NCBI GenBank assembly: GCA_016887505.1
Contig: CP069393.1
Coordinates: 2,007,001 to 2,071,000 of the forward strand
Length of the DNA stretch: 64,000 nt
Reading direction: 5' to 3'
Origin: Clostridia bacterium
Lineage (GTDB): Bacteria; Bacillota; TC1; UBA5767
Made by a program: the position numbers and the translations under genes. A model generated the notes under the pieces. That model did no database searches. It worked only from the letters and a program-made list of their open reading frames with translations, and was not told the DNA's origin. Shown piece after piece: positions 1 through 64,000 of this stretch (the stretch's first letter is position 1; each line of letters opens with the position of its first letter).

Positions 1-50
1 CTGAACTGGTGGCTAGAATCAACCGTTTGATGGAAGAATCTTTCCAGTAA
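1..50 (+). CDS. 3' end of an upstream gene (partial)
   Basis: An open frame runs in from the left edge and ends at a TAA at 48-50; the visible tail reads ELVARINRLMEESFQ. It ends 11 bases before the ATG of the ABC ATPase, so it is probably the preceding gene of the same operon. A regulator often sits in this position in such efflux operons, but 15 residues are too few to assign a family. Confidence 0.4.
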   Translation, partial: ELVARINRLMEESFQ

Positions 51-61
51 GGAGCGAAACT

Positions 62-772
62 ATGAACAAGGAGGCCATCTTTGATATTCGAGACGTCACC
101 AAGGTCTATGATATGGGAGAGGTACAGGTTCATGCCTTGCAAGGAGTTAATTTGCAAGTTGCTCGTGGTGAGCTGGTGGTAGTATTGGGAGCCAGCGGAT
201 CGGGTAAGAGTACCCTTCTGAATATTATCGGAGGGATGGACTTTGCCACACAAGGAGAAATCCTATATCGAGGTGAGGACATATCAACCTATAGCGAATC
301 GGAATTAACTGAATTTCGCAGACAAGAAGTTGGCTACGTGTTTCAGTTTTATAACCTAATGCCGGCATTGACGGTGCGAGAAAATGTAGAACTCGCTTCT
401 GAAATCAAGTCGGACGCCTTGGATGTTATGGATGTGCTTAAACAGGTGGGGTTGGAAGATAGAGTCAATCATTTTCCATCTCAACTTTCGGGTGGAGAAC
501 AGCAAAGAGTGGCGATTGCTCGGGCAATCGCCAAGAACCCCGAAGTACTTTTATGTGATGAACCTACAGGCGCCTTGGATTTTACGACTGGCCTCAAAAT
601 CCTAGAAATCATTAAACATATTCACGAGACTAGCGATCGAACAATCTTACTCATTACCCACAACAAGGATATTGCTCAAATGGCCGATAGGGTCGTTCGC
701 ATGCGAAGCGGACAAATCTTAGAGACGTTTCGTAATGAATCTCCGAAGGATCCTTCAGAGATAAGTTGGTGA
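62..772 (+). CDS. ABC transporter ATP-binding protein, MacB/LolD type
   Basis: This 236-residue cytoplasmic ATPase powers the FtsX-type permease encoded next. The full set of nucleotide-binding motifs is visible: Walker A GASGSGKS at 43-50, Q-loop in VFQFYNLM near 95, signature LSGGEQQ at 142-148, Walker [10 protein letters not shown] at 162-170 and the switch histidine in LLITH at 200. The FQ-YNLMP sequence is typical of the LolD/MacB/FtsE branch, which drives extrusion or mechanotransmission rather than import. A GGAG Shine-Dalgarno lies just upstream of the ATG. The permease starts 4 bases after its stop and the membrane-fusion protein follows, so the three form one operon. The substrate cannot be read from the sequence. 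Confidence 0.93.
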
Positions 773-776
773 TTCT

Positions 777-3137
777 ATGAGAATACTGAACCGCATGTTG
801 TATAGAGACGTCAAAGCACACAAAGCGCAGCTGATTGCAGTCAGTGTTGTGTTGATGTTCGGCGTGTTTTCCTTTCTATCGACGTATATCTCTTATGTAA
901 ATATTAACCGGGCGGCAGAATTCTACTATGATGAATACCGTTTTTTAGACTATTATGCCAAAGCCAATCATATTGATGAATCCACGGCAAGGACTTTGTC
1001 GAAAGAATCGGGAGTTCTTGCTGCTGAACCACGAATAAGTGAGGAAGCAAGAATTGACATAGGGGAAACGCGGGTTTCAGTCAAGGTAAATAGCTTACCG
1101 GATAATCGAGAACCATACGTAAATCAGCTTTACTACTTTGAAGGTAAGGCGCCACAGGAAGGCAAGAATCAATGTTTGGTTTCCTCAACATTGCAAGAAT
1201 ACCATAATTTGCAAATCGGGCAAGAGATTGAATTAATTGCTGAGGGCAAGGAGACTACCTTGCAAGTTTCCGGTGTAGTGGCAAGTCCGGAGTATATCTA
1301 TGAAGTTTCCAACTCCAATTCTCTTTATTCGGTACCTGGAGAATATGGCATTGTCTACCTGAATGAAAAATTCATGCAAAATCTATTCGGCTACCAAGGC
1401 TCCTATAATGAAATTCATTTTTTACTTGAGCCAGCCGTTGCTGAGATGACGATAGATAATATTGAAGAAGTGTTGAAAGATTCAGGCTTTGTAGCTGGTA
1501 TCAAGCGAGAGGATCAAATTTCCAATTCGCTACTCCGACAGGAAATTGATCAGCTGCAGAATATGGCAGTGCTGTTTCCAATTTTGTTTATGAGCATTTC
1601 AATATTCATGCTCTATATTATGATGAAGAGAATCATTCAAAATCAACGCATTTCCCTTGGAACCATGAAGGCACTGGGACTGTATCGAAGGGACATCCTG
1701 TCATACTATCTGAAATTAGGTGGAATTAGTGGGGTAGTCGGTTCTCTCATAGGGGCAGCCTTAGGGAGCTATGGAGGGATAGCGCTGAATGAATACTATA
1801 CCTTGTACTTTCATATCCCAGTAATGAATGTAGAAATTGATCCTGTCTTGCTACTCATTGCCATTGGCAGCGGGGTTGGTGTAACCCTCTTAGGTGCTTA
1901 CTTTGCTGGTCGTTCGGCCTTTGCTTTGATGCCAGCAGAGGCGATGCGTCCGGTAGCCCCTGAAGTGGTAATTGGCTTTGACTACGAAAAGAGACTAGGA
2001 AAAATTTGGCACAGGGTTCCTTTCGGTTGGAAAATGGTTATTCGTAATATTGGCCGAAAGAAATTCAGGACAGCCGCAACGGCATTGGGCGTATGCTTTA
2101 CGGTCATCATGCTTCTAGTCAGTATGTTTATGGGAGATACCACAGACAATCTTATGCAAAAGAACTTCCATGAATACCAAAAGTATGACATTAAAGCAAA
2201 CTTTATTGCACCAGTAGCCTTCCAGGATATAAGAGCATTGGCAGAAATAGAAGGCGTAGAAATCTTAGAACCAGTGTTGGATGTAGGCGTGAAGTTGACC
2301 TACAAGGGAGAAGAAAAAGATATCTTGCTGAGCGGTGTCAAACCAGACACCCAGATGGTAAGCTTGAAAGACAAAAGGGACCGTCAGCTGTCGATTCCCT
2401 CATCGGGTATTGTGATGCCTGCCAGCTATGCTGAGAATATGGGTATTTCGGTGGGAGATGTGGTTAGTATTGAACCATATGATAAACGACTTACTAAAAA
2501 GCAGGTTACGGTGGTCGCTTTAGCAGAACAGTACATGGATTTTTCTAGCTATACAGATATTGAGTATCTTGGAAAGCTATTTGACGATTCGAGGTATGCT
2601 ACTGGTATCTTAGTAACAGCTGATGAAGAACACTATATGAGCATTGAGGATGAGTTGCAGGATTATCCCTATGTCATGTCTGTAAGCAACCGGGCGGAAA
2701 TGGTAGCTTGGTTGGAGAGCATGATGGGATTTGTGAATGTTTACATGGGTGTGATGCTACTGATTTCCGGGATTATTGGTTTTGCCATAATTTTTAATAG
2801 CACCCTAATCAATATTGCGGAGAGAAAACGAGAATTGGCAAGTCTGAGAGTACTAGGATATCGCATTCGTGAAATCAAAAAAATGCTAGAACGGGAGAAT
2901 ATGCTAATCGCTGTATTGGCTTTGGTTCCAGGCATCTACCTGGGATACCAAATTAGCATTCTTTTCGGGAAAACCTTTACCAATGATATGTACAACCTAG
3001 TAATTGTCATATCGACTAGAAGTTACTTGATTACCATTATTTCAACGCTGTTTTTCGTCTGGTTTGCAGGCGTAGCTGTACGCTCACGCATACACAGTCT
3101 TGATATGGTGGAAGTTCTAAAAGATCGTGAGGGATAA
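777..3137 (+). CDS. FtsX-like ABC permease, long two-domain form
   Basis: A 786-residue membrane protein with two FtsX/MacB-type permease modules. Hydrophobic segments lie near 18-38, 263-283, 315-335, 356-376 and 434-453, with three more after about 700, giving roughly eight membrane spans. Large extracytoplasmic regions fill about 40-260 and 455-690. The conserved motif after the membrane segments recurs (SLGTMKALGLYRRDI near 293 and ELASLRVLGYRIREI in the C-terminal half), the hallmark of a duplicated FtsX domain. It sits between its ATPase (4-base gap) and a membrane-fusion protein (2-base gap), so a tripartite export or stress-response transporter is likely. The substrate is unknown. Confidence 0.9.
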   Translation: MRILNRMLYRDVKAHKAQLIAVSVVLMFGVFSFLSTYISYVNINRAAEFYYDEYRFLDYYAKANHIDESTARTLSKESGVLAAEPRISEEARIDIGETRVSVKVNSLPDNREPYVNQLYYFEGKAPQEGKNQCLVSSTLQEYHNLQIGQEIELIAEGKETTLQVSGVVASPEYIYEVSNSNSLYSVPGEYGIVYLNEKFMQNLFGYQGSYNEIHFLLEPAVAEMTIDNIEEVLKDSGFVAGIKREDQISNSLLRQEIDQLQNMAVLFPILFMSISIFMLYIMMKRIIQNQRISLGTMKALGLYRRDILSYYLKLGGISGVVGSLIGAALGSYGGIALNEYYTLYFHIPVMNVEIDPVLLLIAIGSGVGVTLLGAYFAGRSAFALMPAEAMRPVAPEVVIGFDYEKRLGKIWHRVPFGWKMVIRNIGRKKFRTAATALGVCFTVIMLLVSMFMGDTTDNLMQKNFHEYQKYDIKANFIAPVAFQDIRALAEIEGVEILEPVLDVGVKLTYKGEEKDILLSGVKPDTQMVSLKDKRDRQLSIPSSGIVMPASYAENMGISVGDVVSIEPYDKRLTKKQVTVVALAEQYMDFSSYTDIEYLGKLFDDSRYATGILVTADEEHYMSIEDELQDYPYVMSVSNRAEMVAWLESMMGFVNVYMGVMLLISGIIGFAIIFNSTLINIAERKRELASLRVLGYRIREIKKMLERENMLIAVLALVPGIYLGYQISILFGKTFTNDMYNLVIVISTRSYLITIISTLFFVWFAGVAVRSRIHSLDMVEVLKDREG

Positions 3138-3139
3138 AC

Positions 3140-4294
3140 ATGATGAAAAAGAAGAACAAAGACAAGCAGAAGACTAAAGGTAAGGGATTTCGATGGCTGC
3201 TGTTGCTAGGTGTAGTGATAGTTGCTGGAGTATTGCTTTTTTATTCCATGAAACCAGCTGAGGTATTGGGTATCCAAGTTGCCCTTTCAGATATTGAGGA
3301 GAGCATCGAAATCGATGGTTATGTAGCTTTGGAAGAGGAGATTACGGTTTACAGCTCTCACGCTGGCTATGTCCGCAATTTGCTAGCAGACAAAGGATTG
3401 GATGTGTTGGTAGCAGACTTTCTAATGAACGTTGAGGATTCTGGTATCAATTTGGGTGCTAAGACGCTGGATGCTTCTTTGGCTGAAGCCAAATCATTAC
3501 TTTCCTTGGCAGCCAACGACAATAGCTATGCACGGGATCGATATGAAAAGCAAAAGCTCTTATTTGAGGCTGGAGCAGCATCAGAGTCAGATTACCAAGC
3601 CGCTCTCAATGCATATCGAACTACCGGCAGTGCCTACAATGCCGCATTGGCGAGAGTGGACCAGATAAAATTGCAATTAGATGAAGCCGTTCGTAGCGAA
3701 GAAAAACAGAAAATTACGGCACCTATACAAGGCAAGATTTTAGATGTGTTTGTGCAGGAAGAAGCCTATGTGGCTCCAGGCAGTCCTTTGGTCCGGATTG
3801 GCAACTTGGATTCTCGGATTATTGAAGCTAGTGTATTGGTTGACGATATGGATGATTTGGATATAGCTGATCCAGTGACCTTGTCTGCGAACTACTTGGA
3901 TCAAGAGCTTAAGGGAACCATCGAATGGATTTCCCCATCGGCGGAAACCTCATTTTCAACCTTGGGCGTGGAACAAAAACGTGTTCCCCTAAAGATATCC
4001 TTTGACTTATCAAATGATATCTTACAGCCGGGATATAGCTTAGACTGTAGCATCCAGACCACCAGCAGTAAACAAACAATGGTATTGGACCGCAAAGCAA
4101 TATTCAGCCATAATGGTGCTGATTACGTATATTTGATTAAGGATGGGTTACTTATAGAGAGTCCTGTTGTTTTGGGCTTGGAAGAGTTAGAACGTGTTGA
4201 GATTGTGGAAGGACTTGATGTTGGTGATTGGGTGGTTGCCACACCCGATGTCGATACCAAAGATGGCATGAAAGTGAAGAGGATAGAAGAATAA
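3140..4294 (+). CDS. HlyD/MacA-type membrane-fusion (periplasmic adaptor) protein
   Basis: This 384-residue protein has a basic N-terminus, a single membrane anchor at about 18-35, a lipoyl-like half, a helical hairpin rich in Ala, Glu and Lys at about 110-185, and the second lipoyl/beta-barrel half (ITAPIQGKILDVFVQEE near 191). This is the architecture of adaptor proteins that link an ABC permease to the cell exterior. In a Gram-positive cell it would act on the outer face of the membrane. It begins 2 bases after the permease stop with ATGATG, and either ATG could be used. Together with the preceding ATPase and permease it completes a MacAB-like unit. Confidence 0.88.
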   Translation: MMKKKNKDKQKTKGKGFRWLLLLGVVIVAGVLLFYSMKPAEVLGIQVALSDIEESIEIDGYVALEEEITVYSSHAGYVRNLLADKGLDVLVADFLMNVEDSGINLGAKTLDASLAEAKSLLSLAANDNSYARDRYEKQKLLFEAGAASESDYQAALNAYRTTGSAYNAALARVDQIKLQLDEAVRSEEKQKITAPIQGKILDVFVQEEAYVAPGSPLVRIGNLDSRIIEASVLVDDMDDLDIADPVTLSANYLDQELKGTIEWISPSAETSFSTLGVEQKRVPLKISFDLSNDILQPGYSLDCSIQTTSSKQTMVLDRKAIFSHNGADYVYLIKDGLLIESPVVLGLEELERVEIVEGLDVGDWVVATPDVDTKDGMKVKRIEE

Positions 4295-4305
4295 GGATGG
4301 ACAAC

Positions 4306-5397
4306 ATGGGTTACATATTAAACTATATTCAGAATATTTTTACATTGGCTTTTGTTTTGGAAACACTAATCGCTCTGGCTGTGTTGGCGGCATTTTTGTT
4401 TGTCAACCGGTTCTTAAGGGGGAAAATAGTTGCTATTGTCAGGAAAGGGTTAGCTAAGACGAAACTCACTTGGGGTGATACACTCCTAAAGGCGATGGAT
4501 AAACCGCTAGGATTTCTTATTAATGCAGTAGGTTTCTATTTCTTTTTAGTGCTATTCCCACTGACCAGTGGATTCAATATTTTTTGGATGAACTTTCTCC
4601 GGAGCATACTGATTATCACTCTGGCACGAATTATTAGCTTTTTGGCAGATGATTTTGCAGGCATATTGCTGAATAGCCTTAAAGATAAGCAGGCGAACCA
4701 GACCATTCGCCCTTTGATTACGCGAACGCTTCAGGTATTGGCCTATGCATTAGCGATTCTAATGATTGCCCAAGAATGGGGCTATGACGTAAAAGGCTTT
4801 ATAGCAGGACTAGGCTTAGTCGGTTTTGCGGTAGCCATGGGTGCACAGGACACCATTACAAACATGTTATCTGGCCTATTCTTGATTGCCGACCGGAGCA
4901 TCGCTGTTGGTGATTGGGTATCCAACGATCAGGTTGAAGGAACCGTTGAGGAGATGAGTTTTAGAACTACTAAAATTCGTACTTTTGAACAATCGCTTAT
5001 TACAGTGCCGAACTCAATTTTGGCTAACAATCCTGTTACCAATTACACCCAAAGAGGTATGCGCCGAATTAGGTTTACGCTAGGTGTCATGTATAAGACT
5101 AGTGCAGAACGCTTGGATGCGGTCATTAAAAGGATTGAAAATATGTTGCGGGAGCATCCTAGGGTGGTTAACGATACAATCTATGTTCATTTTACAACTT
5201 TTAATGATTCAAGCTTAGATATCTTAATCTATTGCTTTACCGATGCATTGAATTATGGAGAATTCATGAAAGTTAAAGAGGAAATTAATTTTAGCATTAT
5301 GGATATCCTAGAACAAGAATCCGTATCTGCAGCCTTCCCATCTACTTCACTCTATATTGAGGATGCACCTCCGATTATTGGAAAATTAGCAGAGTAA
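4306..5397 (+). CDS. MscS-family small-conductance mechanosensitive channel
   Basis: This inner-membrane channel releases solutes on osmotic downshock. N-terminal hydrophobic segments are followed by the Gly/Ala-rich pore helix and start of the beta domain (GLGLVGFAVAMGAQDTITNM, then LSGLFLIADRSIAVGDWV), the signature of the MscS family. The C-terminal alpha/beta domain is present (residues about 260-350). I chose the ATG at 4306 because AAGGA at 4293-4297 is then spaced 8 bases away; the in-frame ATG at 4297 overlaps that site, and a still longer frame back to 4228 would overlap the adaptor gene. The gene follows the efflux operon after 11 bases and may be cotranscribed. It ends before the bidirectional terminator at 5451. 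Confidence 0.9.
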   Translation: MGYILNYIQNIFTLAFVLETLIALAVLAAFLFVNRFLRGKIVAIVRKGLAKTKLTWGDTLLKAMDKPLGFLINAVGFYFFLVLFPLTSGFNIFWMNFLRSILIITLARIISFLADDFAGILLNSLKDKQANQTIRPLITRTLQVLAYALAILMIAQEWGYDVKGFIAGLGLVGFAVAMGAQDTITNMLSGLFLIADRSIAVGDWVSNDQVEGTVEEMSFRTTKIRTFEQSLITVPNSILANNPVTNYTQRGMRRIRFTLGVMYKTSAERLDAVIKRIENMLREHPRVVNDTIYVHFTTFNDSSLDILIYCFTDALNYGEFMKVKEEINFSIMDILEQESVSAAFPSTSLYIEDAPPIIGKLAE

Positions 5398-5450
5398 TAG
5401 GTGTTGGGGGATTTTCAATTCTAAGTGATTCAAGAAGGACTGAGGTAAAA

Positions 5451-5476
5451 AAAATAGGAGCACAAGCTCCTATTTT
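5451..5476. terminator. bidirectional rho-independent terminator
   Basis: A perfect 11-bp stem (AAAATAGGAGC with GCTCCTATTTT, loop ACAA) with an A-run on one side and a T-run on the other. It lies between the convergent MscS and DnaJ-like genes and can serve both. The stop codon of the DnaJ-like gene (5470-5472) lies inside the stem. Confidence 0.9.
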
Positions 5477-6453
5477 TTATGTTTTTCATGTGCATCCTTT
5501 AGTTGTTTAAGGAGATCCATTTCCTCGCGACTTAGGTGTTCAGGCATTTTTATACTGACTTTCAGTACTAAATCACCCTCCCCGGTTCGATTTTTCAAGC
5601 CTTTACCCTTGATACGAATCTCATCCCCACCCTGGGTTTTCTTGGGTATCTCAATTTCCAAGGTTTCTTCAAAAAAGCGTAAGTCCAGCTTTTTACCAAG
5701 CACTGCATCCCAAGGTGTGACGCTGACGCGACCAACCAAATCCTTGCCTTCTGCAGTAAATCCTTGGCCTGGTTTAATTTTTATTTTGAGATAGAGGTTG
5801 CCGTTGCGGCCACCATTTTTCCCTGCATTACCCTTGCCTGGAACCTTGATTTTCATACCTTCTGTTGCTCTAGGTGGAATCTTAATTTCCAAACTGTGGG
5901 TATGTGGTACTTTTTTACCATTTACTGTTTTGGTTGTCCGAATCTTGATGCTCTTTTTGGTGCCACTATAGGCTTCGGCAGCTGTTATCGTTAAATCAAT
6001 ATCTCTGTCCGCTCCGTCTACAGGCGTCGGTTTAGGCTGATAGCCTTGACGGCCTTGTTGCCCATACATGTTACTAAAAGGATTGCCTTGGCTAGCCCCA
6101 CCAAAGGGACTTCCGCCAGCATTTCCAAAAAGGGTGTCAAAAAAGTCAGAAAAGTTTGACGATGATTGTCCGCCAGCACTTTTGAAATCAAATCCTCCAA
6201 AGTTAAAGTCGGAGAAATCCTGACCTTGTTGCCAGTTGTGTCCAAGCTGGTCATAACGCGCCCGCTTGTCTGGATCCTTTAACACTTCGTACGCTTCATT
6301 TATCTCTTTAAATTTTTCTTCGGATCCTGCATCTTTATTTACGTCTGGGTGGTACTTGCGAGCAAGTTTACGATAGGCTGATTTGATTTCCTTGTCACTT
6401 GCTTCCTTGTTTATTCCCAGCGTCTCATAATAATCATGATAACTAATTCCCAT
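5470..6453 (-). CDS. DnaJ-class co-chaperone, CbpA type (no zinc finger)
   Basis: A 327-residue J-protein that would stimulate DnaK ATPase activity and deliver substrates. The J domain is at 1-70 with HPD at 35-37, followed by a Gly/Phe/Ser/Gln-rich linker (about 75-150). The two C-terminal beta-sandwich substrate-binding domains follow directly (IPPRATEGMKIKVPGKGNAG; IPKKTQGGDEIRIKGKG). The CxxCxGxG zinc-finger repeats of canonical DnaJ are absent, which makes this a class II (CbpA/DnaJ2) protein. The start at 6453 is supported by AGGAG seven bases upstream; an in-frame ATG 30 bases further out lacks such a site. It is transcribed divergently from the iron regulator and has no chaperone neighbours. 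Confidence 0.92.
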   Translation of the reverse strand: MGISYHDYYETLGINKEASDKEIKSAYRKLARKYHPDVNKDAGSEEKFKEINEAYEVLKDPDKRARYDQLGHNWQQGQDFSDFNFGGFDFKSAGGQSSSNFSDFFDTLFGNAGGSPFGGASQGNPFSNMYGQQGRQGYQPKPTPVDGADRDIDLTITAAEAYSGTKKSIKIRTTKTVNGKKVPHTHSLEIKIPPRATEGMKIKVPGKGNAGKNGGRNGNLYLKIKIKPGQGFTAEGKDLVGRVSVTPWDAVLGKKLDLRFFEETLEIEIPKKTQGGDEIRIKGKGLKNRTGEGDLVLKVSIKMPEHLSREEMDLLKQLKDAHEKHKK

Positions 6454-6533
6454 GGTTTTTCTCCTAACGTCAGATAAGGTCAAATACTATCCTTATTATA
6501 GGGCAGCGGATTCGCGAAATCAAGTCTTTGGGC

Positions 6534-6561
6534 TTGCCAAAGAAAAGAAAAAGCGTATAAT
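6534..6561 (+). promoter_or_regulatory. sigma-A-type promoter of the iron operon
   Basis: TTGCCA at 6534-6539 and TATAAT at 6556-6561 are separated by 16 bases. The -10 box abuts the palindrome at 6562, so a bound regulator would block initiation. Confidence 0.7.
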
Positions 6562-6581
6562 GTTTGTTAAGACTAACAAAC
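6562..6581. promoter_or_regulatory. palindromic operator, probable DtxR-family autoregulatory site
   Basis: A perfect inverted repeat GTTTGTTA-AGAC-TAACAAAC lies directly after the -10 box and before the Shine-Dalgarno of the DtxR-type regulator. Members of this family bind palindromes of about this size overlapping their promoters when loaded with Fe(II) or Mn(II). That this regulator binds here is inferred from position and symmetry. Confidence 0.7.
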
Positions 6582-6592
6582 GGAGATGACAT

Positions 6593-7243
6593 ATGCATAA
6601 ATTATCTAGTGCTAATCAAGATTATTTAGAAACCATATACCTACTTTCGAAAGAGGAGGAGTCGGTTCGCGCTACAGACATAGCGCATCGTCTGGGTGTA
6701 TCGAAGGCTAGCGTAAATCAGGCAATCAAAACATTGAAGGATGTTGGCTTTGTTATAAATGAACGATATGGTCCGGTCAAATTGACTGACAGCGGAAGAT
6801 TCGAAGCGAGGAGGATTCATTTTCTACATCACCTAATCAAGGATTTCATGATGAGTACATTGAATATCCGGGAAGAGATTGCGGAAAAAGAGGCCTGTCA
6901 AATCGAACACGTTCTAGGAAACCAAACGGTCAAAGCGATTGTAAATTATATGCGCAACAATGAAATAACGGTAAAGCATTTCGATTTGGATCAGGTGCAT
7001 GAGTTTTTATTTTACTCTAAGAGACTGAGCGAACTGAAGGTGGGAGACCAAGGGGTAGTCAAAAAAATTGATGCTAAGGGCGACTTGAAACGACGCATTA
7101 TGGAAATGGGCGTTATTAAGGGCGATGTAGTTGAGGTTATTGGCGTTGCACCGATGGGTGACCCCATATCGCTGCGTATCGGGGATTATAACCTGAGTTT
7201 GAGACTCAAGGAGGCCGATAACGTGTGGGTAGAAGTGCTTTAG
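6593..7243 (+). CDS. DtxR-family iron-dependent regulator with C-terminal FeoA/SH3 domain
   Basis: A 216-residue metal-responsive repressor. The N-terminal winged helix (about 1-65: AHRLGVSKASVNQAIKTLKDVGFV) is followed by the metal-binding dimerisation domain (about 66-140, with the EACQIEHVLG helix supplying metal ligands) and a FeoA/SH3-like domain (about 145-216: LKRRIMEMGVIKGDVVEVIGVAP). The three-domain layout is normal for DtxR/IdeR. feoB starts 12 bases after the stop, so the product most likely senses intracellular Fe(II) and represses ferrous iron uptake, including its own gene through the palindrome at 6562-6581. No separate feoA gene is present nearby; the fused domain does not necessarily replace it. 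A manganese-responsive role cannot be excluded. Confidence 0.9.
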   Translation: MHKLSSANQDYLETIYLLSKEEESVRATDIAHRLGVSKASVNQAIKTLKDVGFVINERYGPVKLTDSGRFEARRIHFLHHLIKDFMMSTLNIREEIAEKEACQIEHVLGNQTVKAIVNYMRNNEITVKHFDLDQVHEFLFYSKRLSELKVGDQGVVKKIDAKGDLKRRIMEMGVIKGDVVEVIGVAPMGDPISLRIGDYNLSLRLKEADNVWVEVL

Positions 7244-7255
7244 AAAGGACAAATC

Positions 7256-9409
7256 ATGGAGAGTCAAAGAGTTGCGTTGATTGGAAACCCCAATTCTGGG
7301 AAAACAACGCTTTTTAACGCCTTGACTGGATCGACACAGCAGACAGGGAATTGGCCAGGTGTGACAGTCGAAAAAAAATCTGGGCGTTTACTACAATATA
7401 AAGAAATTGAATTGATTGACCTTCCGGGAACATACAGCCTGGGGGAGTACTCTGAAGATGAGTTGGTGGCGAAACGTTATCTATTAGATGAAAGACCGGA
7501 TGCAGTTATTGATGTGATAGATGCATCTAATCTGAAACGGAATCTCTATCTAACCATGTTGCTGCTGGAAATGGGTGAGAACCTTGTCCTTGCGGTCAAC
7601 ATGTTGGATGCAGCTAAGAGTCGTAATGCGGAAGTTGATGTAGAAAAACTGTCTGCTCTTTTGGGTGTACCAGCCGTACCTACTGTCGGTGTAAAGGGAA
7701 AAGGTGTACAGCAACTTGCAGATTCGGCGCGAAATAATCTAAATCGCAAGTGTCAGTCCTTTCGCATTGACTATGGACATGAATTAGAGCACCACCTCTG
7801 TAAACTGGAGAGGATGCTTCATACAAACAATTTCTGTAAAATCCAATATCATCCTACAGAGAAACAGCCCTTAAAAGAGGGTGGACGACGTCGCGGGTTT
7901 AGAAGACAACGTGGTATGATGGGCAATAATACTACCGAATGCGATGACAGAAACAGGAGTCTTCCGGCATTGCCAGCTCGCTATCTTGCTGTCAAAATTT
8001 TGGAGAACAACCAGAATGTGATGCATCTGCTAATGGAAAACGGTTTGACGGAAGAACAACTTGCAGACATTGCGAAGGACCGGGAACATTTAGAGAGTGT
8101 TTTCAATGAAGACGTAGAAAGTGTAATCATTGAGAAACGCTACGGATTTATTGAAGGAATTGTAAAACAGGTAGTGAAAAAGAAACGGGTTAAAGAAGGT
8201 GGCATCAACCGTAAGATCAGTGTATCCGACACCATCGATACCGTGGTGCTGAATCGATATTTGGCCATTCCGATTTTCTTATTCATCATGTTTTTGATGT
8301 TTCAAATTACCTTCTCGCTAGGGGGGATCGTTGCAGATCTTTTTGATAGTGCACTAGGTGCTATCTCGGCAATGATAGGTTCTGGTATAGCTCATCCCCT
8401 ACTCAGGTCCTTTATTGTAGAAGGCGTTCTAGGAGGATTGGGTGGCATACTAGTTTTTGTCCCTAACATATTTTTACTCTTTTTCGTGCTGTCTATTTTA
8501 GAGGACTCGGGATACATGGCACGGGGTGCCTACCTTATGGATGGGTTGATGCGAAAAATTGGTTTACAAGGCAAGAGTTTCATTCCTATGGTGACGGGAT
8601 TTGGTTGTAGCGTACCAGCGGTTATGGCTACACGAACTTTAGAAAGTAAGAATGACCGCATGATTACCATGATGGTACTCCCCTTCATGTCATGTGGGGC
8701 GAGACTTCCAGTGTATGTTCTGTTTGCTGGTGCCTTCTTTGCTGAACGTGAGACACTAGTGGTATTTAGTCTTTATCTTTTGGGTATTGCGGTAGCTGTG
8801 CTCATGGCAAAGATCTTTCGTAAGACCTTATTTCCTGGAGAAAATACCCCCTTTGTCCTTGAATTGCCACCCTACCGTATTCCCACTTTACGTGGGGTAA
8901 TGATTCACATGTGGGACCGAGGTAGTGAGTTTCTTCGGAAAGCAGGAACCTTGATTTTTGCGGTTGTCATATTGATTTGGGTATTATCCAATCTTCCTTA
9001 TGGTGTTGACTATGCTTCGCAAGATTCCTTTATAGGACAAATTGGTAGTTTGCTTGCCGTACTATTCAAACCCTTGGGTTTTGGAACCTGGGAAGCCTCC
9101 ACTGCTTTAATCTTTGGCATCGTAGCGAAGGAAGTCGTCGTGGCTACCTTGGGAACAGTATACGCTGCTTATGGAAGTTTGGGTTCGGCCATACAGCAAT
9201 TGTGGACCCCGCTAGCAGGCTACTCCTTCATGATTATGACACTTTTATACACACCATGCATAGCAACCTTGTCAGCCATACGGCGTGAGACAAAAAGTAC
9301 TCGCTGGATGCTTTTTTCCATGGGATACAGTTTTGCTGTTGCTTGGGTGGCATCCTTCCTATTTTACCAGATAGGGAGCGTGGTTCTTTCGCTGGTAGGG
9401 AAGCTTTGA
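7256..9409 (+). CDS. feoB: FeoB ferrous iron transporter
   Basis: This 717-residue membrane protein imports Fe(II). The N-terminal G domain shows GNPNSGKT at 10-17, DLPG at 55-58 and NMLD at 115-118. A helical GDI-like region follows, then the polytopic membrane domain with the two Gate motifs (first GGIL.FVPNIFLLFF, then CGARLPVYVLFAGAFF, which holds the Cys-Pro region). Length is normal to slightly long. The linker between the G domain and the membrane part carries an extra basic stretch at about 201-236 (GGRRRGFRRQRGMMG) not expected in typical FeoB. It lies 12 bases after the DtxR-type regulator and 9 bases before the Cys-rich peptide, so one operon is clear. Confidence 0.96.
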   Translation: MESQRVALIGNPNSGKTTLFNALTGSTQQTGNWPGVTVEKKSGRLLQYKEIELIDLPGTYSLGEYSEDELVAKRYLLDERPDAVIDVIDASNLKRNLYLTMLLLEMGENLVLAVNMLDAAKSRNAEVDVEKLSALLGVPAVPTVGVKGKGVQQLADSARNNLNRKCQSFRIDYGHELEHHLCKLERMLHTNNFCKIQYHPTEKQPLKEGGRRRGFRRQRGMMGNNTTECDDRNRSLPALPARYLAVKILENNQNVMHLLMENGLTEEQLADIAKDREHLESVFNEDVESVIIEKRYGFIEGIVKQVVKKKRVKEGGINRKISVSDTIDTVVLNRYLAIPIFLFIMFLMFQITFSLGGIVADLFDSALGAISAMIGSGIAHPLLRSFIVEGVLGGLGGILVFVPNIFLLFFVLSILEDSGYMARGAYLMDGLMRKIGLQGKSFIPMVTGFGCSVPAVMATRTLESKNDRMITMMVLPFMSCGARLPVYVLFAGAFFAERETLVVFSLYLLGIAVAVLMAKIFRKTLFPGENTPFVLELPPYRIPTLRGVMIHMWDRGSEFLRKAGTLIFAVVILIWVLSNLPYGVDYASQDSFIGQIGSLLAVLFKPLGFGTWEASTALIFGIVAKEVVVATLGTVYAAYGSLGSAIQQLWTPLAGYSFMIMTLLYTPCIATLSAIRRETKSTRWMLFSMGYSFAVAWVASFLFYQIGSVVLSLVGKL

Positions 9410-9418
9410 TGAGGTGAT

Positions 9419-9628
9419 ATGATGGAAACCATAATTTTGATAATAGTTGGACTTGTGGCACTGGGCGTGATTCTATTTATGACATTTGCCGGATCCAAAT
9501 CAGGCTGCCACAAGAACAGCAGTGAGTGTTCGTCTTGCAGTTTGTACCGAAGCTGCGACCAACATCCTGCGCCACGAGATACACAGCAAAAACCAGTAGA
9601 TGATAATAACGATGAACAAAAATCATAA
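9419..9628 (+). CDS. FeoB-associated Cys-rich membrane peptide
   Basis: A 69-residue protein with one N-terminal membrane helix (about 3-24) and a cytoplasmic cysteine cluster (SGCHKNSSECSSCSLYRSC), followed by a polar tail. Small single-span Cys-rich proteins of this type are regularly found directly after feoB in Firmicutes and are thought to help FeoB, somewhat as FeoC does elsewhere; the mechanism is not established. It starts 9 bases after feoB with GAGGTGAT as Shine-Dalgarno. Either of two adjacent ATGs could be the start. The operon terminator follows its stop codon at once. Confidence 0.85.
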   Translation: MMETIILIIVGLVALGVILFMTFAGSKSGCHKNSSECSSCSLYRSCDQHPAPRDTQQKPVDDNNDEQKS

Positions 9629-9654
9629 GGGAGACATGTCTCCCTTTATTTTTT
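9627..9654 (+). terminator. terminator of the iron operon
   Basis: A perfect palindrome (AAGGGAGACA and TGTCTCCCTT, 9627-9646) followed by TATTTTTT. It begins at the stop codon of the Cys-rich peptide gene. Confidence 0.88.
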
Positions 9655-9671
9655 GGAAGGAAAAAGCTTTT

Positions 9672-11528
9672 ATGGATGATTTTTTAGTAGTATCAAAAAA
9701 GGATATGCGTCACAGGGGCTGGGATAGATTGGACTTTGTATTGGTTACAGGTGATGCATATGTAGACCACCATTCTTTTGGTGCGGCAGTGATTGGCCGT
9801 GTTCTTACGAAGGCTGGTTACAAGGTAGGCATCTTGGCGCAACCCTATTTTCAAGATGAGCGAGATATGGATAAATTGGGTGAACCTAGACTGGGCTTTC
9901 TGGTGACATCTGGCAATATGGATTCCATGGTGGCTCACTACAGCGTGAATAAGAAAAGACGCCATCAAGATGCCTATTCCCCGGGTGGCAATATGGGGCA
10001 TAGACCAGACCGGGCCGTAATTGTATACAGTCAGTTGATTCGTAAAAGATATCCCAATGCAAATATCGTGCTTGGGGGCATTGAGGCTAGCCTCAGACGT
10101 TTTGCACACTATGATTATTGGAACGACACCGTGATGCCGAGTATTTTAGAGGAATCAGGAGCAGATTTATTGGTGTATGGCATGGGGGAAAATACCATGA
10201 CCCAGATTGCTGAGTTTTTAAACCAGGGATTTGAGGCTAAGGATATACAATGGTTGCCCGGAACCTGTTATCAGATTTCTGAAATTTCAGCTACACTGAA
10301 GAAGCAAGTAGAAATTGGTGAGGCCATACGTGCGGAAGGATACCTTGAAGTAAAGCGCAATCCAAAGGATTTCAATCAAGCCTTCCTAGCAGAGTATCGC
10401 CAGCAGGATCCTGTTTGGGGACGCATCGTGTTACAAAAGCAAAAACATAGTTATTTAGTTCAGAATCCTCCGGCAAAACCTCTCGATAGAGCGGAACTAG
10501 ATGAGGTCTACAAGTTACCATTCACACGAAAGGTACATCCATCCTACGAGGGACAAGGTGGTATTCCGGCTATTGAAGAAGTCCGCTTTAGTATTGCTGC
10601 TACCCGCGGCTGTTTTGGCAGTTGCAGCTTTTGTGCCATAACCTTCCACCAGGGCAGAATTGTCACAGCTCGCAGCAAAGAATCGCTGATTGCGGAAGCC
10701 GAGCGTATGACTCATGATGAGGATTTTAAGGGATATATCCATGATGTAGGAGGACCAACAGCCAACTTTTTTGGGCCTGCCTGTGATAAGCAGTTGGAAA
10801 AGGGAAGTTGTTCGCATCGCCAGTGCCTAGTTCCGAAACCATGTGAAAATTTAAATGTGTCACACAAGGAATATTTGGAAGTATTGAGAGCCATCCGTGC
10901 GTTGCCAGGGGTGAAGAAAGTATTTGTGCGTTCAGGCATCCGCTATGACTACCTGATGGCAGACAAGGATCAGACTTTTATGCGGGAACTATGTGCTCAC
11001 CACGTTAGCGGCCGACTGAAAGTGGCACCGGAACATGTTTCGCCGAGAGTGTTGGAAATCATGGGCAAACCGAAGCGAAAGGTTTATGACGCATTTTGCA
11101 ACCGCTTCATGGAAATGAACCGCACGCTAGGAAAAAAACAGTACTTGGTACCATATTTAATTTCAAGCCATCCTGGTAGCCAATTGTCGGATGCAATATT
11201 GTTGGCAGAATATTTAAAAGAACAGAATGTTCGTCCGGAACAGGTTCAAGACTTTTATCCGGTGCCGGGGACTCTGTCTACTGCAATGTACCATACTGGC
11301 TATAATCCCCTAGACGATAAGCCTATTTATGTAGCGAAGAAACCTTCAGACAAAAAGATGCAACGAGCCTTGTTGCAATATTTTAATCCGGAGAACTATG
11401 CTTTAGTAAGAAAAGCCCTTCGCCTTGAAGGCAGAGAGGACCTAATCGGTAGTGGTAAACACTGTTTGGTCCCCGATGGAAAGAGGTATGAGAAAGTGAT
11501 AAGAAAAAAACCCCAGCGCAAGCGCTAG
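9672..11528 (+). CDS. YgiQ-family radical SAM protein (UPF0313)
   Basis: A 618-residue radical S-adenosylmethionine enzyme. The 4Fe-4S ligands are Cys314, Cys318 and Cys321 in RGCFGSCSFC. The long N-terminal region (1-290) with DAYVDHHSFGAAVIGR, LVTSGNMDSMVAHY and GGIEASLRRFAHYDYW is diagnostic of the YgiQ family, and the C-terminal part carries further Cys and His residues (ACDKQLEKGSCSHRQC). The reaction of this family is not established. The start at 9672 is chosen because GGAAGG precedes it by 11 bases; an upstream in-frame ATG lies inside the previous terminator. It stands alone and is convergent with the minus-strand genes at 11525. Confidence 0.92.
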   Translation: MDDFLVVSKKDMRHRGWDRLDFVLVTGDAYVDHHSFGAAVIGRVLTKAGYKVGILAQPYFQDERDMDKLGEPRLGFLVTSGNMDSMVAHYSVNKKRRHQDAYSPGGNMGHRPDRAVIVYSQLIRKRYPNANIVLGGIEASLRRFAHYDYWNDTVMPSILEESGADLLVYGMGENTMTQIAEFLNQGFEAKDIQWLPGTCYQISEISATLKKQVEIGEAIRAEGYLEVKRNPKDFNQAFLAEYRQQDPVWGRIVLQKQKHSYLVQNPPAKPLDRAELDEVYKLPFTRKVHPSYEGQGGIPAIEEVRFSIAATRGCFGSCSFCAITFHQGRIVTARSKESLIAEAERMTHDEDFKGYIHDVGGPTANFFGPACDKQLEKGSCSHRQCLVPKPCENLNVSHKEYLEVLRAIRALPGVKKVFVRSGIRYDYLMADKDQTFMRELCAHHVSGRLKVAPEHVSPRVLEIMGKPKRKVYDAFCNRFMEMNRTLGKKQYLVPYLISSHPGSQLSDAILLAEYLKEQNVRPEQVQDFYPVPGTLSTAMYHTGYNPLDDKPIYVAKKPSDKKMQRALLQYFNPENYALVRKALRLEGREDLIGSGKHCLVPDGKRYEKVIRKKPQRKR

Positions 11529-11530
11529 GG
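11504..11530 (-). terminator. terminator for the minus-strand pair, inside the 3' end of the radical SAM gene
   Basis: Read on the minus strand, CCCTAGCGC-TT-GCGCTGGGG is followed by seven T residues. The hairpin overlaps the last codons of the convergent YgiQ-family gene, so the two transcription units overlap by a few bases. Confidence 0.8.
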
Positions 11531-12070
11531 TAAGAAATCCTTCAATGCCTCATGTACGGTGTAGCTAGATGCAGTCGTATAGGCAATCGTATAGTCGTTG
11601 TTTACATCCTTAAGCAGTGATTCCCACTCAAGATCAAGGGTATCATCACGGAGAAAGGTTAGATTCACAAATTGCTTGTTTTTGGGTACAGCCTCAAAGG
11701 ATACACCAGAAATATCCGCATCGGAAAAGCATAACGGGAAAGCCTTGTATGAGGCTTCGGCAACCTCTTTTAGAAGTGATTTTTCATTCCATACCTTGCC
11801 TGGGTCGAAGGTGATAGTGACCAGTTGCCCTTGGTCGGTTTTTTCAATGACAACATCCTTTAGCTTGTTGCTACCCAAATCCGCTTCAAGCAGTGAAACA
11901 AGATTGGATGAATCGACGAGCAGGGAGGATTCTTCTGCCGAGCGACTAGTTTGGATATCCTGCATATTCTTGTTCCAAGCGTAGCGACTTACGGCGAAAA
12001 TAATGAGTAGAATCACTATGAGCTGTAGCCATTTATTGTTAAACAATTTTTTTGAATCCATTCGGTTCAC
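11525..12070 (-). CDS. unknown membrane-anchored protein
   Basis: A 181-residue protein that I cannot assign to a family. It has a basic N-terminus, one membrane helix at about 16-33 (LQLIVILLIIFAVSRYAW) and a mainly polar domain of about 145 residues outside the membrane, with alternating beta-like stretches (VTITFDPGKVW; FVNLTFLRDDTL). The start is read as GTG at 12070, five bases after AGGAAGG; an ATG at 12061 would be poorly spaced. It lies 10 bases after the other unknown gene (12081-12845), so the two are a probable operon and may act together. Nothing in the sequence points to an enzyme active site. Confidence 0.7.
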   Translation of the reverse strand: MNRMDSKKLFNNKWLQLIVILLIIFAVSRYAWNKNMQDIQTSRSAEESSLLVDSSNLVSLLEADLGSNKLKDVVIEKTDQGQLVTITFDPGKVWNEKSLLKEVAEASYKAFPLCFSDADISGVSFEAVPKNKQFVNLTFLRDDTLDLEWESLLKDVNNDYTIAYTTASSYTVHEALKDFLP

Positions 12071-12080
12071 AGCTTCCTTC

Positions 12081-12845
12081 CTATTGGGGGAGCATCACGC
12101 TACGCGAAATCTCCTCAGCATTTTCTTTTCTAGTTTGCAGATATAAGGAACGTTTTTCAGTGTCGGTAATACGTTTGTCCTTGTTGATTAAGCGATTGTA
12201 AGCAAAATTATCCTTTTTCTCATAAAAGTAATGTCTTGCTCCGATTTTAGCCAACTCGATCTCACGGTCGAGTTTTTTTCTTGTTTCCCCTGAGGTTTCA
12301 AGCATAGAGGAGAGACTTTCTCTTACCTCATAGGCTATTTGCCGCATTTGGGCATACGGTATACCCCCGGTGTACAAGTTTTCTTTTTCTGGGTGGGTGC
12401 TTTCGGGTAAGATATCAAGGCAAAGCGCATATTGCTGCTTTAGAGCAGGGTCGAAAGCCTGATTTTTGCAGGTACCAGATAAGTTGGTCAGTATGTCCTT
12501 GCGACTGATTAGCAAGTTGTTGTCATCAAAAATTATTTCACCTACATAATCAGATGTTTGAATCCATTTTTCCAGACAATCCTGTCCGGCTTGAACAGAT
12601 GCTAGAAATTGAACGCTGTCTTCTGTTTGTTCAATGCGGACAAAGCCTAAGTAGGGCAGAGTATTGCTAGGCAGGTAGATACCCGTGGTAGATAAGAGAA
12701 GCAAGGTCCTGTCAGAGCCGTTTGATGTCAAAAATCGCTCTATTATGGTGGCCATGTGTACTGCTTCATCCGCATATCCTGCATCGTAAGCGGCCATGCT
12801 CTTGTCCAGAAAGCCAATGATTGTGCTTAATAATTTTTTTTCCAT
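12081..12845 (-). CDS. unknown soluble protein
   Basis: A 254-residue protein without a signal peptide or membrane segment and without motifs that I recognise. The N-terminal half alternates hydrophobic and charged stretches (TLLLLSTTGIYLPSNTLPYL; VQFLASVQAG). The C-terminal 100 residues are strongly charged and helical (ESLSSMLETSGETRKKLDRE onward). The ATG is well supported by GGAGG six bases upstream. It is the first gene of a two-gene minus-strand unit with the membrane-anchored protein that follows. Because that partner carries an extracytoplasmic domain, a cytosolic-membrane pair is possible, but no function is claimed. Confidence 0.72.
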   Translation of the reverse strand: MEKKLLSTIIGFLDKSMAAYDAGYADEAVHMATIIERFLTSNGSDRTLLLLSTTGIYLPSNTLPYLGFVRIEQTEDSVQFLASVQAGQDCLEKWIQTSDYVGEIIFDDNNLLISRKDILTNLSGTCKNQAFDPALKQQYALCLDILPESTHPEKENLYTGGIPYAQMRQIAYEVRESLSSMLETSGETRKKLDREIELAKIGARHYFYEKKDNFAYNRLINKDKRITDTEKRSLYLQTRKENAEEISRSVMLPQ

Positions 12846-12944
12846 CTAGACCTCCGAATATATTGTGCTTTTATCATATCGCGTTTTTTTGTATAAGCCC
12901 ATGTCAATTCTTGCAAGAATATGGAGCATCTTTCATAATTAAAA

Positions 12945-12967
12945 AAGCGGAGGCATTGCCTCCGCTT
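12945..12967 (-). terminator. terminator of pfp
   Basis: A 10-bp stem (AAGCGGAGGC with GCCTCCGCTT, loop of 3) followed on the minus strand by a T-run. It begins 20 bases after the stop of the phosphofructokinase gene. Confidence 0.9.
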
Positions 12968-12986
12968 AAATCGTGTTTAGCCGTGT

Positions 12987-14201
12987 CTAGTCGTGTTTAA
13001 GTTGTTTGGCAAAAGGTGCTCTCAGCATTTGTGCTTTGGGCATATTGGACCCAACCAAGGGTCTTGCATAATCCAGAAAGGCATGGGTTACATTGTTTCC
13101 TGATTCGTTAATGTATTCATCCGGCATTAATCTCGTTTTAGCTGCGATTTCTTTTAATTTTACGAGACTATAATCTACTGCGTAGTCGCCTGTGCGGTTA
13201 ATGGTTATTGAACCATCGACGTTGTGCCAAATGGCGAAGTGTGCCGCTTTTTCCCCTACTTCTCTTGCTTCATGCATATCAACATCACTGACACACCCAG
13301 CGAAACTCCGCTGTAGGTAACCGAAGGTATCAGCACGCACCCGACTAACTTTCAGGGTTCTCTTTAAATGGTCTACGACCATGTCGCCTAGCTGACCGCC
13401 AGCTAACTCTACGTTGCCGTGGGCATCGCGTTCAACGCGTTTTCGTAGTGTGCTAGCAATGGGCTGGCCTTGGGCATTGATAATGCCTTCGGACATAGCG
13501 ATGACACAACGACCATATTTTTTATATACGTTTCGAACATCTTGTGTGAAGCGGTCTAAGTCGAATGCACGTTCTGGCATGTAAATTAGGTGTGGACCAT
13601 CATCGGAGAATTTTTTGCCGAGTGCAGCCGATGCAGCTAGAAATCCAGCATGCCGTCCCATAACTACGCCAATATAAATACCACCTAGTGCTCTGGTTTC
13701 AAGATTAGCACCGATGAAGCTTTGGGCTACGAAACGGGCTGCAGAACCATAGCCAGGGGTATGGTCATTGAGAACCAAATCATTGTCTACCGTTTTTGGA
13801 ATGTGGATGGCCCGGAATTCATAGTTCTCTTTATGAGCATAGTCGTTGACTAGGCGCACGGTATCAGATGAGTCGTTGCCGCCGATATAGAAAAAGTAGC
13901 GGACGTTGTGAAGTTTGAGCATCTCAAAAATTTCAGCACAATATTTAAGATCAGGTTTTACCCGAGTGGACAGCAAAGCTGCTGATGGGGTTTTTGCAAC
14001 CAATTCTAGGTTGTGGGTAGTTTCCTGAGTCAGGTCGATGAAATCTTCATTGATGATGCCTTCAACACCTTTAATAGCACCATAAACTCGGCCGACTTGA
14101 TTGAATTTTCTAGATTCCAGAACAGCTCCAACGAGTGATTGGTTTATGACCGCAGTAGGGCCACCTCCTTGTGCAATAACAACGTTACCTTTTAGTTCCA
14201 T
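12987..14201 (-). CDS. pfp: pyrophosphate-type 6-phosphofructokinase
   Basis: A 404-residue enzyme of the PFK family, catalysing fructose-6-phosphate plus phosphoryl donor to fructose-1,6-bisphosphate in glycolysis. The phosphate-binding loop QGGGPTAVIN is at 11-20. Donor specificity is read at two points. GGNDS at 107-111 carries Asp where ATP enzymes have Gly, and PKTVDND at 135-141 carries Lys where ATP enzymes have Gly. Both predict PPi use, which would be reversible and would save ATP, common in fermentative anaerobes. The residue before the diagnostic Asp is Asn instead of the more usual Asp. The start at 14201 has GGAG upstream within an unused upstream ATG. Single-gene unit with its own terminator. 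Confidence 0.92.
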   Translation of the reverse strand: MELKGNVVIAQGGGPTAVINQSLVGAVLESRKFNQVGRVYGAIKGVEGIINEDFIDLTQETTHNLELVAKTPSAALLSTRVKPDLKYCAEIFEMLKLHNVRYFFYIGGNDSSDTVRLVNDYAHKENYEFRAIHIPKTVDNDLVLNDHTPGYGSAARFVAQSFIGANLETRALGGIYIGVVMGRHAGFLAASAALGKKFSDDGPHLIYMPERAFDLDRFTQDVRNVYKKYGRCVIAMSEGIINAQGQPIASTLRKRVERDAHGNVELAGGQLGDMVVDHLKRTLKVSRVRADTFGYLQRSFAGCVSDVDMHEAREVGEKAAHFAIWHNVDGSITINRTGDYAVDYSLVKLKEIAAKTRLMPDEYINESGNNVTHAFLDYARPLVGSNMPKAQMLRAPFAKQLKHD

Positions 14202-14341
14202 TTTCTCCTCCATAATGTTTAATAAATGTTTGGTTGATGTGGAATATTCTTTTTTTTGTTTACCTATTTTCTAATCAGACAATTCATTATACACTAGATG
14301 ATGTAACAGTTGAACAGAGAAAGAATCAGAGGGGGAAGAAC

Positions 14342-16129
14342 ATGAGCAAAAAGATGAAGCACATATTGGGTTTGCTGCTGCTACTGGTTGGGCTGATTGG
14401 ACTTACTGGTTGCACCTTGTTTTCAAGTGATGCAGAAGAATTACCTGAGGACCCAGCTGCTGTTGAAGAACCACAGGAACCAGCAGTCCCGGAGTTGACT
14501 GAAGAAGAATTGCTGGCCATTGCACAAGAGGAAAGACTACAACTCGAAGAAACCAGAAAAAATGAATTGAAAGAGTTCTATGTACCTCTACCGGCAATTG
14601 GTGAAGAACGTGAAAAAGTGACAACGGAAGCAAAGGCTGTTTATGTAACCAGCAATGTTGCAGGTTTTAATTTTGATATTGAAGATATAGAGTACTATGC
14701 TGATTATGTGCGTAGTATAAGTGGACAAACAAATAATACAGTAGACACCTCTCGTCTAGGAGACGTCAATAAACTAGAACGCATATTAGGGCTTTGTGAG
14801 GCTTCTGAACTAAATGCCTTGGTCATTGATGTTAAGAATGATGATGGACTCGTTTCTTGGCCTAGCGATGTGCCCATCGTGGAAGAAGTGGGTTCAAACT
14901 GGACCAATGTAATGCCGGAATATTCGGTGTTGCTGGACTATTTAAAAGACCATAATATCTATTCTATTGCTCGAATTGTGGCTTTTAAAGACCCCTACTT
15001 TGCCAAGACGAAATCAGAACACGCCATACAGCTTAAAAATGGTGGAGCCTATAAGGATAAGAAGGGCATAATGTGGGTTAATCCCTTCGACCCATATGTT
15101 TGGGATTATAATATAGCCCTTTCCAAAGAGGCCGCTCTAAGGGGATTTGATGAAATACAGTATGATTATGTGCGTTTCCCTGATAACGCGAAAACCTACA
15201 ATCCAATCACGGATTTCCCTTACAGGGAAGGCAGAGACAAGGACCAGGCTATTGAATCCTTCCTTGCGCATGCCAAAGAAGAGTTAGCGCCTTATAATGT
15301 AAACATAGCAGCAGATGTTTTTGGTGTAGCAACCCGCTCTTGGGATGATAAGCCGGAAGACATTGGTCAAACTTGGCGCTTAGTTGCTAACCAAGCGGAC
15401 TATATCTGCCCCATGATTTACCCCAGCCATTATGGCCCCAACTGGTATGGATACGCAGTACCCGACCAACATCCGTACGGCGTTTTGCGTGCATCTCTCA
15501 AAGAGGCACTAGAACGTAATGCTGCTCAGCCGGAACCGGCAGTCATTCGGCCCTGGATTCAAGGATTCAATGCACCATGGATTGCCGGACACATAAACTA
15601 TGATGCCAAGGCTATTTCAGACCAGATTGTAGCGGGTGTAGAATTGGGCGTGAATGATTACATTATTTGGGATCCGAGTAATTCCTATGATCCTATGATT
15701 TTCTTCTACCATGACCGTGTGGAAGATACTTGGCCAGAGGGAGAGGACGTAACAGGACGGACACCGGAAGAAGCCCTTAGCAAATATCTGAAGGCCCAGA
15801 AGAATGATTGGCTAAGCCAGATTTATCTATTAACACCGATGGATGAAAGAGCTGCTGACTATGATGAATTTGCGGCACAACGTGAAGAAACAGGCATGAC
15901 GCTAGATAGCTATGATATTGTATCGGTAAATAAGACAGATGATGGTAAGTGGACTGCTGTTCTAAATGCTACCTTTACATCAAATCAAGGTACAGCTGAA
16001 TTGACAGGGGCAGTTGTGGATATTATTAATGAAAAAGATGTCTACAAGGTATCACTCCCGGAATTGGTATTTGTCAATGAGCAAGAGAGCGAAACGGAGT
16101 CAGAAGGAAGCGTAGAAGCAACAGAATGA
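14342..16129 (+). CDS. lipoprotein with DUF4015 putative glycoside hydrolase domain
   Basis: A 595-residue exported lipoprotein. The signal peptide ends in lipobox LTGC with Cys24, and an acidic Glu/Pro-rich spacer (about 30-75) follows. The main domain (about 95-410) starts with AVYVTSNVAGFNFDIEDIEY and contains LNALVIDVKNDDGLVSWPSD and YDYVRFPD, typical of DUF4015, which has a glycoside-hydrolase-like TIM-barrel fold. The likely target is cell-surface or environmental polysaccharide, but no activity is established. About 150 further residues form a C-terminal domain of unknown role. GAGGGGGAAG precedes the ATG at 14342. Divergent from pfp. Confidence 0.85.
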   Translation: MSKKMKHILGLLLLLVGLIGLTGCTLFSSDAEELPEDPAAVEEPQEPAVPELTEEELLAIAQEERLQLEETRKNELKEFYVPLPAIGEEREKVTTEAKAVYVTSNVAGFNFDIEDIEYYADYVRSISGQTNNTVDTSRLGDVNKLERILGLCEASELNALVIDVKNDDGLVSWPSDVPIVEEVGSNWTNVMPEYSVLLDYLKDHNIYSIARIVAFKDPYFAKTKSEHAIQLKNGGAYKDKKGIMWVNPFDPYVWDYNIALSKEAALRGFDEIQYDYVRFPDNAKTYNPITDFPYREGRDKDQAIESFLAHAKEELAPYNVNIAADVFGVATRSWDDKPEDIGQTWRLVANQADYICPMIYPSHYGPNWYGYAVPDQHPYGVLRASLKEALERNAAQPEPAVIRPWIQGFNAPWIAGHINYDAKAISDQIVAGVELGVNDYIIWDPSNSYDPMIFFYHDRVEDTWPEGEDVTGRTPEEALSKYLKAQKNDWLSQIYLLTPMDERAADYDEFAAQREETGMTLDSYDIVSVNKTDDGKWTAVLNATFTSNQGTAELTGAVVDIINEKDVYKVSLPELVFVNEQESETESEGSVEATE

Positions 16130-16160
16130 CGAAATAAGTATGGCGGAGGAACGAAGGAAC

Positions 16161-16790
16161 ATGAAACTGAACATAATTTTTCATAGCATACACGGACACG
16201 GATACCAAATGGCAAAAGCAATTGCTGAGGGAGCAAGTGAAGTGTCTGACGTTGAAGTAGGCATTTATAGGGTTAGCGAGACCTTGTCTGAAGAGCTTTT
16301 GGATCAGCTTAATGCCAAAGAGGATTTGGAAGAGTTTTCACATTTGCCAGTAGCAGATATGAATACGCTAAATGAAGCGGACGGGATTATCCTGGGAGCT
16401 CCCACCTATTTTGGAGCCCCAAGTGCTCAAATGTATACGTATCTAAATGCAGCCGGAGCAGAGTGGGCTGAAGGTAAATTGGTGGGGAAAATAGGTAGTG
16501 CTTTCACTACTACCGCCGAACAAAACGGAGGAGCGGAAACGGCTTTGAATCACTTCCTCTCTTTCTTTATGCACCAAGGTATGATCGTGGTCAGTGTGCC
16601 TACCCCTCTGACACTAAAGGAAATGCACGTAGACGATAAACCAGTGGGTGGATATCCTTATGGTGCCTCCATGATAACCGGTGGAATGGATGATATCGAT
16701 CTAACACCGGAAGAAAAAGAAGTGGCTTTGCTGCAAGGTAGGACAGTGGCGAAGACGCTGCGGGAAATCTGTTTGGGAAGGAGTATGTAA
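16161..16790 (+). CDS. WrbA-like flavodoxin-fold NAD(P)H:quinone oxidoreductase
   Basis: A 209-residue flavodoxin-fold protein. The FMN phosphate loop is at the N-terminus (FHSIHGHGYQMAKAIAEG), with the WrbA-like features ADGIILGAPTYFGAPSAQMY and KIGSAFTTTAEQNGGAETAL. It probably catalyses two-electron reduction of quinones or other small acceptors with bound FMN. I chose the ATG at 16161 because the protein then starts at the first beta strand; an ATG at 16140 has no Shine-Dalgarno. Its stop overlaps the start of the next gene (TAATG), so the two flavoproteins are translationally coupled. Confidence 0.85.
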   Translation: MKLNIIFHSIHGHGYQMAKAIAEGASEVSDVEVGIYRVSETLSEELLDQLNAKEDLEEFSHLPVADMNTLNEADGIILGAPTYFGAPSAQMYTYLNAAGAEWAEGKLVGKIGSAFTTTAEQNGGAETALNHFLSFFMHQGMIVVSVPTPLTLKEMHVDDKPVGGYPYGASMITGGMDDIDLTPEEKEVALLQGRTVAKTLREICLGRSM

Positions 16791-17299
16791 TGCAAAGAGA
16801 AGAGATAAGATATGAGGAATTTGCGAAAGAGTATTTGCAACAGTTGCCTAAAGGAGTATTTCTTTCCCTCAAAGGGACACCGGATAATACAATGACAATC
16901 GGCTGGGGTAGCATCGGCTACATATGGAAAAAACCGGTCCTGATGGTGATGGTGCGTAAATCTAGACACTCATATCCTATGATAAATGAGGCAGGTGAAT
17001 TTACAGTAAGTATCCCCCTGGACCAAGATTTACAAGATAAGCTGTTGAAGTGTGGCAGGAATTCAGGTAGAGACATGGATAAGTTTGAGACCTTTAATTT
17101 AAAGAAGGATTCAGCAATGGCTTTGCTAGACACACCCGTTGTGGGAGACTGTGCACTACAATTTGAATGTCGAACTCTATATAGGCAGGAAATGGACCCT
17201 TCGATGTTGGACGAAGTGATCCGAGAAACAGCCTATGCAGATAATGACTTCCATATGTTGTATTATGGAGAAATTCTAGCCAGTTATATTCAAAAATAA
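16790..17299 (+). CDS. flavin reductase-like, flavoredoxin-type FMN-binding protein
   Basis: A 169-residue protein with the split-barrel flavin reductase fold (PKGVFLSLKGTPDNTMTIGW; VLMVMVRKSRHSYPMINEAG; FTVSIPLDQDLQDKLLKCGR). Flavoredoxin-type members bind FMN and reduce flavin or transfer electrons in anaerobes. The start codon overlaps the stop of the WrbA-like gene by one base, which suggests coupled expression and perhaps electron transfer between the two products. Length is normal for the family. The physiological acceptor is unknown. Confidence 0.85.
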   Translation: MQREEIRYEEFAKEYLQQLPKGVFLSLKGTPDNTMTIGWGSIGYIWKKPVLMVMVRKSRHSYPMINEAGEFTVSIPLDQDLQDKLLKCGRNSGRDMDKFETFNLKKDSAMALLDTPVVGDCALQFECRTLYRQEMDPSMLDEVIRETAYADNDFHMLYYGEILASYIQK

Positions 17300-17319
17300 A
17301 AACAGTATAGTTAACATTG

Positions 17320-17341
17320 CGAGCCGTATTGTTGCGGCTCG
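17320..17341 (+). terminator. weak terminator-like hairpin
   Basis: CGAGCCG and CGGCTCG form a 7-bp stem with an 8-base loop, followed by the AT-rich but imperfect tail TAAATTATTT. It lies 20 bases after the flavoprotein pair. Confidence 0.5.
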
Positions 17342-17474
17342 TAAATTATTTGGCAGAAAACGAGAAATATGATATAAACGCTAGAAAAATACTTGGGCTG
17401 TGATATACTGAACCTGTAAACCACACTTAATATTTACTTAAAAAATTTAGTATTATACATGGAGGGGAAAAGTA

Positions 17475-17933
17475 ATGTCTTTTGAAGCAAAAGCAAAGGA
17501 ACTCGGTATCGAGATTCCAGTGCCAGGTAAACCTACTGCTGCTTATGAACCAGGCGTCTTGATTGATAATTTGGTTTTTGTATCAGGACAGCTTCCTATG
17601 GTAAACGGTGAGCTGCAGTATAAAGGAATCGTGGGCGACGACGTAACGAAGGAAGAAGCATATCAAGGTGCAAGAATTTGTGCCATCAATGCCTTGGGTG
17701 TTGTAAAGAGTATTATCGGTTCTTTGGACAATATTGAGAAGATAGTCAAAGTAGAAGGATTTGTTAACAGTACCCAGGATGTGACCTACCAGCCAGCCTG
17801 CATAAACGGTGCTTCTGATCTTTTGGGAGAACTTTTTGGCGATGTTGGAAAGCATGCTCGTTTTGCTGTTGGAACTAGTGGTTTACCTTTAGGATCTTCT
17901 GTAGAAGTAGGAATGATTGTAAAGGTTAAGTAA
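17475..17933 (+). CDS. RidA/YjgF/YER057c-family protein
   Basis: A 152-residue protein of the RidA superfamily, whose canonical members hydrolyse reactive enamine/imine intermediates released by PLP enzymes. Family features are DNLVFVSGQLPM near 35, GDDVTKEEAYQGARICAINAL near 55 and the closing ARFAVGTSGLPLGSSVEVGM with the conserved Arg. It is longer than the 125-residue core, as in the YjgF-like subgroup, so imine deaminase activity is not certain. It lies upstream of a PLP aminotransferase, SerA and DUF1015, which fits damage control in serine or alanine metabolism, though about 120 bases separate it from them. GGAGGGG precedes the ATG. Confidence 0.85.
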   Translation: MSFEAKAKELGIEIPVPGKPTAAYEPGVLIDNLVFVSGQLPMVNGELQYKGIVGDDVTKEEAYQGARICAINALGVVKSIIGSLDNIEKIVKVEGFVNSTQDVTYQPACINGASDLLGELFGDVGKHARFAVGTSGLPLGSSVEVGMIVKVK

Positions 17934-18052
17934 GGTTTGAAACAAAGAAAAAGTAAGGTTAAAAAGTATCACTTGTATGATAAGCATAGAAGTGATATTC
18001 TTACGTGGTGAAAATTGTATTTTAAAGAATAAGGATTCTTAGGAGGGTTATT

Positions 18053-19123
18053 ATGAAGAAAAGACTATTTATACCAGGTCCTGTTGACGTAGCACCTGAC
18101 GTGCTGGCCAGAATGGCTACCCCGATGATAGGACATAGAACCAATGATGCATCTGTATTGCAAAAAAGCATTCATGACAAAATGCAGAAAGTGCTTTACA
18201 CAGAGAACCGCATCATGTTGTCTACTTCCTCAGGTAGTGGATTCATGGAAGGTGCAATTCGTTCTTGCACAAGAAAAAGAGCAGCTGTATTTTCAGTAGG
18301 AGCATTTGGTAACAGATGGTTCAAAATGGCTCAAGCAAATGGTGTGCCAGCAGACAAATTCGAAGTAGAGTGGGGCACTCCGACTCTTCCTGGACAAGTT
18401 GATGAAGTATTGGCTACAGGCAAATATGACCTGATAACTGTGACTCACAATGAAACTTCTACCGGTGTAATGAACCCAGTTGAAGAGATTGCTGAAGTTA
18501 TGAAGAAGTATCCTGACGTTATATGGTGTTTAGATGCAGTTAGTTCTGCAGCAGGATCAAAAATCGAAGTAGACAAGTTGGGTGTTGATATTTGTATAAC
18601 TTCTACCCAAAAAGCATTAGGCCTGCCACCTGGATTGGCTATTTGCTCATTCTCTAAAAAAGCATATGAAGCTACCAAAGAAGTTGAAAACAGAGGCCTG
18701 TATTTCGACATGAAGGAAATCTATGATACTATTGATAAGAAGAATCATCAGTATCCTTCCACTCCATCTTTGTCTCATATGTATGCATTAGACTATCAAT
18801 TGGACAGAATTTTATTAGAAGGCTTAGACAACCGTTTTGCAAGACATATTGAAATGGCCAAGTATGTTAGAGCATGGGCTAACAAATATTTCGAACTGCA
18901 ACCGGAAGAAAAATACGCTTCTAATACTTTGACCAACGTTAAGAATACTAGAGAAATCTCAGTAGCAGAATTGAATAAAGCTTTGGGTATGCGTGGCATG
19001 GTTGTTTCGAATGGCTATGGAAAAATGAAAGATATTACCTTCAGAATTGCGCATATGGCTGAAACTACTTTGCCAGAGATCAAAGATTTGTTGTTGAATA
19101 TCGAAGATATTTTAGGACTATAG
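18053..19123 (+). CDS. class-V aminotransferase (alanine/serine-glyoxylate or phosphoserine type)
   Basis: A 356-residue PLP enzyme of the class V family. The Schiff-base lysine is Lys187 in CITSTQKALGLPPG, with the cofactor Asp161 in CLDAVSSAAG. N-terminal FIPGPVDVAPDVLARM and HNETSTGVMNP are typical of the alanine-glyoxylate/serine-pyruvate group. Related class V enzymes in methanogens (MJ0959) act as phosphoserine aminotransferases. Since serA follows 84 bases downstream and no SerC-type gene is present, transamination of phosphohydroxypyruvate with glutamate or alanine is a good guess, but this is inference from context. AGGAGGG precedes the ATG. Confidence 0.88.
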   Translation: MKKRLFIPGPVDVAPDVLARMATPMIGHRTNDASVLQKSIHDKMQKVLYTENRIMLSTSSGSGFMEGAIRSCTRKRAAVFSVGAFGNRWFKMAQANGVPADKFEVEWGTPTLPGQVDEVLATGKYDLITVTHNETSTGVMNPVEEIAEVMKKYPDVIWCLDAVSSAAGSKIEVDKLGVDICITSTQKALGLPPGLAICSFSKKAYEATKEVENRGLYFDMKEIYDTIDKKNHQYPSTPSLSHMYALDYQLDRILLEGLDNRFARHIEMAKYVRAWANKYFELQPEEKYASNTLTNVKNTREISVAELNKALGMRGMVVSNGYGKMKDITFRIAHMAETTLPEIKDLLLNIEDILGL

Positions 19124-19151
19124 TTGTAAACGAACCATAAATTTTAATCAC

Positions 19152-19187
19152 GGGACTTAGGGCTATTTGGTCCTAAGTTCCCTGTCT
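19152..19187 (+). terminator. intercistronic hairpin, possible partial terminator
   Basis: GGGACTTAGG (19152-19161) pairs with CCTAAGTTCCC (19172-19182) with one bulge, followed by TGTCTTTACT. It sits between the aminotransferase and serA. The short T-run suggests partial termination or transcript stabilisation rather than a full stop. Confidence 0.45.
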
Positions 19188-19207
19188 TTACTAGAGGAGG
19201 GTATACA

Positions 19208-20116
19208 ATGGCTAAGATTTTAGTAACTGATGGTATGGATGCCAAGGCTGCTGCCGCGTTAAGAGAATTAGGACACGAAGTTGTTGAAGAGTTTTATGCA
19301 CCGGAAGTATTGGCTGAGAAAGTAAAAAATGCCGATGCTATGGTTGTGCGTAGTGCTACCAAAGTGCCAGCGGCTATTTTGGACTCAGCAGCTGAGGCGG
19401 GACAACTTAAGGTTGTGATTCGTGCAGGTGTTGGTGTAGATAATATTGACTGTGTACATGCAAAAGAAGTTGGCATTGCGGTTCGCAATACGCCTGCAGC
19501 AAGTTCATCTGCAGTAGCAGAATTGGCTTTGGCTCATATGTTTGCTGTTGCAAGACATATTTCAGCTGCCAACGTAACCATGTGTAATGGAGAGTGGAAC
19601 AAGAAAGCCTATAAGGGCGTTGAATTGTCTGGCAAGACCTTGGGTCTGATTGGCTTCGGCAGAATCGCTAGAAGTTTAGCCGGAAAAGCTAGTGCACTAG
19701 GCATGAAAGTAATCTACACAGATATCGTAGGTAAATTCGAAGGCTACGACGAGTACCAGTACATGGAAAAAGAAGATATCCTGAAAAATGCAGACTTTGT
19801 ATCCTTGCATATTCCTTACATTAAGGAAATGGGCGCGACCATTGCTGCTGATGAGATTGCGATGATGAAGGATGGCTCATATCTAATAAACTGTGCCCGT
19901 GGTGGTGTGGTTGATGAGGCTGCTTTGGTAGATGCTTTGAAATCTGGAAAACTTGCAGGAGCGGCTGTAGACGTGTTCGAAAAAGAACCAACACCGAACG
20001 CTGAGCTGATTAATTTATCGAATGTTTCTTGCACCCCGCATATCGGCGCATCCACTAAGGAAGCACAAGCTAGAATCGGTGAGGAAATTGTTTCCATCAT
20101 CAAAGAATATTTCTAG
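19208..20116 (+). CDS. serA: D-3-phosphoglycerate dehydrogenase, short form
   Basis: A 302-residue NAD-dependent D-2-hydroxyacid dehydrogenase. The Rossmann motif GLIGFGRIA lies at 146-154, and the catalytic triad is Arg231 (NCARGGVVDE), Glu260 (FEKEP) and His278 (TPHIGAST). It would oxidise 3-phosphoglycerate to 3-phosphohydroxypyruvate, the first step of serine synthesis. The C-terminal ACT regulatory domain of long SerA proteins is missing, so feedback inhibition by serine through that domain is not expected. The neighbours (class-V aminotransferase upstream, DUF1015 17 bases downstream) support the serine assignment over other hydroxyacid dehydrogenases. GAGGAGGG precedes the ATG. Confidence 0.88.
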   Translation: MAKILVTDGMDAKAAAALRELGHEVVEEFYAPEVLAEKVKNADAMVVRSATKVPAAILDSAAEAGQLKVVIRAGVGVDNIDCVHAKEVGIAVRNTPAASSSAVAELALAHMFAVARHISAANVTMCNGEWNKKAYKGVELSGKTLGLIGFGRIARSLAGKASALGMKVIYTDIVGKFEGYDEYQYMEKEDILKNADFVSLHIPYIKEMGATIAADEIAMMKDGSYLINCARGGVVDEAALVDALKSGKLAGAAVDVFEKEPTPNAELINLSNVSCTPHIGASTKEAQARIGEEIVSIIKEYF

Positions 20117-20133
20117 GCTACGGAGGAAAGAAA

Positions 20134-21378
20134 ATGTCTTTAGTTAAACCATTTATGGCTGTACGGCCAAAAGAAGGCAAGGAGAGTGCTGTTGCCTCTT
20201 TGCCATACGACGTGATGAACAGAAAAGAAGCAAAAGAGATGGCAGGAGATAATAAAGATTCCTTCCTGCATATCGTTCGTGCTGAGATAGACGTAGATGA
20301 TAGCGTAAGTCAGTATGATGATTCAGTTTATGCCAAAGGTAAAGAAAACTTGGATAAAATGATCTCAGAAGGCATATTGGTGCAGGATGAAAAGCCTTGC
20401 TTTTATGTTTACCAGCAGGTTATGGATGGCAGAACCCAGACTGGTCTAGTTGCTTGTTGCTCCATTGATGAGTATTTAAGTAACAGCATCAAGAAGCATG
20501 AGTTCACCAGAGAAGCCAAAGAAATTGACCGCATCAAACATTTCGATGCTTGTGATGCCAATACGGCACCGATTTTTTTAACCTACCGTAACAACGAAAA
20601 AATCAATGCCATCATAGCTGCATGGGTTAAGAAAGATGCGATGTATGATTTCGTATCGGAAGATGGTATCGGTCATAAGGTTTGGAAAATTGACGACGCA
20701 GATGTAATTGCAGAGTTGGACCAACTGTTCGCTGGCGTGGATAATTTATACATTGCGGATGGACACCATCGTAGCGCTTCTGCTGCTAAAGTAGGTCTAA
20801 AACGGAGAGAAGCCAATCCTAATTACACGGGGGATGAGGAGTTCAATCGCTTTTTGGCGGTAATTTTCCCAGATAACGATCTTTATGTAATGGACTACAA
20901 CCGTGTGGTCAAAGACTTAAATGGCAACAGCAAAGATGAATTTATGTCACTCGTTAAAGAAAAATTCAACGTAGCTGTATCTGACCAAGAAGGTCCATAT
21001 AAACCGGATGCAAAGCATAAATATGGCATGTATCTTGATGGCAAATGGTATGTTTTGGAAGCCAAAGAAGGCTCCTTTGATGCGCAGCATCCAGTTAAGA
21101 GTTTGGATTCTGCAATTCTACAGGATAACCTGTTGAATCCAATTTTGGGTATTGGCGATCCTAGAACCGATGAACGCATCGATTTTATCGGCGGTATTCG
21201 TGGCCTAGAAGAACTTGAACGTCGCGTATCCGAAGATATGGAAGTAGCTTTTTCAATGTTCCCAACTTCCATCAAAGACTTGATGAAGGTTGCTGATGCA
21301 GGAGAGGTTATGCCTCCTAAGTCAACCTGGTTTGAACCCAAGCTACGAAGTGGTTTGTTTGTACATAAATTAAGCTAA
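20134..21378 (+). CDS. DUF1015 family protein
   Basis: A 414-residue protein of the DUF1015 family. It begins FMAVRPKEG and SLPYDVMNRKEA, contains HEFTREAKEIDRIKH, and has the family's central motif ADGHHRSASA with Asp209, Gly210, His211, His212, Arg213. It ends with IDFIGGIRGLEELERRV. Biochemical function is not established. The DGHHR motif resembles the catalytic motif of ParB-like serine kinases (SbnI, SerK), an inference from motif likeness only. It is 17 bases behind serA and ends at a strong terminator, so it belongs to the serine operon. It could carry out a missing phosphoserine or serine step or act as a regulator. Confidence 0.85.
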   Translation: MSLVKPFMAVRPKEGKESAVASLPYDVMNRKEAKEMAGDNKDSFLHIVRAEIDVDDSVSQYDDSVYAKGKENLDKMISEGILVQDEKPCFYVYQQVMDGRTQTGLVACCSIDEYLSNSIKKHEFTREAKEIDRIKHFDACDANTAPIFLTYRNNEKINAIIAAWVKKDAMYDFVSEDGIGHKVWKIDDADVIAELDQLFAGVDNLYIADGHHRSASAAKVGLKRREANPNYTGDEEFNRFLAVIFPDNDLYVMDYNRVVKDLNGNSKDEFMSLVKEKFNVAVSDQEGPYKPDAKHKYGMYLDGKWYVLEAKEGSFDAQHPVKSLDSAILQDNLLNPILGIGDPRTDERIDFIGGIRGLEELERRVSEDMEVAFSMFPTSIKDLMKVADAGEVMPPKSTWFEPKLRSGLFVHKLS

Positions 21379-21391
21379 GAGTAGTTTACCT

Positions 21392-21424
21392 AAGCCCATG
21401 GATGAAAATCCATGGGCTTTTTTG
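21392..21424 (+). terminator. terminator of the serine operon
   Basis: A 12-bp perfect stem (AAGCCCATGGAT, loop GAAA, ATCCATGGGCTT) followed by TTTTTT. Placed 14 bases after the DUF1015 stop. Confidence 0.93.
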
Positions 21425-21521
21425 TAACGGAATTGTCACTTTATTGCCATAAATCATGTGTATTATGAGCTATAGGTTCTTTATGATATAGTAGGAGCAT
21501 AAAAATCATGAGGAGTAGGAT

Positions 21522-21791
21522 ATGAAGGTTGAGATGTATAGTTTGGTGCGCCAGGTCACGGGAGAAAAAGAGCTAGAATTAGAAGCTTCAGATATTGAAC
21601 AGGCCTTGATTCAGATGGCGCAACGATATGGAGAGGAATTTGAAAGCCAAGTCTATTCGAAAAAAGAAGGACTCTCTGATAGAATAAATATTTTGTTAAG
21701 AGGCAAGAATATCCATGTGCTACAAGGTTTGGCAACACCACTTGAGCACAATGATACGATTTCTCTATTTTACAGCATAGAAGGAGGCTAG
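21522..21791 (+). CDS. MoaD/ThiS-like ubiquitin-fold sulfur-carrier protein
   Basis: An 89-residue beta-grasp protein that ends in Gly-Gly, the C-terminal motif that is adenylated and thiocarboxylated in MoaD and ThiS. VEMYSLVRQVTGEKELEL at the start and INILLRGKNIHVLQGLATPL followed by DTISLFYSIEGG at the end fit the MoaD branch. The usual partners (MoaE, MoeB/ThiF, tungsten or molybdenum enzymes) are not in this window. It ends 4 bases before a response regulator gene with a good Shine-Dalgarno for each, so it appears cotranscribed with a two-component system, which is unusual. The acceptor pathway is unknown. Confidence 0.78.
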   Translation: MKVEMYSLVRQVTGEKELELEASDIEQALIQMAQRYGEEFESQVYSKKEGLSDRINILLRGKNIHVLQGLATPLEHNDTISLFYSIEGG

Positions 21792-21795
21792 TACT

Positions 21796-22467
21796 ATGTC
21801 CAAACGAGTTCTTTATGCGGATGATGAACCGAGATTTAGAAAGCTCGTGAAAGATTATTTAACAAAGGAAGGATTCACTGTCACGGATGTGAAAGACGGG
21901 AAAGAAGCACTGGAGGCTCTTACGTATCAGTCCTTTGATTTGGTAATTCTAGATGTGATGATGCCAGGTTATGATGGTTGGGCGGTATTGAGGGAAATTC
22001 GCAAGACCATGACTATGCCAGTCATTATGCTGACAGCTAGAGATGAAGAAAGTGATGAATTGTTCGGCTTCGAACTGGGTGCGGATGAGTATGTTGCCAA
22101 ACCCTTCAGCCCGAAAGTTTTGGTGGCTAGAATCCAAAGTCTCTTAAAACGGGGCAAGGACCGGATGTCTGAGCATTTGGAGTATGCGGGCATTCGACTA
22201 GATCGAGATTCTCATAGAGTTTTCTTACATGATACGGAATTGGTTATGAGCCCGAAGGAATATGACCTGTTGGCGTTTTTTATGGAGAATGTGAACATAG
22301 CGATCAGCCGGGAACGACTTTTGGATGTAGTTTGGGGCTATGATTATTATGGAGATTTACGTACAGTAGATACTCATATTAAACGATTGCGTAGCAAACT
22401 TGATGATAAGAGTATGCTGATTCAGACCGTACGTGGGGTGGGATATAGATTTGGAGAAAACAATTAA
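21796..22467 (+). CDS. OmpR/PhoB-family response regulator
   Basis: A 223-residue two-component regulator. The receiver domain (1-118) has the acidic pair Asp9-Asp10, the phosphoacceptor Asp53 in VILDVMMPG, and Lys102 in AKPF. The winged-helix DNA-binding domain is at about 130-222 (MSPKEYDLLAFFMENVNIAI; RTVDTHIKRLRSKL). Its cognate kinase gene overlaps its 3' end. The tandem-repeat exported protein that follows the kinase may be a target or accessory component. The input signal is not known. Confidence 0.93.
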   Translation: MSKRVLYADDEPRFRKLVKDYLTKEGFTVTDVKDGKEALEALTYQSFDLVILDVMMPGYDGWAVLREIRKTMTMPVIMLTARDEESDELFGFELGADEYVAKPFSPKVLVARIQSLLKRGKDRMSEHLEYAGIRLDRDSHRVFLHDTELVMSPKEYDLLAFFMENVNIAISRERLLDVVWGYDYYGDLRTVDTHIKRLRSKLDDKSMLIQTVRGVGYRFGENN

Positions 22468-23965
22468 AAAAAATACCAAAAAGAAATCCTCACTAGCGCA
22501 TAAGCTACTCTTTTCCATGTTGCTAGTGGTGATAATCAGCACCGTAGCATCTTTTGCGATGAACAGGATTCTACTAGGGCCATATTACTATTATCAACAG
22601 TCGAGAATTTTAAACAATACGGCGAATCAAGTTGACGAACTCTATACTGGCGTCCTGAATGAAGATATCGTCCGAGAGTTGAATACCATGGGATATGGCA
22701 TCAATGGCATGATTCTAATTTACAATCAGGACAACGAGGTCTTGTATAGTTCTCGAGCTTTCCAAGGTCAGTTTTTTAGCGTGACCGAAGATGAACTAGG
22801 TGCTGGAAAGAAAAATTTGCTACTGGATGGCACACGCATCGGATTTCGCGCTCCAAGTCAGAACAAGGCGCCGGTATCTCCTTGGAAGGATCCTCTCATA
22901 ACCGTTGAGAAGGAGTTGAAAAATGGCGATCATTTGATTATTCAAACATCGGAGACCGCCTTGGAAGCGTCTGTGGGAATCATTAATCAATTTACCCTAT
23001 ATCCTGCAAGTGTTGCTTTAATAGCTGCCATTGTGCTTGCGTTTTTTTTGACTAAAAAAATTACTAGGCCTGTCGTGGAATTAACGGAAATAACCAAGCG
23101 GATGAAGAGCTTAGATTTTAGTAGCCGCTATGAGGGAGAGGCGGACGACGAAATTGGAGAATTGGGCCAAAATTTTAATGACTTAGCAGAAACATTGGGC
23201 ATAACCATTGGAGAATTGAACCAGGCCAACGACCAATTGCGTGAAGATATTGAACGTGAAAAAGCAATTGAAGAAGCTCGTAAAAATTTTATTTCTAATG
23301 TATCTCACGAATTAAAGACACCGATATCCTTGATTCGGGGCTATGCAGAGGGGATTCGTGACCAGGTAATAGAACCACAGGATTTTGAAGAGTATTTATC
23401 GGTCATCATTGAAGAAAGTGAGCACATGTCGTCCATGGTGCGTGAATTATTGACATTGAGCAAATTAGAATCGCATCATATACCAACCTATTTTGAAGAA
23501 GTAGATGTAACGGAAATAATCAATAGAGTGATTGAGATGTTTTCCTTTGAAATGCATAAGGAAGGAATCAAAATGGTTTATGAGGCACCTAGTGAACCGA
23601 AGATGCTCGTATGTGATCAAAATATGCTTGAAACAATGCTTACCAATTTTATGAGCAATGCACTAGATCATGTAGAGGGTGAAAAAATTATTGAGATTCG
23701 TCTGGAAGAAACCCTAGAGAGTTTGGGTATACATGTCCGAAATTCAGGAAAAACTATCGTAAAAGAAGACCAAGATAAGATCTGGGATAGTTTTTATAAG
23801 ATTGATAAAGCACGAACCAGAGCCTATGGGGGAACTGGATTGGGTCTTGCGATTGTGAAGAATATGGTGGAAATACATAAAGGGACCTATGGTGTTGAAA
23901 ATTGGGAAGATGGTGTAGATTTTTATATCCGCTTACCCAAGGACAACAAGGTGAGCGAGAAATAG
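22433..23965 (+). CDS. sensor histidine kinase
   Basis: A membrane sensor kinase of up to 510 residues. Membrane helices lie at about 23-47 and 188-208, flanking an extracytoplasmic domain of about 140 residues. HAMP is at about 208-262, HisKA has the phosphoacceptor His292 in NVSHELKTP, and the ATPase domain shows NFMSNALDHV (N box) and GGTGLGLAIVKNMV (G box). The first start in frame is GTG at 22433, overlapping the regulator by 35 bases; TTG at 22451 is an alternative after a GGGGTGGG stretch. The tight coupling to the response regulator leaves little doubt that they form a pair. Confidence 0.92.
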   Translation: MGWDIDLEKTIKKNTKKKSSLAHKLLFSMLLVVIISTVASFAMNRILLGPYYYYQQSRILNNTANQVDELYTGVLNEDIVRELNTMGYGINGMILIYNQDNEVLYSSRAFQGQFFSVTEDELGAGKKNLLLDGTRIGFRAPSQNKAPVSPWKDPLITVEKELKNGDHLIIQTSETALEASVGIINQFTLYPASVALIAAIVLAFFLTKKITRPVVELTEITKRMKSLDFSSRYEGEADDEIGELGQNFNDLAETLGITIGELNQANDQLREDIEREKAIEEARKNFISNVSHELKTPISLIRGYAEGIRDQVIEPQDFEEYLSVIIEESEHMSSMVRELLTLSKLESHHIPTYFEEVDVTEIINRVIEMFSFEMHKEGIKMVYEAPSEPKMLVCDQNMLETMLTNFMSNALDHVEGEKIIEIRLEETLESLGIHVRNSGKTIVKEDQDKIWDSFYKIDKARTRAYGGTGLGLAIVKNMVEIHKGTYGVENWEDGVDFYIRLPKDNKVSEK

Positions 23966-24059
23966 GATTGTCACAAGGATTTCAGCAAATTGCCCGTTGC
24001 TTGTCACAGATCTGCCATAGTCCAGGCGTAATATGAGGTCATAGAAAGGAGATGTTATT

Positions 24060-24830
24060 TTGAAAAAATTAATTGTATCTGTACTGATGATCTCCCTGCT
24101 AATGGTGGCGTTGCCGGTAATGGCAGCGGAAACGGAGGCTACTCAAACCGAGGGGTATGCACGAACAATGGGTACTCGTGAAGTAAATGGCTTATTTGGC
24201 CATAAAGGTGGAATGAGGGACAAGGATTTTGAACCCGATTTTGATGCCTTCTCTGAACGATTGGCGCAAGCGGTAGAAGATGGAAACTTGACCCAAGAAG
24301 AAGCTGATGAAAGATTGGAAAAGATGGAAGCAAATGAGTTTCCAATCGGTGTTCGCGATAGAGACAGACTTGCAGAACGTGACCCAGAACTGATTGCGGA
24401 ACATATCGCGCAAGCGGTAGAAGATGGAAACTTGACCCAAGATGAAGCAGATGAAATGTTGGAGAAGTTGGAAGCAAATGAGTTCCCAATTGGCGTTCAA
24501 GATAGAGACAGACTTGCAGAACGCGACCCAGAACTGATTGCGGAACATATCGCGCAAGCGGTAGAAGACGGAAAATTGACCCAAGATGAAGCAGATGAAA
24601 TGTTGGAGAAGTTGGAAGCAAATGAGTTTCCAATCGGTGTTCAAGATAGAGACAGACTTGCAGAACGTGACCCAGAACTGATGGAAGAACATATCGCGCA
24701 AGCGGTAGAAGACGGAACAATGACCCAAGATGAAGCAGATGAAATGTTAGAACGTCTGGAGCAGGGCATTCCTCAACGAGGCGCACATGGCAATCGGGGC
24801 ATGAATTGCAGTGAAGAAACAGACGAGTAA
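24060..24830 (+). CDS. exported protein of four 48-residue tandem repeats
   Basis: A 256-residue secreted protein. It starts at TTG, with AAAGGAG about 8 bases upstream. Residues 1-22 form a signal peptide (LMVALPVMA-AET). After a short linker come four tandem units of 48 residues; each holds QAVEDGNLTQDEADEMLEKL, then a spacer EANEFPIGVQDRDRLAERDP. The helix-loop-helix unit resembles DUF2680-type segments found in small exported Gram-positive proteins, and the Asp/Glu-rich loop could bind cations. No lipobox or anchor is visible, so it should be released or wall-associated. The gene starts 94 bases after the kinase, so coupling to that two-component system is plausible. Function is unknown. 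Confidence 0.8.
   Translation: MKKLIVSVLMISLLMVALPVMAAETEATQTEGYARTMGTREVNGLFGHKGGMRDKDFEPDFDAFSERLAQAVEDGNLTQEEADERLEKMEANEFPIGVRDRDRLAERDPELIAEHIAQAVEDGNLTQDEADEMLEKLEANEFPIGVQDRDRLAERDPELIAEHIAQAVEDGKLTQDEADEMLEKLEANEFPIGVQDRDRLAERDPELMEEHIAQAVEDGTMTQDEADEMLERLEQGIPQRGAHGNRGMNCSEETDE
24264..24765 (+). repeat. 144-bp direct tandem repeat, four copies (last incomplete)
   Basis: The sequence GCGCAAGCGGTAGAAG recurs at 24264, 24408, 24552 and 24696, exactly 144 bases apart. Copies two and three are nearly identical over their full length; copy one and the final partial copy differ at scattered bases. The period is 48 codons, so the reading frame is kept. The near-identity at DNA level suggests recent duplication or gene conversion. 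Confidence 0.95.
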
Positions 24831-24914
24831 GTTAGATATGAACAACAGATAAATGAATAGATAGGTATAAAAAAGGCATAAAAGATAACAAGATAGCGAT
24901 AAAAAGTCTTTTCA

Positions 24915-24958
24915 CAGAACTAGGAGGTTGGGTATTCCAGCCTCCTAGTTCTGTTTTG
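24915..24958 (+). terminator. terminator after the repeat-protein gene
   Basis: A 13-bp perfect stem (CAGAACTAGGAGG and CCTCCTAGTTCTG) around a 13-base loop, followed by TTTTGTCT. It lies about 85 bases after the stop codon and separates this unit from the nucleoside transporter. Confidence 0.85.
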
Positions 24959-25082
24959 TCTATTTGTAGAATTTAAGAAATCATCATACATATTAGCAGG
25001 ACTTTGCTTGTGTTAAGAGAATAATATATTGTAGCGATACATTACGTGAGGCTACTCACAGTATAAGGAAGGAGAGACAAAC

Positions 25083-26141
25083 ATGAAACAGAAGTATTTA
25101 GTTATTGCACTAGTCTTGGTTTGTGCTATCACCTTTACATTTGCAGGATGCACGCCAGCCGAAGAACCGGCTGAAGAACCCACGGGGGAAGAACCAATAG
25201 AAGAACCAATGGAAGATATTATGGTGGCCATGGTAACGGATACGGGTGGCGTTAATGACCAGTCTTTTAACCAATCCGCTTGGGAAGGTTTACAAATGGC
25301 CAATAAGGACCTTGGCGTAAAAGTAAGCTATCTTGAATCTTCTCAAGAAGCAGACTATGCACCGAATTTGGACACTCTTTATGACAATGGCAACACCTTA
25401 ATTTGGGGTATTGGATTCTTAATGGCGGATGCAATCGAGGAAGCCGCACAAACTAATCCAGATGCCAACTATGCCATCATTGACAACTTTTTTCCTGAAC
25501 CCGCAGACAATTTATTGGGGGTAGTTTTCCGGGAAGAAGAATGTTCATACCTAGTGGGATATATTGCAGGAAAAATGACAGAAACCAACAATGTAGGCTT
25601 TGTGGGTGGTATGGACTTTGATGTAATCCACCACTTCCATTATGGCTTTATGGCTGGTGTAAAAGATGCAAATCCAGATTGTGAAATTCAAGTGCAATAT
25701 GCAGGAGATTTTGCCGACGTTCCCAAGGGAAAAGCGATTGCCAATCAAATGTATCAAGCTGGTGCTGATATCGTGTTCCATGCAGCCGGATTTACCGGAA
25801 ACGGTGTCATTGAGGCAGCAAAAGAAAATGATAAATGGGTTATTGGTGTAGATAAAGACCAAAATTCATTGGCTCCAGATAATGTATTAACATCTGCTGT
25901 CAAACGCGTTGATAACGCAGTATTTAACGTAACCCAAACACTTGTAGAAGGTAACTTTGAAGGTGGAACCAATATAGCATACGGCTTAGCTGAAAAAGGT
26001 GTAGGTATTGCTCCCACATCTGACATGCATGTACCGGCTGATATATTGGCAGAGGTAGCGGATTTGGAAGAGCAGATTATTGATGGAACCATCATGGTTC
26101 CAGATAATCAAGAGGATTATGAAGCTCAATACGGCAAGTAA
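25083..26141 (+). CDS. BMP-family substrate-binding lipoprotein, nucleoside ABC importer
   Basis: A 352-residue surface lipoprotein. The signal peptide ends in a lipobox with Cys23 (TFAGC), followed by an acidic Glu/Pro-rich spacer. The periplasmic-binding fold shows VAMVTDTGGVNDQSFNQSAW, typical of the basic membrane protein (Med/PnrA/NupN) family that binds purine nucleosides. Asp and Phe residues in NDQSFNQSAWEG correspond to the ligand-binding region. It is followed by an ATPase and two permeases of the matching type, giving a complete NupNOPQ-like importer. A terminator right after the gene would let the binding protein be made in excess over the membrane parts. GGAAGGAGAG precedes the ATG. 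Confidence 0.92.
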   Translation: MKQKYLVIALVLVCAITFTFAGCTPAEEPAEEPTGEEPIEEPMEDIMVAMVTDTGGVNDQSFNQSAWEGLQMANKDLGVKVSYLESSQEADYAPNLDTLYDNGNTLIWGIGFLMADAIEEAAQTNPDANYAIIDNFFPEPADNLLGVVFREEECSYLVGYIAGKMTETNNVGFVGGMDFDVIHHFHYGFMAGVKDANPDCEIQVQYAGDFADVPKGKAIANQMYQAGADIVFHAAGFTGNGVIEAAKENDKWVIGVDKDQNSLAPDNVLTSAVKRVDNAVFNVTQTLVEGNFEGGTNIAYGLAEKGVGIAPTSDMHVPADILAEVADLEEQIIDGTIMVPDNQEDYEAQYGK

Positions 26142-26150
26142 GAAAAATAT

Positions 26151-26182
26151 CAGTCCGGGGCTTGTCCCCGGACTGAATTTTT
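26151..26182 (+). terminator. intra-operon terminator between binding protein and ATPase
   Basis: CAGTCCGGGG and CCCCGGACTG form a 10-bp stem with a 5-base loop, followed by AATTTTTAG. Partial read-through here would explain higher expression of the binding protein. Confidence 0.85.
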
Positions 26183-26374
26183 AGAATAACATACGAAAAA
26201 TTGGTCAAACTAATTCCGAAAGAGGTAGTATTTAAGAGAATACAACTAGGTAAACAGGCAATTGGATTATCTAGGATCATAGTACTATAGGTTAGCATAG
26301 TTCTATATTCAAAGCGTGTACCAAATGTATTTATACTAATTCCACAATTAATTATGTGCTTTAATAGGAAAAAA

Positions 26375-26405
26375 GATGTTGAACACAATGCTAGTGTCCA
26401 ACATC
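26375..26405 (+). promoter_or_regulatory. leader hairpin directly before the ATPase Shine-Dalgarno
   Basis: GATGTTGAACAC (26375-26386) pairs with GTGTCCAACATC (26394-26405) with one mismatch and a 7-base loop. There is no T-run, so it is not a terminator. It ends 8 bases before AAGGAG and may affect translation or RNA stability. The rest of 26183-26374 holds no gene or motif that I can identify. Confidence 0.45.
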
Positions 26406-26425
26406 AGAATACAAGGAGTGACTGC

Positions 26426-27970
26426 ATGGGAAAAGAATTTATTGACTACGATCACAAAGCGGTAGAAATGAAGGGAATTGTTAAAAAATTTGGAGATTTT
26501 GTAGCCAATGACCATATTGACCTAACTGTTCACGCGGGTGAAGTCCATGCTCTCTTGGGGGAAAATGGTGCGGGGAAAAGCACTTTAATGAATGTACTTT
26601 ATGGTTTTTATGAGCCCACAGAAGGTGAAATTTACGTCAATGGAAAGGAAAAGACAGAGCATAATCCGACAGATTCAATCCGACGAGGTATAGGTATGGT
26701 CCACCAGCATTTTATGTTGGTGCAAAACTTTACGGTCGCAGAAAATATCATCTTAGGAAGTGAGACAGTCAAGGGCAAGGGTATATTGGATAGGGAAAAG
26801 GCCATAGAGAAGGTTACAGAACTTTCAAAGCAATATGGACTATATGTTGAGGCGGATGCCTTAGTTCAGGATATATCAGTTGGTATGCAGCAGAGGGTAG
26901 AAATTTTAAAGACTCTTTACCGTGGTGCTGAAATACTAATTCTTGATGAGCCAACGGCAGTGCTTACCCCTCAAGAAATTGAAGAATTGATTGCCATCAT
27001 GAAAAATCTGGTCAAAGAGGGAAAAACCATTATCATCATTACCCATAAATTGAATGAAGTAAAAATAGCATGTGACTATTGTACGATTATCCGCAAGGGG
27101 AAGAAAATTGGCACCGTTGATGTTGATGACGTAAGCCAAGAAGATTTAGCGGAAATGATGGTCGGCCGTGCTATTGAGTTTAGGGTAGATAAGAAGGATA
27201 TTGATGCAGGTGAGACGATCCTTGAAATCCAGAATTTACATGTGAAAGATAATCGAAATATTGAACGGGTGCGGGGCTTGAGCCTTCAAGTTATGCAAGG
27301 AGAAATTCTAGGAATAGCCGGTATAGATGGAAATGGGCAGACGGAACTCTTAGAAGCAATTAATGGCTTGCGTACAGTTGAAAGCGGTTCAATTACCATT
27401 AACGGAGAAGATATCACGCATGCCAATCCCAAAATAGTGAACAACTCAGGGGTATCAATTATTCCTGAAGATAGGCAGAAAAGAGGCTTGGTAGGCAGTT
27501 TCAATTTGGCTGAGAATATGATTTTACAGTCTTTTGATTGCCCGCCGTTCTCAAATAACAAAGGGATTCTAAATGAAAAAGCCATACGCGATTATGGAGA
27601 AAAACTGATAAAAGACTTTGATATTCGTCCTCCTGACATTGATGTATTTGCCGGGGATTTGTCCGGCGGAAACCAGCAAAAAGTCATTCTTGCTAGAGAA
27701 ATATCGAGTTGCCATGACCTTTTGATTGCAGCACAACCCACTAGAGGACTAGATGTTGGTGCAATTGAGTATGTTCATAAGGCCTTGGTCGAGGAACGAA
27801 ACAAGGGCCGTGGTGTTCTACTGGTCTCCTTCGAACTAGATGAAATTATGAGTCTTTCAGACCGCATTGCAGTTATTTATGAAGGCCGAATTGTTCAGAT
27901 ATTCAAGGGTGGAGAAGCGACAGAACAGGAAATAGGACTTTTAATGGCAGGAGGAACAGAACATGAGTAA
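26426..27970 (+). CDS. nucleoside ABC importer ATPase with two nucleotide-binding domains
   Basis: A 514-residue tandem ATPase of the sugar/nucleoside (RbsA/YufO) type. The first domain has Walker A GENGAGKST at 45-53, signature SVGMQQR near 151 and Walker B LILDEPTAVL near 171-180. The second domain has the degenerate Walker A GIDGNGQTE near 299-307, signature LSGGNQQK and Walker B DLLIAAQPTRGLD, as usual for this family. It energises the two permeases that follow. The start at 26426 has AAGGAG 7 bases upstream. The permease gene overlaps its last 8 bases. Confidence 0.94.
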   Translation: MGKEFIDYDHKAVEMKGIVKKFGDFVANDHIDLTVHAGEVHALLGENGAGKSTLMNVLYGFYEPTEGEIYVNGKEKTEHNPTDSIRRGIGMVHQHFMLVQNFTVAENIILGSETVKGKGILDREKAIEKVTELSKQYGLYVEADALVQDISVGMQQRVEILKTLYRGAEILILDEPTAVLTPQEIEELIAIMKNLVKEGKTIIIITHKLNEVKIACDYCTIIRKGKKIGTVDVDDVSQEDLAEMMVGRAIEFRVDKKDIDAGETILEIQNLHVKDNRNIERVRGLSLQVMQGEILGIAGIDGNGQTELLEAINGLRTVESGSITINGEDITHANPKIVNNSGVSIIPEDRQKRGLVGSFNLAENMILQSFDCPPFSNNKGILNEKAIRDYGEKLIKDFDIRPPDIDVFAGDLSGGNQQKVILAREISSCHDLLIAAQPTRGLDVGAIEYVHKALVEERNKGRGVLLVSFELDEIMSLSDRIAVIYEGRIVQIFKGGEATEQEIGLLMAGGTEHE

Positions 27971-29075
27971 ACCGAGATCGAAGCTCAATATCATATTCTT
28001 TTCTGTTGTTATAGGGTTCTTGGCCGGAGGAATCATCCTAAAACTAGCTGGATATTCCCCGATTGAAGTGTATTTTATAATGCTGAAAGGCACTTTTGGT
28101 AGTCTCAAATTTGTTTCTTACGGTATTTTAAAGGCAACACCACTCATCTTAACAGGGCTTAGTGTTATGTTTGCCTTTAGAACAGGGCTTTTCAATATCG
28201 GTGCAGAGGGACAATTTATTGTCGGGAGCATTGTGGCCGCTTCGATGGGATACTATTTACATCTACCTGCTATTATACATCCAATTGTCATACTGGTAAT
28301 CGCTACTATTGCTGGTGGACTTTGGGGTGGCATTGCAGGATTTTTCAAAGCCAAATTCGGTGTGAATGAAGTTATCTCAACAATTATGCTCAATTGGATA
28401 GCCTTGTACTTAAGCAATTATGTGGTAGCAATTGAGAGTTTTGCAAGACGCACAAACGTAACGCATAGTATACAGAGTACAGCGAGTATTCGATTGCTTG
28501 GGGAATGGAAGAAGACAGAGGCTGGCCTAGATTGGCTTTCTGGGCATCCGATGTTATTTGATTTATTCAAGACCCAGATCAATTTTGGAATTGTCGTTGC
28601 CATCCTTGCGGTTGTTCTGTCCGGATTCATTCTGAATAAAACGACCTTAGGGTATTCGTTGAAAGCCGTGGGTTACAATAAGCATGCTGCAGAATTTGGT
28701 GGCATAGATGTAAAGAAAAAAGTATTTACCTCCATGTTTATTGCAGGCGCTATATCCGGTTTGGCTGGAGCGCTACAGGTTTTGGGTGTATCGCAAAACC
28801 TCAGTACACTAGCAGCTATGGAAGGCTATGGCTTTGATGGAATTGCAGTGGCCCTAATGGGGGCGAATACTCCCTTGGGATGTCTTTTCTCAGGACTGTT
28901 TTTTGGAGCACTCAAGTATGGGGGAACCAAAATTCAAACACCACCAATCAATGCGCCAAGTGAGACCGTTAATATTATGGTCGGAATCATTGTTTTGTTC
29001 ATCGCTATGCCTAAACTTTTTGATGTAATTAAAAAGAAACTCGCAGAAAGAAAGAGGGTGAAGATGGATGATTAG
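27963..29075 (+). CDS. nucleoside ABC importer permease 1 (YufP/NupP-like)
   Basis: A 370-residue permease of the branched-chain amino acid/sugar/nucleoside (BPD_transp_2) family with about nine hydrophobic segments. ATPLILTGLSVMFAFRTGLFNIGAEGQ (given in part: FAFRTGLFNIGAEGQ) and LGYSLKAVGYNKHAAEFGGI are the conserved cytoplasmic-loop motifs that contact the ATPase. It overlaps the ATPase by 8 bases and the second permease by 8 bases, so the three are translationally coupled. It pairs with the next protein to form the channel. The C-terminus is basic (KKKLAERKRVK). Confidence 0.85.
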   Translation: MSKPRSKLNIIFFSVVIGFLAGGIILKLAGYSPIEVYFIMLKGTFGSLKFVSYGILKATPLILTGLSVMFAFRTGLFNIGAEGQFIVGSIVAASMGYYLHLPAIIHPIVILVIATIAGGLWGGIAGFFKAKFGVNEVISTIMLNWIALYLSNYVVAIESFARRTNVTHSIQSTASIRLLGEWKKTEAGLDWLSGHPMLFDLFKTQINFGIVVAILAVVLSGFILNKTTLGYSLKAVGYNKHAAEFGGIDVKKKVFTSMFIAGAISGLAGALQVLGVSQNLSTLAAMEGYGFDGIAVALMGANTPLGCLFSGLFFGALKYGGTKIQTPPINAPSETVNIMVGIIVLFIAMPKLFDVIKKKLAERKRVKMDD

Positions 29076-29988
29076 AAGCCTAGGATTTATTATCGGGACA
29101 ACTCTTATGTATTCCACCCCTCTCATTTTTGCAGCACTAGGAGGCGTTATATCGGAACGTTCAGGGGTGATCAACATTGGCCTTGAAGGAATGTTGGCTT
29201 TTGGAGCATTTACAGGAGCGAGTGTAGGGTATTTCACAGGGAACCCTTGGATTGGATTTATTGCTGGAGGCTTAGCTTCAGGTTTGATTGGCTTAATCCA
29301 TGCAATCGTATCCGTGACTTTTCATGGTGACCAAGTGGTTTCTGGCATCGCGATTAACTTTATTGGACCAGGTTTGGCTATTTTTCTTTCCAGAAAATTA
29401 TTCAGTGGAGCAGCAATGACAATTCCGGTTGCCAATAAGATTCCAAAATTTCTTTCTGGGGTATTTCCGGAAAATTCATTTATGGAAAATGTATTCAAAC
29501 AGGATTGGACTACGGTAATCGCTTTTCTGACAGCCATTCTCATGTGGTTCGTTCTGTATAAGACTGTACTCGGATTAAGGATTATGGCAGTGGGAGAAAA
29601 CCCTGAAGCTGCTGATACCCTGGGTATAAGTGTTCGAAAAATACGGTATGGAGCGGTAATCACCTCAGGTGTATTAGCCGGATTAGGTGGAGCATCCATG
29701 AGTCTGGCCGTGGCTTCAAACTTTTTTCCGACACTCATATCAGGTCAAGGTTTTATCGCACTAGCAGCAATGATTTTTGGTAAGTGGAAGCCGCATGGTG
29801 CGCTAGGTGCTTGCCTAATTTTTGGCTTGGCCCAGGCTCTAGTAGTTTATTTGGGTGGAACAACCATTGAGGTATCTACTGATTTATTGAATATGCTTCC
29901 CTACGTCATGACCCTAGTAATTCTGCTTGGGGTGGTCGGATCGGCCAATGCCCCTGCTGCGGATGGCCAACCGTACGAAAAAGAGTAA
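29068..29988 (+). CDS. nucleoside ABC importer permease 2 (YufQ/NupQ-like)
   Basis: A 306-residue permease, the shorter partner of the preceding one. It opens with a membrane segment ending at ALGGVISERSGVINIGLEGM, the family signature near the N-terminus, and carries the ATPase-contact loop LGLRIMAVGENPEAADTLGI. About eight membrane helices are visible. It ends the importer operon; the terminator at 30049 follows about 60 bases later. The whole unit (BMP lipoprotein, double ATPase, two unequal permeases) matches bacterial purine-nucleoside importers. Confidence 0.93.
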   Translation: MIRSLGFIIGTTLMYSTPLIFAALGGVISERSGVINIGLEGMLAFGAFTGASVGYFTGNPWIGFIAGGLASGLIGLIHAIVSVTFHGDQVVSGIAINFIGPGLAIFLSRKLFSGAAMTIPVANKIPKFLSGVFPENSFMENVFKQDWTTVIAFLTAILMWFVLYKTVLGLRIMAVGENPEAADTLGISVRKIRYGAVITSGVLAGLGGASMSLAVASNFFPTLISGQGFIALAAMIFGKWKPHGALGACLIFGLAQALVVYLGGTTIEVSTDLLNMLPYVMTLVILLGVVGSANAPAADGQPYEKE

Positions 29989-30048
29989 TAGGGACCATCA
30001 AGTGAAAAAGAAGAATTTTACTTTTAGAATAGAAACGAATTAAAAAAG

Positions 30049-30095
30049 ATGCCTGGTTCCAAGTTAATCTTGGAATCAGGCATTCTATTTTTTAA
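30049..30095. terminator. bidirectional terminator between importer and aminotransferase
   Basis: A 15-bp stem (ATGCCTGGTTCCAAG with CTTGGAATCAGGCAT, one G-T pair, loop TTAAT), with an A-run before and TATTTTTTAA after. It serves the plus-strand importer and the convergent minus-strand aminotransferase. Confidence 0.9.
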
Positions 30096-30139
30096 TATAT
30101 GTTCCGTACTTGGAACTTCTTTGTACTAGATGCGTCTAT

Positions 30140-31321
30140 CTACTTGGAGAGTTTGCCTACGGCTGCTTCGAGCCTATTTAAAGCTTCTGCAAGATTTTCC
30201 TTGCTGGTTGCATAGGCGAAACGTAAGTATCCTTCACCGTATTCACCAAAGGATGAACCAGGAATACTAGCAATCTTAGCTTCTTCTAGTAAATAGTCGG
30301 CTGCCTCTTGACTACTCATGCCCAAGTCTTTAATGTTGGGGAAGGCATAAAAAGCACCTTTTGGCATCACGCAGGAGATACGAGGGATGTCATTCAAACC
30401 AGCAACAAAGAAATCTCGACGAGCTTTATAGGCCTTAATCATCTCTGCCGGTTTGCTCTGGTCTCCAGTTAATGCTTCAATACCAGCCATTTGACTGAAG
30501 GTCGCGGTACAGGAATTAGAGGAAACCACGAGAGGAGAGAGTAGTTCAACCATGCGTTTGGGCATGACACCGTATCCTAGACGCCAACCGGTCATGGCAT
30601 ACGTTTTGGAAAAACCATCGAGGACGATCGTTTTTTCAGCCATGCCATCAATTGAAGCGAGGGAGACAGGTTTTTCATCTACATAGACCATGCGGTCATA
30701 AATTTCATCAGACAATACCATTAGGTCTTTTCCATCGATGATTTCAGCTACTGCTTCTACGTCTTCTTTCGTTAGAAGCCCTCCTGTTGGGTTGTGTGGA
30801 GAGTTAAAAATAATCAGCTTGGTTTTGTCATTAACTAGATGTTTTAGATCTTCAGGGTTGAAGCGAAATTCAAACTCTTCTCTAAGTGGCAAGGCTACCG
30901 GTGTGCCGCCACAATATTTCACCAAAGGCTCATAGACTACGAAACCCGGAGAAGGCAGAATAACCTCATCTCCTGGCTTTACTAGGCTCAAAATTGTGTA
31001 GTACAGTATGGGCTTTGCTCCCGGGGTTACGATGATGTTGTCCGGGGTGCTTTTTAGATTCTTATAGCCATTGACGTAATCTGAGATGGTCTGGCGAAAG
31101 GCGGGAAGGCCCATCGCGGGAGAATAGTGGGTGTAACCTGAACGCATAGCTTTGACACCGGCCTCAACGATATTCGAAGGGGTGTCAAAATCTGGTTCAC
31201 CTAATTCTAGATGGATAACCTTGTGCCCGGCCTCTTCATAAGCTTTGGCCTTGGCTTTAACCTCAAAGCCGGATACGATTTTCATATTGCGTAAATTGTC
31301 GTTTACCAAGTTTTCTATCAT
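30140..31321 (-). CDS. class I/II pyridoxal-phosphate aminotransferase (aspartate-type)
   Basis: A 393-residue fold-type I aminotransferase. The PLP lysine is Lys239 in LDGFSKTYAMTGWRLGY, with HNPTGG (176-181) and DEIYDRMVY (205-213) as further cofactor motifs. The N-terminal HLELGEPDFDTP is typical of the AspC/PatA subgroup. Substrates could be aspartate, aromatic or branched amino acids; the sequence alone does not decide. AAGGAG lies 7 bases upstream of the ATG at 31321. It is a single-gene unit, divergent from the second efflux operon. Confidence 0.9.
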   Translation of the reverse strand: MIENLVNDNLRNMKIVSGFEVKAKAKAYEEAGHKVIHLELGEPDFDTPSNIVEAGVKAMRSGYTHYSPAMGLPAFRQTISDYVNGYKNLKSTPDNIIVTPGAKPILYYTILSLVKPGDEVILPSPGFVVYEPLVKYCGGTPVALPLREEFEFRFNPEDLKHLVNDKTKLIIFNSPHNPTGGLLTKEDVEAVAEIIDGKDLMVLSDEIYDRMVYVDEKPVSLASIDGMAEKTIVLDGFSKTYAMTGWRLGYGVMPKRMVELLSPLVVSSNSCTATFSQMAGIEALTGDQSKPAEMIKAYKARRDFFVAGLNDIPRISCVMPKGAFYAFPNIKDLGMSSQEAADYLLEEAKIASIPGSSFGEYGEGYLRFAYATSKENLAEALNRLEAAVGKLSK

Positions 31322-31461
31322 TCACTTGCTCCTTTTCTTACTCATGTGAAATTATATCAAATTATGGTAAGAAATGCATATGGTTTTTAACGGTAGATAC
31401 GATATAATAGATGGAAAGTAGCAAAATATAGTTTGAATACTTAATAATTAGGAGAAGAATT

Positions 31462-32175
31462 ATGGCAGAAAAGAAAAAAGGTGGGACAATCGAAGCGTTG
31501 AATGTGAAACATACATTTCAACTTGGAAAACTAGATGTTCCAGTTTTGCATGGGGTGAATTTTACCGTGCAACCAGGTGATTTCAGTGCGCTTTGTGGTG
31601 CTTCTGGATCAGGGAAGTCTACGCTACTAAATCTAATAGGTGGACTTACCAAACCAACAGAAGGGAAAATTCTCATAGATGGACAAGATATCACGCTCAT
31701 GGATGAGAATCATCTATGTCTTTTTAGGCGGGAAAAAATAGGATTTATTTTTCAATCCTATAATTTAATGCCGTATCTTACAGCATTAGAAAATGTGGAG
31801 CTGTCTTTAATATTTGGTGAAGAACCAAAAAACCGCCGAAAAAAGCTAGCGGAAGAAATGCTTGCTAAGGTGGGACTAGCAGATCGAATGAATCACAAGC
31901 CGAATGAGCTGTCAGGCGGCCAGCAACAACGTGTATCTGTGGCAAGAGCACTAGTTACGAAACCGAAGGTCGTACTGGCGGATGAACCTACCGGAAACCT
32001 AGATAGACAGACTGGTTTGGAAATAATGGAATTGTTGAGGGGCTTGAACCGAGAAGAAGAAAGTTCCTTTCTTATCGTAACTCATGACCCTAAGGTTGCC
32101 GAAAATTGTGACCATACCATTTTCTTAGAAGATGGACTAGTCGTTGAGAAGTGGAGGGATCATCATGCGTATTAA
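31462..32175 (+). CDS. ABC transporter ATP-binding protein, MacB/LolD type (second system)
   Basis: A 237-residue ATPase with Walker [10 protein letters not shown] at 46-54, Q-loop IFQSYNLMPYL near 93, signature LSGGQQQR near 151-158, Walker B VVLADEPTGNLD and switch histidine in LIVTHDP. It is related to the ATPase at 62-772 but clearly divergent, so it is not a recent duplicate. A TATAAT lies at 31403-31408, about 55 bases upstream, without an obvious -35 box. The permease gene overlaps its 3' end by 11 bases and an adaptor gene follows. Confidence 0.93.
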   Translation: MAEKKKGGTIEALNVKHTFQLGKLDVPVLHGVNFTVQPGDFSALCGASGSGKSTLLNLIGGLTKPTEGKILIDGQDITLMDENHLCLFRREKIGFIFQSYNLMPYLTALENVELSLIFGEEPKNRRKKLAEEMLAKVGLADRMNHKPNELSGGQQQRVSVARALVTKPKVVLADEPTGNLDRQTGLEIMELLRGLNREEESSFLIVTHDPKVAENCDHTIFLEDGLVVEKWRDHHAY

Positions 32176-33502
32176 AGATGGTGCGATGATTTCCATCAGG
32201 AACCTGAAGAAAAGAAAAGGCCGGACGATTCTGACGGCACTAGGTGTGGCCATCGGAACATCAGCCATTGTCAGCATGCTTGCTCTAGGCTTAGGGCTCC
32301 AAAAGAATGCGCAGGAATCTCTCGGTGATTTCGGGGATATGAGTGTACTGCAGGTTTATCCCAATTGGTCCAACGTAGAGCCGGGGGAATCTGCTAAAAT
32401 TACAGACGAGCAGATGCGAGGTCTAGAAGCAATCCCCGGGGTGCAGGCAGTCATGCCTAGTGTAGACTTCTATGGTTCGATAGAGATTACGATGGGGCGG
32501 CAATATAATGATGCTAGAATTTCTGGCATCGACTTTAGTAAGGCAGAGGCCTTTGGATATGAAGTTTTGGAAGGAACCATGGCAGATGGCTCGCTTCGAG
32601 AAGTTGCAGTGTCGTATGGCTTCCCAGATAATTTTTATGAAAAAACGAAGAGTAGACCCAATAGGAATGATCAAACTGCGGAAGATTCCAAACAGGCATA
32701 CATGGATAATGTGGAATACAACTATAACCTAGGCCGTCTTCCGGTTGCCGGCAAAAACTTGACTCTTTCACAGATCCAGTATTTAGCAGACGACAATATT
32801 AAGAAGAAAGAGTATAAAGTACATGTATCCGGCGTCTTCCAAGAGGGAGCCGGTGAATGGGGATCCATTATATATCTTCCGCTCGAATTGGTTAAGAGTA
32901 TGAACGAATGGCAAACTGGTGAAGGCGGTGTCGGAAGAGGTAGGGAGCAAGAAACTGGATACGACAATGTACGAATCAAAGTTGTGAGCAATGAGCAAGT
33001 ACAAGGAGTTGTGGACGAGATCCGGAAACAAGGTCTTGATACTTGGTCGCCAACAGATATGCTGGAAGAGATGAATCAGTTCTTCTTAATTATTCAGTTG
33101 ATATTGGGTGGTATTGGCTCAGTCGCCTTACTGGTAGCGACTATTGGCATAGTCAATACGATGACCATGTCTATCTTGGAGCGTAATAAGGAAATCGGTG
33201 TCATGAAGGTATTGGGTGCAACCATTCCGAATATTAAGCTGATGTTTTTAATTGAGTCTGGTGTAATCGGCTTGCTTGGCGGATTGGTAGGTATCATAAG
33301 CAGTTATGGTATGGTAGCCGTTGTCAACATAATCGCAAAGAATATGGTCGGGGAAAATTTGAGCTCTGCGCTTGCTGTGATACCGCTATGGCTGACTTTA
33401 GCAGCCATGGGATTTTCCTTGGTTATTGGAATTGTTGCTGGACTTTATCCAGCAGGAAAAGCAGCGAAAATTAGCCCTCTAGAAGCAATACGAAATGAGT
33501 AG
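32165..33502 (+). CDS. MacB-like FtsX-type permease (second system)
   Basis: A 445-residue permease with the standard MacB layout: one N-terminal membrane helix (about 21-42), a large extracytoplasmic MacB-PCD domain (about 45-300) and three C-terminal helices. The conserved coupling motif SILERNKEIGVMKVLGATIP lies in the C-terminal FtsX domain. Unlike the permease at 777-3137 there is only one FtsX domain, so it should work as a homodimer. The start at 32165 has GGAGGG six bases upstream; an upstream in-frame codon at 32144 lacks one. The adaptor follows after 9 bases. Confidence 0.92.
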   Translation: MRIKDGAMISIRNLKKRKGRTILTALGVAIGTSAIVSMLALGLGLQKNAQESLGDFGDMSVLQVYPNWSNVEPGESAKITDEQMRGLEAIPGVQAVMPSVDFYGSIEITMGRQYNDARISGIDFSKAEAFGYEVLEGTMADGSLREVAVSYGFPDNFYEKTKSRPNRNDQTAEDSKQAYMDNVEYNYNLGRLPVAGKNLTLSQIQYLADDNIKKKEYKVHVSGVFQEGAGEWGSIIYLPLELVKSMNEWQTGEGGVGRGREQETGYDNVRIKVVSNEQVQGVVDEIRKQGLDTWSPTDMLEEMNQFFLIIQLILGGIGSVALLVATIGIVNTMTMSILERNKEIGVMKVLGATIPNIKLMFLIESGVIGLLGGLVGIISSYGMVAVVNIIAKNMVGENLSSALAVIPLWLTLAAMGFSLVIGIVAGLYPAGKAAKISPLEAIRNE

Positions 33503-33511
33503 GAGAAGGAA

Positions 33512-35113
33512 ATGAGTGAACAAAAAAAGAAAACAAAATTTGGATGGAAGAAACCTTTCGCCTGGTTTAAGGGACTCAAAAAATCAAGAAAGATACTAGT
33601 ACTGCTTTTGCTAGTCTTGATTGCATTTGGGTTTATGAGATGGCAGAAAAGCGATGAACAAGAAGTTCCAATGATAGATGAATTTCCCATGAGTTACCAA
33701 GAGGTGCCGGTTGAACGAGGCGAAGTGAAACGCACCATCTATGTAACAGGACACGCCACCGCTGATCAGGAGCAAATTGTCACGGGTGTACCCGATGAAA
33801 AGGTACTCCGGGTGAACTTCAAAGAAGGCGATTCGGTGAAGAAGGGTGATATAATCTACGAATTGGATGATACCGAAGCAAGAATGAACTATCAACTGCA
33901 ATTGTTGCAGTATGAGAAAATGGTTTCAGAAAACGGTAGCCAAAACACCGGAAGCAATCAGATTGTGATAGGGGCATCGGGTGAGCTGAAAGAATTGAAT
34001 ATTGATAGAGGCACAGAGGTTACTCCGGATACGGTAGTAGCGTTAATAGAAAATAAAGATTATTTGGAAGTGAGGAACGCGTTAAGCATCAACGATTATG
34101 CCCTATTCAACGAAGGAGATGCTGTGCAGGTTTATTTTCCTCAGTTTATGAGCTTTTTAGAGGGAAAGATAAGCAAAATAGATAGTGCAGATACGCCCAT
34201 AGGTGGCGGTGGTCGGGTTCGCTATGTGACCATTGTTTTCGAAAATCCAGGTGGCTTGGATGACGGGCAAAAGGCCATAATCCAGACGGAAAAAGATGGT
34301 AGGACCATTGTCGCTATGGGAAGTGGCTTAACCCGTTTTGTTGAAGCGATTGAAGTCAAAGCTGGTGTGCGGGGAACAATCTCTTCGGTGAAGGTTTCTG
34401 TGGGAGATATCGTTAGTCCGCAGACGGTATTGGCGGAAGTGGACGCTTCCTCCGCTAAGATCGGAGCCTTGGAGCAGAAGATGGAACTGCAAAAGGCTAA
34501 ACTGGCTCTTGGCGAAGCGAAAGACTTGCTAGACCAGTATGTGGTAAGGGCAGAGTTTGACGGAACCTTGATTGAGTTGAATGCAACACAGGGTGAAACA
34601 CTTTCTGCTGTAGAGGACGCGGCAGTTATTGCCAGCGTGGGTCAGCTTAAGATGAAAGTGGTTATCGACGAATACGACATAGGGCAAGTATACGTAGGGC
34701 AAAAAGCAGATGTTTATTTTACCGCGTTTGGCAATGAAGCCTTTAGCGGGGAAGTTAGCAAGGTTGGACAAAGGGGAGAAGTAGAAAATGGAAGTGTCAA
34801 CTTCCGAGCTGAAATCCAGATTGAGGGCAATGACCGCATTAAGCCTGGAATGAGTGGGGATGCAGATATCTTTGTTGAGAAGAAAGAGGATGTGCTTCGC
34901 GTCCCCAGAGAAGCCATTACCATTATGGATGAGGGACTAGGCATTGTACAGCAGTTGAATGCAGAAGGTGAACCAGAACCACTGGAAGTGACGACTGGCG
35001 CCGAGGGGGATACTTATGTAGAAATCCTTTCAGGCCTTTCTGAGGGAGATCTGGTAGTCTTATTGAATGGCAATGGAGGACAAAACTTTGCCAGTATGAA
35101 TATGATGTATTAG
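33512..35113 (+). CDS. HlyD/MacA-type membrane-fusion protein (second system)
   Basis: A 533-residue adaptor, longer than the 384-residue one in the first system. A basic N-terminus is followed by one membrane helix (about 27-42). Biotinyl-lipoyl-like halves are visible (EGDSVKKGDIIYELDDTEAR; AEFDGTLIELNATQGETL), with beta-barrel and membrane-proximal domains after them (VGQKADVYFTAFGNEAFSGE). An additional lipoyl-like stretch near 140-290 accounts for the extra length. It ends the operon; the terminator at 35117 follows at once. Likely partner of the MacB-like permease in export of an unknown compound. Confidence 0.88.
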   Translation: MSEQKKKTKFGWKKPFAWFKGLKKSRKILVLLLLVLIAFGFMRWQKSDEQEVPMIDEFPMSYQEVPVERGEVKRTIYVTGHATADQEQIVTGVPDEKVLRVNFKEGDSVKKGDIIYELDDTEARMNYQLQLLQYEKMVSENGSQNTGSNQIVIGASGELKELNIDRGTEVTPDTVVALIENKDYLEVRNALSINDYALFNEGDAVQVYFPQFMSFLEGKISKIDSADTPIGGGGRVRYVTIVFENPGGLDDGQKAIIQTEKDGRTIVAMGSGLTRFVEAIEVKAGVRGTISSVKVSVGDIVSPQTVLAEVDASSAKIGALEQKMELQKAKLALGEAKDLLDQYVVRAEFDGTLIELNATQGETLSAVEDAAVIASVGQLKMKVVIDEYDIGQVYVGQKADVYFTAFGNEAFSGEVSKVGQRGEVENGSVNFRAEIQIEGNDRIKPGMSGDADIFVEKKEDVLRVPREAITIMDEGLGIVQQLNAEGEPEPLEVTTGAEGDTYVEILSGLSEGDLVVLLNGNGGQNFASMNMMY

Positions 35114-35116
35114 AAT

Positions 35117-35146
35117 AAGGGGTGTTGCGAAAGCAACACCTTTTCA
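35117..35146 (+). terminator. terminator of the second efflux operon
   Basis: GGTGTTGC-GAAA-GCAACACC forms an 8-bp core stem, extended by AAGG/TTTT pairs. The T-run is short. Confidence 0.75.
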
Positions 35147-35179
35147 ATACGCAAAGATTTGACATATAAGGAGAAAAAA

Positions 35180-37303
35180 ATGGATATCGCTACTCAGATT
35201 GCCCAGGAACTTAATATTCGTCATAAACAAGTGGAGGCCAGCATTGCCTTACTCGATGAAGGCAACACGGTTCCTTTTATTGCACGATACCGGAAAGAAA
35301 TGACAGGAACGCTAGATGACGAAATCTTAAGACGCCTTGAAGAAAGACTGACTTATTTGCGAAATCTAGAAAAGAGAAAGACAGAGGTCCTCCATCTTCT
35401 TCAGGAGAACGACATCCAAGAGGAAGGACTATTTGAGAAAATTAGTAAGGCGACAACCTTAGTAGAGGTTGAGGACTACTACCGTCCACATCGGCCTAAG
35501 AGAAAGACGAGAGCATCAGAAGCCAAACGACGAGGTTTGGAGGCTTTGGCAGATCTTATGTTGGTAACCCTTGAAGGGGATAAAAAAACCTTGGTAGAAA
35601 ATTTCGTAAATCCTGAAAAGGAAGTGGAAACCTATGAAGATGCGGTTCAAGGTGCGATGGACATTTTGGCAGAGCGTTTTACGGATGACCCAGAGATTCG
35701 CAAAAAAGCTAGAAAAATGATTATGACTCAAGGCACGATTTATTCAAACAATAAGGTGCCGGAGGAAGAACGTACTCCCTATGAGATGTATTATACGTAT
35801 GCCGAGAAGATTGCTAAGGTTGCCCCACATCGCATGCTCGCCTTGAATAGAGGAGAAAAGGAAAATGTTTTACAGGTGGGCTTTGAATTCCCAGATCTCC
35901 AGATTATGGAAAGCATCCTGAAAAAGAACCTAAAGCAGAAGGTATTGTTTTTGCGAGAAGTTAAAGAAAGTATTTTAGATGGCTATAAGCGATTGCTGGT
36001 TCCCTCCTTGCAGAGAGAAATTCGCAATATGTTGAGTGCGACAGCGGAAGAACATGCTATTGGGGTCTTTGCTGCAAATGCCCGCAAACTGCTTTTACAA
36101 TCACCTATTAAAGATAGTAGTGTGGTTGGCTTTGATCCAGCCTTTCGGACTGGATGCAAACTTGCCTGTGTAGATGCTACAGGCAAGGTGCTAGATACAG
36201 GGGTCATCTATCCAACTGAACCGAACAATAAGATAGAATCAAGTCGCAAAAAACTGGCCTCTATGCTAGAAAAGCATCAGGCTAAGACCATATCTTTGGG
36301 CAATGGAACGGCTTGCCGTGAAAGTGAGACCTTCCTGATGGAAATGATACAGGATATGGATTTGGATGTCCTTTACACCATCACCAATGAAGCAGGCGCC
36401 TCGGTCTATTCTGCTAGCAAACTGGGTCAGCAAGAGTTTCCTGATTTAGATGTCACCTTGAGAAGTGCCGTATCCATAGCGAGAAGAATTATCGACCCCT
36501 TGGCGGAATTGGTTAAGATAGACCCCAAAGCCATAGGTGTAGGTCAGTATCAGCATGATGTGGACCAGAAGCGTTTGGCGGTTTCTTTAGATGGAGTAGT
36601 TGAAGACTGTGTAAACTTGGTTGGGGTGAACCTAAATACTGCTAGTGTGCCCTTACTCTTACGGGTAAGTGGTTTGTCCAAAAAAACAGCAGAAAATATT
36701 GTAGCCTACCGGGAAGAAAAAGGCCTGTTTTCCAACAGGAAAGAGGTTCTTAAGGTAAAAGGTGTAGGCCCCAAGGCCTACGAGCAGGCGGCTGGTTTCT
36801 TGCGCATTCCTGATGGAGAAAATCCATTAGATAATACGGCAGTCCATCCTGAGTCCTATGAGGCTACGAAAGCTTTATTAGACCAAAACGAGATTGAACT
36901 GGGAGATGAACAAGCATTGAAAGCCCTAGATATTGAGGCACAAGCGGAGGCGCTAGATATTGGGGTTCCAACCTTGAAGGATATTGTACAAGAACTCCTA
37001 AAACCGGGACGGGATCCTCGTGAGGAATTGCCGAAACCTGTATTTAAATCAGGCGTAATTGATTTAAAGGACTTGAAACCAGGAATGGAATTAGAGGGTG
37101 TAATTCGAAATGTTGTGGATTTTGGTGCCTTCGTAGATATTGGCGTGCACCAAGATGGCTTGGTCCACATTTCGGAATTGTCCGATCACTTTGTTCGGAA
37201 TGCACTAGAACATGTTAGTGTAGGTGACCAAGTAAAAGTACGAGTATTGAGCATAGATATAGCTAGAGAACGGGTATCGCTATCGATGAAAGGAATGAAA
37301 TAG
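35180..37303 (+). CDS. tex: Tex-family RNA-binding protein with S1 domain
   Basis: A 707-residue protein. It has the N-terminal Tex helical region (DEGNTVPFIARYRKEMTGTL), a YqgF/RNase H-like central domain (DSSVVGFDPAFRTGCKLACV), helix-hairpin-helix repeats (LNTASVPLLLRVSGLSKKTA; LFSNRKEVLKVKGVGPKAYE) and a C-terminal S1 RNA-binding domain (DFGAFVDIGVHQDGLVHISE). Tex proteins bind nucleic acid and affect transcription and ribosome-associated processes. AAGGAG lies directly before the ATG at 35180. rsmA starts immediately after its stop codon, so they share a transcript. Confidence 0.94.
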   Translation: MDIATQIAQELNIRHKQVEASIALLDEGNTVPFIARYRKEMTGTLDDEILRRLEERLTYLRNLEKRKTEVLHLLQENDIQEEGLFEKISKATTLVEVEDYYRPHRPKRKTRASEAKRRGLEALADLMLVTLEGDKKTLVENFVNPEKEVETYEDAVQGAMDILAERFTDDPEIRKKARKMIMTQGTIYSNNKVPEEERTPYEMYYTYAEKIAKVAPHRMLALNRGEKENVLQVGFEFPDLQIMESILKKNLKQKVLFLREVKESILDGYKRLLVPSLQREIRNMLSATAEEHAIGVFAANARKLLLQSPIKDSSVVGFDPAFRTGCKLACVDATGKVLDTGVIYPTEPNNKIESSRKKLASMLEKHQAKTISLGNGTACRESETFLMEMIQDMDLDVLYTITNEAGASVYSASKLGQQEFPDLDVTLRSAVSIARRIIDPLAELVKIDPKAIGVGQYQHDVDQKRLAVSLDGVVEDCVNLVGVNLNTASVPLLLRVSGLSKKTAENIVAYREEKGLFSNRKEVLKVKGVGPKAYEQAAGFLRIPDGENPLDNTAVHPESYEATKALLDQNEIELGDEQALKALDIEAQAEALDIGVPTLKDIVQELLKPGRDPREELPKPVFKSGVIDLKDLKPGMELEGVIRNVVDFGAFVDIGVHQDGLVHISELSDHFVRNALEHVSVGDQVKVRVLSIDIARERVSLSMKGMK

Positions 37304-38179
37304 ATGAAGCTGACGGACCTTTCCACCATTAGAATGTTGCAAAAAAAGTATGGGTTTTATACTAAAAAAAAATTCGGCCAGAATTTCCTTTTAAATGAAC
37401 AGGTGGTAGAACAGGTCATTCAAGGCGCTAATATTGGGTTAGACGATGTAGTTGTGGAAATTGGACCTGGTATGGGGACCATGACTAACAGCTTGGGCGA
37501 AGCAGCCAAAGCTGTTTTAGCGGTTGAAATAGACGAAAAACTAAAACCCTTGTTGGCGGAAACTGTTCCGATGGAAAATGTGGAACTGCTTTTCCAGGAT
37601 GTGATGAAAATAGATTTGGATCAGGAAGTGATGGAACGTTTTGGGGCAAAACAGTATAAAGTGGTTGCCAATTTGCCGTATTATATTACGACGCCCATCA
37701 TAATGAAACTTCTTGAAAAACAAAAAAATATCAGTTCCATCACGGTCATGACTCAAAAAGAAGTAGCGGAGCGAATGCAGGCTAATCCCGGGGGGAAGGA
37801 GTATGGAGCTCTGTCGGTAGCTGTGCGTTATTATGCTTCTGCCGAGGTGTTGACAACAGTTGGACCGCAATCCTTCTACCCCGCACCCAAAGTTGATTCA
37901 GCTGTTATTGGCCTTACGATTAGAAATAAGCCTCCCGTTGAAGTGCTAGATGAAGTAATGTTTTTTAGTGTGCTAAAGGGTGCTTTCCAACAGCGGCGCA
38001 AGACGCTACTCAACGCCTTGTCCCATAACCTAGGGTTTATCACGAAAGATGAACTGCGTGAGATGCTTGTGGAACTAGGGATTGAAGCGGGTAGAAGGGG
38101 TGAAACATTAGCCATCGAAGAATTTGCATCTCTAAGCAATCGACTGTATCAATTTAAAAATAGTGTTGACAATCAGTAA
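37304..38179 (+). CDS. rsmA: 16S rRNA dimethyladenosine transferase RsmA/KsgA
   Basis: A 291-residue SAM-dependent methyltransferase that dimethylates two adjacent adenines near the 3' end of 16S rRNA. Visible motifs are FGQNFLLNE at 24-32, SAM-binding EIGPGMG at 52-58, acidic AVEID near 73 and the catalytic NLPYYITTP at 123-131. The start ATG directly follows the tex stop codon; no clear Shine-Dalgarno is needed if translation is coupled. veg follows, as in Bacillus, where ksgA and veg are close neighbours. Confidence 0.95.
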   Translation: MKLTDLSTIRMLQKKYGFYTKKKFGQNFLLNEQVVEQVIQGANIGLDDVVVEIGPGMGTMTNSLGEAAKAVLAVEIDEKLKPLLAETVPMENVELLFQDVMKIDLDQEVMERFGAKQYKVVANLPYYITTPIIMKLLEKQKNISSITVMTQKEVAERMQANPGGKEYGALSVAVRYYASAEVLTTVGPQSFYPAPKVDSAVIGLTIRNKPPVEVLDEVMFFSVLKGAFQQRRKTLLNALSHNLGFITKDELREMLVELGIEAGRRGETLAIEEFASLSNRLYQFKNSVDNQ

Positions 38180-38194
38180 TTGTTAAAGTAAAAT
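38166..38194 (+). promoter_or_regulatory. veg promoter P1
   Basis: TTGACA (38166-38171), 17-base spacer, TAAAAT (38189-38194): close to the sigma-A consensus. The -35 box lies inside the end of rsmA. Confidence 0.75.
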
Positions 38195-38199
38195 ATAGC

Positions 38200-38228
38200 T
38201 TTACATTTATTCGACCATATGTTATAAT
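38200..38228 (+). promoter_or_regulatory. veg promoter P2
   Basis: TTTACA (38200-38205), 17-base spacer, TATAAT (38223-38228). This second near-consensus promoter follows P1 at once and lies 31 bases before the GTG start of veg. Confidence 0.7.
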
Positions 38229-38259
38229 CATTATATTGTGGAAGAAAAGAGGTGTTCTT

Positions 38260-38508
38260 GTGGCCAACAAACGGGAAATATCCGATATCAGAGATAATCT
38301 CAAAGATAACATTGGCAGTGAGGTTGTCATTCGAGCCAATACTGGAAGAAAGAGAATTGTTGAAAAAAGTGGAATCATCGAGCAGACCTATCCCAACGTA
38401 TTTGTAGTATTGTTGGATGCCAGCCGAGATGAAGCTGGAAGGCGCATGTCATTTAGCTATATTGATGTGTTGACCAAAACAGTTGAATTGGAAATAAGCG
38501 CAAGTTAA
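38260..38508 (+). CDS. veg: Veg protein
   Basis: An 82-residue protein of the Veg family (ISDIRDNLKDNIGSEVVIRA; GIIEQTYPNVFVVLLD; RMSFSYIDVLTKTVELE). In Bacillus subtilis Veg is made at a very high level and promotes biofilm matrix gene expression. The start is taken as GTG at 38260, with AAGAGGTG upstream. Two near-consensus promoters precede the gene, which fits strong expression, and its own terminator follows. Its place behind rsmA is conserved in Firmicutes. Confidence 0.9.
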   Translation: MANKREISDIRDNLKDNIGSEVVIRANTGRKRIVEKSGIIEQTYPNVFVVLLDASRDEAGRRMSFSYIDVLTKTVELEISAS

Positions 38509-38513
38509 AGATG

Positions 38514-38539
38514 AGAGAGCTGTGTGCTCTCTTTTTTTT
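38514..38539 (+). terminator. terminator of veg
   Basis: AGAGAGC-TGTGT-GCTCTCT followed by TTTTTTT. The Shine-Dalgarno of lgt (GGAGGAG) follows directly after the T-run. Confidence 0.88.
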
Positions 38540-38550
38540 GGAGGAGTAGT

Positions 38551-39318
38551 ATGAACCCGATAGCATTTAAACTGGGACCGATATCGGTACATTGGTATGG
38601 TATTTTGATTGGTATTGGCATCGCCCTGGCTCTGCTAGTAGTATTTAATTTGAGCAAAAAAACAAACTTAGATACAGATGAGGTAATCGATGCCTGTATC
38701 TATATGTTGCCGTTTGGATTTGTGGGTGCTAGGTTATATTATGTAATATTCAATCTAGGCTATTATATGAACAGACCAGACGAGATTATTAAGGTATGGC
38801 ATGGTGGCTTGGCTATTCATGGTGGTGTAATCGCTGCCTTGATTTTTCTTTATTTTTACAGCAAAAGAAAGAAGATGGATCTGTTGCATTTGCTTGATAC
38901 CTTAGCACCTGCCGTTATATTGGCACAAGCGATTGGTCGTTGGGGCAATTTTATTAACCAAGAAGCATATGGGGGCATTGTCAGCAAAGCCTATATTAGT
39001 CATTTCCCGAATTTCATTCAAGAAGGGATGTTGATTGGCGGCAACTACCACCATCCGACTTTTCTTTATGAATCCGTGTGGAACCTGGGTGTATTTGCTA
39101 TTTTACTATACCTTAGTTTAAGGCAAACCAAACCCAAAGGAAGTATTTTAGCTGGCTATCTTATGCTCTATTCGATGGGACGCTTTTTTATCGAAGGACT
39201 GCGAACAGATTCCTTGATGTTTGGTCCGCTAAGGGTAGCTCAAGTAGTCAGTTTGCTAGGCGTTATCGTTGGCCTCGTCATCCTTTATGTTGCAAAAAGA
39301 AGAGACAAGGTGTCATGA
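38551..39318 (+). CDS. lgt: prolipoprotein diacylglyceryl transferase
   Basis: A 255-residue polytopic membrane enzyme that transfers diacylglycerol from phosphatidylglycerol to the lipobox cysteine of prolipoproteins. The conserved HGGLAIHGG lies at 84-92 and the Lgt signature GRWGNFINQEAYG at 129-141, with the catalytic Arg130; a further conserved stretch MGRFFIEGLRTDSL lies near the C-terminus. About seven hydrophobic helices are visible. GGAGGAG precedes the ATG at 38551. The lipoproteins in this window (DUF4015, BMP protein, PrsA-like foldase) would be its substrates. Confidence 0.95.
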   Translation: MNPIAFKLGPISVHWYGILIGIGIALALLVVFNLSKKTNLDTDEVIDACIYMLPFGFVGARLYYVIFNLGYYMNRPDEIIKVWHGGLAIHGGVIAALIFLYFYSKRKKMDLLHLLDTLAPAVILAQAIGRWGNFINQEAYGGIVSKAYISHFPNFIQEGMLIGGNYHHPTFLYESVWNLGVFAILLYLSLRQTKPKGSILAGYLMLYSMGRFFIEGLRTDSLMFGPLRVAQVVSLLGVIVGLVILYVAKRRDKVS

Positions 39319-39331
39319 AAAAATATTGAAT

Positions 39332-39368
39332 AAAAAAATGTCATCGCATAGAGCGATGGCATTTTTTA
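39332..39368. terminator. bidirectional terminator between lgt and the sdpI-like gene
   Basis: AAAAAATGTCATCGC pairs with GCGATGGCATTTTTT (one G-T pair, 5-base loop). A- and T-runs on either side allow termination on both strands. Confidence 0.9.
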
Positions 39369-39392
39369 TTTATATGATCAATATTGCTGTAA

Positions 39393-40067
39393 TTAGTCTT
39401 TGCTGTTGGGATGCAATTTTCTAAACAATAGGTAGCTGTAGACTGTTGGGACCAGGACGGCAATCATGAGCACGGTGAAGGAAAGAATATATACCGCAGT
39501 CTGTTGGATAAAGGCACCTGCTATGAATACTACCCCTCCGATGACCATGAAGGGAGCGGCGAGGCGATGGGTCTTTTTCCAGACTTCTTCGTCTGCCAGT
39601 GTCCATGGTGTCTTGATGCCTACAAAATAGTTATGCTTCACCTTACCTAAGTAATTCCCGATGATGATGAACATAATCCCCACTAGCAGATTGACGACCA
39701 AGCTGATATTAACCGGGACGCCTAATGAATAAAGGATAGTCGCACAGTAGAGCATGAACATAAATACAATAGTCACAAGCTTAATGGCTTGGTAGCTTCT
39801 GGCAAACTGAGGATAGTTGTGTTTTCTTGGATCTAGATTCGGTAGAAAATAAAATAACAAAAATACACCTAGTGTAATGAACGGAATGCCAAAAACGCCG
39901 AAGGCTCGGCTGCCATAATTATCTACTTCGCCGTTTATATTCCAATGGATTGGTATTTGCGCAGGCAAATGCCGATAGGCTAAAAGCCCGATTACAAACA
40001 TCAGCCCAATGAAAGCAACTAGAATCGCATCACCTTTTTTAAAAGAAACTACTCTCTTTTTATTCAT
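39393..40067 (-). CDS. SdpI-family membrane protein (DUF1648 plus SdpI domain)
   Basis: A 224-residue membrane protein with about six helices. The N-terminal DUF1648 part carries LPAQIPIHWNINGEVDNYGS. The SdpI part carries HNYFVGIKTPWTLADEEVWKKTHR, the family hallmark. In Bacillus SdpI gives immunity to the SdpC toxin and signals through SdpR. Here the ArsR-type regulator gene overlaps it by 8 bases, giving an SdpR-SdpI-like pair. No SdpC-like toxin gene is in the window, so it may protect against foreign toxins or have another envelope role. Confidence 0.88.
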   Translation of the reverse strand: MNKKRVVSFKKGDAILVAFIGLMFVIGLLAYRHLPAQIPIHWNINGEVDNYGSRAFGVFGIPFITLGVFLLFYFLPNLDPRKHNYPQFARSYQAIKLVTIVFMFMLYCATILYSLGVPVNISLVVNLLVGIMFIIIGNYLGKVKHNYFVGIKTPWTLADEEVWKKTHRLAAPFMVIGGVVFIAGAFIQQTAVYILSFTVLMIAVLVPTVYSYLLFRKLHPNSKD

Positions 40068-40341
40068 AATGTGTCTCTCCTTTGTCTCTGAAGGACATGA
40101 ACCATCCGACTAGTGATTCAAATACACTAGTGTTCAAAGAATAGATGATTTGCTGTCCTTTTCGTTCATCCGACACCAAATCGGCCGTTTTTAGGATACT
40201 AAGATGCCTAGATATACTCGGTTGAGAAATTTCAAATTTAGAAGCAATTTCATTTACACTGAGATCGCCCTTTTTTAACATTTCTAGGATCTGCCTTCTG
40301 GTTGGGTCCGCCAGGGCTTTGAAACTGTCATTAAATACCAT
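40060..40341 (-). CDS. ArsR/SdpR-family repressor
   Basis: A 93-residue winged-helix regulator (FKALADPTRRQILEMLKKG; ISQPSISRHLSILKTADLV) without the Cys/His metal-binding residues expected in metal-sensing ArsR members. It resembles SdpR, which represses the sdpRI operon until sequestered by toxin-loaded SdpI. It is the first gene of a two-gene minus-strand operon, overlapping the sdpI-like gene. A palindrome at 40352-40371, just upstream of the start, is its likely operator. GGAGGG lies before the ATG. Confidence 0.9.
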   Translation of the reverse strand: MVFNDSFKALADPTRRQILEMLKKGDLSVNEIASKFEISQPSISRHLSILKTADLVSDERKGQQIIYSLNTSVFESLVGWFMSFRDKGETHYE

Positions 40342-40351
40342 ACGCCCTCCT

Positions 40352-40371
40352 TATATAGAGATATCTATATA
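40352..40371. promoter_or_regulatory. palindromic operator of the sdpR-like gene
   Basis: TATATAGA-GATA-TCTATATA: perfect 8-bp arms around a 4-base spacer, 11 bases upstream of the repressor start. ArsR-family repressors bind similar imperfect 12-2-12-like or shorter palindromes. That this one is bound is inferred. Confidence 0.6.
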
Positions 40372-40467
40372 TATACATAATACACGAGGAGGAAGAAAAA
40401 AGAAAGAAAAAGCTTCGACAATCAAAGATGTTGTGAAAAAGATAACTTTCTTTAATAGGCTGTTTGG
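40372..40467. other. intergenic stretch without recognisable content
   Basis: This part of the 444-base gap between the sdpR-like gene and gcvT is AT-rich with purine runs. I see no gene, RNA motif or long repeat in it. The remainder of the gap holds the glycine promoter and riboswitch. Confidence 0.5.
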
Positions 40468-40496
40468 TTGCGTCACTGTAAAAGTAACTATATATT
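40468..40496 (+). promoter_or_regulatory. promoter of the glycine cleavage operon
   Basis: TTGCGT (40468-40473), 17-base spacer, TATATT (40491-40496). Placed about 35 bases before the first riboswitch aptamer, so the transcript would begin just ahead of it. Confidence 0.55.
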
Positions 40497-40531
40497 TAGG
40501 GTACAAATGAATATTTTGTGGATGAATAGTT

Positions 40532-40746
40532 GTGGGAGAGACATGGAATCATGCGCCGAAGAAGCAACCGATAGAGCGTGCACTCTGCGGGAAACTTTCA
40601 GGCAAAAGGACTGTAACTAGACACTGCCTCTGGAGAGGATTGCTACGGCAAGACACCAAAGGGGAAAGCCGATTGGTAATCTCTCAGGTAAAAAGGACAG
40701 GGGAAAAGGGCACATGCAAATTTGCTGTTTTCCCATGTCCTTCTTT
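40532..40746 (+). promoter_or_regulatory. tandem glycine riboswitch with terminator expression platform
   Basis: Two glycine aptamers in series precede gcvT. The first (about 40534-40638) shows GGGAGAG, GCGCCGAAGAAGCAA, CTTTCAGGCAAAAGGACTG and closing CTCTGGAGAG. The second (about 40639-40703) shows GACACCAAAGGGGAAA and CTCTCAGGTAAAAAGGACAG. The end of aptamer two (GGACAGGGGAAAA, 40695-40707) can alternatively pair with TTTTCCCATGTCC (40728-40740), which is followed by TTCTTTTC, forming a terminator. Glycine binding would keep that arm in the aptamer and let transcription continue, an on-switch for glycine breakdown. The folding is by eye. Confidence 0.93.
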
Positions 40747-40785
40747 TCACGTTTGGACAATTGGGAGATAAAAGGGGGAAAAGAA

Positions 40786-41880
40786 ATGCCTGAAATCAAG
40801 AAAACACCATTAAATGCTGCGCACCGCAAGTTGGGTGCCAAGATGGTAGATTTCGGTGGCTGGGATATGCCAGTCCAGTATTCCGGAATCAAAGAAGAAC
40901 ACCACGCTGTACGCAACAAGGCGGGCTTGTTTGACGTAAGCCACATGGGCGAAATCCGTGTCAAAGGTAAAGATGCTCTAAGCTTCATTCAACGATTGAT
41001 TACGAGCGACGTATCGGACTCCATCATAGGACAGGCACGTTACGGAGTGCTATGTTACCCACATGGTGGTATCGTGGATGACCTGCTAGTTTATCATGTG
41101 GGCGATGACGAGTATTTGTTAATCGTCAACGCAGGCAATATTGAGAAAGATTGGGCTTGGATTAACGAACAAAAGCAGGATGAAGAGTTGGTGTTAACCA
41201 ATGAATCAGATGAGTTTGGACAGATCGCGATTCAAGGACCGATGGCTATTGGCATTCTGCAGACTCTTACGGAAACTGAATTGGAGCCCATCCCTTACTA
41301 TTCCTTCGTAAATGGAAAAGTCAGTGGAATTGACTGCATCATCTCAAGAACTGGTTACACTGGTGAAGATGGATTTGAAGTTTATTGTGCTGCTAAAGAT
41401 ACAGAATTCCTGTGGGATGAGATGCTAAAAGCAGGCGGAGAAGATATCATGCCTTGCGGTTTGGGTGCGAGAGATACACTTCGTTTTGAAGCGAAGATGC
41501 CCTTGTATGGTCATGAGATGACGGAAGATATCAATCCATTGGAAACTGGACTGGGACGCTTCATATCATTAGATAAGGGTGATTTTATCGGAAGAGACCC
41601 CATCGCTAAGATGAAGGAAGCCGGTAGACCTAGAAAAATTGTAGGCTTCGAGATGGTTGGTCGCGGTGTACCTAGAGCCCACTATATTATCGAGAAGGAT
41701 GGCGAGGAAGTAGGAAGTGTAACTACTGGTACCTATGCTCCAACCTTTGAAAAAAGTTTGGGCCTAGCCATTGTGGAAACGAAAAAAGTCGCCGTGGATG
41801 ACGAAATTGATGTAATCATCCGCAACAAGAAGGTGAAAGCCAAAGTAGTGAAAACGCCGTTCTATAAACGCAGCAAATAA
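40786..41880 (+). CDS. gcvT: glycine cleavage system T protein (aminomethyltransferase)
   Basis: A 364-residue tetrahydrofolate-dependent aminomethyltransferase. It takes the aminomethyl group from lipoyl-H protein, releasing ammonia and 5,10-methylene-THF. Family features are KMVDFGGWDMPVQYSGIKEE, the catalytic Asp region LFDVSHMGEIRVKG, and SRTGYTGEDGFEVY. The start at 40786 follows AAAGGGGGAA; an upstream in-frame ATG at 40714 lies in the riboswitch terminator and is rejected. First gene of gcvT-gcvPA-gcvPB, controlled by the glycine riboswitch. No gcvH follows, unlike in many operons. Confidence 0.96.
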   Translation: MPEIKKTPLNAAHRKLGAKMVDFGGWDMPVQYSGIKEEHHAVRNKAGLFDVSHMGEIRVKGKDALSFIQRLITSDVSDSIIGQARYGVLCYPHGGIVDDLLVYHVGDDEYLLIVNAGNIEKDWAWINEQKQDEELVLTNESDEFGQIAIQGPMAIGILQTLTETELEPIPYYSFVNGKVSGIDCIISRTGYTGEDGFEVYCAAKDTEFLWDEMLKAGGEDIMPCGLGARDTLRFEAKMPLYGHEMTEDINPLETGLGRFISLDKGDFIGRDPIAKMKEAGRPRKIVGFEMVGRGVPRAHYIIEKDGEEVGSVTTGTYAPTFEKSLGLAIVETKKVAVDDEIDVIIRNKKVKAKVVKTPFYKRSK

Positions 41881-41895
41881 ATTGGAGGTGAAATA

Positions 41896-43251
41896 ATGAA
41901 TTACTTACCAGCTACTGAAGAAGACAAAAAGAAAATGCTTGAGCGGATAGGTCTTGATAGCGTAGATGACCTATTCAAGGATATACCGGATAATGTAAAA
42001 CTAAACCGTCCCTTGAACTTACCGGAGGGTATGTCCGAGTATGAGCTTAAAAAGAAAATAAAGAGCATGAGTAGTCAGAACCAAAACATGGACCAGGTAA
42101 TTAGTTTCCTGGGTGGTGGTGCGTATGACCACTACATGCCAGCCTTGGTGGACCATCTCTTGTCCCGCTCTGAGTGGTATACAGCCTATACTCCTTACCA
42201 ACCAGAGATTAGCCAAGGTACCTTGCAAAGTATTTTTGAATTCCAAACTATGGTTTGTGAGCTTTTCAGCATGGATGTGTCCAATGCATCTGTTTATGAC
42301 GGTGCGAATGCATTATGTGAAGCCATGATTATGGCTTGTGATCGCAAAAAAGAAATCATCCTTTCCGAAGCGATTCACCCTGAGTATATTGAAACGGTTG
42401 AGACCTATGCGAATGGCTTGGGTATTGAAGTTAAGAAGGCTGGTCTTGCCGGCACGATTACTTCTATGGATGAACTGAAAGCTAGCATCAACGATAAGAC
42501 TGGTGCGGTCGCAGTTCAGTACCCCAACTTTTTCGGTAATATTGAGGACCTAAAAGCTGTTGCTGATTTAGCACATGAGCACAAGGCCATGTTTATCGTT
42601 GTGGTAGGAGATATTGTCTCCATGGGAATGTTGGAAGCACCAGGAAATCTGGGTGCAGATATCGTGGTTGGCGAAGGAATGAGCCTTGCCGGTCCCATTA
42701 ACTTCAGTGGCCCATCGATTGGTCTAATTGCAACCACCAAGAAAAATGTAAGAAAACTACCTGGCCGAATCGTTGGCCTTACAGAAGATAAAGATGGAAA
42801 AAGAGCGTTTGTGTTAACCTTGCAAGCCAGAGAGCAGCATATAAGACGGGAAAAAGCATCGTCTAATATTTGCTCCAACCAAGCGTTACATGCTCTAGCT
42901 ACGAATATTACACTCAGTGCCTTGGGAACCAAGGGCTTGAAAGAGATGGCTCTTAAAAGTATGCGCAATGCAAGCTATGCGATGAAGAGATTTACAGCCA
43001 TTGAAGGTGTAGAACTGGTTAACAAGGGTCATTTCTTTAATGAATTTGCCTTGAAATTACCGGTCCCAGCTAAACTATTGAATAAGCGTTTGCTGAAAAA
43101 AGGAATTTTTGGATGTGTCGACTTGAGCCGTTTCTACCCAGAACGGGTAAACGAGGGCTTGTTCTTCCTTTCCGAATTCAGAACCAAAGAAGAAATCGAT
43201 TTGGCCGCTCAATACATGGAGGTGATCTTCAATGAACAGCTGTTTAAGTAA
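41896..43251 (+). CDS. gcvPA: glycine dehydrogenase (decarboxylating) subunit 1
   Basis: A 451-residue N-terminal half of P protein. In the split form the alpha and beta subunits together decarboxylate glycine and pass the aminomethyl group to the lipoate of H protein. Typical motifs are [40 protein letters not shown] and [20 protein letters not shown]. The subunit lacks the PLP lysine, which is in GcvPB. It follows gcvT after 15 bases with GGAGGTGA as Shine-Dalgarno and overlaps gcvPB by 20 bases, so the subunits should be made in equal amounts. Confidence 0.95.
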
Positions 43252-44713
43252 AAGAGAAAAACTGATATTTGAAAAAAGCACACCAGGACACAAAGCCTAC
43301 TTTTTACCGAAAGGTACTACACCCAAGGTTGAAGTAGAGGAGATGATTCCGGCAGAAATGATTCGTAAAGCTGATGCGAGACTGCCTCAAGTAAGCGAAG
43401 TTGACGTTGCTAGACACTTTACTAGATTGTCTAACTTGAACTTTGGTGTGGATACGGGTTTCTATCCTTTGGGCTCCTGTACTATGAAGTATAATCCCAA
43501 GATTAATGAAGCAATGGCTAGAATGCCGGGCTTCATCTGGTTGCATCCTTATCAAGATCCTTCAACCGTGCAGGGCGCAATGCAGCTGATGTACGAACTG
43601 GATGTATCTTTAGCAGAAATTTTGGGTATGGACAAGATGACTTTACAGCCTGCTGCAGGAGCTCATGGCGAACTGACTGGTATTAAAGTTATTAAGGCCT
43701 ACCACGATAAAAGAGGCGATTTTAAGCGAACCAACGTAATTATACCGGATTCAGCGCATGGCACGAATCCAGCGACCACCAAAATGGCTGGACTAAACGT
43801 TATTGAAATTAAATCAAACTCCAATGGCGAAGTGGATGTGGAAGCGTTAAGAGCAGTAGTCGGTGATGATACGGCAGCCTTGATGCTTACCAACCCCAAC
43901 ACCTTGGGATTGTTTGAAAGCCAAATTAAGGAAATTGCTGAAATTGTACATGATGCCGGCGGTTTACTCTACTACGATGGTGCCAATGCCAATGCCATCA
44001 TGGGTATATCTCGTCCTGGCGATATGGGCTTTGATGTAGTTCACACAAATCTGCACAAGACCTTCAGTACACCACACGGTGGTGGTGGCCCTGGCGCAGG
44101 TCCTGTAGGCGTGAAGGCCTTCTTGGCTCCATTCCTGCCGAAACCGACAGTGGAATACAATGATATTGAAGACGAGTACTATTTCGATTACGATCGTCCA
44201 GATTCCATTGGCCGTATGAAAGCCTACTATGGTAACTTTGCTGTATTGGTGAGAGCATATTGCTATATTCGGGCTCTCGGTGCAGCTGGTATCAAAGAAG
44301 CTGCCGAAATGGCAGTTCTGAATGCCAATTACTTAAAGGCATTGATATCTGAACATTATGAAATTGCGCAGGATCGTCTCTGTAAACACGAGTTCGTAGC
44401 GACATCGAAACGCCAGCATGAATACGGTGTACATACCACAGACATTGCTAAGCGGATGCTAGACTATGGCTACCATCCACCTACAATCTATTTCCCCTTG
44501 ATTGTGGATGAGGCTATGATGTTTGAACCAACTGAGACAGAATCGAAGGAAACCTTGGATGAATTTGCAGATGTAATGGCCAAGATTGCCAAAGAGTGCA
44601 TTGAGGAAACGGATAAAGTTAAGAATGCTCCGAGTTGCACTGTAATTGGTAGACCGGATGAAGTGAAGGCTGCAAAAGACCAAATTCTTCGCTGGACCGA
44701 ATTCAAATTATAA
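43232..44713 (+). CDS. gcvPB: glycine dehydrogenase (decarboxylating) subunit 2
   Basis: A 493-residue C-terminal half of P protein carrying the PLP site: Lys276 in [20 protein letters not shown], with DSAHGTNPA near 173-181 and [12 protein letters not shown] near 247. The N-terminal [16 protein letters not shown] is conserved. It pairs with GcvPA, whose gene overlaps its start by 20 bases. It closes the operon, and a perfect-palindrome terminator follows. GcvH and lipoylation enzymes needed for the complex must be encoded elsewhere. Confidence 0.96.
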
Positions 44714-44725
44714 AAAGAAAAAGTA

Positions 44726-44759
44726 AGCGAAGCAGAGATATCTCTGCTTCGCTATTTTT
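44726..44759 (+). terminator. terminator of the glycine cleavage operon
   Basis: A perfect palindrome (AGCGAAGCAGAGAT and its complement, 44726-44753) followed by ATTTTTA, 13 bases after gcvPB. Confidence 0.92.
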
Positions 44760-44796
44760 ATGATAAAATAAGCTCAGTAAGCGAAAGGAAACAGTC

Positions 44797-45483
44797 ATGA
44801 AAAAGATTTTGGTAGTAGACGATGAGCCGAATATCGTCGAACTGATAACGTACAATCTAAAGAAAGAAGGATACCAGGTCACGAGTGCACCGGATGGTAG
44901 TGCAGCTTGGGAACTTCTTGAAAAGAACTATTTTGATATGGTTTTGTTGGATATTATGCTGCCAGGCATTGATGGCTTGTCGCTTTGCCGAAAGATTCGG
45001 GAGAAAAGTAATATTCCCGTCATGATGATTAGTGCAAAAATCGAGGAGTTTGATAAGGTGTTAGCCCTCGAACTAGGAGCAGATGACTACATGACCAAGC
45101 CCTTTTCAGTGCGAGAGCTAGTGGCTCGGGTAAAAGCAGTATTACGCCGCACCGTGGAAAGCAAAGAAAGCCAGGAGGGGGACATCATACAGTTCAAGGA
45201 ATTAACCTTACTTCCCCTGGAGCATACGTTTTTGCTGGGAGAAAAAGAAATTGTTTTGACACTTACTGAATATCAAATTATTGAGCTATTGCTAAAAAAT
45301 CCCGGCAAGGTTATGAGCAGGGATATCTTGACAGAATATATTTGGGGCACTGACTTTTTTGGTGATACTCGAACCATTGATGTGCACATACGACATCTAA
45401 GAGAGAAAATTGAGTTAGATCCCAGTAATCCTGAATATATTGTGACCATTCGTGGTGTTGGATATAAGCTACAGGAGAAATAG
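44797..45483 (+). CDS. PhoP/WalR-like response regulator
   Basis: A 228-residue OmpR-family regulator. The receiver domain has Asp8-Asp9, phosphoacceptor Asp52 in VLLDIMLPG and Lys101 in TKPF. The C-terminal winged helix (about 130-226) contains LTEYQIIELLLKNPGKVMSR and TIDVHIRHLREKIE. The kinase gene begins directly after its stop codon. The kinase's layout suggests a PhoR or WalK-like envelope or phosphate sensor, but no phosphate genes are nearby, so the signal is open. Confidence 0.93.
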   Translation: MKKILVVDDEPNIVELITYNLKKEGYQVTSAPDGSAAWELLEKNYFDMVLLDIMLPGIDGLSLCRKIREKSNIPVMMISAKIEEFDKVLALELGADDYMTKPFSVRELVARVKAVLRRTVESKESQEGDIIQFKELTLLPLEHTFLLGEKEIVLTLTEYQIIELLLKNPGKVMSRDILTEYIWGTDFFGDTRTIDVHIRHLREKIELDPSNPEYIVTIRGVGYKLQEK

Positions 45484-47280
45484 ATGAAAAAAATAAGTCA
45501 TAAACTGTTAGCCAGTTATCTAGGCATCATCGTAGTTACTTTTTTGGTGTTTGCCCTGATGTTTACCAGCTATTATCGCTCTTATAATGTGGAGGTTATC
45601 CATAAAGAGCTAGAAGACCAAAGCCTATCTATCATGCAGACACTAGAGGTACTACTAGCAGATGAAGAAGCAAGTCTGGATGACGCTCGTATTGAAGAAT
45701 ATATGAAAGCACTTAGCGATACGGTTGGCTATCGGGTAACGGTTATCGATCCCCAGGGACAAGTATTTATTGAGACGAATCGCAACAAGGATACCATGGA
45801 AAACCACATAGACCGCCAAGAATTTATTGATGCGGCTGAAAATGGGCTTGGTATGGAAGTTCGATCTTCTGTCTCCATGGGTCAAGAATATATCTATGTT
45901 GCTCGTCCAGTATATCGAGAGGGTGAACTAGTAGCCTTCGTCCGCTTGAGTGTAACCCTGAAAGGCGCGAAGGGCATGCCGGAACAATTGGCAATCTCTC
46001 TTCGACTGTCCATGCTGGTGGCTAGCCTAATCGCCTTGCTAACAGCAGGCTACTTGTCTAGGACCATTTCAAAGCCGATTCTGCAAATTGCTGAGGTGAC
46101 CAAAAAGGTGCAACAAGGTGATTTTAATCTCAAGGTATATCCCCAAAGTAGAGATGAGATTGGCATGTTGGCTCAGGGTATAAATCAGATGACTTCAAGC
46201 TTGCAGGGAACAATGAATCGTTTGCACAGTGCGAGGATAGAATTGGAGAGCATTCTGAATAATTTGAGTAATGGTGTGGTAATGCTGGGTTGTAGTGGAG
46301 AGATTCGGGCTATAAACCAACCTGCCGGTCAAATCTTCCATGTGGTTCCTGAAAAAGTCTTGGGACAGAATCATCTCCAGGCATTGAAGAACCATACGAT
46401 TGATAGGGGATTTTGTGAGCTTAAAAAGACCCATGAAGTGCAGCACTTGAATCTAGATTGGTTGGGTGAAGGCCGAAGGTATTATGAATTGGTGATGATA
46501 CCGATTCTAAATGGGGACGAACTAGAGTCCGTGGTAGTCTCCATTTACGATATCACTGAGATCAAGCTAGCGGAAATAATTCGAACGGAATTCGTATCCA
46601 ATGCTTCTCATGAATTGAAGACACCGCTTACGGCCATCAAGGGATTTACGGAGACATTATTAGATGGAGCCATGGACGATAAGGAAACCTTGAAACGCTT
46701 TTTGATTATCATTGATAAAGAAACTACTCGACTGGTTCGTCTGGCAGAAGACCTACTTAGTCTTGCAAGATTAGAGAAAAAGACGCTTAGAATCGAGAGA
46801 CTTCCTTTTAATGTAAAAGAGACAGTCCAGAAACTAAAAGAGCAGTTCCAACCGATGATGATGGATAGAAACTTGAATCTTACGGTAGATATAGTGGAAA
46901 ATTTACCTGAAATAGAAGCGGATGAAATATGGATTAATCAAGTAATGGTCAATCTGTTGGAAAATTCCATCAAGTATAGTGAGGATGGAACAAATATCAA
47001 CATACAGATATCCTATGACCAAGAAAAAAATTCTGTTTGCATACGCGTAACAGACCAAGGGGTTGGTATTCCAGATGATGAAAAAGAAAGAGTATTTGAG
47101 AGATTCTATCGTGTTAATAAGAACCGATCCCGGGAAACTGGGGGGACTGGCTTAGGCCTATCTATTGTCAAGCATGTGGTAGAGGCGCACCAAGGGACAC
47201 TAGGTATAGTCGACCATGAACCGCAAGGAACAACGGTATGGTTTTGCTTACCCATAAAGGAGGAACAGCATGAGAATTGA
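45484..47280 (+). CDS. PhoR/WalK-like sensor histidine kinase with PAS domain
   Basis: A 598-residue sensor kinase. Membrane helices at about 11-31 and 172-191 flank an extracytoplasmic domain of about 140 residues. HAMP is at about 192-245 and a PAS domain at about 253-365 (LSNGVVMLGCSGEIRAINQP). HisKA has His376 in FVSNASHELKTPLTAIKGF, and the ATPase domain shows NLLENSIKYS and GGTGLGLSIVKHVVEAH. The order of domains is that of PhoR and WalK. It overlaps the start of the homocysteine methyltransferase gene by 11 bases, which may place that gene in the same transcript. Confidence 0.94.
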   Translation: MKKISHKLLASYLGIIVVTFLVFALMFTSYYRSYNVEVIHKELEDQSLSIMQTLEVLLADEEASLDDARIEEYMKALSDTVGYRVTVIDPQGQVFIETNRNKDTMENHIDRQEFIDAAENGLGMEVRSSVSMGQEYIYVARPVYREGELVAFVRLSVTLKGAKGMPEQLAISLRLSMLVASLIALLTAGYLSRTISKPILQIAEVTKKVQQGDFNLKVYPQSRDEIGMLAQGINQMTSSLQGTMNRLHSARIELESILNNLSNGVVMLGCSGEIRAINQPAGQIFHVVPEKVLGQNHLQALKNHTIDRGFCELKKTHEVQHLNLDWLGEGRRYYELVMIPILNGDELESVVVSIYDITEIKLAEIIRTEFVSNASHELKTPLTAIKGFTETLLDGAMDDKETLKRFLIIIDKETTRLVRLAEDLLSLARLEKKTLRIERLPFNVKETVQKLKEQFQPMMMDRNLNLTVDIVENLPEIEADEIWINQVMVNLLENSIKYSEDGTNINIQISYDQEKNSVCIRVTDQGVGIPDDEKERVFERFYRVNKNRSRETGGTGLGLSIVKHVVEAHQGTLGIVDHEPQGTTVWFCLPIKEEQHEN

Positions 47281-48817
47281 ATTTGACAAGCAAAAAATAT
47301 TGGTATGTGATGGAGCAATGGGTACCATGATTTATGAGTCTGGGGTTGAAATTAAAAGCTGCCCGGAGTTATTAAATGAAACCAACCCTGAGGTAATCCG
47401 AAATATCCATACAGCGTATATAGAAAGTGGAGCCAATATTATAGAGACCAATACCTTTGGGGGATCACCCCTGAAGCTTGGTGAATACGATTTGGCGGAT
47501 AGAGCGTATGACCTGTGCAAATTAGGAGCTCAAATCGCTAGAGAGGCAGCAGGCAGTCAAGCCTTGGTCGCTGGATCAGTGGGGTCTACTGGAAAGCTAA
47601 TTGCACCAATGGGAGAATACAGCTTTGATGAAGTACTAAAAGCGTTTCAGGTGCAGATGCAAGGCCTTGCGGATGGCGGTGTGGACCTGTATCTACTTGA
47701 AACCATGATGGAGATTACAGAACTGAAGGCAGCTTACTTAGCCGCAAGAGATGTAGCTCCCGATATTCCAGTAATTTGTCAGATGACATACACAGATTGC
47801 GGGGCTACAGTAATGGGAACGACACCTGAAATCGCAGCTTCGGTCATGGAAGGAATGGGTGCAGATTATATTGGTGTGAACTGCTCTACAGGACCTGCGG
47901 GACTCTTAGCTGTAGTCAAACGTATGGGTGCAGTGACCAATGTGCCGCTAACTGTCCAACCGAATGCGGGGTTACCTGAGATGGAAAATGATCATGTAGT
48001 ATATAGGGAAACGCCAGAAACCATGGCCCTTTTTGTGCCAGAATTTGTAAAGGCTGGCGCCAAAATTGTGGGTGGCTGCTGTGGTACAACACCGAAGCAT
48101 ATCAAGGCGATTGCTATGGCTAGTGCGGAATGTGTTTATGCTGAACCAGTTGGAGAAAAGCCAGTTGCGTTATGCTCTAGAAGAGTACGCAAGGTATTGG
48201 GAGAGGAACAGATTAGGGCGGCCAGTCTCGAAGCTGGCGAAGAGACGAAGAGTTTGTGCCAAGCGGAAGACAGCCGGCGGTTAACCAAAATTCTGAGAAA
48301 ACAAATCAAAAGCGGAGCCAACTGCTTATATATCGCTCTACCAGAATCATATCTAAGCGAAGAGCTGGCTACCCAACTGATGCTAGGTTTGAATGGTCCA
48401 CTGAATTTGCCATTGGTGCTTTCTAGGGTTTGTGGAAAACATTTGGAAAGGTTACTCATGCTTGCTAGTGGGAACGCCTTGATTGGTGACGTTCGTATGG
48501 AGGATTTCGATGCCATGCTGACGATTGCCAAACGTTATGGGGCTGGACTAGGGCTTCGTCCCCGCAATGAGGAAGAACTTTCTTCCTGTGAAGCACTAAT
48601 AGAAAGGGCTGTAAGCGAAGGCCTTGCCCGAGGGTTGCTGTTGATTGATATTGGTGACTTGCTTGAAATCGATGGAAGTAGTGCTTGGGCTGCAAAAGCA
48701 AGAAATCTAAGCCGATATATTATGCTTCATTTGGATTCTATGCCAGAGGATTTGGCAGCTTCTGAGATAGAATTGGTAATTGCCGATTTCCGGAAGGAAA
48801 GATTTCAGGGACTATAA
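47270..48817 (+). CDS. homocysteine S-methyltransferase with degenerate pterin-like C-terminal domain
   Basis: A 515-residue protein. Residues 1-285 form a homocysteine S-methyltransferase barrel. GAMGTMIYESG is near 15, and the zinc ligands Cys205 (GVNCSTGP), Cys270 and Cys271 (GGCCGTTP) are all present, so methyl transfer to homocysteine is likely. Residues about 300-515 look like a worn pterin-binding barrel: the strand and helix pattern follows MetH (RRLTKILRKQIKSGANCLYI; NALIGDVRMEDFDAMLTIAK; RGLLLIDIGDL), but the substrate-binding Asp and Asn residues are missing. It could be a MetH-like N-terminal part lacking cobalamin domains, or an enzyme using another methyl donor. It overlaps the kinase by 11 bases; ispE starts 2 bases after its stop. 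Confidence 0.82.
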   Translation: MRIEFDKQKILVCDGAMGTMIYESGVEIKSCPELLNETNPEVIRNIHTAYIESGANIIETNTFGGSPLKLGEYDLADRAYDLCKLGAQIAREAAGSQALVAGSVGSTGKLIAPMGEYSFDEVLKAFQVQMQGLADGGVDLYLLETMMEITELKAAYLAARDVAPDIPVICQMTYTDCGATVMGTTPEIAASVMEGMGADYIGVNCSTGPAGLLAVVKRMGAVTNVPLTVQPNAGLPEMENDHVVYRETPETMALFVPEFVKAGAKIVGGCCGTTPKHIKAIAMASAECVYAEPVGEKPVALCSRRVRKVLGEEQIRAASLEAGEETKSLCQAEDSRRLTKILRKQIKSGANCLYIALPESYLSEELATQLMLGLNGPLNLPLVLSRVCGKHLERLLMLASGNALIGDVRMEDFDAMLTIAKRYGAGLGLRPRNEEELSSCEALIERAVSEGLARGLLLIDIGDLLEIDGSSAWAAKARNLSRYIMLHLDSMPEDLAASEIELVIADFRKERFQGL

Positions 48818-48818
48818 T

Positions 48819-49685
48819 ATGAAGGAACTAAGGGAGTTGGCTTATGCCAAGATAAATCTAAGTATTGATGTGTTGGGGGTTCGTCCGGATGGATATCATG
48901 AGGTGGAGATGGTCATGCAATCTGTGGATCTTTGTGATGAACTTATCCTTTCTTTGCGAGACGATGAACAGATTCATCTCGATTGCGAAAAGGCGGTGAC
49001 GAGTGACCCAGAAGATAACCTGGTATTGCAGACAGCTAGATTGCTAAAAAAAAGATATTCAGTCAAAAAGGGTGCAGACCTTACTTTGCTAAAACGGATT
49101 CCAGTTCAAGCTGGACTGGGTGGGGGCAGCTCAGATGCAGCGGCTACGTTAAGAGGGCTGAACCACCTATGGAAGTTAGAGCTTGTACCGGAGGAATTGG
49201 AACATTTGGCTGCTGAACTCGGGTCGGATATACCGTATTGTATACAAGGCGGTACGGCGTTTGCTTTTGGGCGAGGAGAAAAAGTGAGAAAAATTCCTTC
49301 CTTTGGCCGGTGGAACATGTTACTCATTAAACCATCCTTCGGCCTATCGACCCCAAAAGTATATCGCGAATTTGATAAACGAGAGCATAAGGTGCGATAC
49401 GCTTCACGAGCTATTGAAAATGAATTAAGGGAAAGAAAGAGGATACGTTTTTCTAGGTTGAAGGATTTTCTTCATAATGATTTACAACAGATAAGCTGTG
49501 GGCTTAGTCCTGAAGTAGGTCAGTTGATTCTTAGCCTTGAAAATCGAGGAGCAGTCGCCTTGATGTGTGGTAGTGGCCCCACTGTCATGGGCATCTTTGA
49601 GGATGGGAAGGACAGAGAAAAAGCATGTAAAGATTACCTTGATGCAGGATATCGATGCTATTTAGTGCAAACAATATCATATTAA
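48819..49685 (+). CDS. ispE: 4-diphosphocytidyl-2-C-methyl-D-erythritol kinase
   Basis: A 288-residue GHMP-family kinase of the non-mevalonate isoprenoid pathway; it phosphorylates CDP-methylerythritol at the 2-position. N-terminal AYAKINLSIDVLGVRPDGYH is diagnostic, and the ATP loop is PVQAGLGGGSSDAAATLRGL. The C-terminal GHMP motif ALMCGSGPTVMGIF is present. The ATG at 48819 gives the normal length; a longer reading back to 48780 overlaps the previous gene. It opens the block that matches the Bacillus order ispE-spoVG-glmU-prs. Confidence 0.95.
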   Translation: MKELRELAYAKINLSIDVLGVRPDGYHEVEMVMQSVDLCDELILSLRDDEQIHLDCEKAVTSDPEDNLVLQTARLLKKRYSVKKGADLTLLKRIPVQAGLGGGSSDAAATLRGLNHLWKLELVPEELEHLAAELGSDIPYCIQGGTAFAFGRGEKVRKIPSFGRWNMLLIKPSFGLSTPKVYREFDKREHKVRYASRAIENELRERKRIRFSRLKDFLHNDLQQISCGLSPEVGQLILSLENRGAVALMCGSGPTVMGIFEDGKDREKACKDYLDAGYRCYLVQTISY

Positions 49686-49774
49686 ATTCATATTCTTGCA
49701 GGAATTACGCACCATCTGTCGAAAGAGTAGGTTGAGCAACCATTAATAACAACGTTGAGAAAGGGTGAAACAGT

Positions 49775-50122
49775 ATGGTAAACGTAACAGACGTACGCGT
49801 TCGCAGAATCAACCAAGAAGGAAGAATGAAGGCGATTGTTTCAGTGACAGTTGATGATGCTTTTGTGATTCATGACGTAAAAGTAGTGGAAGGGCAGAAT
49901 GGCCTATTCGTGGCGATGCCCAGCCGTAAGATGCCCGATGGCGACTACCGAGATATTGCCCACCCCATCAATTCGGAAGCTCGTTCGATTATTCAGCAGA
50001 ATGTTCTAGAGGCCTATGACCGTGCCCTGGCAGAACTGGAGGCTGAAAAAGAAGAGGAAGAAGAAGTGGAAGTATTTGTTGAGGAAGAAGTGAATACGGA
50101 AGAAGCAGCGGTTGTGGAATAA
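49775..50122 (+). CDS. spoVG: SpoVG
   Basis: A 115-residue nucleic-acid-binding regulator. The core (1-85: [54 protein letters not shown]) is highly conserved, and the C-terminal 30 residues are a Glu/Val-rich acidic tail. SpoVG affects sporulation septation and, in many Firmicutes, RNA-level regulation. Its place between ispE and glmU is the same as in Bacillus. An AGGAATT element lies at 49700-49706 in the upstream gap and could be part of a sigma-H-like promoter, but the match is weak. A strong terminator follows. Confidence 0.95.
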
Positions 50123-50130
50123 TTGAATTC

Positions 50131-50157
50131 AAGAGTCCTTCGGGACTCTTTTTTTTA
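50131..50157 (+). terminator. terminator after spoVG, with a competing downstream arm
   Basis: AAGAGTCC-TTCG-GGACTCTT followed by TTTTTT. GGGACTC of its right arm can also pair with GAGTCCC at 50166-50172. Confidence 0.88.
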
Positions 50158-50344
50158 TTAAAAGGGAGTCCCATTTGTGATTGCGGATGATTGCTTTGCC
50201 TAACGAACGGGTCGGTAATAATGTGACGAGGAGAATTGTAGATTTTAATAACTGAATTTAGGTATTTTTTCAAGGTAGTATCTGTAGATATTAGTAGAAT
50301 ATGGTAGAATATGGCAGGAGAATTTGCGAAGTGAGGAGATATAG

Positions 50345-51703
50345 ATGAAGATAAAAGCAGTTATTTTGGCAGCAGGCAAGGGTACACGTATGAAATCCGA
50401 CGTTCCGAAGGTGTTACATAAAATTTTAGACCGAGAAATAATTCATTATGTTCTTGAGGCGGTGGCCGGTCAGACGGATGAAAAGCCAGTGGTGGTTATT
50501 GGTCATGGTGGTGAAGAGGTCAAAGAGGCTTTGGAAGACCGTGCAGAGACAGTTTGGCAAAGAGAGCAGCTGGGCACGGGACATGGTCTGATGATGGCCC
50601 GAGAAGCTATTGCAGGAAGTGATCAAGTTATCGTGATGTGTGGTGATACCCCGCTTATTCGTAAGGAGACCATTGCTTCTTTGGTATCAGAGCATAATCT
50701 ACAGGGTAATAAGGCAACTGTGCTCAGTGTAATTATGGATAATCCATATGGTTATGGACGAATCGTTAAACAAGCGGGGCAGGTTGCTGGCATTGTAGAA
50801 GAAAAGGATGCCAGTGAAGAGGTCCGGACTATTCAGGAGATCAATTCTGGGATGTACTGCTTTCAGACGAAAGAACTGTTGAGTGTACTAGACCAACTTG
50901 AGCCTAAAAATGCCCAGGGAGAATACTACCTTACAGATGTATTATCCATACTGTATAAGCAAGGGGATAAAGTAGGAGCCTACCTGGCATCGGATGCATC
51001 AGAAATAGCTGGAATTAACGACAGAGTTCAGTTGGCCGAGGCAGCAGCACAAATGCAGATGCGTATCAATGAAGAGTGGATGAAAAAGGGTGTTACTATG
51101 GTAAATCCCTCTTGTGTATATATTGGAATTGATGTTATGCTATCTAAGGATGTAGAGATTTGGCCTGGTGTTATCTTAGAAGGTGATACCGTCGTGGGAG
51201 AAGCGACATATTTAGGGCCAAATTGCAGACTGAAAAATGCACATATAGGGGCACGTTGCCACCTTGATACTGCTATCGTTCTAGACAGTTCCATGAAGGA
51301 TGATTGTACCATTGGGCCCTTTGCCTATATCCGACCGGGTTCAAGTCTTGCAAACCGGGTAAAAATTGGTGATTTTGTGGAAATCAAAAAAACCAGCGTG
51401 GATGAAGGCAGCAAACTTCCACACCATAGTTATATCGGAGACGCCATCATTGGCAAAGGTGTGAATATCGGTGCGGGAACCATCACCTGCAACTATGATG
51501 GGGTGAATAAGTATCAGACCAAGATAGAAGACGGCGTATTTGTTGGAAGTAATTCCAATCTGGTCGCGCCGGTTCATCTAGAGAAGCGGGCATATGTAGC
51601 TGCCGGCTCGACCATTACCGATGACGTTCCAGGTGAAACGTTAGCGGTTGCTAGAGGGAGACAGAAGAACCTGCCAGACTGGAGAAAGAAAAAGGGGATT
51701 TAG
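50345..51703 (+). CDS. glmU: bifunctional GlmU (glucosamine-1-phosphate acetyltransferase / GlcNAc-1-phosphate uridylyltransferase)
   Basis: A 452-residue enzyme for the last two steps of UDP-GlcNAc synthesis, the precursor of peptidoglycan. The N-terminal pyrophosphorylase has [11 protein letters not shown] at 8-18 and GTGHGLMMA near 78. The C-terminal left-handed beta-helix begins near 250 with hexapeptide repeats and contains the acetyltransferase His in [10 protein letters not shown] and [13 protein letters not shown]. Length is normal. The 222 bases upstream hold the spoVG terminator and no other gene. prs follows after 8 bases. Confidence 0.96.
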
Positions 51704-51711
51704 GGGGAGAC

Positions 51712-52692
51712 ATGTGCGAAACGAGTAACAAACAGAAGTTAATGATATTTACTGGTAATTCTAATCCGGAATTGGCCAAGGAAATAGCACAAGAATTGGG
51801 TGCTAGACTTGGAATCGCTGAGGTGAAAAAGTTCAGCGATGGGGAGATTTTCCTAAATATCGGAGAGAGCGTGCGCGGAGCTGATGTATATATCGTTCAA
51901 CCAACATCAAGACCGGTTAACGACAACTTGATGGAACTATTGATTATGATTGATGCCATGCGTAGAGCTTCAGCCAGACGTATCACGGCTGTTATACCGT
52001 ACTACGGCTATGCTAGGCAGGAAAGAAAATCCAAATCTAGAGATCCAATCTCTGCAAAGCTGGTAGCCAACCTTATTACGGCAGCGGGTGCAAGAAGAGT
52101 GTTGACAATGGATCTTCATGCGAAAGCCATTCAGGGATTTTTCGATATTCCTGTTGATCATTTGGTAGGAGCCCCCATCATTGCGGACTATATCTGTGAC
52201 AGGGACTATGTTAATCCAGTAGTGGTCGCTCCAGATTTGGGCGGTGTGACTAGAGCTAGAGATTTGGCGTATCGTATTGGTACAGATATTGCGATTATTG
52301 ATAAAAGACGACCCAAAGAGAATGTTGCAGAAATCATGAATGTGCTGGGAGAAATTGAAGGCAGAACCTGTATCATGTTAGATGATATGATTGATACGGC
52401 TGGTACCATTACCAAAGGTGCTGAAGCTTTGATGCAGCGGGGTGCTAAAGAAGTTATTGCTTGCTGTACCCACCCAATTCTTTCCGGACCGGCGTTTGAA
52501 CGTTTGGAAAACTCTGTGATTTCTGAGGTTATCGTGACCAATACCATCCATATTGATGAGGAGAATCTGTTAGATAAGATGACAGTTCTTTCAGTGGCTC
52601 CCTTATTTGCGAAGGCCATTGACCGTATTGCAAGTGATGAATCGATTAGTGTATTGTTTACAGCGAAACCCAAACTGAAATCTGAAGATTAA
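51712..52692 (+). CDS. prs: ribose-phosphate pyrophosphokinase
   Basis: A 326-residue PRPP synthetase: ribose-5-phosphate plus ATP gives PRPP for nucleotide, His and Trp synthesis. Conserved elements are [40 protein letters not shown], the metal site [19 protein letters not shown], and the PRPP loop [26 protein letters not shown] lies before the ATG. As in Bacillus it follows glmU. The ctc gene found next in Bacillus is absent; pth follows instead. Confidence 0.96.
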
Positions 52693-52696
52693 AAAA

Positions 52697-52722
52697 AAGC
52701 CCCGGTTTCGACCGGGGCCTTG
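52697..52722. terminator. hairpin between prs and pth
   Basis: GCCCCGGT-TTCG-ACCGGGGC with an A-run upstream but only CTTGTTC downstream. On the plus strand it is a weak terminator and may set the prs:pth ratio; on the minus strand it would be strong, though no minus-strand gene is seen here. Confidence 0.65.
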
Positions 52723-52742
52723 TTCACTTATGGAGTATAGAG

Positions 52743-53303
52743 ATGAAGTTAATTGTAGGCCTGGGAAATCCAGGCAAAGAATATGAATCAACCCGACATA
52801 ATATGGGATTTATGGCATTGGACTTGTTGGCTGAAAAGTTGGGTGCTTCTTTTGTAGAGAAAAAAAAGCATAACGCCATGGTGGCTAGTGCGCTAGTCGA
52901 TGGAGAAAAACTACTTTTGGTCAAACCGCTGACGTTTATGAATGCCAGCGGCGAAGCAGTACGTTCCCTGCGTGATTATTACGATGTGGATGTGAAGGAT
53001 CTGGTAGTCCTTGTGGATGATTTGACCTTGAATCCTGGGGTGCTTCGGATACGAGGCAAGGGAAGCTCGGGAGGCCAAAAAGGCATTGCGAGTGTAATTG
53101 AGCATTTGGGCACTCAAGATTTTGCTCGCATTAAGATGGGGATTGGGAAACCACAGTATGGTTCGGCAATACCACATGTCCTAGGTCACTTTTCCGATGA
53201 AGAATGGGATGCGGCGCAACAGGCCGTAAACCGTGCAGCTGAAGCAGTGCTCTACTTACTAAAAGAAGGCACTTACAAGGCGATGAATGAGTATAATGGA
53301 TAA
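52743..53303 (+). CDS. pth: peptidyl-tRNA hydrolase
   Basis: A 186-residue enzyme that releases stalled peptidyl-tRNA by hydrolysing the ester bond. The signature is at the N-terminus (LIVGLGNPGKEYESTRHNMG) with Asn9 and catalytic His19; PLTFMNASGEAV and VLVDDLTLNPGVLRIRGKGS carry the substrate-binding Asn and Asp residues. Length is normal. mfd begins 2 bases after the stop codon. Confidence 0.96.
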   Translation: MKLIVGLGNPGKEYESTRHNMGFMALDLLAEKLGASFVEKKKHNAMVASALVDGEKLLLVKPLTFMNASGEAVRSLRDYYDVDVKDLVVLVDDLTLNPGVLRIRGKGSSGGQKGIASVIEHLGTQDFARIKMGIGKPQYGSAIPHVLGHFSDEEWDAAQQAVNRAAEAVLYLLKEGTYKAMNEYNG

Positions 53304-53305
53304 CT

Positions 53306-56300
53306 ATGAGCTTTTTAATTCGAGCAATCGAACAGCGTGATACGCTACAACAAATCGAAAGGGCGTTTTTAGACGGGGCAGGAAATGTTCAAGTCTTCGG
53401 ATTGCCCACAAATATTTCCTATGAATATGCAGCGGCTATGGCGAAACGTCGTCCGCTTCTGATTCTCGTTTCGGATGAGCGGGAAGGCAGGGCTTTGGCA
53501 CAACGACTTAGTGAACGCATAGAAGGAAGAGCCATCTTCTATCCAGCGGAAGACCTGCTGGTATATAGGACCTTGGCCCGCAGTAATGACGTTCAACGAG
53601 AGCGAATTCAAGCGAGGTTCATGCTTGCAGCTGGGGAAATAGATATATTGATTGCCACAGTGCAATCGTTATTGGAGCGGTCTGTGCCAAAAGACCGCTT
53701 TTTAAAGAGCGCTTTTACGCTGAAACTAGGCGAGATGGCAGAACCAGATGAGCTAATCGAGAGGTTGACCATGCTCGGATATGAACAGTGTGATTTGGTG
53801 GAATCGCCAGGTCAGTTTAGCCATAGAGGTGGACTGATCGACGTATTCTCGTTGGCCTATGAGCACCCGGTTCGAATTGAGTTTTTTGATGTGGAAGTGG
53901 AAGCACTTCGCATGTTTGATATTGAAAGCCAAAAATCGATTGAAAAGATGGACTCTTGTCGCTTGCTTCCGGCGAGAGACTTACTATTGGATTCGGAAAC
54001 ACGGGAAAAAGGCATAGAGGGTCTACGCTCAGCGCTAGAGGCTGTGCAGATTCTTTTTTCCGGTCCTGAATTCCAAGAGGCAAGAAAGCAGTTTAGAGAA
54101 GATACGTTAGAGGATATCGAACTACTGCAGCAGGATGCCCAAGGCGAAGGATTAGAGCGCTATACTTCTTACTTCTACGATTCTTTATCCGGTATTCTCG
54201 ATTACTTTAATCAGGAACCGTTGCTATGGACAGAAAATCTAAATCGTATGTTGGCAAATTATACCGAGGAGTATGATCTCTACTTGGCAACCTATAAGGA
54301 TGCGTATGAAAAAGGGAAGGTTTTGCCGGGATATCTGGATTTACGTCTAGAACCGGTGGTGTTTTCAGACATACTGGATTCGGTTTTTTCGATTCATTTT
54401 GCTCCTTTGCCGGTAGTGCAAGGACCCAATAAGGCCAAGCGCATCTTAGAACTAGATGGAAGAAATGCGAGTAGCTATTTAGGTAAGACGGCTCTTTTTT
54501 TGGCAGATCTTAAACAATGGGTTAAAAAAAATGCCATACTTCTATTCGTCGAAAATGAACGAAGGCGGAAGATGCTAATAGAAGAGATTCAGGAGATTGG
54601 CTTGCCGTATACCTTGGTTGACGATTCATTTGACCAAGAAGTCCAAAATAGACTCATATATATCATTGATGAACCATTAAATGCAGGCGCAGAACTAACA
54701 GAAGATAAACTGGTCCTGGTGGGTGAACGAGAAATATTTTCTAGCACCAGGGAGAAACGTAAAAAGAAAAAAAGTGCCAAGGCATCTATTCGGGCCTTCA
54801 CCGAGGTCAATGTGGGCGACTATGTCGTGCATGATCAGCATGGTGTAGGGCAGTATTTGGGCATAACAACCATTGAAACCGATGGTCGTGAAAAAGATTA
54901 TCTAGAGATTCAGTATGCCAAAGAGGATAAGCTCTTTCTTCCGGTTGAACAACTGGAGATTTTGGAAAAATATGTAGGTGCAGAAGGATACAAGCCTAGG
55001 ATGTCCCGCTTGGGAACCAAGGATTGGGAGAACGTGAAAAAGAAAGTCCGTTTGGCGGTTAAGGAGATTGCCATCGACCTCTTGGCCTTGTATGCCAAAA
55101 GACAGATGAGTATTGGCTTTGCCTATGATGCTGATACGGCCTGGCAGAAGGAATTTGAGGATCGTTTTCCGTTCCGCGAGACGAACGACCAATTGAGAGC
55201 CATAAAAGACACCAAGGAAGACATGGAATCGATGCGACCAATGGACCGTATCATTATTGGCGACGTGGGGTATGGTAAGACAGAAGTAGCGCTCCGTGCT
55301 GCTTTTAAAGCGGTGAACAACTCGAAACAGGTTGCCTTGCTGGTTCCAACTACCGTCTTATCCAATCAACACTACAAAACCTTTGAGAAACGATTTGCAA
55401 ATTGGCCTATCCGGATTGCTGTCCTGAATCGTTTTATCAGCAGTAAAGAGAAAAAGCAGATTCTCGCTAAGGTAAAAAGGGGCGAAATAGATATTTTAAT
55501 CGGCACGCATAGATTGCTTTCAAAGGATGTAGAATTCTCAAATTTAGGATTGGTTATTGTGGATGAAGAACAAAAATTTGGGGTGGCTCATAAAGAACGT
55601 TTGAAAGATATGCGACAAGAAGTAGACTTTTTAACCCTTAGTGCAACGCCCATACCTAGGACGCTGCATATGTCCCTATCTGGTGCGCGTGATATGAGCA
55701 TTATTGAAACACCACCTGATGAGCGGCATCCTGTACAGACCTATGTTTTAGAATACAGCGACCAGCTGGTGCAAAATGCCATCCGTAAAGAACTAGCACG
55801 GGGTGGCCAGGTTTATTTTATTCACAATAAAGTGGCGCAGTTACCAGCTTGGCAACAGCGCATAGAACGCTTGGTTCCAGAGGCGAGTCTTGTGATAGCA
55901 CATGGACAGATGGACAAAAAAAAGCTAGAGCAAGCAATGATGACTTTTGTTGAGGGAGAAGCGGATGTGCTCTTGTGTACAACCATTGTGGAAAGTGGCA
56001 TCGATATCGCGAACGTGAATACCTTGATCGTAAATGATGCAGACCATTTAGGATTATCCCAAATATATCAACTTAAAGGCAGAGTTGGAAGAAGTTCACG
56101 TGTAGCGCATGCGTACTTTATGTATCGCCGAAACAAGATTTTGAGTGAGGAAGCAGAAAAACGCCTTAAAGCGATTCGGGAGTTTACAGAGTTTGGCGCT
56201 GGCTTTAAAATAGCAATGCGGGACTTGGAAATCCGAGGAGCAGGTAATATCCTAGGGGCAGAACAACATGGCCATATGTTATCTGTTGGATTCGAAATGT

Positions 56301-56809
56301 ATCGCCGGCTTTTAGAAGAAGAAGTTGCCAAGCTTCGTGGTCAGTCTCCGGAAGAGCATGAACCGGAAAACGAAGTTAAGGTTGAGCTTAATGTGAGTGC
56401 GCATATCAAGAAAGCCTACATTGGAAACCCTACATTCAAGATGGAATTGTATAGCCGCATCCTGAGGGCCCATGACGAAGCTCAGTTGACAGATATTAAG
56501 ACGGAAATTGAGGACCGTTTTGGTCCTATGCCGATTGAAACGGAGCACCTAATTGATATTGCTAGAATCCGCTTAAAAGGCAAACGTATGGGTCTGGTTC
56601 GAATTACCAGCACAAACGAAATGATTGAGCTAGAGTTCGATGGGAATCCTTTTGATGCGGAGACATTGTTACGCCCTGGAGAAGCTTTTAAGAGAGATTT
56701 ACTAATTCAACCTAGTGAAAACTTGCTATTGCGTTTAAGAAAGAAAGACCGAACAGATGAGCAAATGATAGAACATATTATAAAACTATTTATCTTGTTG
56801 GACGAGTAG
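53306..56809 (+). CDS. mfd: transcription-repair coupling factor Mfd
   Basis: An 1167-residue DNA translocase that removes stalled RNA polymerase and recruits UvrA. It has the UvrB-like N-terminal domains (RERIQARFMLAAGEIDILIA; SPGQFSHRGGLIDVFSL), the RNA-polymerase-interacting domain near 500 (VGDYVVHDQHGVGQYLGI) and the RecG-like motor, with Walker A GDVGYGKTEVAL near 651 and DEEQ-type Walker B in VIVDEEQKFGVAHK near 750. The C-terminal TRCF regulatory domain follows. Length is complete. Its place after pth matches Bacillus. Confidence 0.97.
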   Translation: MSFLIRAIEQRDTLQQIERAFLDGAGNVQVFGLPTNISYEYAAAMAKRRPLLILVSDEREGRALAQRLSERIEGRAIFYPAEDLLVYRTLARSNDVQRERIQARFMLAAGEIDILIATVQSLLERSVPKDRFLKSAFTLKLGEMAEPDELIERLTMLGYEQCDLVESPGQFSHRGGLIDVFSLAYEHPVRIEFFDVEVEALRMFDIESQKSIEKMDSCRLLPARDLLLDSETREKGIEGLRSALEAVQILFSGPEFQEARKQFREDTLEDIELLQQDAQGEGLERYTSYFYDSLSGILDYFNQEPLLWTENLNRMLANYTEEYDLYLATYKDAYEKGKVLPGYLDLRLEPVVFSDILDSVFSIHFAPLPVVQGPNKAKRILELDGRNASSYLGKTALFLADLKQWVKKNAILLFVENERRRKMLIEEIQEIGLPYTLVDDSFDQEVQNRLIYIIDEPLNAGAELTEDKLVLVGEREIFSSTREKRKKKKSAKASIRAFTEVNVGDYVVHDQHGVGQYLGITTIETDGREKDYLEIQYAKEDKLFLPVEQLEILEKYVGAEGYKPRMSRLGTKDWENVKKKVRLAVKEIAIDLLALYAKRQMSIGFAYDADTAWQKEFEDRFPFRETNDQLRAIKDTKEDMESMRPMDRIIIGDVGYGKTEVALRAAFKAVNNSKQVALLVPTTVLSNQHYKTFEKRFANWPIRIAVLNRFISSKEKKQILAKVKRGEIDILIGTHRLLSKDVEFSNLGLVIVDEEQKFGVAHKERLKDMRQEVDFLTLSATPIPRTLHMSLSGARDMSIIETPPDERHPVQTYVLEYSDQLVQNAIRKELARGGQVYFIHNKVAQLPAWQQRIERLVPEASLVIAHGQMDKKKLEQAMMTFVEGEADVLLCTTIVESGIDIANVNTLIVNDADHLGLSQIYQLKGRVGRSSRVAHAYFMYRRNKILSEEAEKRLKAIREFTEFGAGFKIAMRDLEIRGAGNILGAEQHGHMLSVGFEMYRRLLEEEVAKLRGQSPEEHEPENEVKVELNVSAHIKKAYIGNPTFKMELYSRILRAHDEAQLTDIKTEIEDRFGPMPIETEHLIDIARIRLKGKRMGLVRITSTNEMIELEFDGNPFDAETLLRPGEAFKRDLLIQPSENLLLRLRKKDRTDEQMIEHIIKLFILLDE

Positions 56810-56879
56810 TTAGAGAAAGCACTTGCACCTAGAAGGTAAAAACGGCATAATGGGATAGAATGAAAGGGAGGGCTTAAGC

Positions 56880-57866
56880 GTGAAAAAAAGGATAATCATT
56901 AGCTTCTTGCTAATACTATCGTTGCTAGCAATGGCCGCATGTTCAGCGGCTGATAATGCAGCAATTGTTAACGGTGATGAAATCAGTATGGAGGATTTAG
57001 AGACCGAAGTGGCTTTGTTCCAAGAAAACATTGCTAATTCTGGGCTTTCACTTGGAGATCCTGAAGATGAAGAATACCAAAGGATTCTCAAAGAAGAAGT
57101 TCTGAATATTATGATTCGCAAGGTGCTTTTACATCAAGAATTGGCAGCCAACGATATTGAGATTAGTGAAGATGGCGCACTTGAGTACTTGGACAGTATG
57201 AAATCCATGTATGGTGAGGAACAGTACCAAGCCCTTTTAGCTATGAATGGTGTGGATGAGGAAACCTTTATCGAGGACTTTGCTTTCAATGAAGCACTTA
57301 CTGCTCTTCGGGAGAAGGTTACGGCAGATGTTCAAGTAAGCGAAGATGAGGCAAGAGATTACTTTGAAGCCAATAAGAGCTCACTCATACGGGGCACAGC
57401 CAGCCATATCTTGTTTAGTTTTAATACGCAGGAAGCCACAGATGAGGTTAGGGCAGAAGCACAGGCCCGTTTTGATGAAGCCATGGCCAGACTGTCTGCT
57501 GGTGATGATTTTGCTACAGTAGCGCAAGAAATGTCGGATGATGGTTCTGCTGCAAATGGTGGAAAATTAGGGGACTCTTTCTCCATGATTGACTCTCCAT
57601 ATGTAGATGAATTTACAGTAGCAGCACTCAATTTAGAGGCTGGTGAATATACGAAGGAACCAGTTGTAAGCCAGTTTGGATACCATATCATCAAATTGGA
57701 CGAAAAAATTGAAGACTTCGATTTATTAAAAGAAGATATAATCACCATGTTGGTGGAAAATAAAAAAGATGAAATATTCGGTGACTATGTAATGAATTTA
57801 AATGAAAATGCAGATATTGAAAATTTTGTATCTGTAGAAGAGCCGGAAGTAGATGAAGAATCTTAA
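56880..57866 (+). CDS. PrsA/SurA-like foldase lipoprotein with PpiC parvulin domain
   Basis: A 328-residue exported peptidyl-prolyl isomerase. It starts at GTG with GGGAGGG upstream. The signal peptide ends at a probable lipobox MAAC (Cys21). An N-terminal SurA-like helical region (AAIVNGDEISMEDLETEVAL) precedes the parvulin domain at about 165-275 (GTASHILFSF; GDDFATVAQEMSDDGSAANG; VVSQFGYHIIKL). It likely folds secreted proteins at the outer face of the membrane and lies in the same place as a foldase would in related Clostridia. The mazG gene overlaps its 3' end by 14 bases. Confidence 0.92.
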   Translation: MKKRIIISFLLILSLLAMAACSAADNAAIVNGDEISMEDLETEVALFQENIANSGLSLGDPEDEEYQRILKEEVLNIMIRKVLLHQELAANDIEISEDGALEYLDSMKSMYGEEQYQALLAMNGVDEETFIEDFAFNEALTALREKVTADVQVSEDEARDYFEANKSSLIRGTASHILFSFNTQEATDEVRAEAQARFDEAMARLSAGDDFATVAQEMSDDGSAANGGKLGDSFSMIDSPYVDEFTVAALNLEAGEYTKEPVVSQFGYHIIKLDEKIEDFDLLKEDIITMLVENKKDEIFGDYVMNLNENADIENFVSVEEPEVDEES

Positions 57867-58644
57867 TACAGGTAAGAAACTGGAAGAATTTATAGAAATT
57901 ATGAAGCGGTTGCTTTCGCCGAATGGTTGCCCTTGGGATAGGAAACAGACTCATGACAGTTTAAAACGCTACTTGATTGAGGAGTCTTATGAGGTCTATG
58001 AAGCCATTGAAGAAAATAGCATGGAAAAACTCCAAGATGAGCTTGGTGACGTGCTAATGCAGGTAGTGTTCCACAGTGCGCTAGCGGAACAATCAGGGGC
58101 ATTCACCCTGGATGATGTGATTGATGGTGTTCAGGAAAAAATGATTCGGCGACACCCTCATGTATTTGCGGATAGTTCGGTTAATAGTGCAAAAGAGGTA
58201 GAAATTCGTTGGGAAGAAATCAAGAAGGAAGAAAAAAGCGTACGTAAAAATCAAACCTTGATGGATATTCCCAAAGCGATGGACCCTCTTTACCGAGCAG
58301 AAAAATTACAACAACGTGCGGCCAAAGTTGGATTTGATTGGCCGGATTTAGATGGGGCCATGGGCAAGGTAGATGAAGAAATACTTGAGCTTAAAGCGGC
58401 CATAGATCAGAAAGATAGGCAGGAAATTGAAGCAGAATTAGGCGATGTGTTCTTTTCTCTGGTAAATATTGCTAGAAAAATGGACATGGATTCAGTGGAT
58501 GCCTTACAAGCTACCAATGACAAGTTTGTACGTCGTTTCCAAATGATGGAGTCCAAGGCACAGGATGGTTCTTTGGATTTGAACGACCTAAGGCTTGAGC
58601 AGCTAGAAAGCTGGTGGCAAGAGGCAAAGAAGGAACTTCAATAG
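57853..58644 (+). CDS. mazG: MazG nucleoside triphosphate pyrophosphohydrolase
   Basis: A 263-residue house-cleaning enzyme that hydrolyses (d)NTPs to monophosphates. Two MazG domains are visible. The first (about 15-125) has NGCPWDRKQTHDSLKRYLIE and the metal site EESYEVYEAIEE followed by DELGDVLMQVV. The second (about 165-250) has EEILELKAAI and AELGDVFFSLV. In Bacillus YabN this unit is fused to an N-terminal methylase-like domain, which is absent here. It overlaps the foldase gene by 14 bases. Confidence 0.93.
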   Translation: MKNLNTGKKLEEFIEIMKRLLSPNGCPWDRKQTHDSLKRYLIEESYEVYEAIEENSMEKLQDELGDVLMQVVFHSALAEQSGAFTLDDVIDGVQEKMIRRHPHVFADSSVNSAKEVEIRWEEIKKEEKSVRKNQTLMDIPKAMDPLYRAEKLQQRAAKVGFDWPDLDGAMGKVDEEILELKAAIDQKDRQEIEAELGDVFFSLVNIARKMDMDSVDALQATNDKFVRRFQMMESKAQDGSLDLNDLRLEQLESWWQEAKKELQ

Positions 58645-58789
58645 GCTAAAAGGCCTAAATAATGGGGATTTCTTAAAAAAAATGACTTTTATTGCTCTGG
58701 CGGGGAGGAAAACACCGTCAGTGATAGAATGTTATATTAGTGTTTGTTATTAATGGTTTTAAACTAACTTATTTTAGGAGGGTAATATT

Positions 58790-59065
58790 TTGAACAAAGG
58801 TGAATTGATTGCTAGTGTGGCAGAAAAGGCTGAACTGAGCAAAAAGGATGCAGAGAAAGTGGTAGGCGCTGTTTTGGATGGTATCACAGAAACTCTGGTA
58901 GCTGGTGATAAAGTACAAATCATCGGTTTTGGTACCTTTGAGGTTCGAGAGAGAGCTGCGCGTGTGGGACGCAATCCCAAGACTGGTGCAGAATTGAAAA
59001 TTGCAGCTTCTAAAGTACCTGCCTTTAAAGCTGGAAAAGCTCTAAAAGACAAAGTAAACCAATAG
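58790..59065 (+). CDS. hup: DNA-binding protein HU
   Basis: A 91-residue nucleoid protein. It starts at TTG with AGGAGGG 7 bases upstream. The dimerisation helices ([20 protein letters not shown]) and the DNA-clasping beta arms ([20 protein letters not shown]) are complete, with the Pro in the tip region replaced by RNPKTG as usual. It lies between mazG and rqcP, as in several Firmicutes. A terminator follows at once. Confidence 0.96.
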
Positions 59066-59071
59066 GAATTG

Positions 59072-59096
59072 AGCCAGGTTATCCTGGCTTTTTTTT
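59072..59096 (+). terminator. terminator of hup
   Basis: AGCCAGG-TTAT-CCTGGCT followed by TTTTTTT. The next start codon begins directly after the T-run. Confidence 0.9.
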
Positions 59097-59369
59097 ATGA
59101 GATTAGACAAATTCCTAAAAGTATCGCGCATTATTAAACGGAGAACCATAGCCAAAGATATGTGCGATAATGCCAGGATTCAGGTCAATGGAAGGGTTGC
59201 CAAAGCAGGTCACGACATTGAGGCGGGCGATACATTGATTATTGAGTTTGGTAGACGCATTTTAACAGTGGAAGTGTTAGATACACCGAATACAATCAGG
59301 GCGGATCAGGCTGAAACGCTCTATACGATTCTTACCAATGAAGAAAAAAAAGAAGAAGAATGGATTTAA
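59097..59369 (+). CDS. rqcP: RqcP (YabO), S4-domain ribosome quality-control protein
   Basis: A 90-residue S4-domain protein (MRLDKFLKVSRIIKRRTIAK; ARIQVNGRVAKAGHDIEAGD). YabO/RqcP binds the large ribosomal subunit with RqcH and supports poly-alanine tailing of stalled chains. The start is set by homology: the N-terminus is canonical. However, there is no Shine-Dalgarno, as the hup terminator lies just before the ATG, so initiation is unusual. The 68-codon frame at 59360 overlaps its end. Confidence 0.92.
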   Translation: MRLDKFLKVSRIIKRRTIAKDMCDNARIQVNGRVAKAGHDIEAGDTLIIEFGRRILTVEVLDTPNTIRADQAETLYTILTNEEKKEEEWI

Positions 59370-59566
59370 GGGATTGGTCCTATAGACTAGACGCTCGTTA
59401 CGAGGAGCTACAGTGTATGGGTCCTTTTTTTATGGACAATATAAGGACGGCATTCAGAAAAAGCAGAAGTAAGCTTGATATGGAAGCCTTAGCATACAGT
59501 CTTAGCTTGGAGATGGAAGAAGGCAAAATAGAGTCCCAAAAAGTTTTTAGAACTTGTATTATGTAA
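59360..59566 (+). CDS. small hypothetical protein
   Basis: A 68-codon frame that I do not recognise (starts MDLRDWSYRLDARYEELQCM). The purine-rich stretch AAGAAGAAGA before the ATG could serve as a ribosome site, and the start overlaps the rqcP stop by 10 bases, which fits translational coupling. In Bacillus yabP and yabQ follow yabO; this product resembles neither. Codon use looks ordinary, with charged helical character and no membrane segment. It may be a real lineage-specific gene or a chance frame. Confidence 0.4.
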   Translation: MDLRDWSYRLDARYEELQCMGPFFMDNIRTAFRKSRSKLDMEALAYSLSLEMEEGKIESQKVFRTCIM

Positions 59567-59680
59567 TAAAAAATAAGCCTAATTTTTTTGTACACAAGCA
59601 TATTGCAGAGGACTATTTCATGTGGTACTATAGGTTTAATGGAAAGATTAGATGCAAAGGTAAGACCTATAGGAGGTACG

Positions 59681-60424
59681 ATGCCTAAAAAACGTTATTT
59701 TCAGGTTCGTAAAGAACTTGTAGATATTATCTCCCGACAGAAGCTGGCTGGTAATCGCTTACCGCCTGAGGCTGATTTGGCCAAACGCTTGGGCGTCAGT
59801 CGCGGAACCATACGCGAAGTAATGCAGACGCTTGCCCGGGAGGGTATCATCAGTAAAAAACATGGTTTGGGCAATTTTGTCCACAAAAGCGCAATAGAGA
59901 CCAAAATGCGCATAGACACCATTCAAGATTTTGTGAAAATGATTGAATCCGGTGGCTATGAAGCTCGCATGGAAAAGATTGGAAGCAGCAAGGATGTTCT
60001 GATTGAAGATGAATTCTTTGAAAAGGCTTCCTCGAACTTAAATATTGAAAACAAAGAAGATTTAATTAATTTGCAAAGCCTTTATTATGCAGATGCAAAA
60101 CCCGCCATTTTTACCCAAGTATACATACCCAAAGACATCATCCTAGATGACCCTGACAAAGAAATCAAAGAATCCCTTTTCAAATTTTTAGACGCATTTT
60201 GTAATCAGACAATAGAACAAACCATCATAAAATTCGAACCGAGACTTGCAAGTGGTATAGCAGCAGAGATGCTGGAGATGAAGCACAATGAACCACTCAT
60301 TATGTGGGAAGAATACTACTACAATATATACGATGAAGTTGTTTGTGTGGCCTTAGCCCATTTTCATCCAGAATTTATGAAATTTACAATGTTAAGAAAG
60401 GCGGAAACAGATGCTAGTAATTAG
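59681..60424 (+). CDS. GntR-family regulator with UTRA ligand-binding domain
   Basis: A 247-residue transcription factor. The winged helix is at 5-68 (PPEADLAKRLGVSRGTIREV; LAREGIISKKHGLGNFVHKS), followed by a UTRA-like effector domain at about 85-240 (LINLQSLYYADAKPAIFTQV; HNEPLIMWEEYYYNIYDEVV). Such regulators are usually released from DNA by the substrate or product of the pathway they control. AGGAGG lies 4 bases before the ATG at 59681; a frame reading back to 59588 lacks a ribosome site. It overlaps the next gene by 14 bases and heads the one-carbon cluster, so it is the likely local repressor. Confidence 0.9.
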   Translation: MPKKRYFQVRKELVDIISRQKLAGNRLPPEADLAKRLGVSRGTIREVMQTLAREGIISKKHGLGNFVHKSAIETKMRIDTIQDFVKMIESGGYEARMEKIGSSKDVLIEDEFFEKASSNLNIENKEDLINLQSLYYADAKPAIFTQVYIPKDIILDDPDKEIKESLFKFLDAFCNQTIEQTIIKFEPRLASGIAAEMLEMKHNEPLIMWEEYYYNIYDEVVCVALAHFHPEFMKFTMLRKAETDASN

Positions 60425-61205
60425 TGGATCTATTAATACCAGTCGACCCGGAATAGACGATATTATTGAGCAACGAGATAAAGAAGCCTTATTCCGAATG
60501 GTTCGAGAAGCACTAGATTTTGGTGCGGAAGTAATTTCAGTGAATTGTGGCACACGCATTAATACAGAAGTAGATGATATCGAGTGGATGGTGCGTAGCA
60601 TTATGTCCGAGTTTGAGGTGCCCATGTGCATCGATTCTCCCAATGCTGATGCGCAAGCGATTGGTTTGTCCTTGATTAAAACACCAGACCCAATTATTGA
60701 TTCCATATCAGCTGATCCGGCTGTGATGAATGCGATGTTGCCGTTGGCTGAGCGATACAATGCAAGAGTGATTGCTTTGGCGATGGACGAGAAGAAGATG
60801 CCTACCTCTACAGAGGACAGATTAAGAATGGTGCAAAAGATGAAAGCTCCTCTTAAGTCCCACAACATTCCTTTTGGTAGGGTTTATGTGGACCCACTTG
60901 TGTTTCCGATAGCAACTGGTGAAAAAAATGCGTTAAACACGCTAGAAGCCATTCGGGCGATAAAACAAGAAGAACCAGAATTCAAGACCTGCATTGGGCT
61001 AGATAATATTTCGCATGGTTTACCGAAACGCGAACTATTGACGAACACGTATTTGGCGATGGCTGTAGCCAACGGCCTAGATGCTACTTTCATCGTGCTC
61101 AATGACCAATCGAAACCTTTGCTTACAGCAATGGATACCCTGATGGGTAACGACCCATATTGCATGAATTATCTGAAGGCTTATCGAAGTGGCTTTCTTG
61201 GATAA
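60411..61205 (+). CDS. methyltetrahydrofolate:corrinoid methyltransferase-like protein (AcsE/MtgA type)
   Basis: A 264-residue pterin-binding TIM barrel with the length and layout of AcsE (MeTr). Asp75 (MCIDSPNAD), Asp161 (YVDPLVFPI) and Asn199 (GLDNISHG) correspond to the methyl-THF-binding Asp and the catalytic Asn of Moorella MeTr. Two positions differ: the GERIN start motif reads SGSINTS here, and the Asn of the INS motif is Asp97 (IIDSISAD). It should move a methyl group between a folate-type pterin and a corrinoid protein, yet no corrinoid protein gene is seen in the window. It overlaps the regulator by 14 bases and is followed by the Mch homologue. Confidence 0.82.
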   Translation: MLVISGSINTSRPGIDDIIEQRDKEALFRMVREALDFGAEVISVNCGTRINTEVDDIEWMVRSIMSEFEVPMCIDSPNADAQAIGLSLIKTPDPIIDSISADPAVMNAMLPLAERYNARVIALAMDEKKMPTSTEDRLRMVQKMKAPLKSHNIPFGRVYVDPLVFPIATGEKNALNTLEAIRAIKQEEPEFKTCIGLDNISHGLPKRELLTNTYLAMAVANGLDATFIVLNDQSKPLLTAMDTLMGNDPYCMNYLKAYRSGFLG

Positions 61206-61229
61206 ATAAATGAAATGAAGGAGGAAGAT

Positions 61230-62189
61230 ATGTTTAGTGTTAACCAAAGAGCGGTACAAATTGTAAAAGAACAAATTATCCCATTTGCAGAGGAGATGAA
61301 CTGCAAGGTTATCAAGCTGAAGAATGGTGCCACTGTAGTGGATATGGGTATTGATGCGCCCGGTGGCTACAGGGCAGGAAAATTATTCGTAGAAGCTACG
61401 ATTGGCGGAATGGGTGTAGTGCAGTTTGGGGAGTTCAAACTAGGTGAAATAGAACTGCCGTCCATAGATGTCTATATTGATAGACCACAAGAAGCAACCC
61501 TAGTTACACAGTTCTCAGGTTGGAAGATGCTTAAGAAAGATCCTGAAACAGGTGTGGATTCCATCGGTTCTGGACCAGCTAGAGCCATCGCTAAAAACGA
61601 TATTTTTTCATCCCACTGGGACTACCAAGACATCCATCATGAATGTGTTTTCGGTGCTCAGACAACTTTGATGCCGGATGAAGCGGACGCGGAGCATATT
61701 GCCAAGGAATGTCATATTCAACCAGAGAATGTCTATATTTTAGCAGCTCGAACAGGTAGCATAACAGGTTCTATTCAAGTATGTTCTCGAACTGTGGAAG
61801 CATCTACTTGGAGAATTTGCCGTAAAGGCTTTGATTTGAAGAATATTATTTCTGGTATGGGCACCTGCCCTATTGCTCCGCCAATCAAAGATGAAGTGAA
61901 AGCAATGGACCGGGTAAATACTGCGCTTTTGTACGGCGTAACCGTGCGTTATACAGTGGACTGTAAGGATGAGGAAATTCTAGCGGTTCTTGATTCTCTA
62001 CCTTTTAATGCCTCAAGACGATTTGGAGAAGATTTTATAGATATATTTGAAGAAGGTAAACGCGACTTCTATATCGTAGATAAAGATATTCATACTGTGG
62101 CCCGCTATGAGTTCACCAATATTGCTACTGGCAACAGCTTTGCAGCTGGAGAATTGCGAGAGGATAAATTAAAGAAATCTTTGTTCTAA
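61230..62189 (+). CDS. mch: Mch homologue (methenyl-tetrahydromethanopterin cyclohydrolase family)
   Basis: A 319-residue protein that follows the Mch family from end to end. It shows MFSVNQRAV at the start, GGYRAG at 45-50, SGPARAI at 114-120, TGSITGSIQVCSRTVE at 175-190, GTCPIAPP at 211-218, NTALLYGVTV near 230 and TNIATGNSFAAGEL near the end. Arg187 and Glu190 occupy the positions of the catalytic Arg and Glu of archaeal Mch. Known members interconvert methenyl- and formyl-H4MPT in methanogens and methylotrophs; in a folate-using Firmicute the pterin may differ. GGAGGAAG precedes the ATG at 61230. It lies 24 bases after the methyltransferase and 34 bases before the FAD enzyme. Confidence 0.85.
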   Translation: MFSVNQRAVQIVKEQIIPFAEEMNCKVIKLKNGATVVDMGIDAPGGYRAGKLFVEATIGGMGVVQFGEFKLGEIELPSIDVYIDRPQEATLVTQFSGWKMLKKDPETGVDSIGSGPARAIAKNDIFSSHWDYQDIHHECVFGAQTTLMPDEADAEHIAKECHIQPENVYILAARTGSITGSIQVCSRTVEASTWRICRKGFDLKNIISGMGTCPIAPPIKDEVKAMDRVNTALLYGVTVRYTVDCKDEEILAVLDSLPFNASRRFGEDFIDIFEEGKRDFYIVDKDIHTVARYEFTNIATGNSFAAGELREDKLKKSLF

Positions 62190-62223
62190 GCATTGCTGGA
62201 TAGATAGACAGGTGGGTGAAAGC

Positions 62224-63366
62224 ATGTCGCAACGTTACGATTATTTAATCATAGGCGCGGGAATCACGGGAACGTCGTTAGGAGCTAGGCTTTCTGCTCG
62301 TGGCAAGACTGTGCTGATTCTCGACAAACAAGGGATTGCCGGTGGCGCTTCGGGAGGAAATCTAGGACAAATTTCACTGATGGATCGTTTCGAACCGTGG
62401 CATCTAGAATTGGCCATGGAATCTTTGGACTTTTATGAAAAATTGGAAAAGAAGATTGCCATCGGCTACCGGCAGCATGGAGGTTCCATCTTGCTGATGA
62501 AGCAAGACCAGATTGAAAGGGCTGAAGAAGTCCAAAAAATTCAGCAACCAAGGGGGCTTTCCATGGAACTATTGACCCCCAAAGAAGCAAAAACATTGGA
62601 ACCGAGACTGAAAAAAGAAGGCTTAAATGCGATGGTTTATTGTCGGCAAGAGGGATCGGTAGACCCCTTGGCACTGAATTTTTATATGGCTGATATGGCT
62701 GTAGCAAGTGGGGCTGAAATTCGCACTAGCGAATGTGTGATGGAACTTGTTCAATCTGCGCAAGGAATTGAGAAGGTTCTGACAGATAAAGGTACATATA
62801 CAGCGGACACTGTAATCAATTGTGCTGGCGGTTGGGCGGAGCAGATTGCCAATCTGGTGGGAGATGAATTGCCTATTCGCTCCCATAAAGGAACGGCATT
62901 TGTAACCCAACCCATGCCGAAATTTCTCACGACCACTTTGGTAGGCGGGGGATTCTTAATGGAGGATACCGGTGGGGATGCAGAAGACCTACGGATTGGT
63001 ACAGCCATTTGCCAACATGTTAACGGCAGTATAATCATTGGCCAAGCGACAGAAAAGACCATGACGGATGACCGCTCGATTGGCCGTGTCGGACTTGGAC
63101 AAACGGCAATCAATATGATGAGTTATTTTCCGGATCTAAGGAATGTGGACATTCTGAGGGCTTGGGCTGTTTCTACATCCTACTCGGATGACGGGAAACC
63201 GGTCATGGGATATAGCGAAAAGGTGAGCAACTTGTTTACGGTAGCTGGATTCAAGGGAGCATTTACTACAGCACCTGCTGTAGCAGACAGAGCCTCTAGA
63301 ATGTTGCTTTATGGTGAGCCTTTCGTTGCCGAGGCCGAACAGGGAAGGAAGCGTAATCAAGAGTAA
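62224..63366 (+). CDS. FAD-dependent amine oxidase/dehydrogenase (DAO family)
   Basis: A 380-residue flavoenzyme of the D-amino-acid/sarcosine oxidase family. The N-terminal dinucleotide fold is IIGAGITGTSLGARLSARGK near 8-27, followed by GGASGGNLGQISL. The C-terminal motif VAGFKGAFTTAPAVADRASR completes the FAD site. Enzymes of this family oxidise secondary or primary amines such as sarcosine, glycine or D-proline to imines; with H4-pterins some pass the carbon on directly. No signal peptide is visible. GGTGGGTGA lies before the ATG. Its stop overlaps the start of the amidohydrolase by one base, so their steps are probably consecutive. Confidence 0.85.
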   Translation: MSQRYDYLIIGAGITGTSLGARLSARGKTVLILDKQGIAGGASGGNLGQISLMDRFEPWHLELAMESLDFYEKLEKKIAIGYRQHGGSILLMKQDQIERAEEVQKIQQPRGLSMELLTPKEAKTLEPRLKKEGLNAMVYCRQEGSVDPLALNFYMADMAVASGAEIRTSECVMELVQSAQGIEKVLTDKGTYTADTVINCAGGWAEQIANLVGDELPIRSHKGTAFVTQPMPKFLTTTLVGGGFLMEDTGGDAEDLRIGTAICQHVNGSIIIGQATEKTMTDDRSIGRVGLGQTAINMMSYFPDLRNVDILRAWAVSTSYSDDGKPVMGYSEKVSNLFTVAGFKGAFTTAPAVADRASRMLLYGEPFVAEAEQGRKRNQE

Positions 63367-64000
63367 TGCGGATAGATATTCATGTGCACGATACTAAACC
63401 CATAGAATTGTTGCTGGAATCAATGGAGAAAAACCAAATAGACAAAGCCTTTGTGTGCTCTTCGGCTGTGGCCAAGGGTGAAAATGTGAAGACGCTGAAA
63501 GATGCTAAGATGGTGCTTGGAAATGTCGCAAGAGCACAAACAAAGGAAGGCAGCCAGCGCACCGTTCAAGAGGTAAATCGGGATTTGGCCGAAAAACTCG
63601 CGCCATACAAAGGAAAGCTATATGGATTTGGAAAGGTAGACTTATATGACCAAGATATAGAAGCACAAATGGCTTCTATCGTGGAATGTGGTCTTTATGG
63701 TGTCGGCGAAATCATCGGAATACATGAGCATGTAGAACTTCTAAGGCCGGTACTATCTTTTTCTTCCAAGCAAAAGACTTTTCCGATATTTATTCATTGT
63801 GATTTTCCTGTGGAATACGAGGACTTGGAAAACCTTTTCGATTTGATTGAAGAGTATCCCGATGCAAGAATTATTATTGGACATATGGGAGGCAACCACT
63901 GGATTAAGGCAGTGGAACGGGTCAAGGGTCTTACGAACTGTTTACTCGACGCCTCGGAAGTTGTAAATTATGTGCCATTTTATGTGGCCGTTGCTGAACA
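63366..64000 (+). CDS. amidohydrolase-2 (TIM-barrel metal hydrolase), cut by the window end
   Basis: The first 211 residues of a metal-dependent hydrolase. They start with the metal-binding MRIDIHVH (His6, His8), and carry FIHCDFP with another metal His, GHMGGNHW with a fourth His, and LLDASEVVN, all in the order found in the amidohydrolase-2 family. Such enzymes hydrolyse C-N bonds or decarboxylate. The ATG shares a base with the stop of the FAD enzyme (TAATG), so the two are coupled. It may open a ring or amide in the same pathway. The active-site Asp and C-terminus lie beyond the edge. Confidence 0.82.
   Translation, partial: MRIDIHVHDTKPIELLLESMEKNQIDKAFVCSSAVAKGENVKTLKDAKMVLGNVARAQTKEGSQRTVQEVNRDLAEKLAPYKGKLYGFGKVDLYDQDIEAQMASIVECGLYGVGEIIGIHEHVELLRPVLSFSSKQKTFPIFIHCDFPVEYEDLENLFDLIEEYPDARIIIGHMGGNHWIKAVERVKGLTNCLLDASEVVNYVPFYVAVAE

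Follow-up and report, generated by a model that had tools for sequence, protein, structure and literature searches.

Which enzyme carries out the last step of serine synthesis in the many anaerobic bacteria for which no such enzyme has been found? A published study lists 450 gut genomes that encode SerA and SerC and none of four known phosphoserine phosphatase types (PMC9026213), and another describes Dehalobacter as growing without serine and lacking the phosphatase gene (PMC4751268). Roseburia is likewise without a known phosphoserine phosphatase (PMC7478625), and C. perfringens and E. faecalis have been named as unexplained with respect to serine synthesis (PMC7311316). Here, we analyzed a window of 64,000 nucleotides from the genome of a Clostridia bacterium (contig CP069393.1), in which a gene for a DUF1015 protein follows genes for an aminotransferase and a SerA-like dehydrogenase. 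The DUF1015 protein is a good candidate for the missing step.

The aminotransferase-SerA-DUF1015 operon

The first-pass annotation had described a three-gene operon, and the three open reading frames indeed lie head to tail on the + strand, with gaps of 84 bases between the aminotransferase and SerA genes and 17 bases between the SerA and DUF1015 genes. The first gene (18053..19123; 356 aa) encodes a class-V aminotransferase (PF00266, Aminotran_5; E = 1.8e-22), probably a phosphoserine aminotransferase of a non-SerC1 type, and the second (19208..20116; 302 aa) encodes a short SerA-like D-3-phosphoglycerate dehydrogenase (PF02826, 2-Hacid_dh_C; E = 6.5e-57), for which neither Pfam nor NCBIfam reported an ACT domain. 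The third gene (20134..21378; 414 aa) is the only DUF1015 gene in the genome, and its product, with a predicted SerK/SbnI fold, is a member of PF06245 (E = 8.8e-120; 399.9 bits against a gathering cut-off of 25.8). A pattern scan revealed a terminator-like hairpin of 12 pairs with a T run (21392..21419, + strand) 13 bases past the DUF1015 stop, as well as a hairpin of 13 pairs with a weak T tail between the aminotransferase and SerA genes (19152..19181, + strand), which carries no functional weight. On the same strand, 119 bases 5' of the aminotransferase gene, lies a gene for a RidA/YjgF-type protein (17475..17933), also found in all seven order-mate loci whose upstream part is long enough to include it (L242, L244, L246, L250, L253, L254, and L256).

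The identities proposed earlier for the first two enzymes held at the level of Pfam families but not at the cut-offs of NCBIfam. The closest NCBIfam models of the aminotransferase were BhcA, PhnW, and serC_3, all under their curated cut-offs (63.9 bits for serC_3, cut-off 401.65), and the SerA-like protein, which is short, scored 305.6 bits against the PGDH model TIGR01327 (cut-off 454). The names SerA and phosphoserine aminotransferase thus rest on similarity and context.

Predicted fold and conserved residues of the DUF1015 protein

The AlphaFold model of the DUF1015 protein was confident (pLDDT 96.1, pTM 0.91), and all nine of its PDB matches at E ≤ 0.001 were SerK or SbnI (Foldseek E = 3.9e-8 to 2.9e-5). 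Structural comparison with these two yielded Z scores of 11.3 to 13.0 across 213 to 226 residues, followed by Srx (5.3) and ParB, to which the relation is weak (3.6). Residues 97-414 of the model matched residues 8-239 of SerK, i.e., the whole SerK chain, and residues 89-414 matched residues 1-217 of SbnI. Relative to both proteins, residues 1 to ~88 form an extra N-terminal part, and a PDB search with the N-terminal 114 residues gave no convincing match (best E = 0.24). No other Pfam domain, including HAD, histidine-phosphatase, and ParB (PF02195), was found in the protein at E ≤ 0.001. At the profile level, the DUF1015 family profile A1 matched SerK entries only (1vk1, E = 1.8e-5; 5x0b, E = 7.8e-4), and two further profiles, A2 (clade A) and A6 (domain), gave no matches in the PDB. 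The first-pass annotation had named a fold unrelated to ParB/SbnI as an outcome that would speak against its proposal; instead, the DUF1015 protein is predicted to be related to SerK and SbnI, both free serine kinases.

The suspected likeness of the DGHHR motif to that of ParB-like serine kinases was borne out in the HMMER alignment of profile A1, in which DGHHR and a C-terminal PKTT motif are collinear between DUF1015 and SerK. In the DUF1015 protein, DGHHR, the phosphate-binding motif of the ParB/SerK fold, occupies residues 209-213 (20758..20772, + strand), and the counterpart of PKTT is PPKST with Lys396 (21319..21321, + strand). D209, G210, and H212 as well as Lys396 are invariant in 36/36 aligned relatives, and the full DGHHR is kept in 35 of them. 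Glu123 (20500..20502, + strand), invariant in 36/36 and 54/54 relatives, is the proposed counterpart of SerK Glu30, a pairing made by order along the chain and not by residue-level alignment; profile A6 yielded no sequence alignment of the two residues. Glu30, which we take to be catalytic in SerK, is named as a mutated position (E30) in PDB titles of the SerK matches. A viral origin of DUF1015 was also considered and rejected, with no BFVD match at E ≤ 0.001. One viral contig (L181) encodes a relative.

SerB distribution, gene linkage, and serine T-boxes

A genome-wide search revealed no canonical SerB, the best match to TIGR00338 reaching 35.5 bits at a cut-off of 144, which also misses the control B. 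subtilis. The lack of a SerB match does not mean that the genome is without a phosphoserine phosphatase, as a HAD-IB hydrolase (at ~618 kb) passes TIGR01490 and four stretches of the genome match the histidine-phosphatase family. In a phylum sample of 348 genomes, a single one had SerB above the cut-off, as did 1 of 50 hand-chosen DUF1015-bearing genomes. Among 198 Bacteroidales, DUF1015 occurred in 192 and SerB in 44, with both in 43, and the motif residues were intact in all 13 SerB-bearing ones among the 30 DUF1015-bearing Bacteroidales inspected. Within the phylum sample, DUF1015 was present in 66 of 102 SerC1 genomes compared with 108 of 246 others, a modest effect (Fisher P = 0.0006, ignoring descent). 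Just 3 of the 36 SerC1 genomes without DUF1015 had a weak SerB match, indicating that another route exists in the phylum. Since the control misses B. subtilis and weak SerB matches do not avoid DUF1015 (11 of 22 carry it), we did not accept the absence of SerB as proof of a role of DUF1015.

The aminotransferase-SerA-DUF1015 linkage recurs across several phyla and is therefore not a matter of chance. In 27 of 61 named loci, the gene preceding DUF1015 on the same strand codes for a 2-hydroxyacid dehydrogenase, and in 24 of 55 the gene before that one codes for a class-V aminotransferase; 24 of the same 55 have a serC_1 match (best E = 4e-166). DUF1015 is also often encoded without an adjoining SerA gene.

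T-box-controlled operons are switched on by starvation for the amino acid of their specifier, i.e., the three bases followed by the purine next to the start of the closing stem. We detected a T-box motif 5' of the operon in 10 of 49 aminotransferase-SerA-DUF1015 loci, and the specifier codon was UCC (serine) in all ten; no T-box was detected at the window operon or its order-mates. Serine T-boxes upstream of DUF1015 operons are new in this analysis. They tie the DUF1015 gene of these relatives to serine synthesis, and, since the operons should be induced under serine shortage, they favor conversion of phosphoserine to serine over a serine-consuming kinase. A glycine riboswitch has been reported upstream of COG4198 genes in Firmicutes (PMC2211319). 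None was found before DUF1015 among 46 loci scanned (13 + 20 + 13), where 11 of the set of 20 were short loci with little upstream sequence and 15 further loci lay outside the scan.

Proposed role and comparison with known systems

The first-pass proposal that DUF1015 interconverts serine and phosphoserine, or controls the flux, is supported in part, namely by the predicted fold, the SerK match of profile A1, the lack of a canonical SerB, and the serine T-boxes of relatives; on flux control the evidence speaks neither way. Slightly better than even, in our judgment, is the chance that DUF1015 works at the serine/O-phosphoserine node and, in operons of this type, finishes serine synthesis by a putative dephosphorylation of phosphoserine. 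SerA would oxidise 3-phosphoglycerate, the aminotransferase would then make O-phosphoserine, and DUF1015 would strip off the phosphate to yield serine. Phosphoserine might be bound where the ParB-like domain (~90-225) and the C-terminal domain form a cleft, its phosphate held by DGHHR together with Lys396 and Thr398, and Glu123 would act on the serine oxygen, as Glu30 in SerK. We infer the substrate, the direction, and the phosphate acceptor, which could be water (most feasible), Pi, or a bound nucleotide. With ADP or AMP as the acceptor, removal of the phosphate from phosphoserine is strongly uphill and the kinase direction downhill, which counts against this reading, as do the kinase activity of SerK and the serine assimilation proposed for it, the Bacteroidales with both SerB and DUF1015, the SerC1 genomes without DUF1015, the lack of a detected T-box at the window and its order-mates, the other phosphatases encoded in the genome, and the profiles A2 and A6 without a PDB match.

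Alternatively, DUF1015 could be a kinase that phosphorylates serine as SerK does. SerA and the aminotransferase would then be reversed to convert serine to 3-phosphoglycerate, and an unrelated HAD or histidine phosphatase would make serine. The activity of SerK and its proposed serine-assimilation role, the downhill direction, the HAD-IB and histidine-phosphatase candidates, and the 43 Bacteroidales would all agree with such a kinase, but ten operons behind T-boxes expected to respond to serine shortage and a canonical SerC partner in many loci argue against it, and we consider it unlikely. Still less probable is a regulator of SerA, the aminotransferase, or the operon that binds serine or phosphoserine plus a nucleotide through its SerK-like fold: the Lys and the putative catalytic Glu are conserved, as is DGHHR nearly always, and DUF1015 is often encoded away from SerA, even if nucleotide binding with no known catalytic activity occurs in some proteins of the ParB fold (PMC12704722), the short SerA has no reported regulatory domain, and SerB coexists with DUF1015 in some genomes. 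Synthesis of phosphoserine for cysteine, a role known for SerK in Thermococcus, is very improbable given that CysE is above its cut-off in the genome, so that serine itself is needed for cysteine, that the adjoining aminotransferase already yields phosphoserine, and that the T-box specifier is serine and not cysteine; just as improbable is action on another hydroxy compound of a non-phosphorylated route, e.g., as a glycerate kinase, to which the aminotransferase points by resembling the models of BhcA and PhnW more than that of SerC1, but which is opposed by a fold matching serine kinases only, by canonical SerC partners in many loci, and by the serine T-boxes of relatives.

If DUF1015 indeed dephosphorylates phosphoserine, it would fill the published phosphoserine phosphatase gap, and predicted serine auxotrophies in gut-community models would be corrected. 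The serine route of many Firmicutes and Bacteroidales is now testable through one gene beside serC and serA. A broader proposal, which we regard as improbable, is that DUF1015 represents a further non-homologous phosphoserine-dephosphorylating enzyme in most Bacteroidales and many Clostridia, with a ParB-type serine-kinase fold running in reverse and maybe saving phosphate-bond energy (e.g., by turning Pi into PPi, which in anaerobes that use PPi would be close to equilibrium). A link to PPi via the PPi-type phosphofructokinase gene (12987-14213) was discarded, as it consists of position only, outside the operon, and SerK does not use PPi.

Among known systems, SbnI is a serine kinase of the staphyloferrin B siderophore pathway. 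Its structures (PDB 5uje, 6nr6, and 5ujd) resemble the predicted DUF1015 fold (Z = 11.6 to 12.3) at 10 to 16% identity, and SbnI is without the N-terminal extension. The match of DUF1015 to ParB stops short of PF02195 at E ≤ 0.001, and a ParB-CTPase fold survey (PNAS 2025, PMC12704722) includes "DU1015" among its chosen fusions. PMC9026213 reports that certain other bacteria have serC-serA operons with a third gene for SerB (a HAD protein) or for one of its displacements (SerB2, SerB3, and SerB4); DUF1015 differs from these phosphatases in having no HAD or histidine-phosphatase domain by Pfam. SerK is an ADP-dependent free serine kinase, for which its authors propose serine assimilation. SerK of Thermococcus kodakarensis (PDB 5x0b) and PF0380 of Pyrococcus furiosus (1vk1) have the predicted fold, DGHHR, and the C-terminal PKTT/PKST in common with DUF1015. 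Unlike SerK, to which it is ~15 to 18% identical, the DUF1015 protein carries the ~88-residue N-terminal extra, is bacterial, stands under serine T-boxes in some Bacillota, and has a putative activity. Both nevertheless share their neighbors, as serK lies near serA and an aminotransferase gene in Desulfurococcales.

The window operon and its neighbours

The aminotransferase, SerA-like dehydrogenase and DUF1015 genes proposed in the first-pass annotation were all confirmed in place on the forward strand. A class-V aminotransferase, recognized by family profile matches (18053-19123), is followed after 84 bases by the SerA-like gene (19208-20116) and, 17 bases further on, by the DUF1015 gene (20134-21378), with a terminator-like hairpin 13 bases past its stop codon. 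Since the window's SerC and SerA candidates fall below the curated NCBIfam cut-offs, the names SerC-type aminotransferase and SerA are likely rather than proven. A 13-pair hairpin between these two genes (19152-19181) is a possible attenuator or processing site. A RidA-type gene (17475-17933) ends 119 bases upstream of the aminotransferase and is possibly a fourth operon member; a close relative lies upstream in all seven loci of the same order with enough upstream sequence.

Also near the operon is a PPi-type phosphofructokinase gene on the reverse strand (12987-14213; NF010675, 475 bits), which is found at the loci of the three nearest relatives as well. On the other side, a response regulator and histidine-kinase-like ORF (21796-23965) precede a small acidic protein containing a 144-base repeat array (24264-24748; 3.4 copies, 93% match).

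Linkage to serine genes and distribution of phosphatases

Neighbor counts were taken from 81 named DUF1015 loci. Of 61 scanned same-strand genes directly 5' of DUF1015, 27 encode a 2-hydroxyacid dehydrogenase; among 55 genes two positions before it, 24 encode a class-V aminotransferase and 24 match serC_1 (best E value, 4e-166), so that in loci other than the window's the partner is clearly a SerC. Directly 3' of DUF1015, a 2-hydroxyacid dehydrogenase occurred in 3/49 (of 55 genes in this position, six were left out of the alignment). When the loci with 2.4 kb or more of upstream sequence were all searched in the same way, up to 3.5 kb from DUF1015 and on its strand, SerA or the aminotransferase was found in 36 of 69 named loci (both in 32) and in 28 of 41 clade-A loci from the sample of the host's phylum (both in 20). 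Linked loci include records titled Bacteroidales, Elusimicrobiales, Acidobacteriota, Phycisphaeraceae, Gemmatimonadetes, and Enterococcus. According to position lists, 12 of the 19 phylum-sample genomes with clade-A DUF1015 (E ≤ 1e-105) and a serC_1-type aminotransferase (SerC1) have the two genes no more than about 3.1 kb apart on one strand. At eight loci the aminotransferase adjoins DUF1015 without SerA, suggesting that the metabolite the two have in common is phosphoserine, the product of the aminotransferase. A Porphyromonas paper (PMC11316588) names serC, an NAD(P)-binding protein gene, and DUF1015 as adjacent and offers no interpretation.

The earlier claim that no phosphoserine phosphatase is present stood for canonical SerB, as nothing in the genome, a single contig of 2.56 Mb, exceeded the TIGR00338 cut-off (best of 12 matches, 35.5 versus 144 bits). 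It is weakened for phosphatases in general: one of five scanned HAD proteins behind these matches passes the HAD-IB model TIGR01490, and four stretches of the genome match the histidine-phosphatase family. Others among the five pass general HAD families only, and none passes a phosphoserine phosphatase model. Some other phosphatase could act on phosphoserine in this genome.

Within the phylum sample, DUF1015 occurred in 174 of 348 genomes and SerB above the cut-off in one (22 at E ≤ 1e-15). Co-occurrence with SerC1 is modest (DUF1015 in 66/102 SerC1 genomes versus 108/246 others); 36 of the 102 lack DUF1015, three of them having a weak SerB match, so at least one other route must exist in the phylum. 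Among 50 hand-chosen DUF1015 genomes of named loci, one had SerB above the cut-off and eight a match at E ≤ 1e-10. For 198 Bacteroidales genomes the counts were 192 with DUF1015 and 44 with SerB above the cut-off; the combined lists gave 43 with both, 149 with DUF1015 only, one with SerB only, and five with neither. Since both occur together in 43 genomes, DUF1015 is not simply a SerB substitute. Gaps in serine synthesis are stated in excerpts of PMC9026213, PMC7478625, PMC4751268, and PMC7311316, and for Desulfovibrio in an excerpt of PMC5764234.

Serine T-boxes and reaction direction

T-boxes switch an operon on when the cognate tRNA is uncharged. Rfam T-boxes were found directly upstream of the aminotransferase in 3 of 22 distinct loci (L102, L103, and L109); a fourth, in L117, lies on the opposite strand. 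Across 130 loci and 1.28 million bases, a search of the DUF1015 strand for the antiterminator motif gave hits only in the 600 bases preceding the aminotransferase, and this in 10 of 49 loci with the aminotransferase-SerA-DUF1015 arrangement. All seven further loci, preselected by this motif, matched the Rfam T-box, with scores (79.6 to 87.2 bits) below the gathering threshold of 93. The specifier is the serine codon UCC in all ten T-box loci, as read from alignments, sequence, and script (for L109 from the alignment, for L241 from the script alone), and in these loci the gap from SerA to DUF1015 is at most 203 bases. Seven loci carry a second motif about 100 to 150 bases after the first, upstream of serC; Rfam reports a single T-box per locus there, so the antiterminator part is duplicated and may form a two-step switch.

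The main rival explanation is that DUF1015 is a serine kinase routing serine to 3-phosphoglycerate, a role proposed for the free serine kinase SerK by its authors (PMC5120207). A serine-consuming enzyme would make little sense behind the serine T-boxes of relatives, whereas conversion of phosphoserine to serine fits such control. No T-box precedes the window's own operon, and the direction argument therefore rests on relatives. We consider it very probable that DUF1015 acts at the serine/phosphoserine node and lean towards the direction from phosphoserine to serine.

Predicted fold and comparison with serine kinases

An AlphaFold model of DUF1015, built from 54 sequences (the window protein and named loci), had a mean pLDDT of 96.1 and a pTM of 0.91. 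The suggested kinship with ParB-like serine kinases was borne out: all nine Foldseek matches in the PDB at E ≤ 0.001 were of the free-serine-kinase kind, comprising Thermococcus SerK, its Pyrococcus counterpart, and three SbnI structures. VIA-align superposed 213 to 226 residues on SerK/SbnI structures (Z = 11.3 to 13.0; rmsd, 4.0 to 6.2), followed by sulfiredoxin (Z = 5.3) and a ParB domain (Z = 3.6). The match spans from about residue 89 to the end of DUF1015 and thus includes the C-terminal domain of SerK, beyond the ParB-like part. Independently of the model, a sequence profile of 36 diverse members retrieved only SerK entries from the PDB (1vk1, E = 1.8e-5; others, about 8e-4), in which DGHHR and the PKST/PKTT motif near the C-terminus are collinear with those of DUF1015; two narrower DUF1015 profiles gave no matches.

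Residues invariant in all 36 members include Asp26, Glu123, Thr125, Asp209, Gly210, His212, Arg257, Pro394, Lys396, and Phe400. All 30 inspected Bacteroidales proteins retain Glu123, DGHHR, and Lys396, and in 28 the C-terminal motif is KTT, as in SerK. Members of a second DUF1015 group, with about 27% identity, lie mostly away from SerA and aminotransferase genes, and the conclusions here do not extend to them. A third group comprises five loci and may have another function, because its one aligned member (L094) has DGNHS instead of DGHHR. We found no open-access literature linking DUF1015 with serine. Two open-access papers use the name DUF1015; in excerpts, a 2025 ParB-fold survey (PMC12704722) lists it as "DU1015", and a 2007 paper on riboswitches (PMC2211319) refers to it as COG4198.

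The predicted fold and pathway link are well supported; that the protein is an active enzyme is a strong prediction that lends itself to testing. Conservation of the Glu, DGHHR, and Lys suggests that DUF1015 retained SerK-type chemistry. Reversal of the SerK reaction, with transfer from phosphoserine onto AMP or ADP, is uphill by roughly 20 kJ/mol; DUF1015 would thus release serine from phosphoserine with water as the most feasible phosphate acceptor. Alternatively, Pi could accept the phosphate to form PPi, a reaction expected to lie close to equilibrium in an anaerobe that uses PPi. SerK itself moves phosphate from ADP to serine and uses neither ATP nor PPi as donor (PMC5120207), and DUF1015 is predicted to share its fold and has the DGHHR and PKST/PKTT motifs as well.
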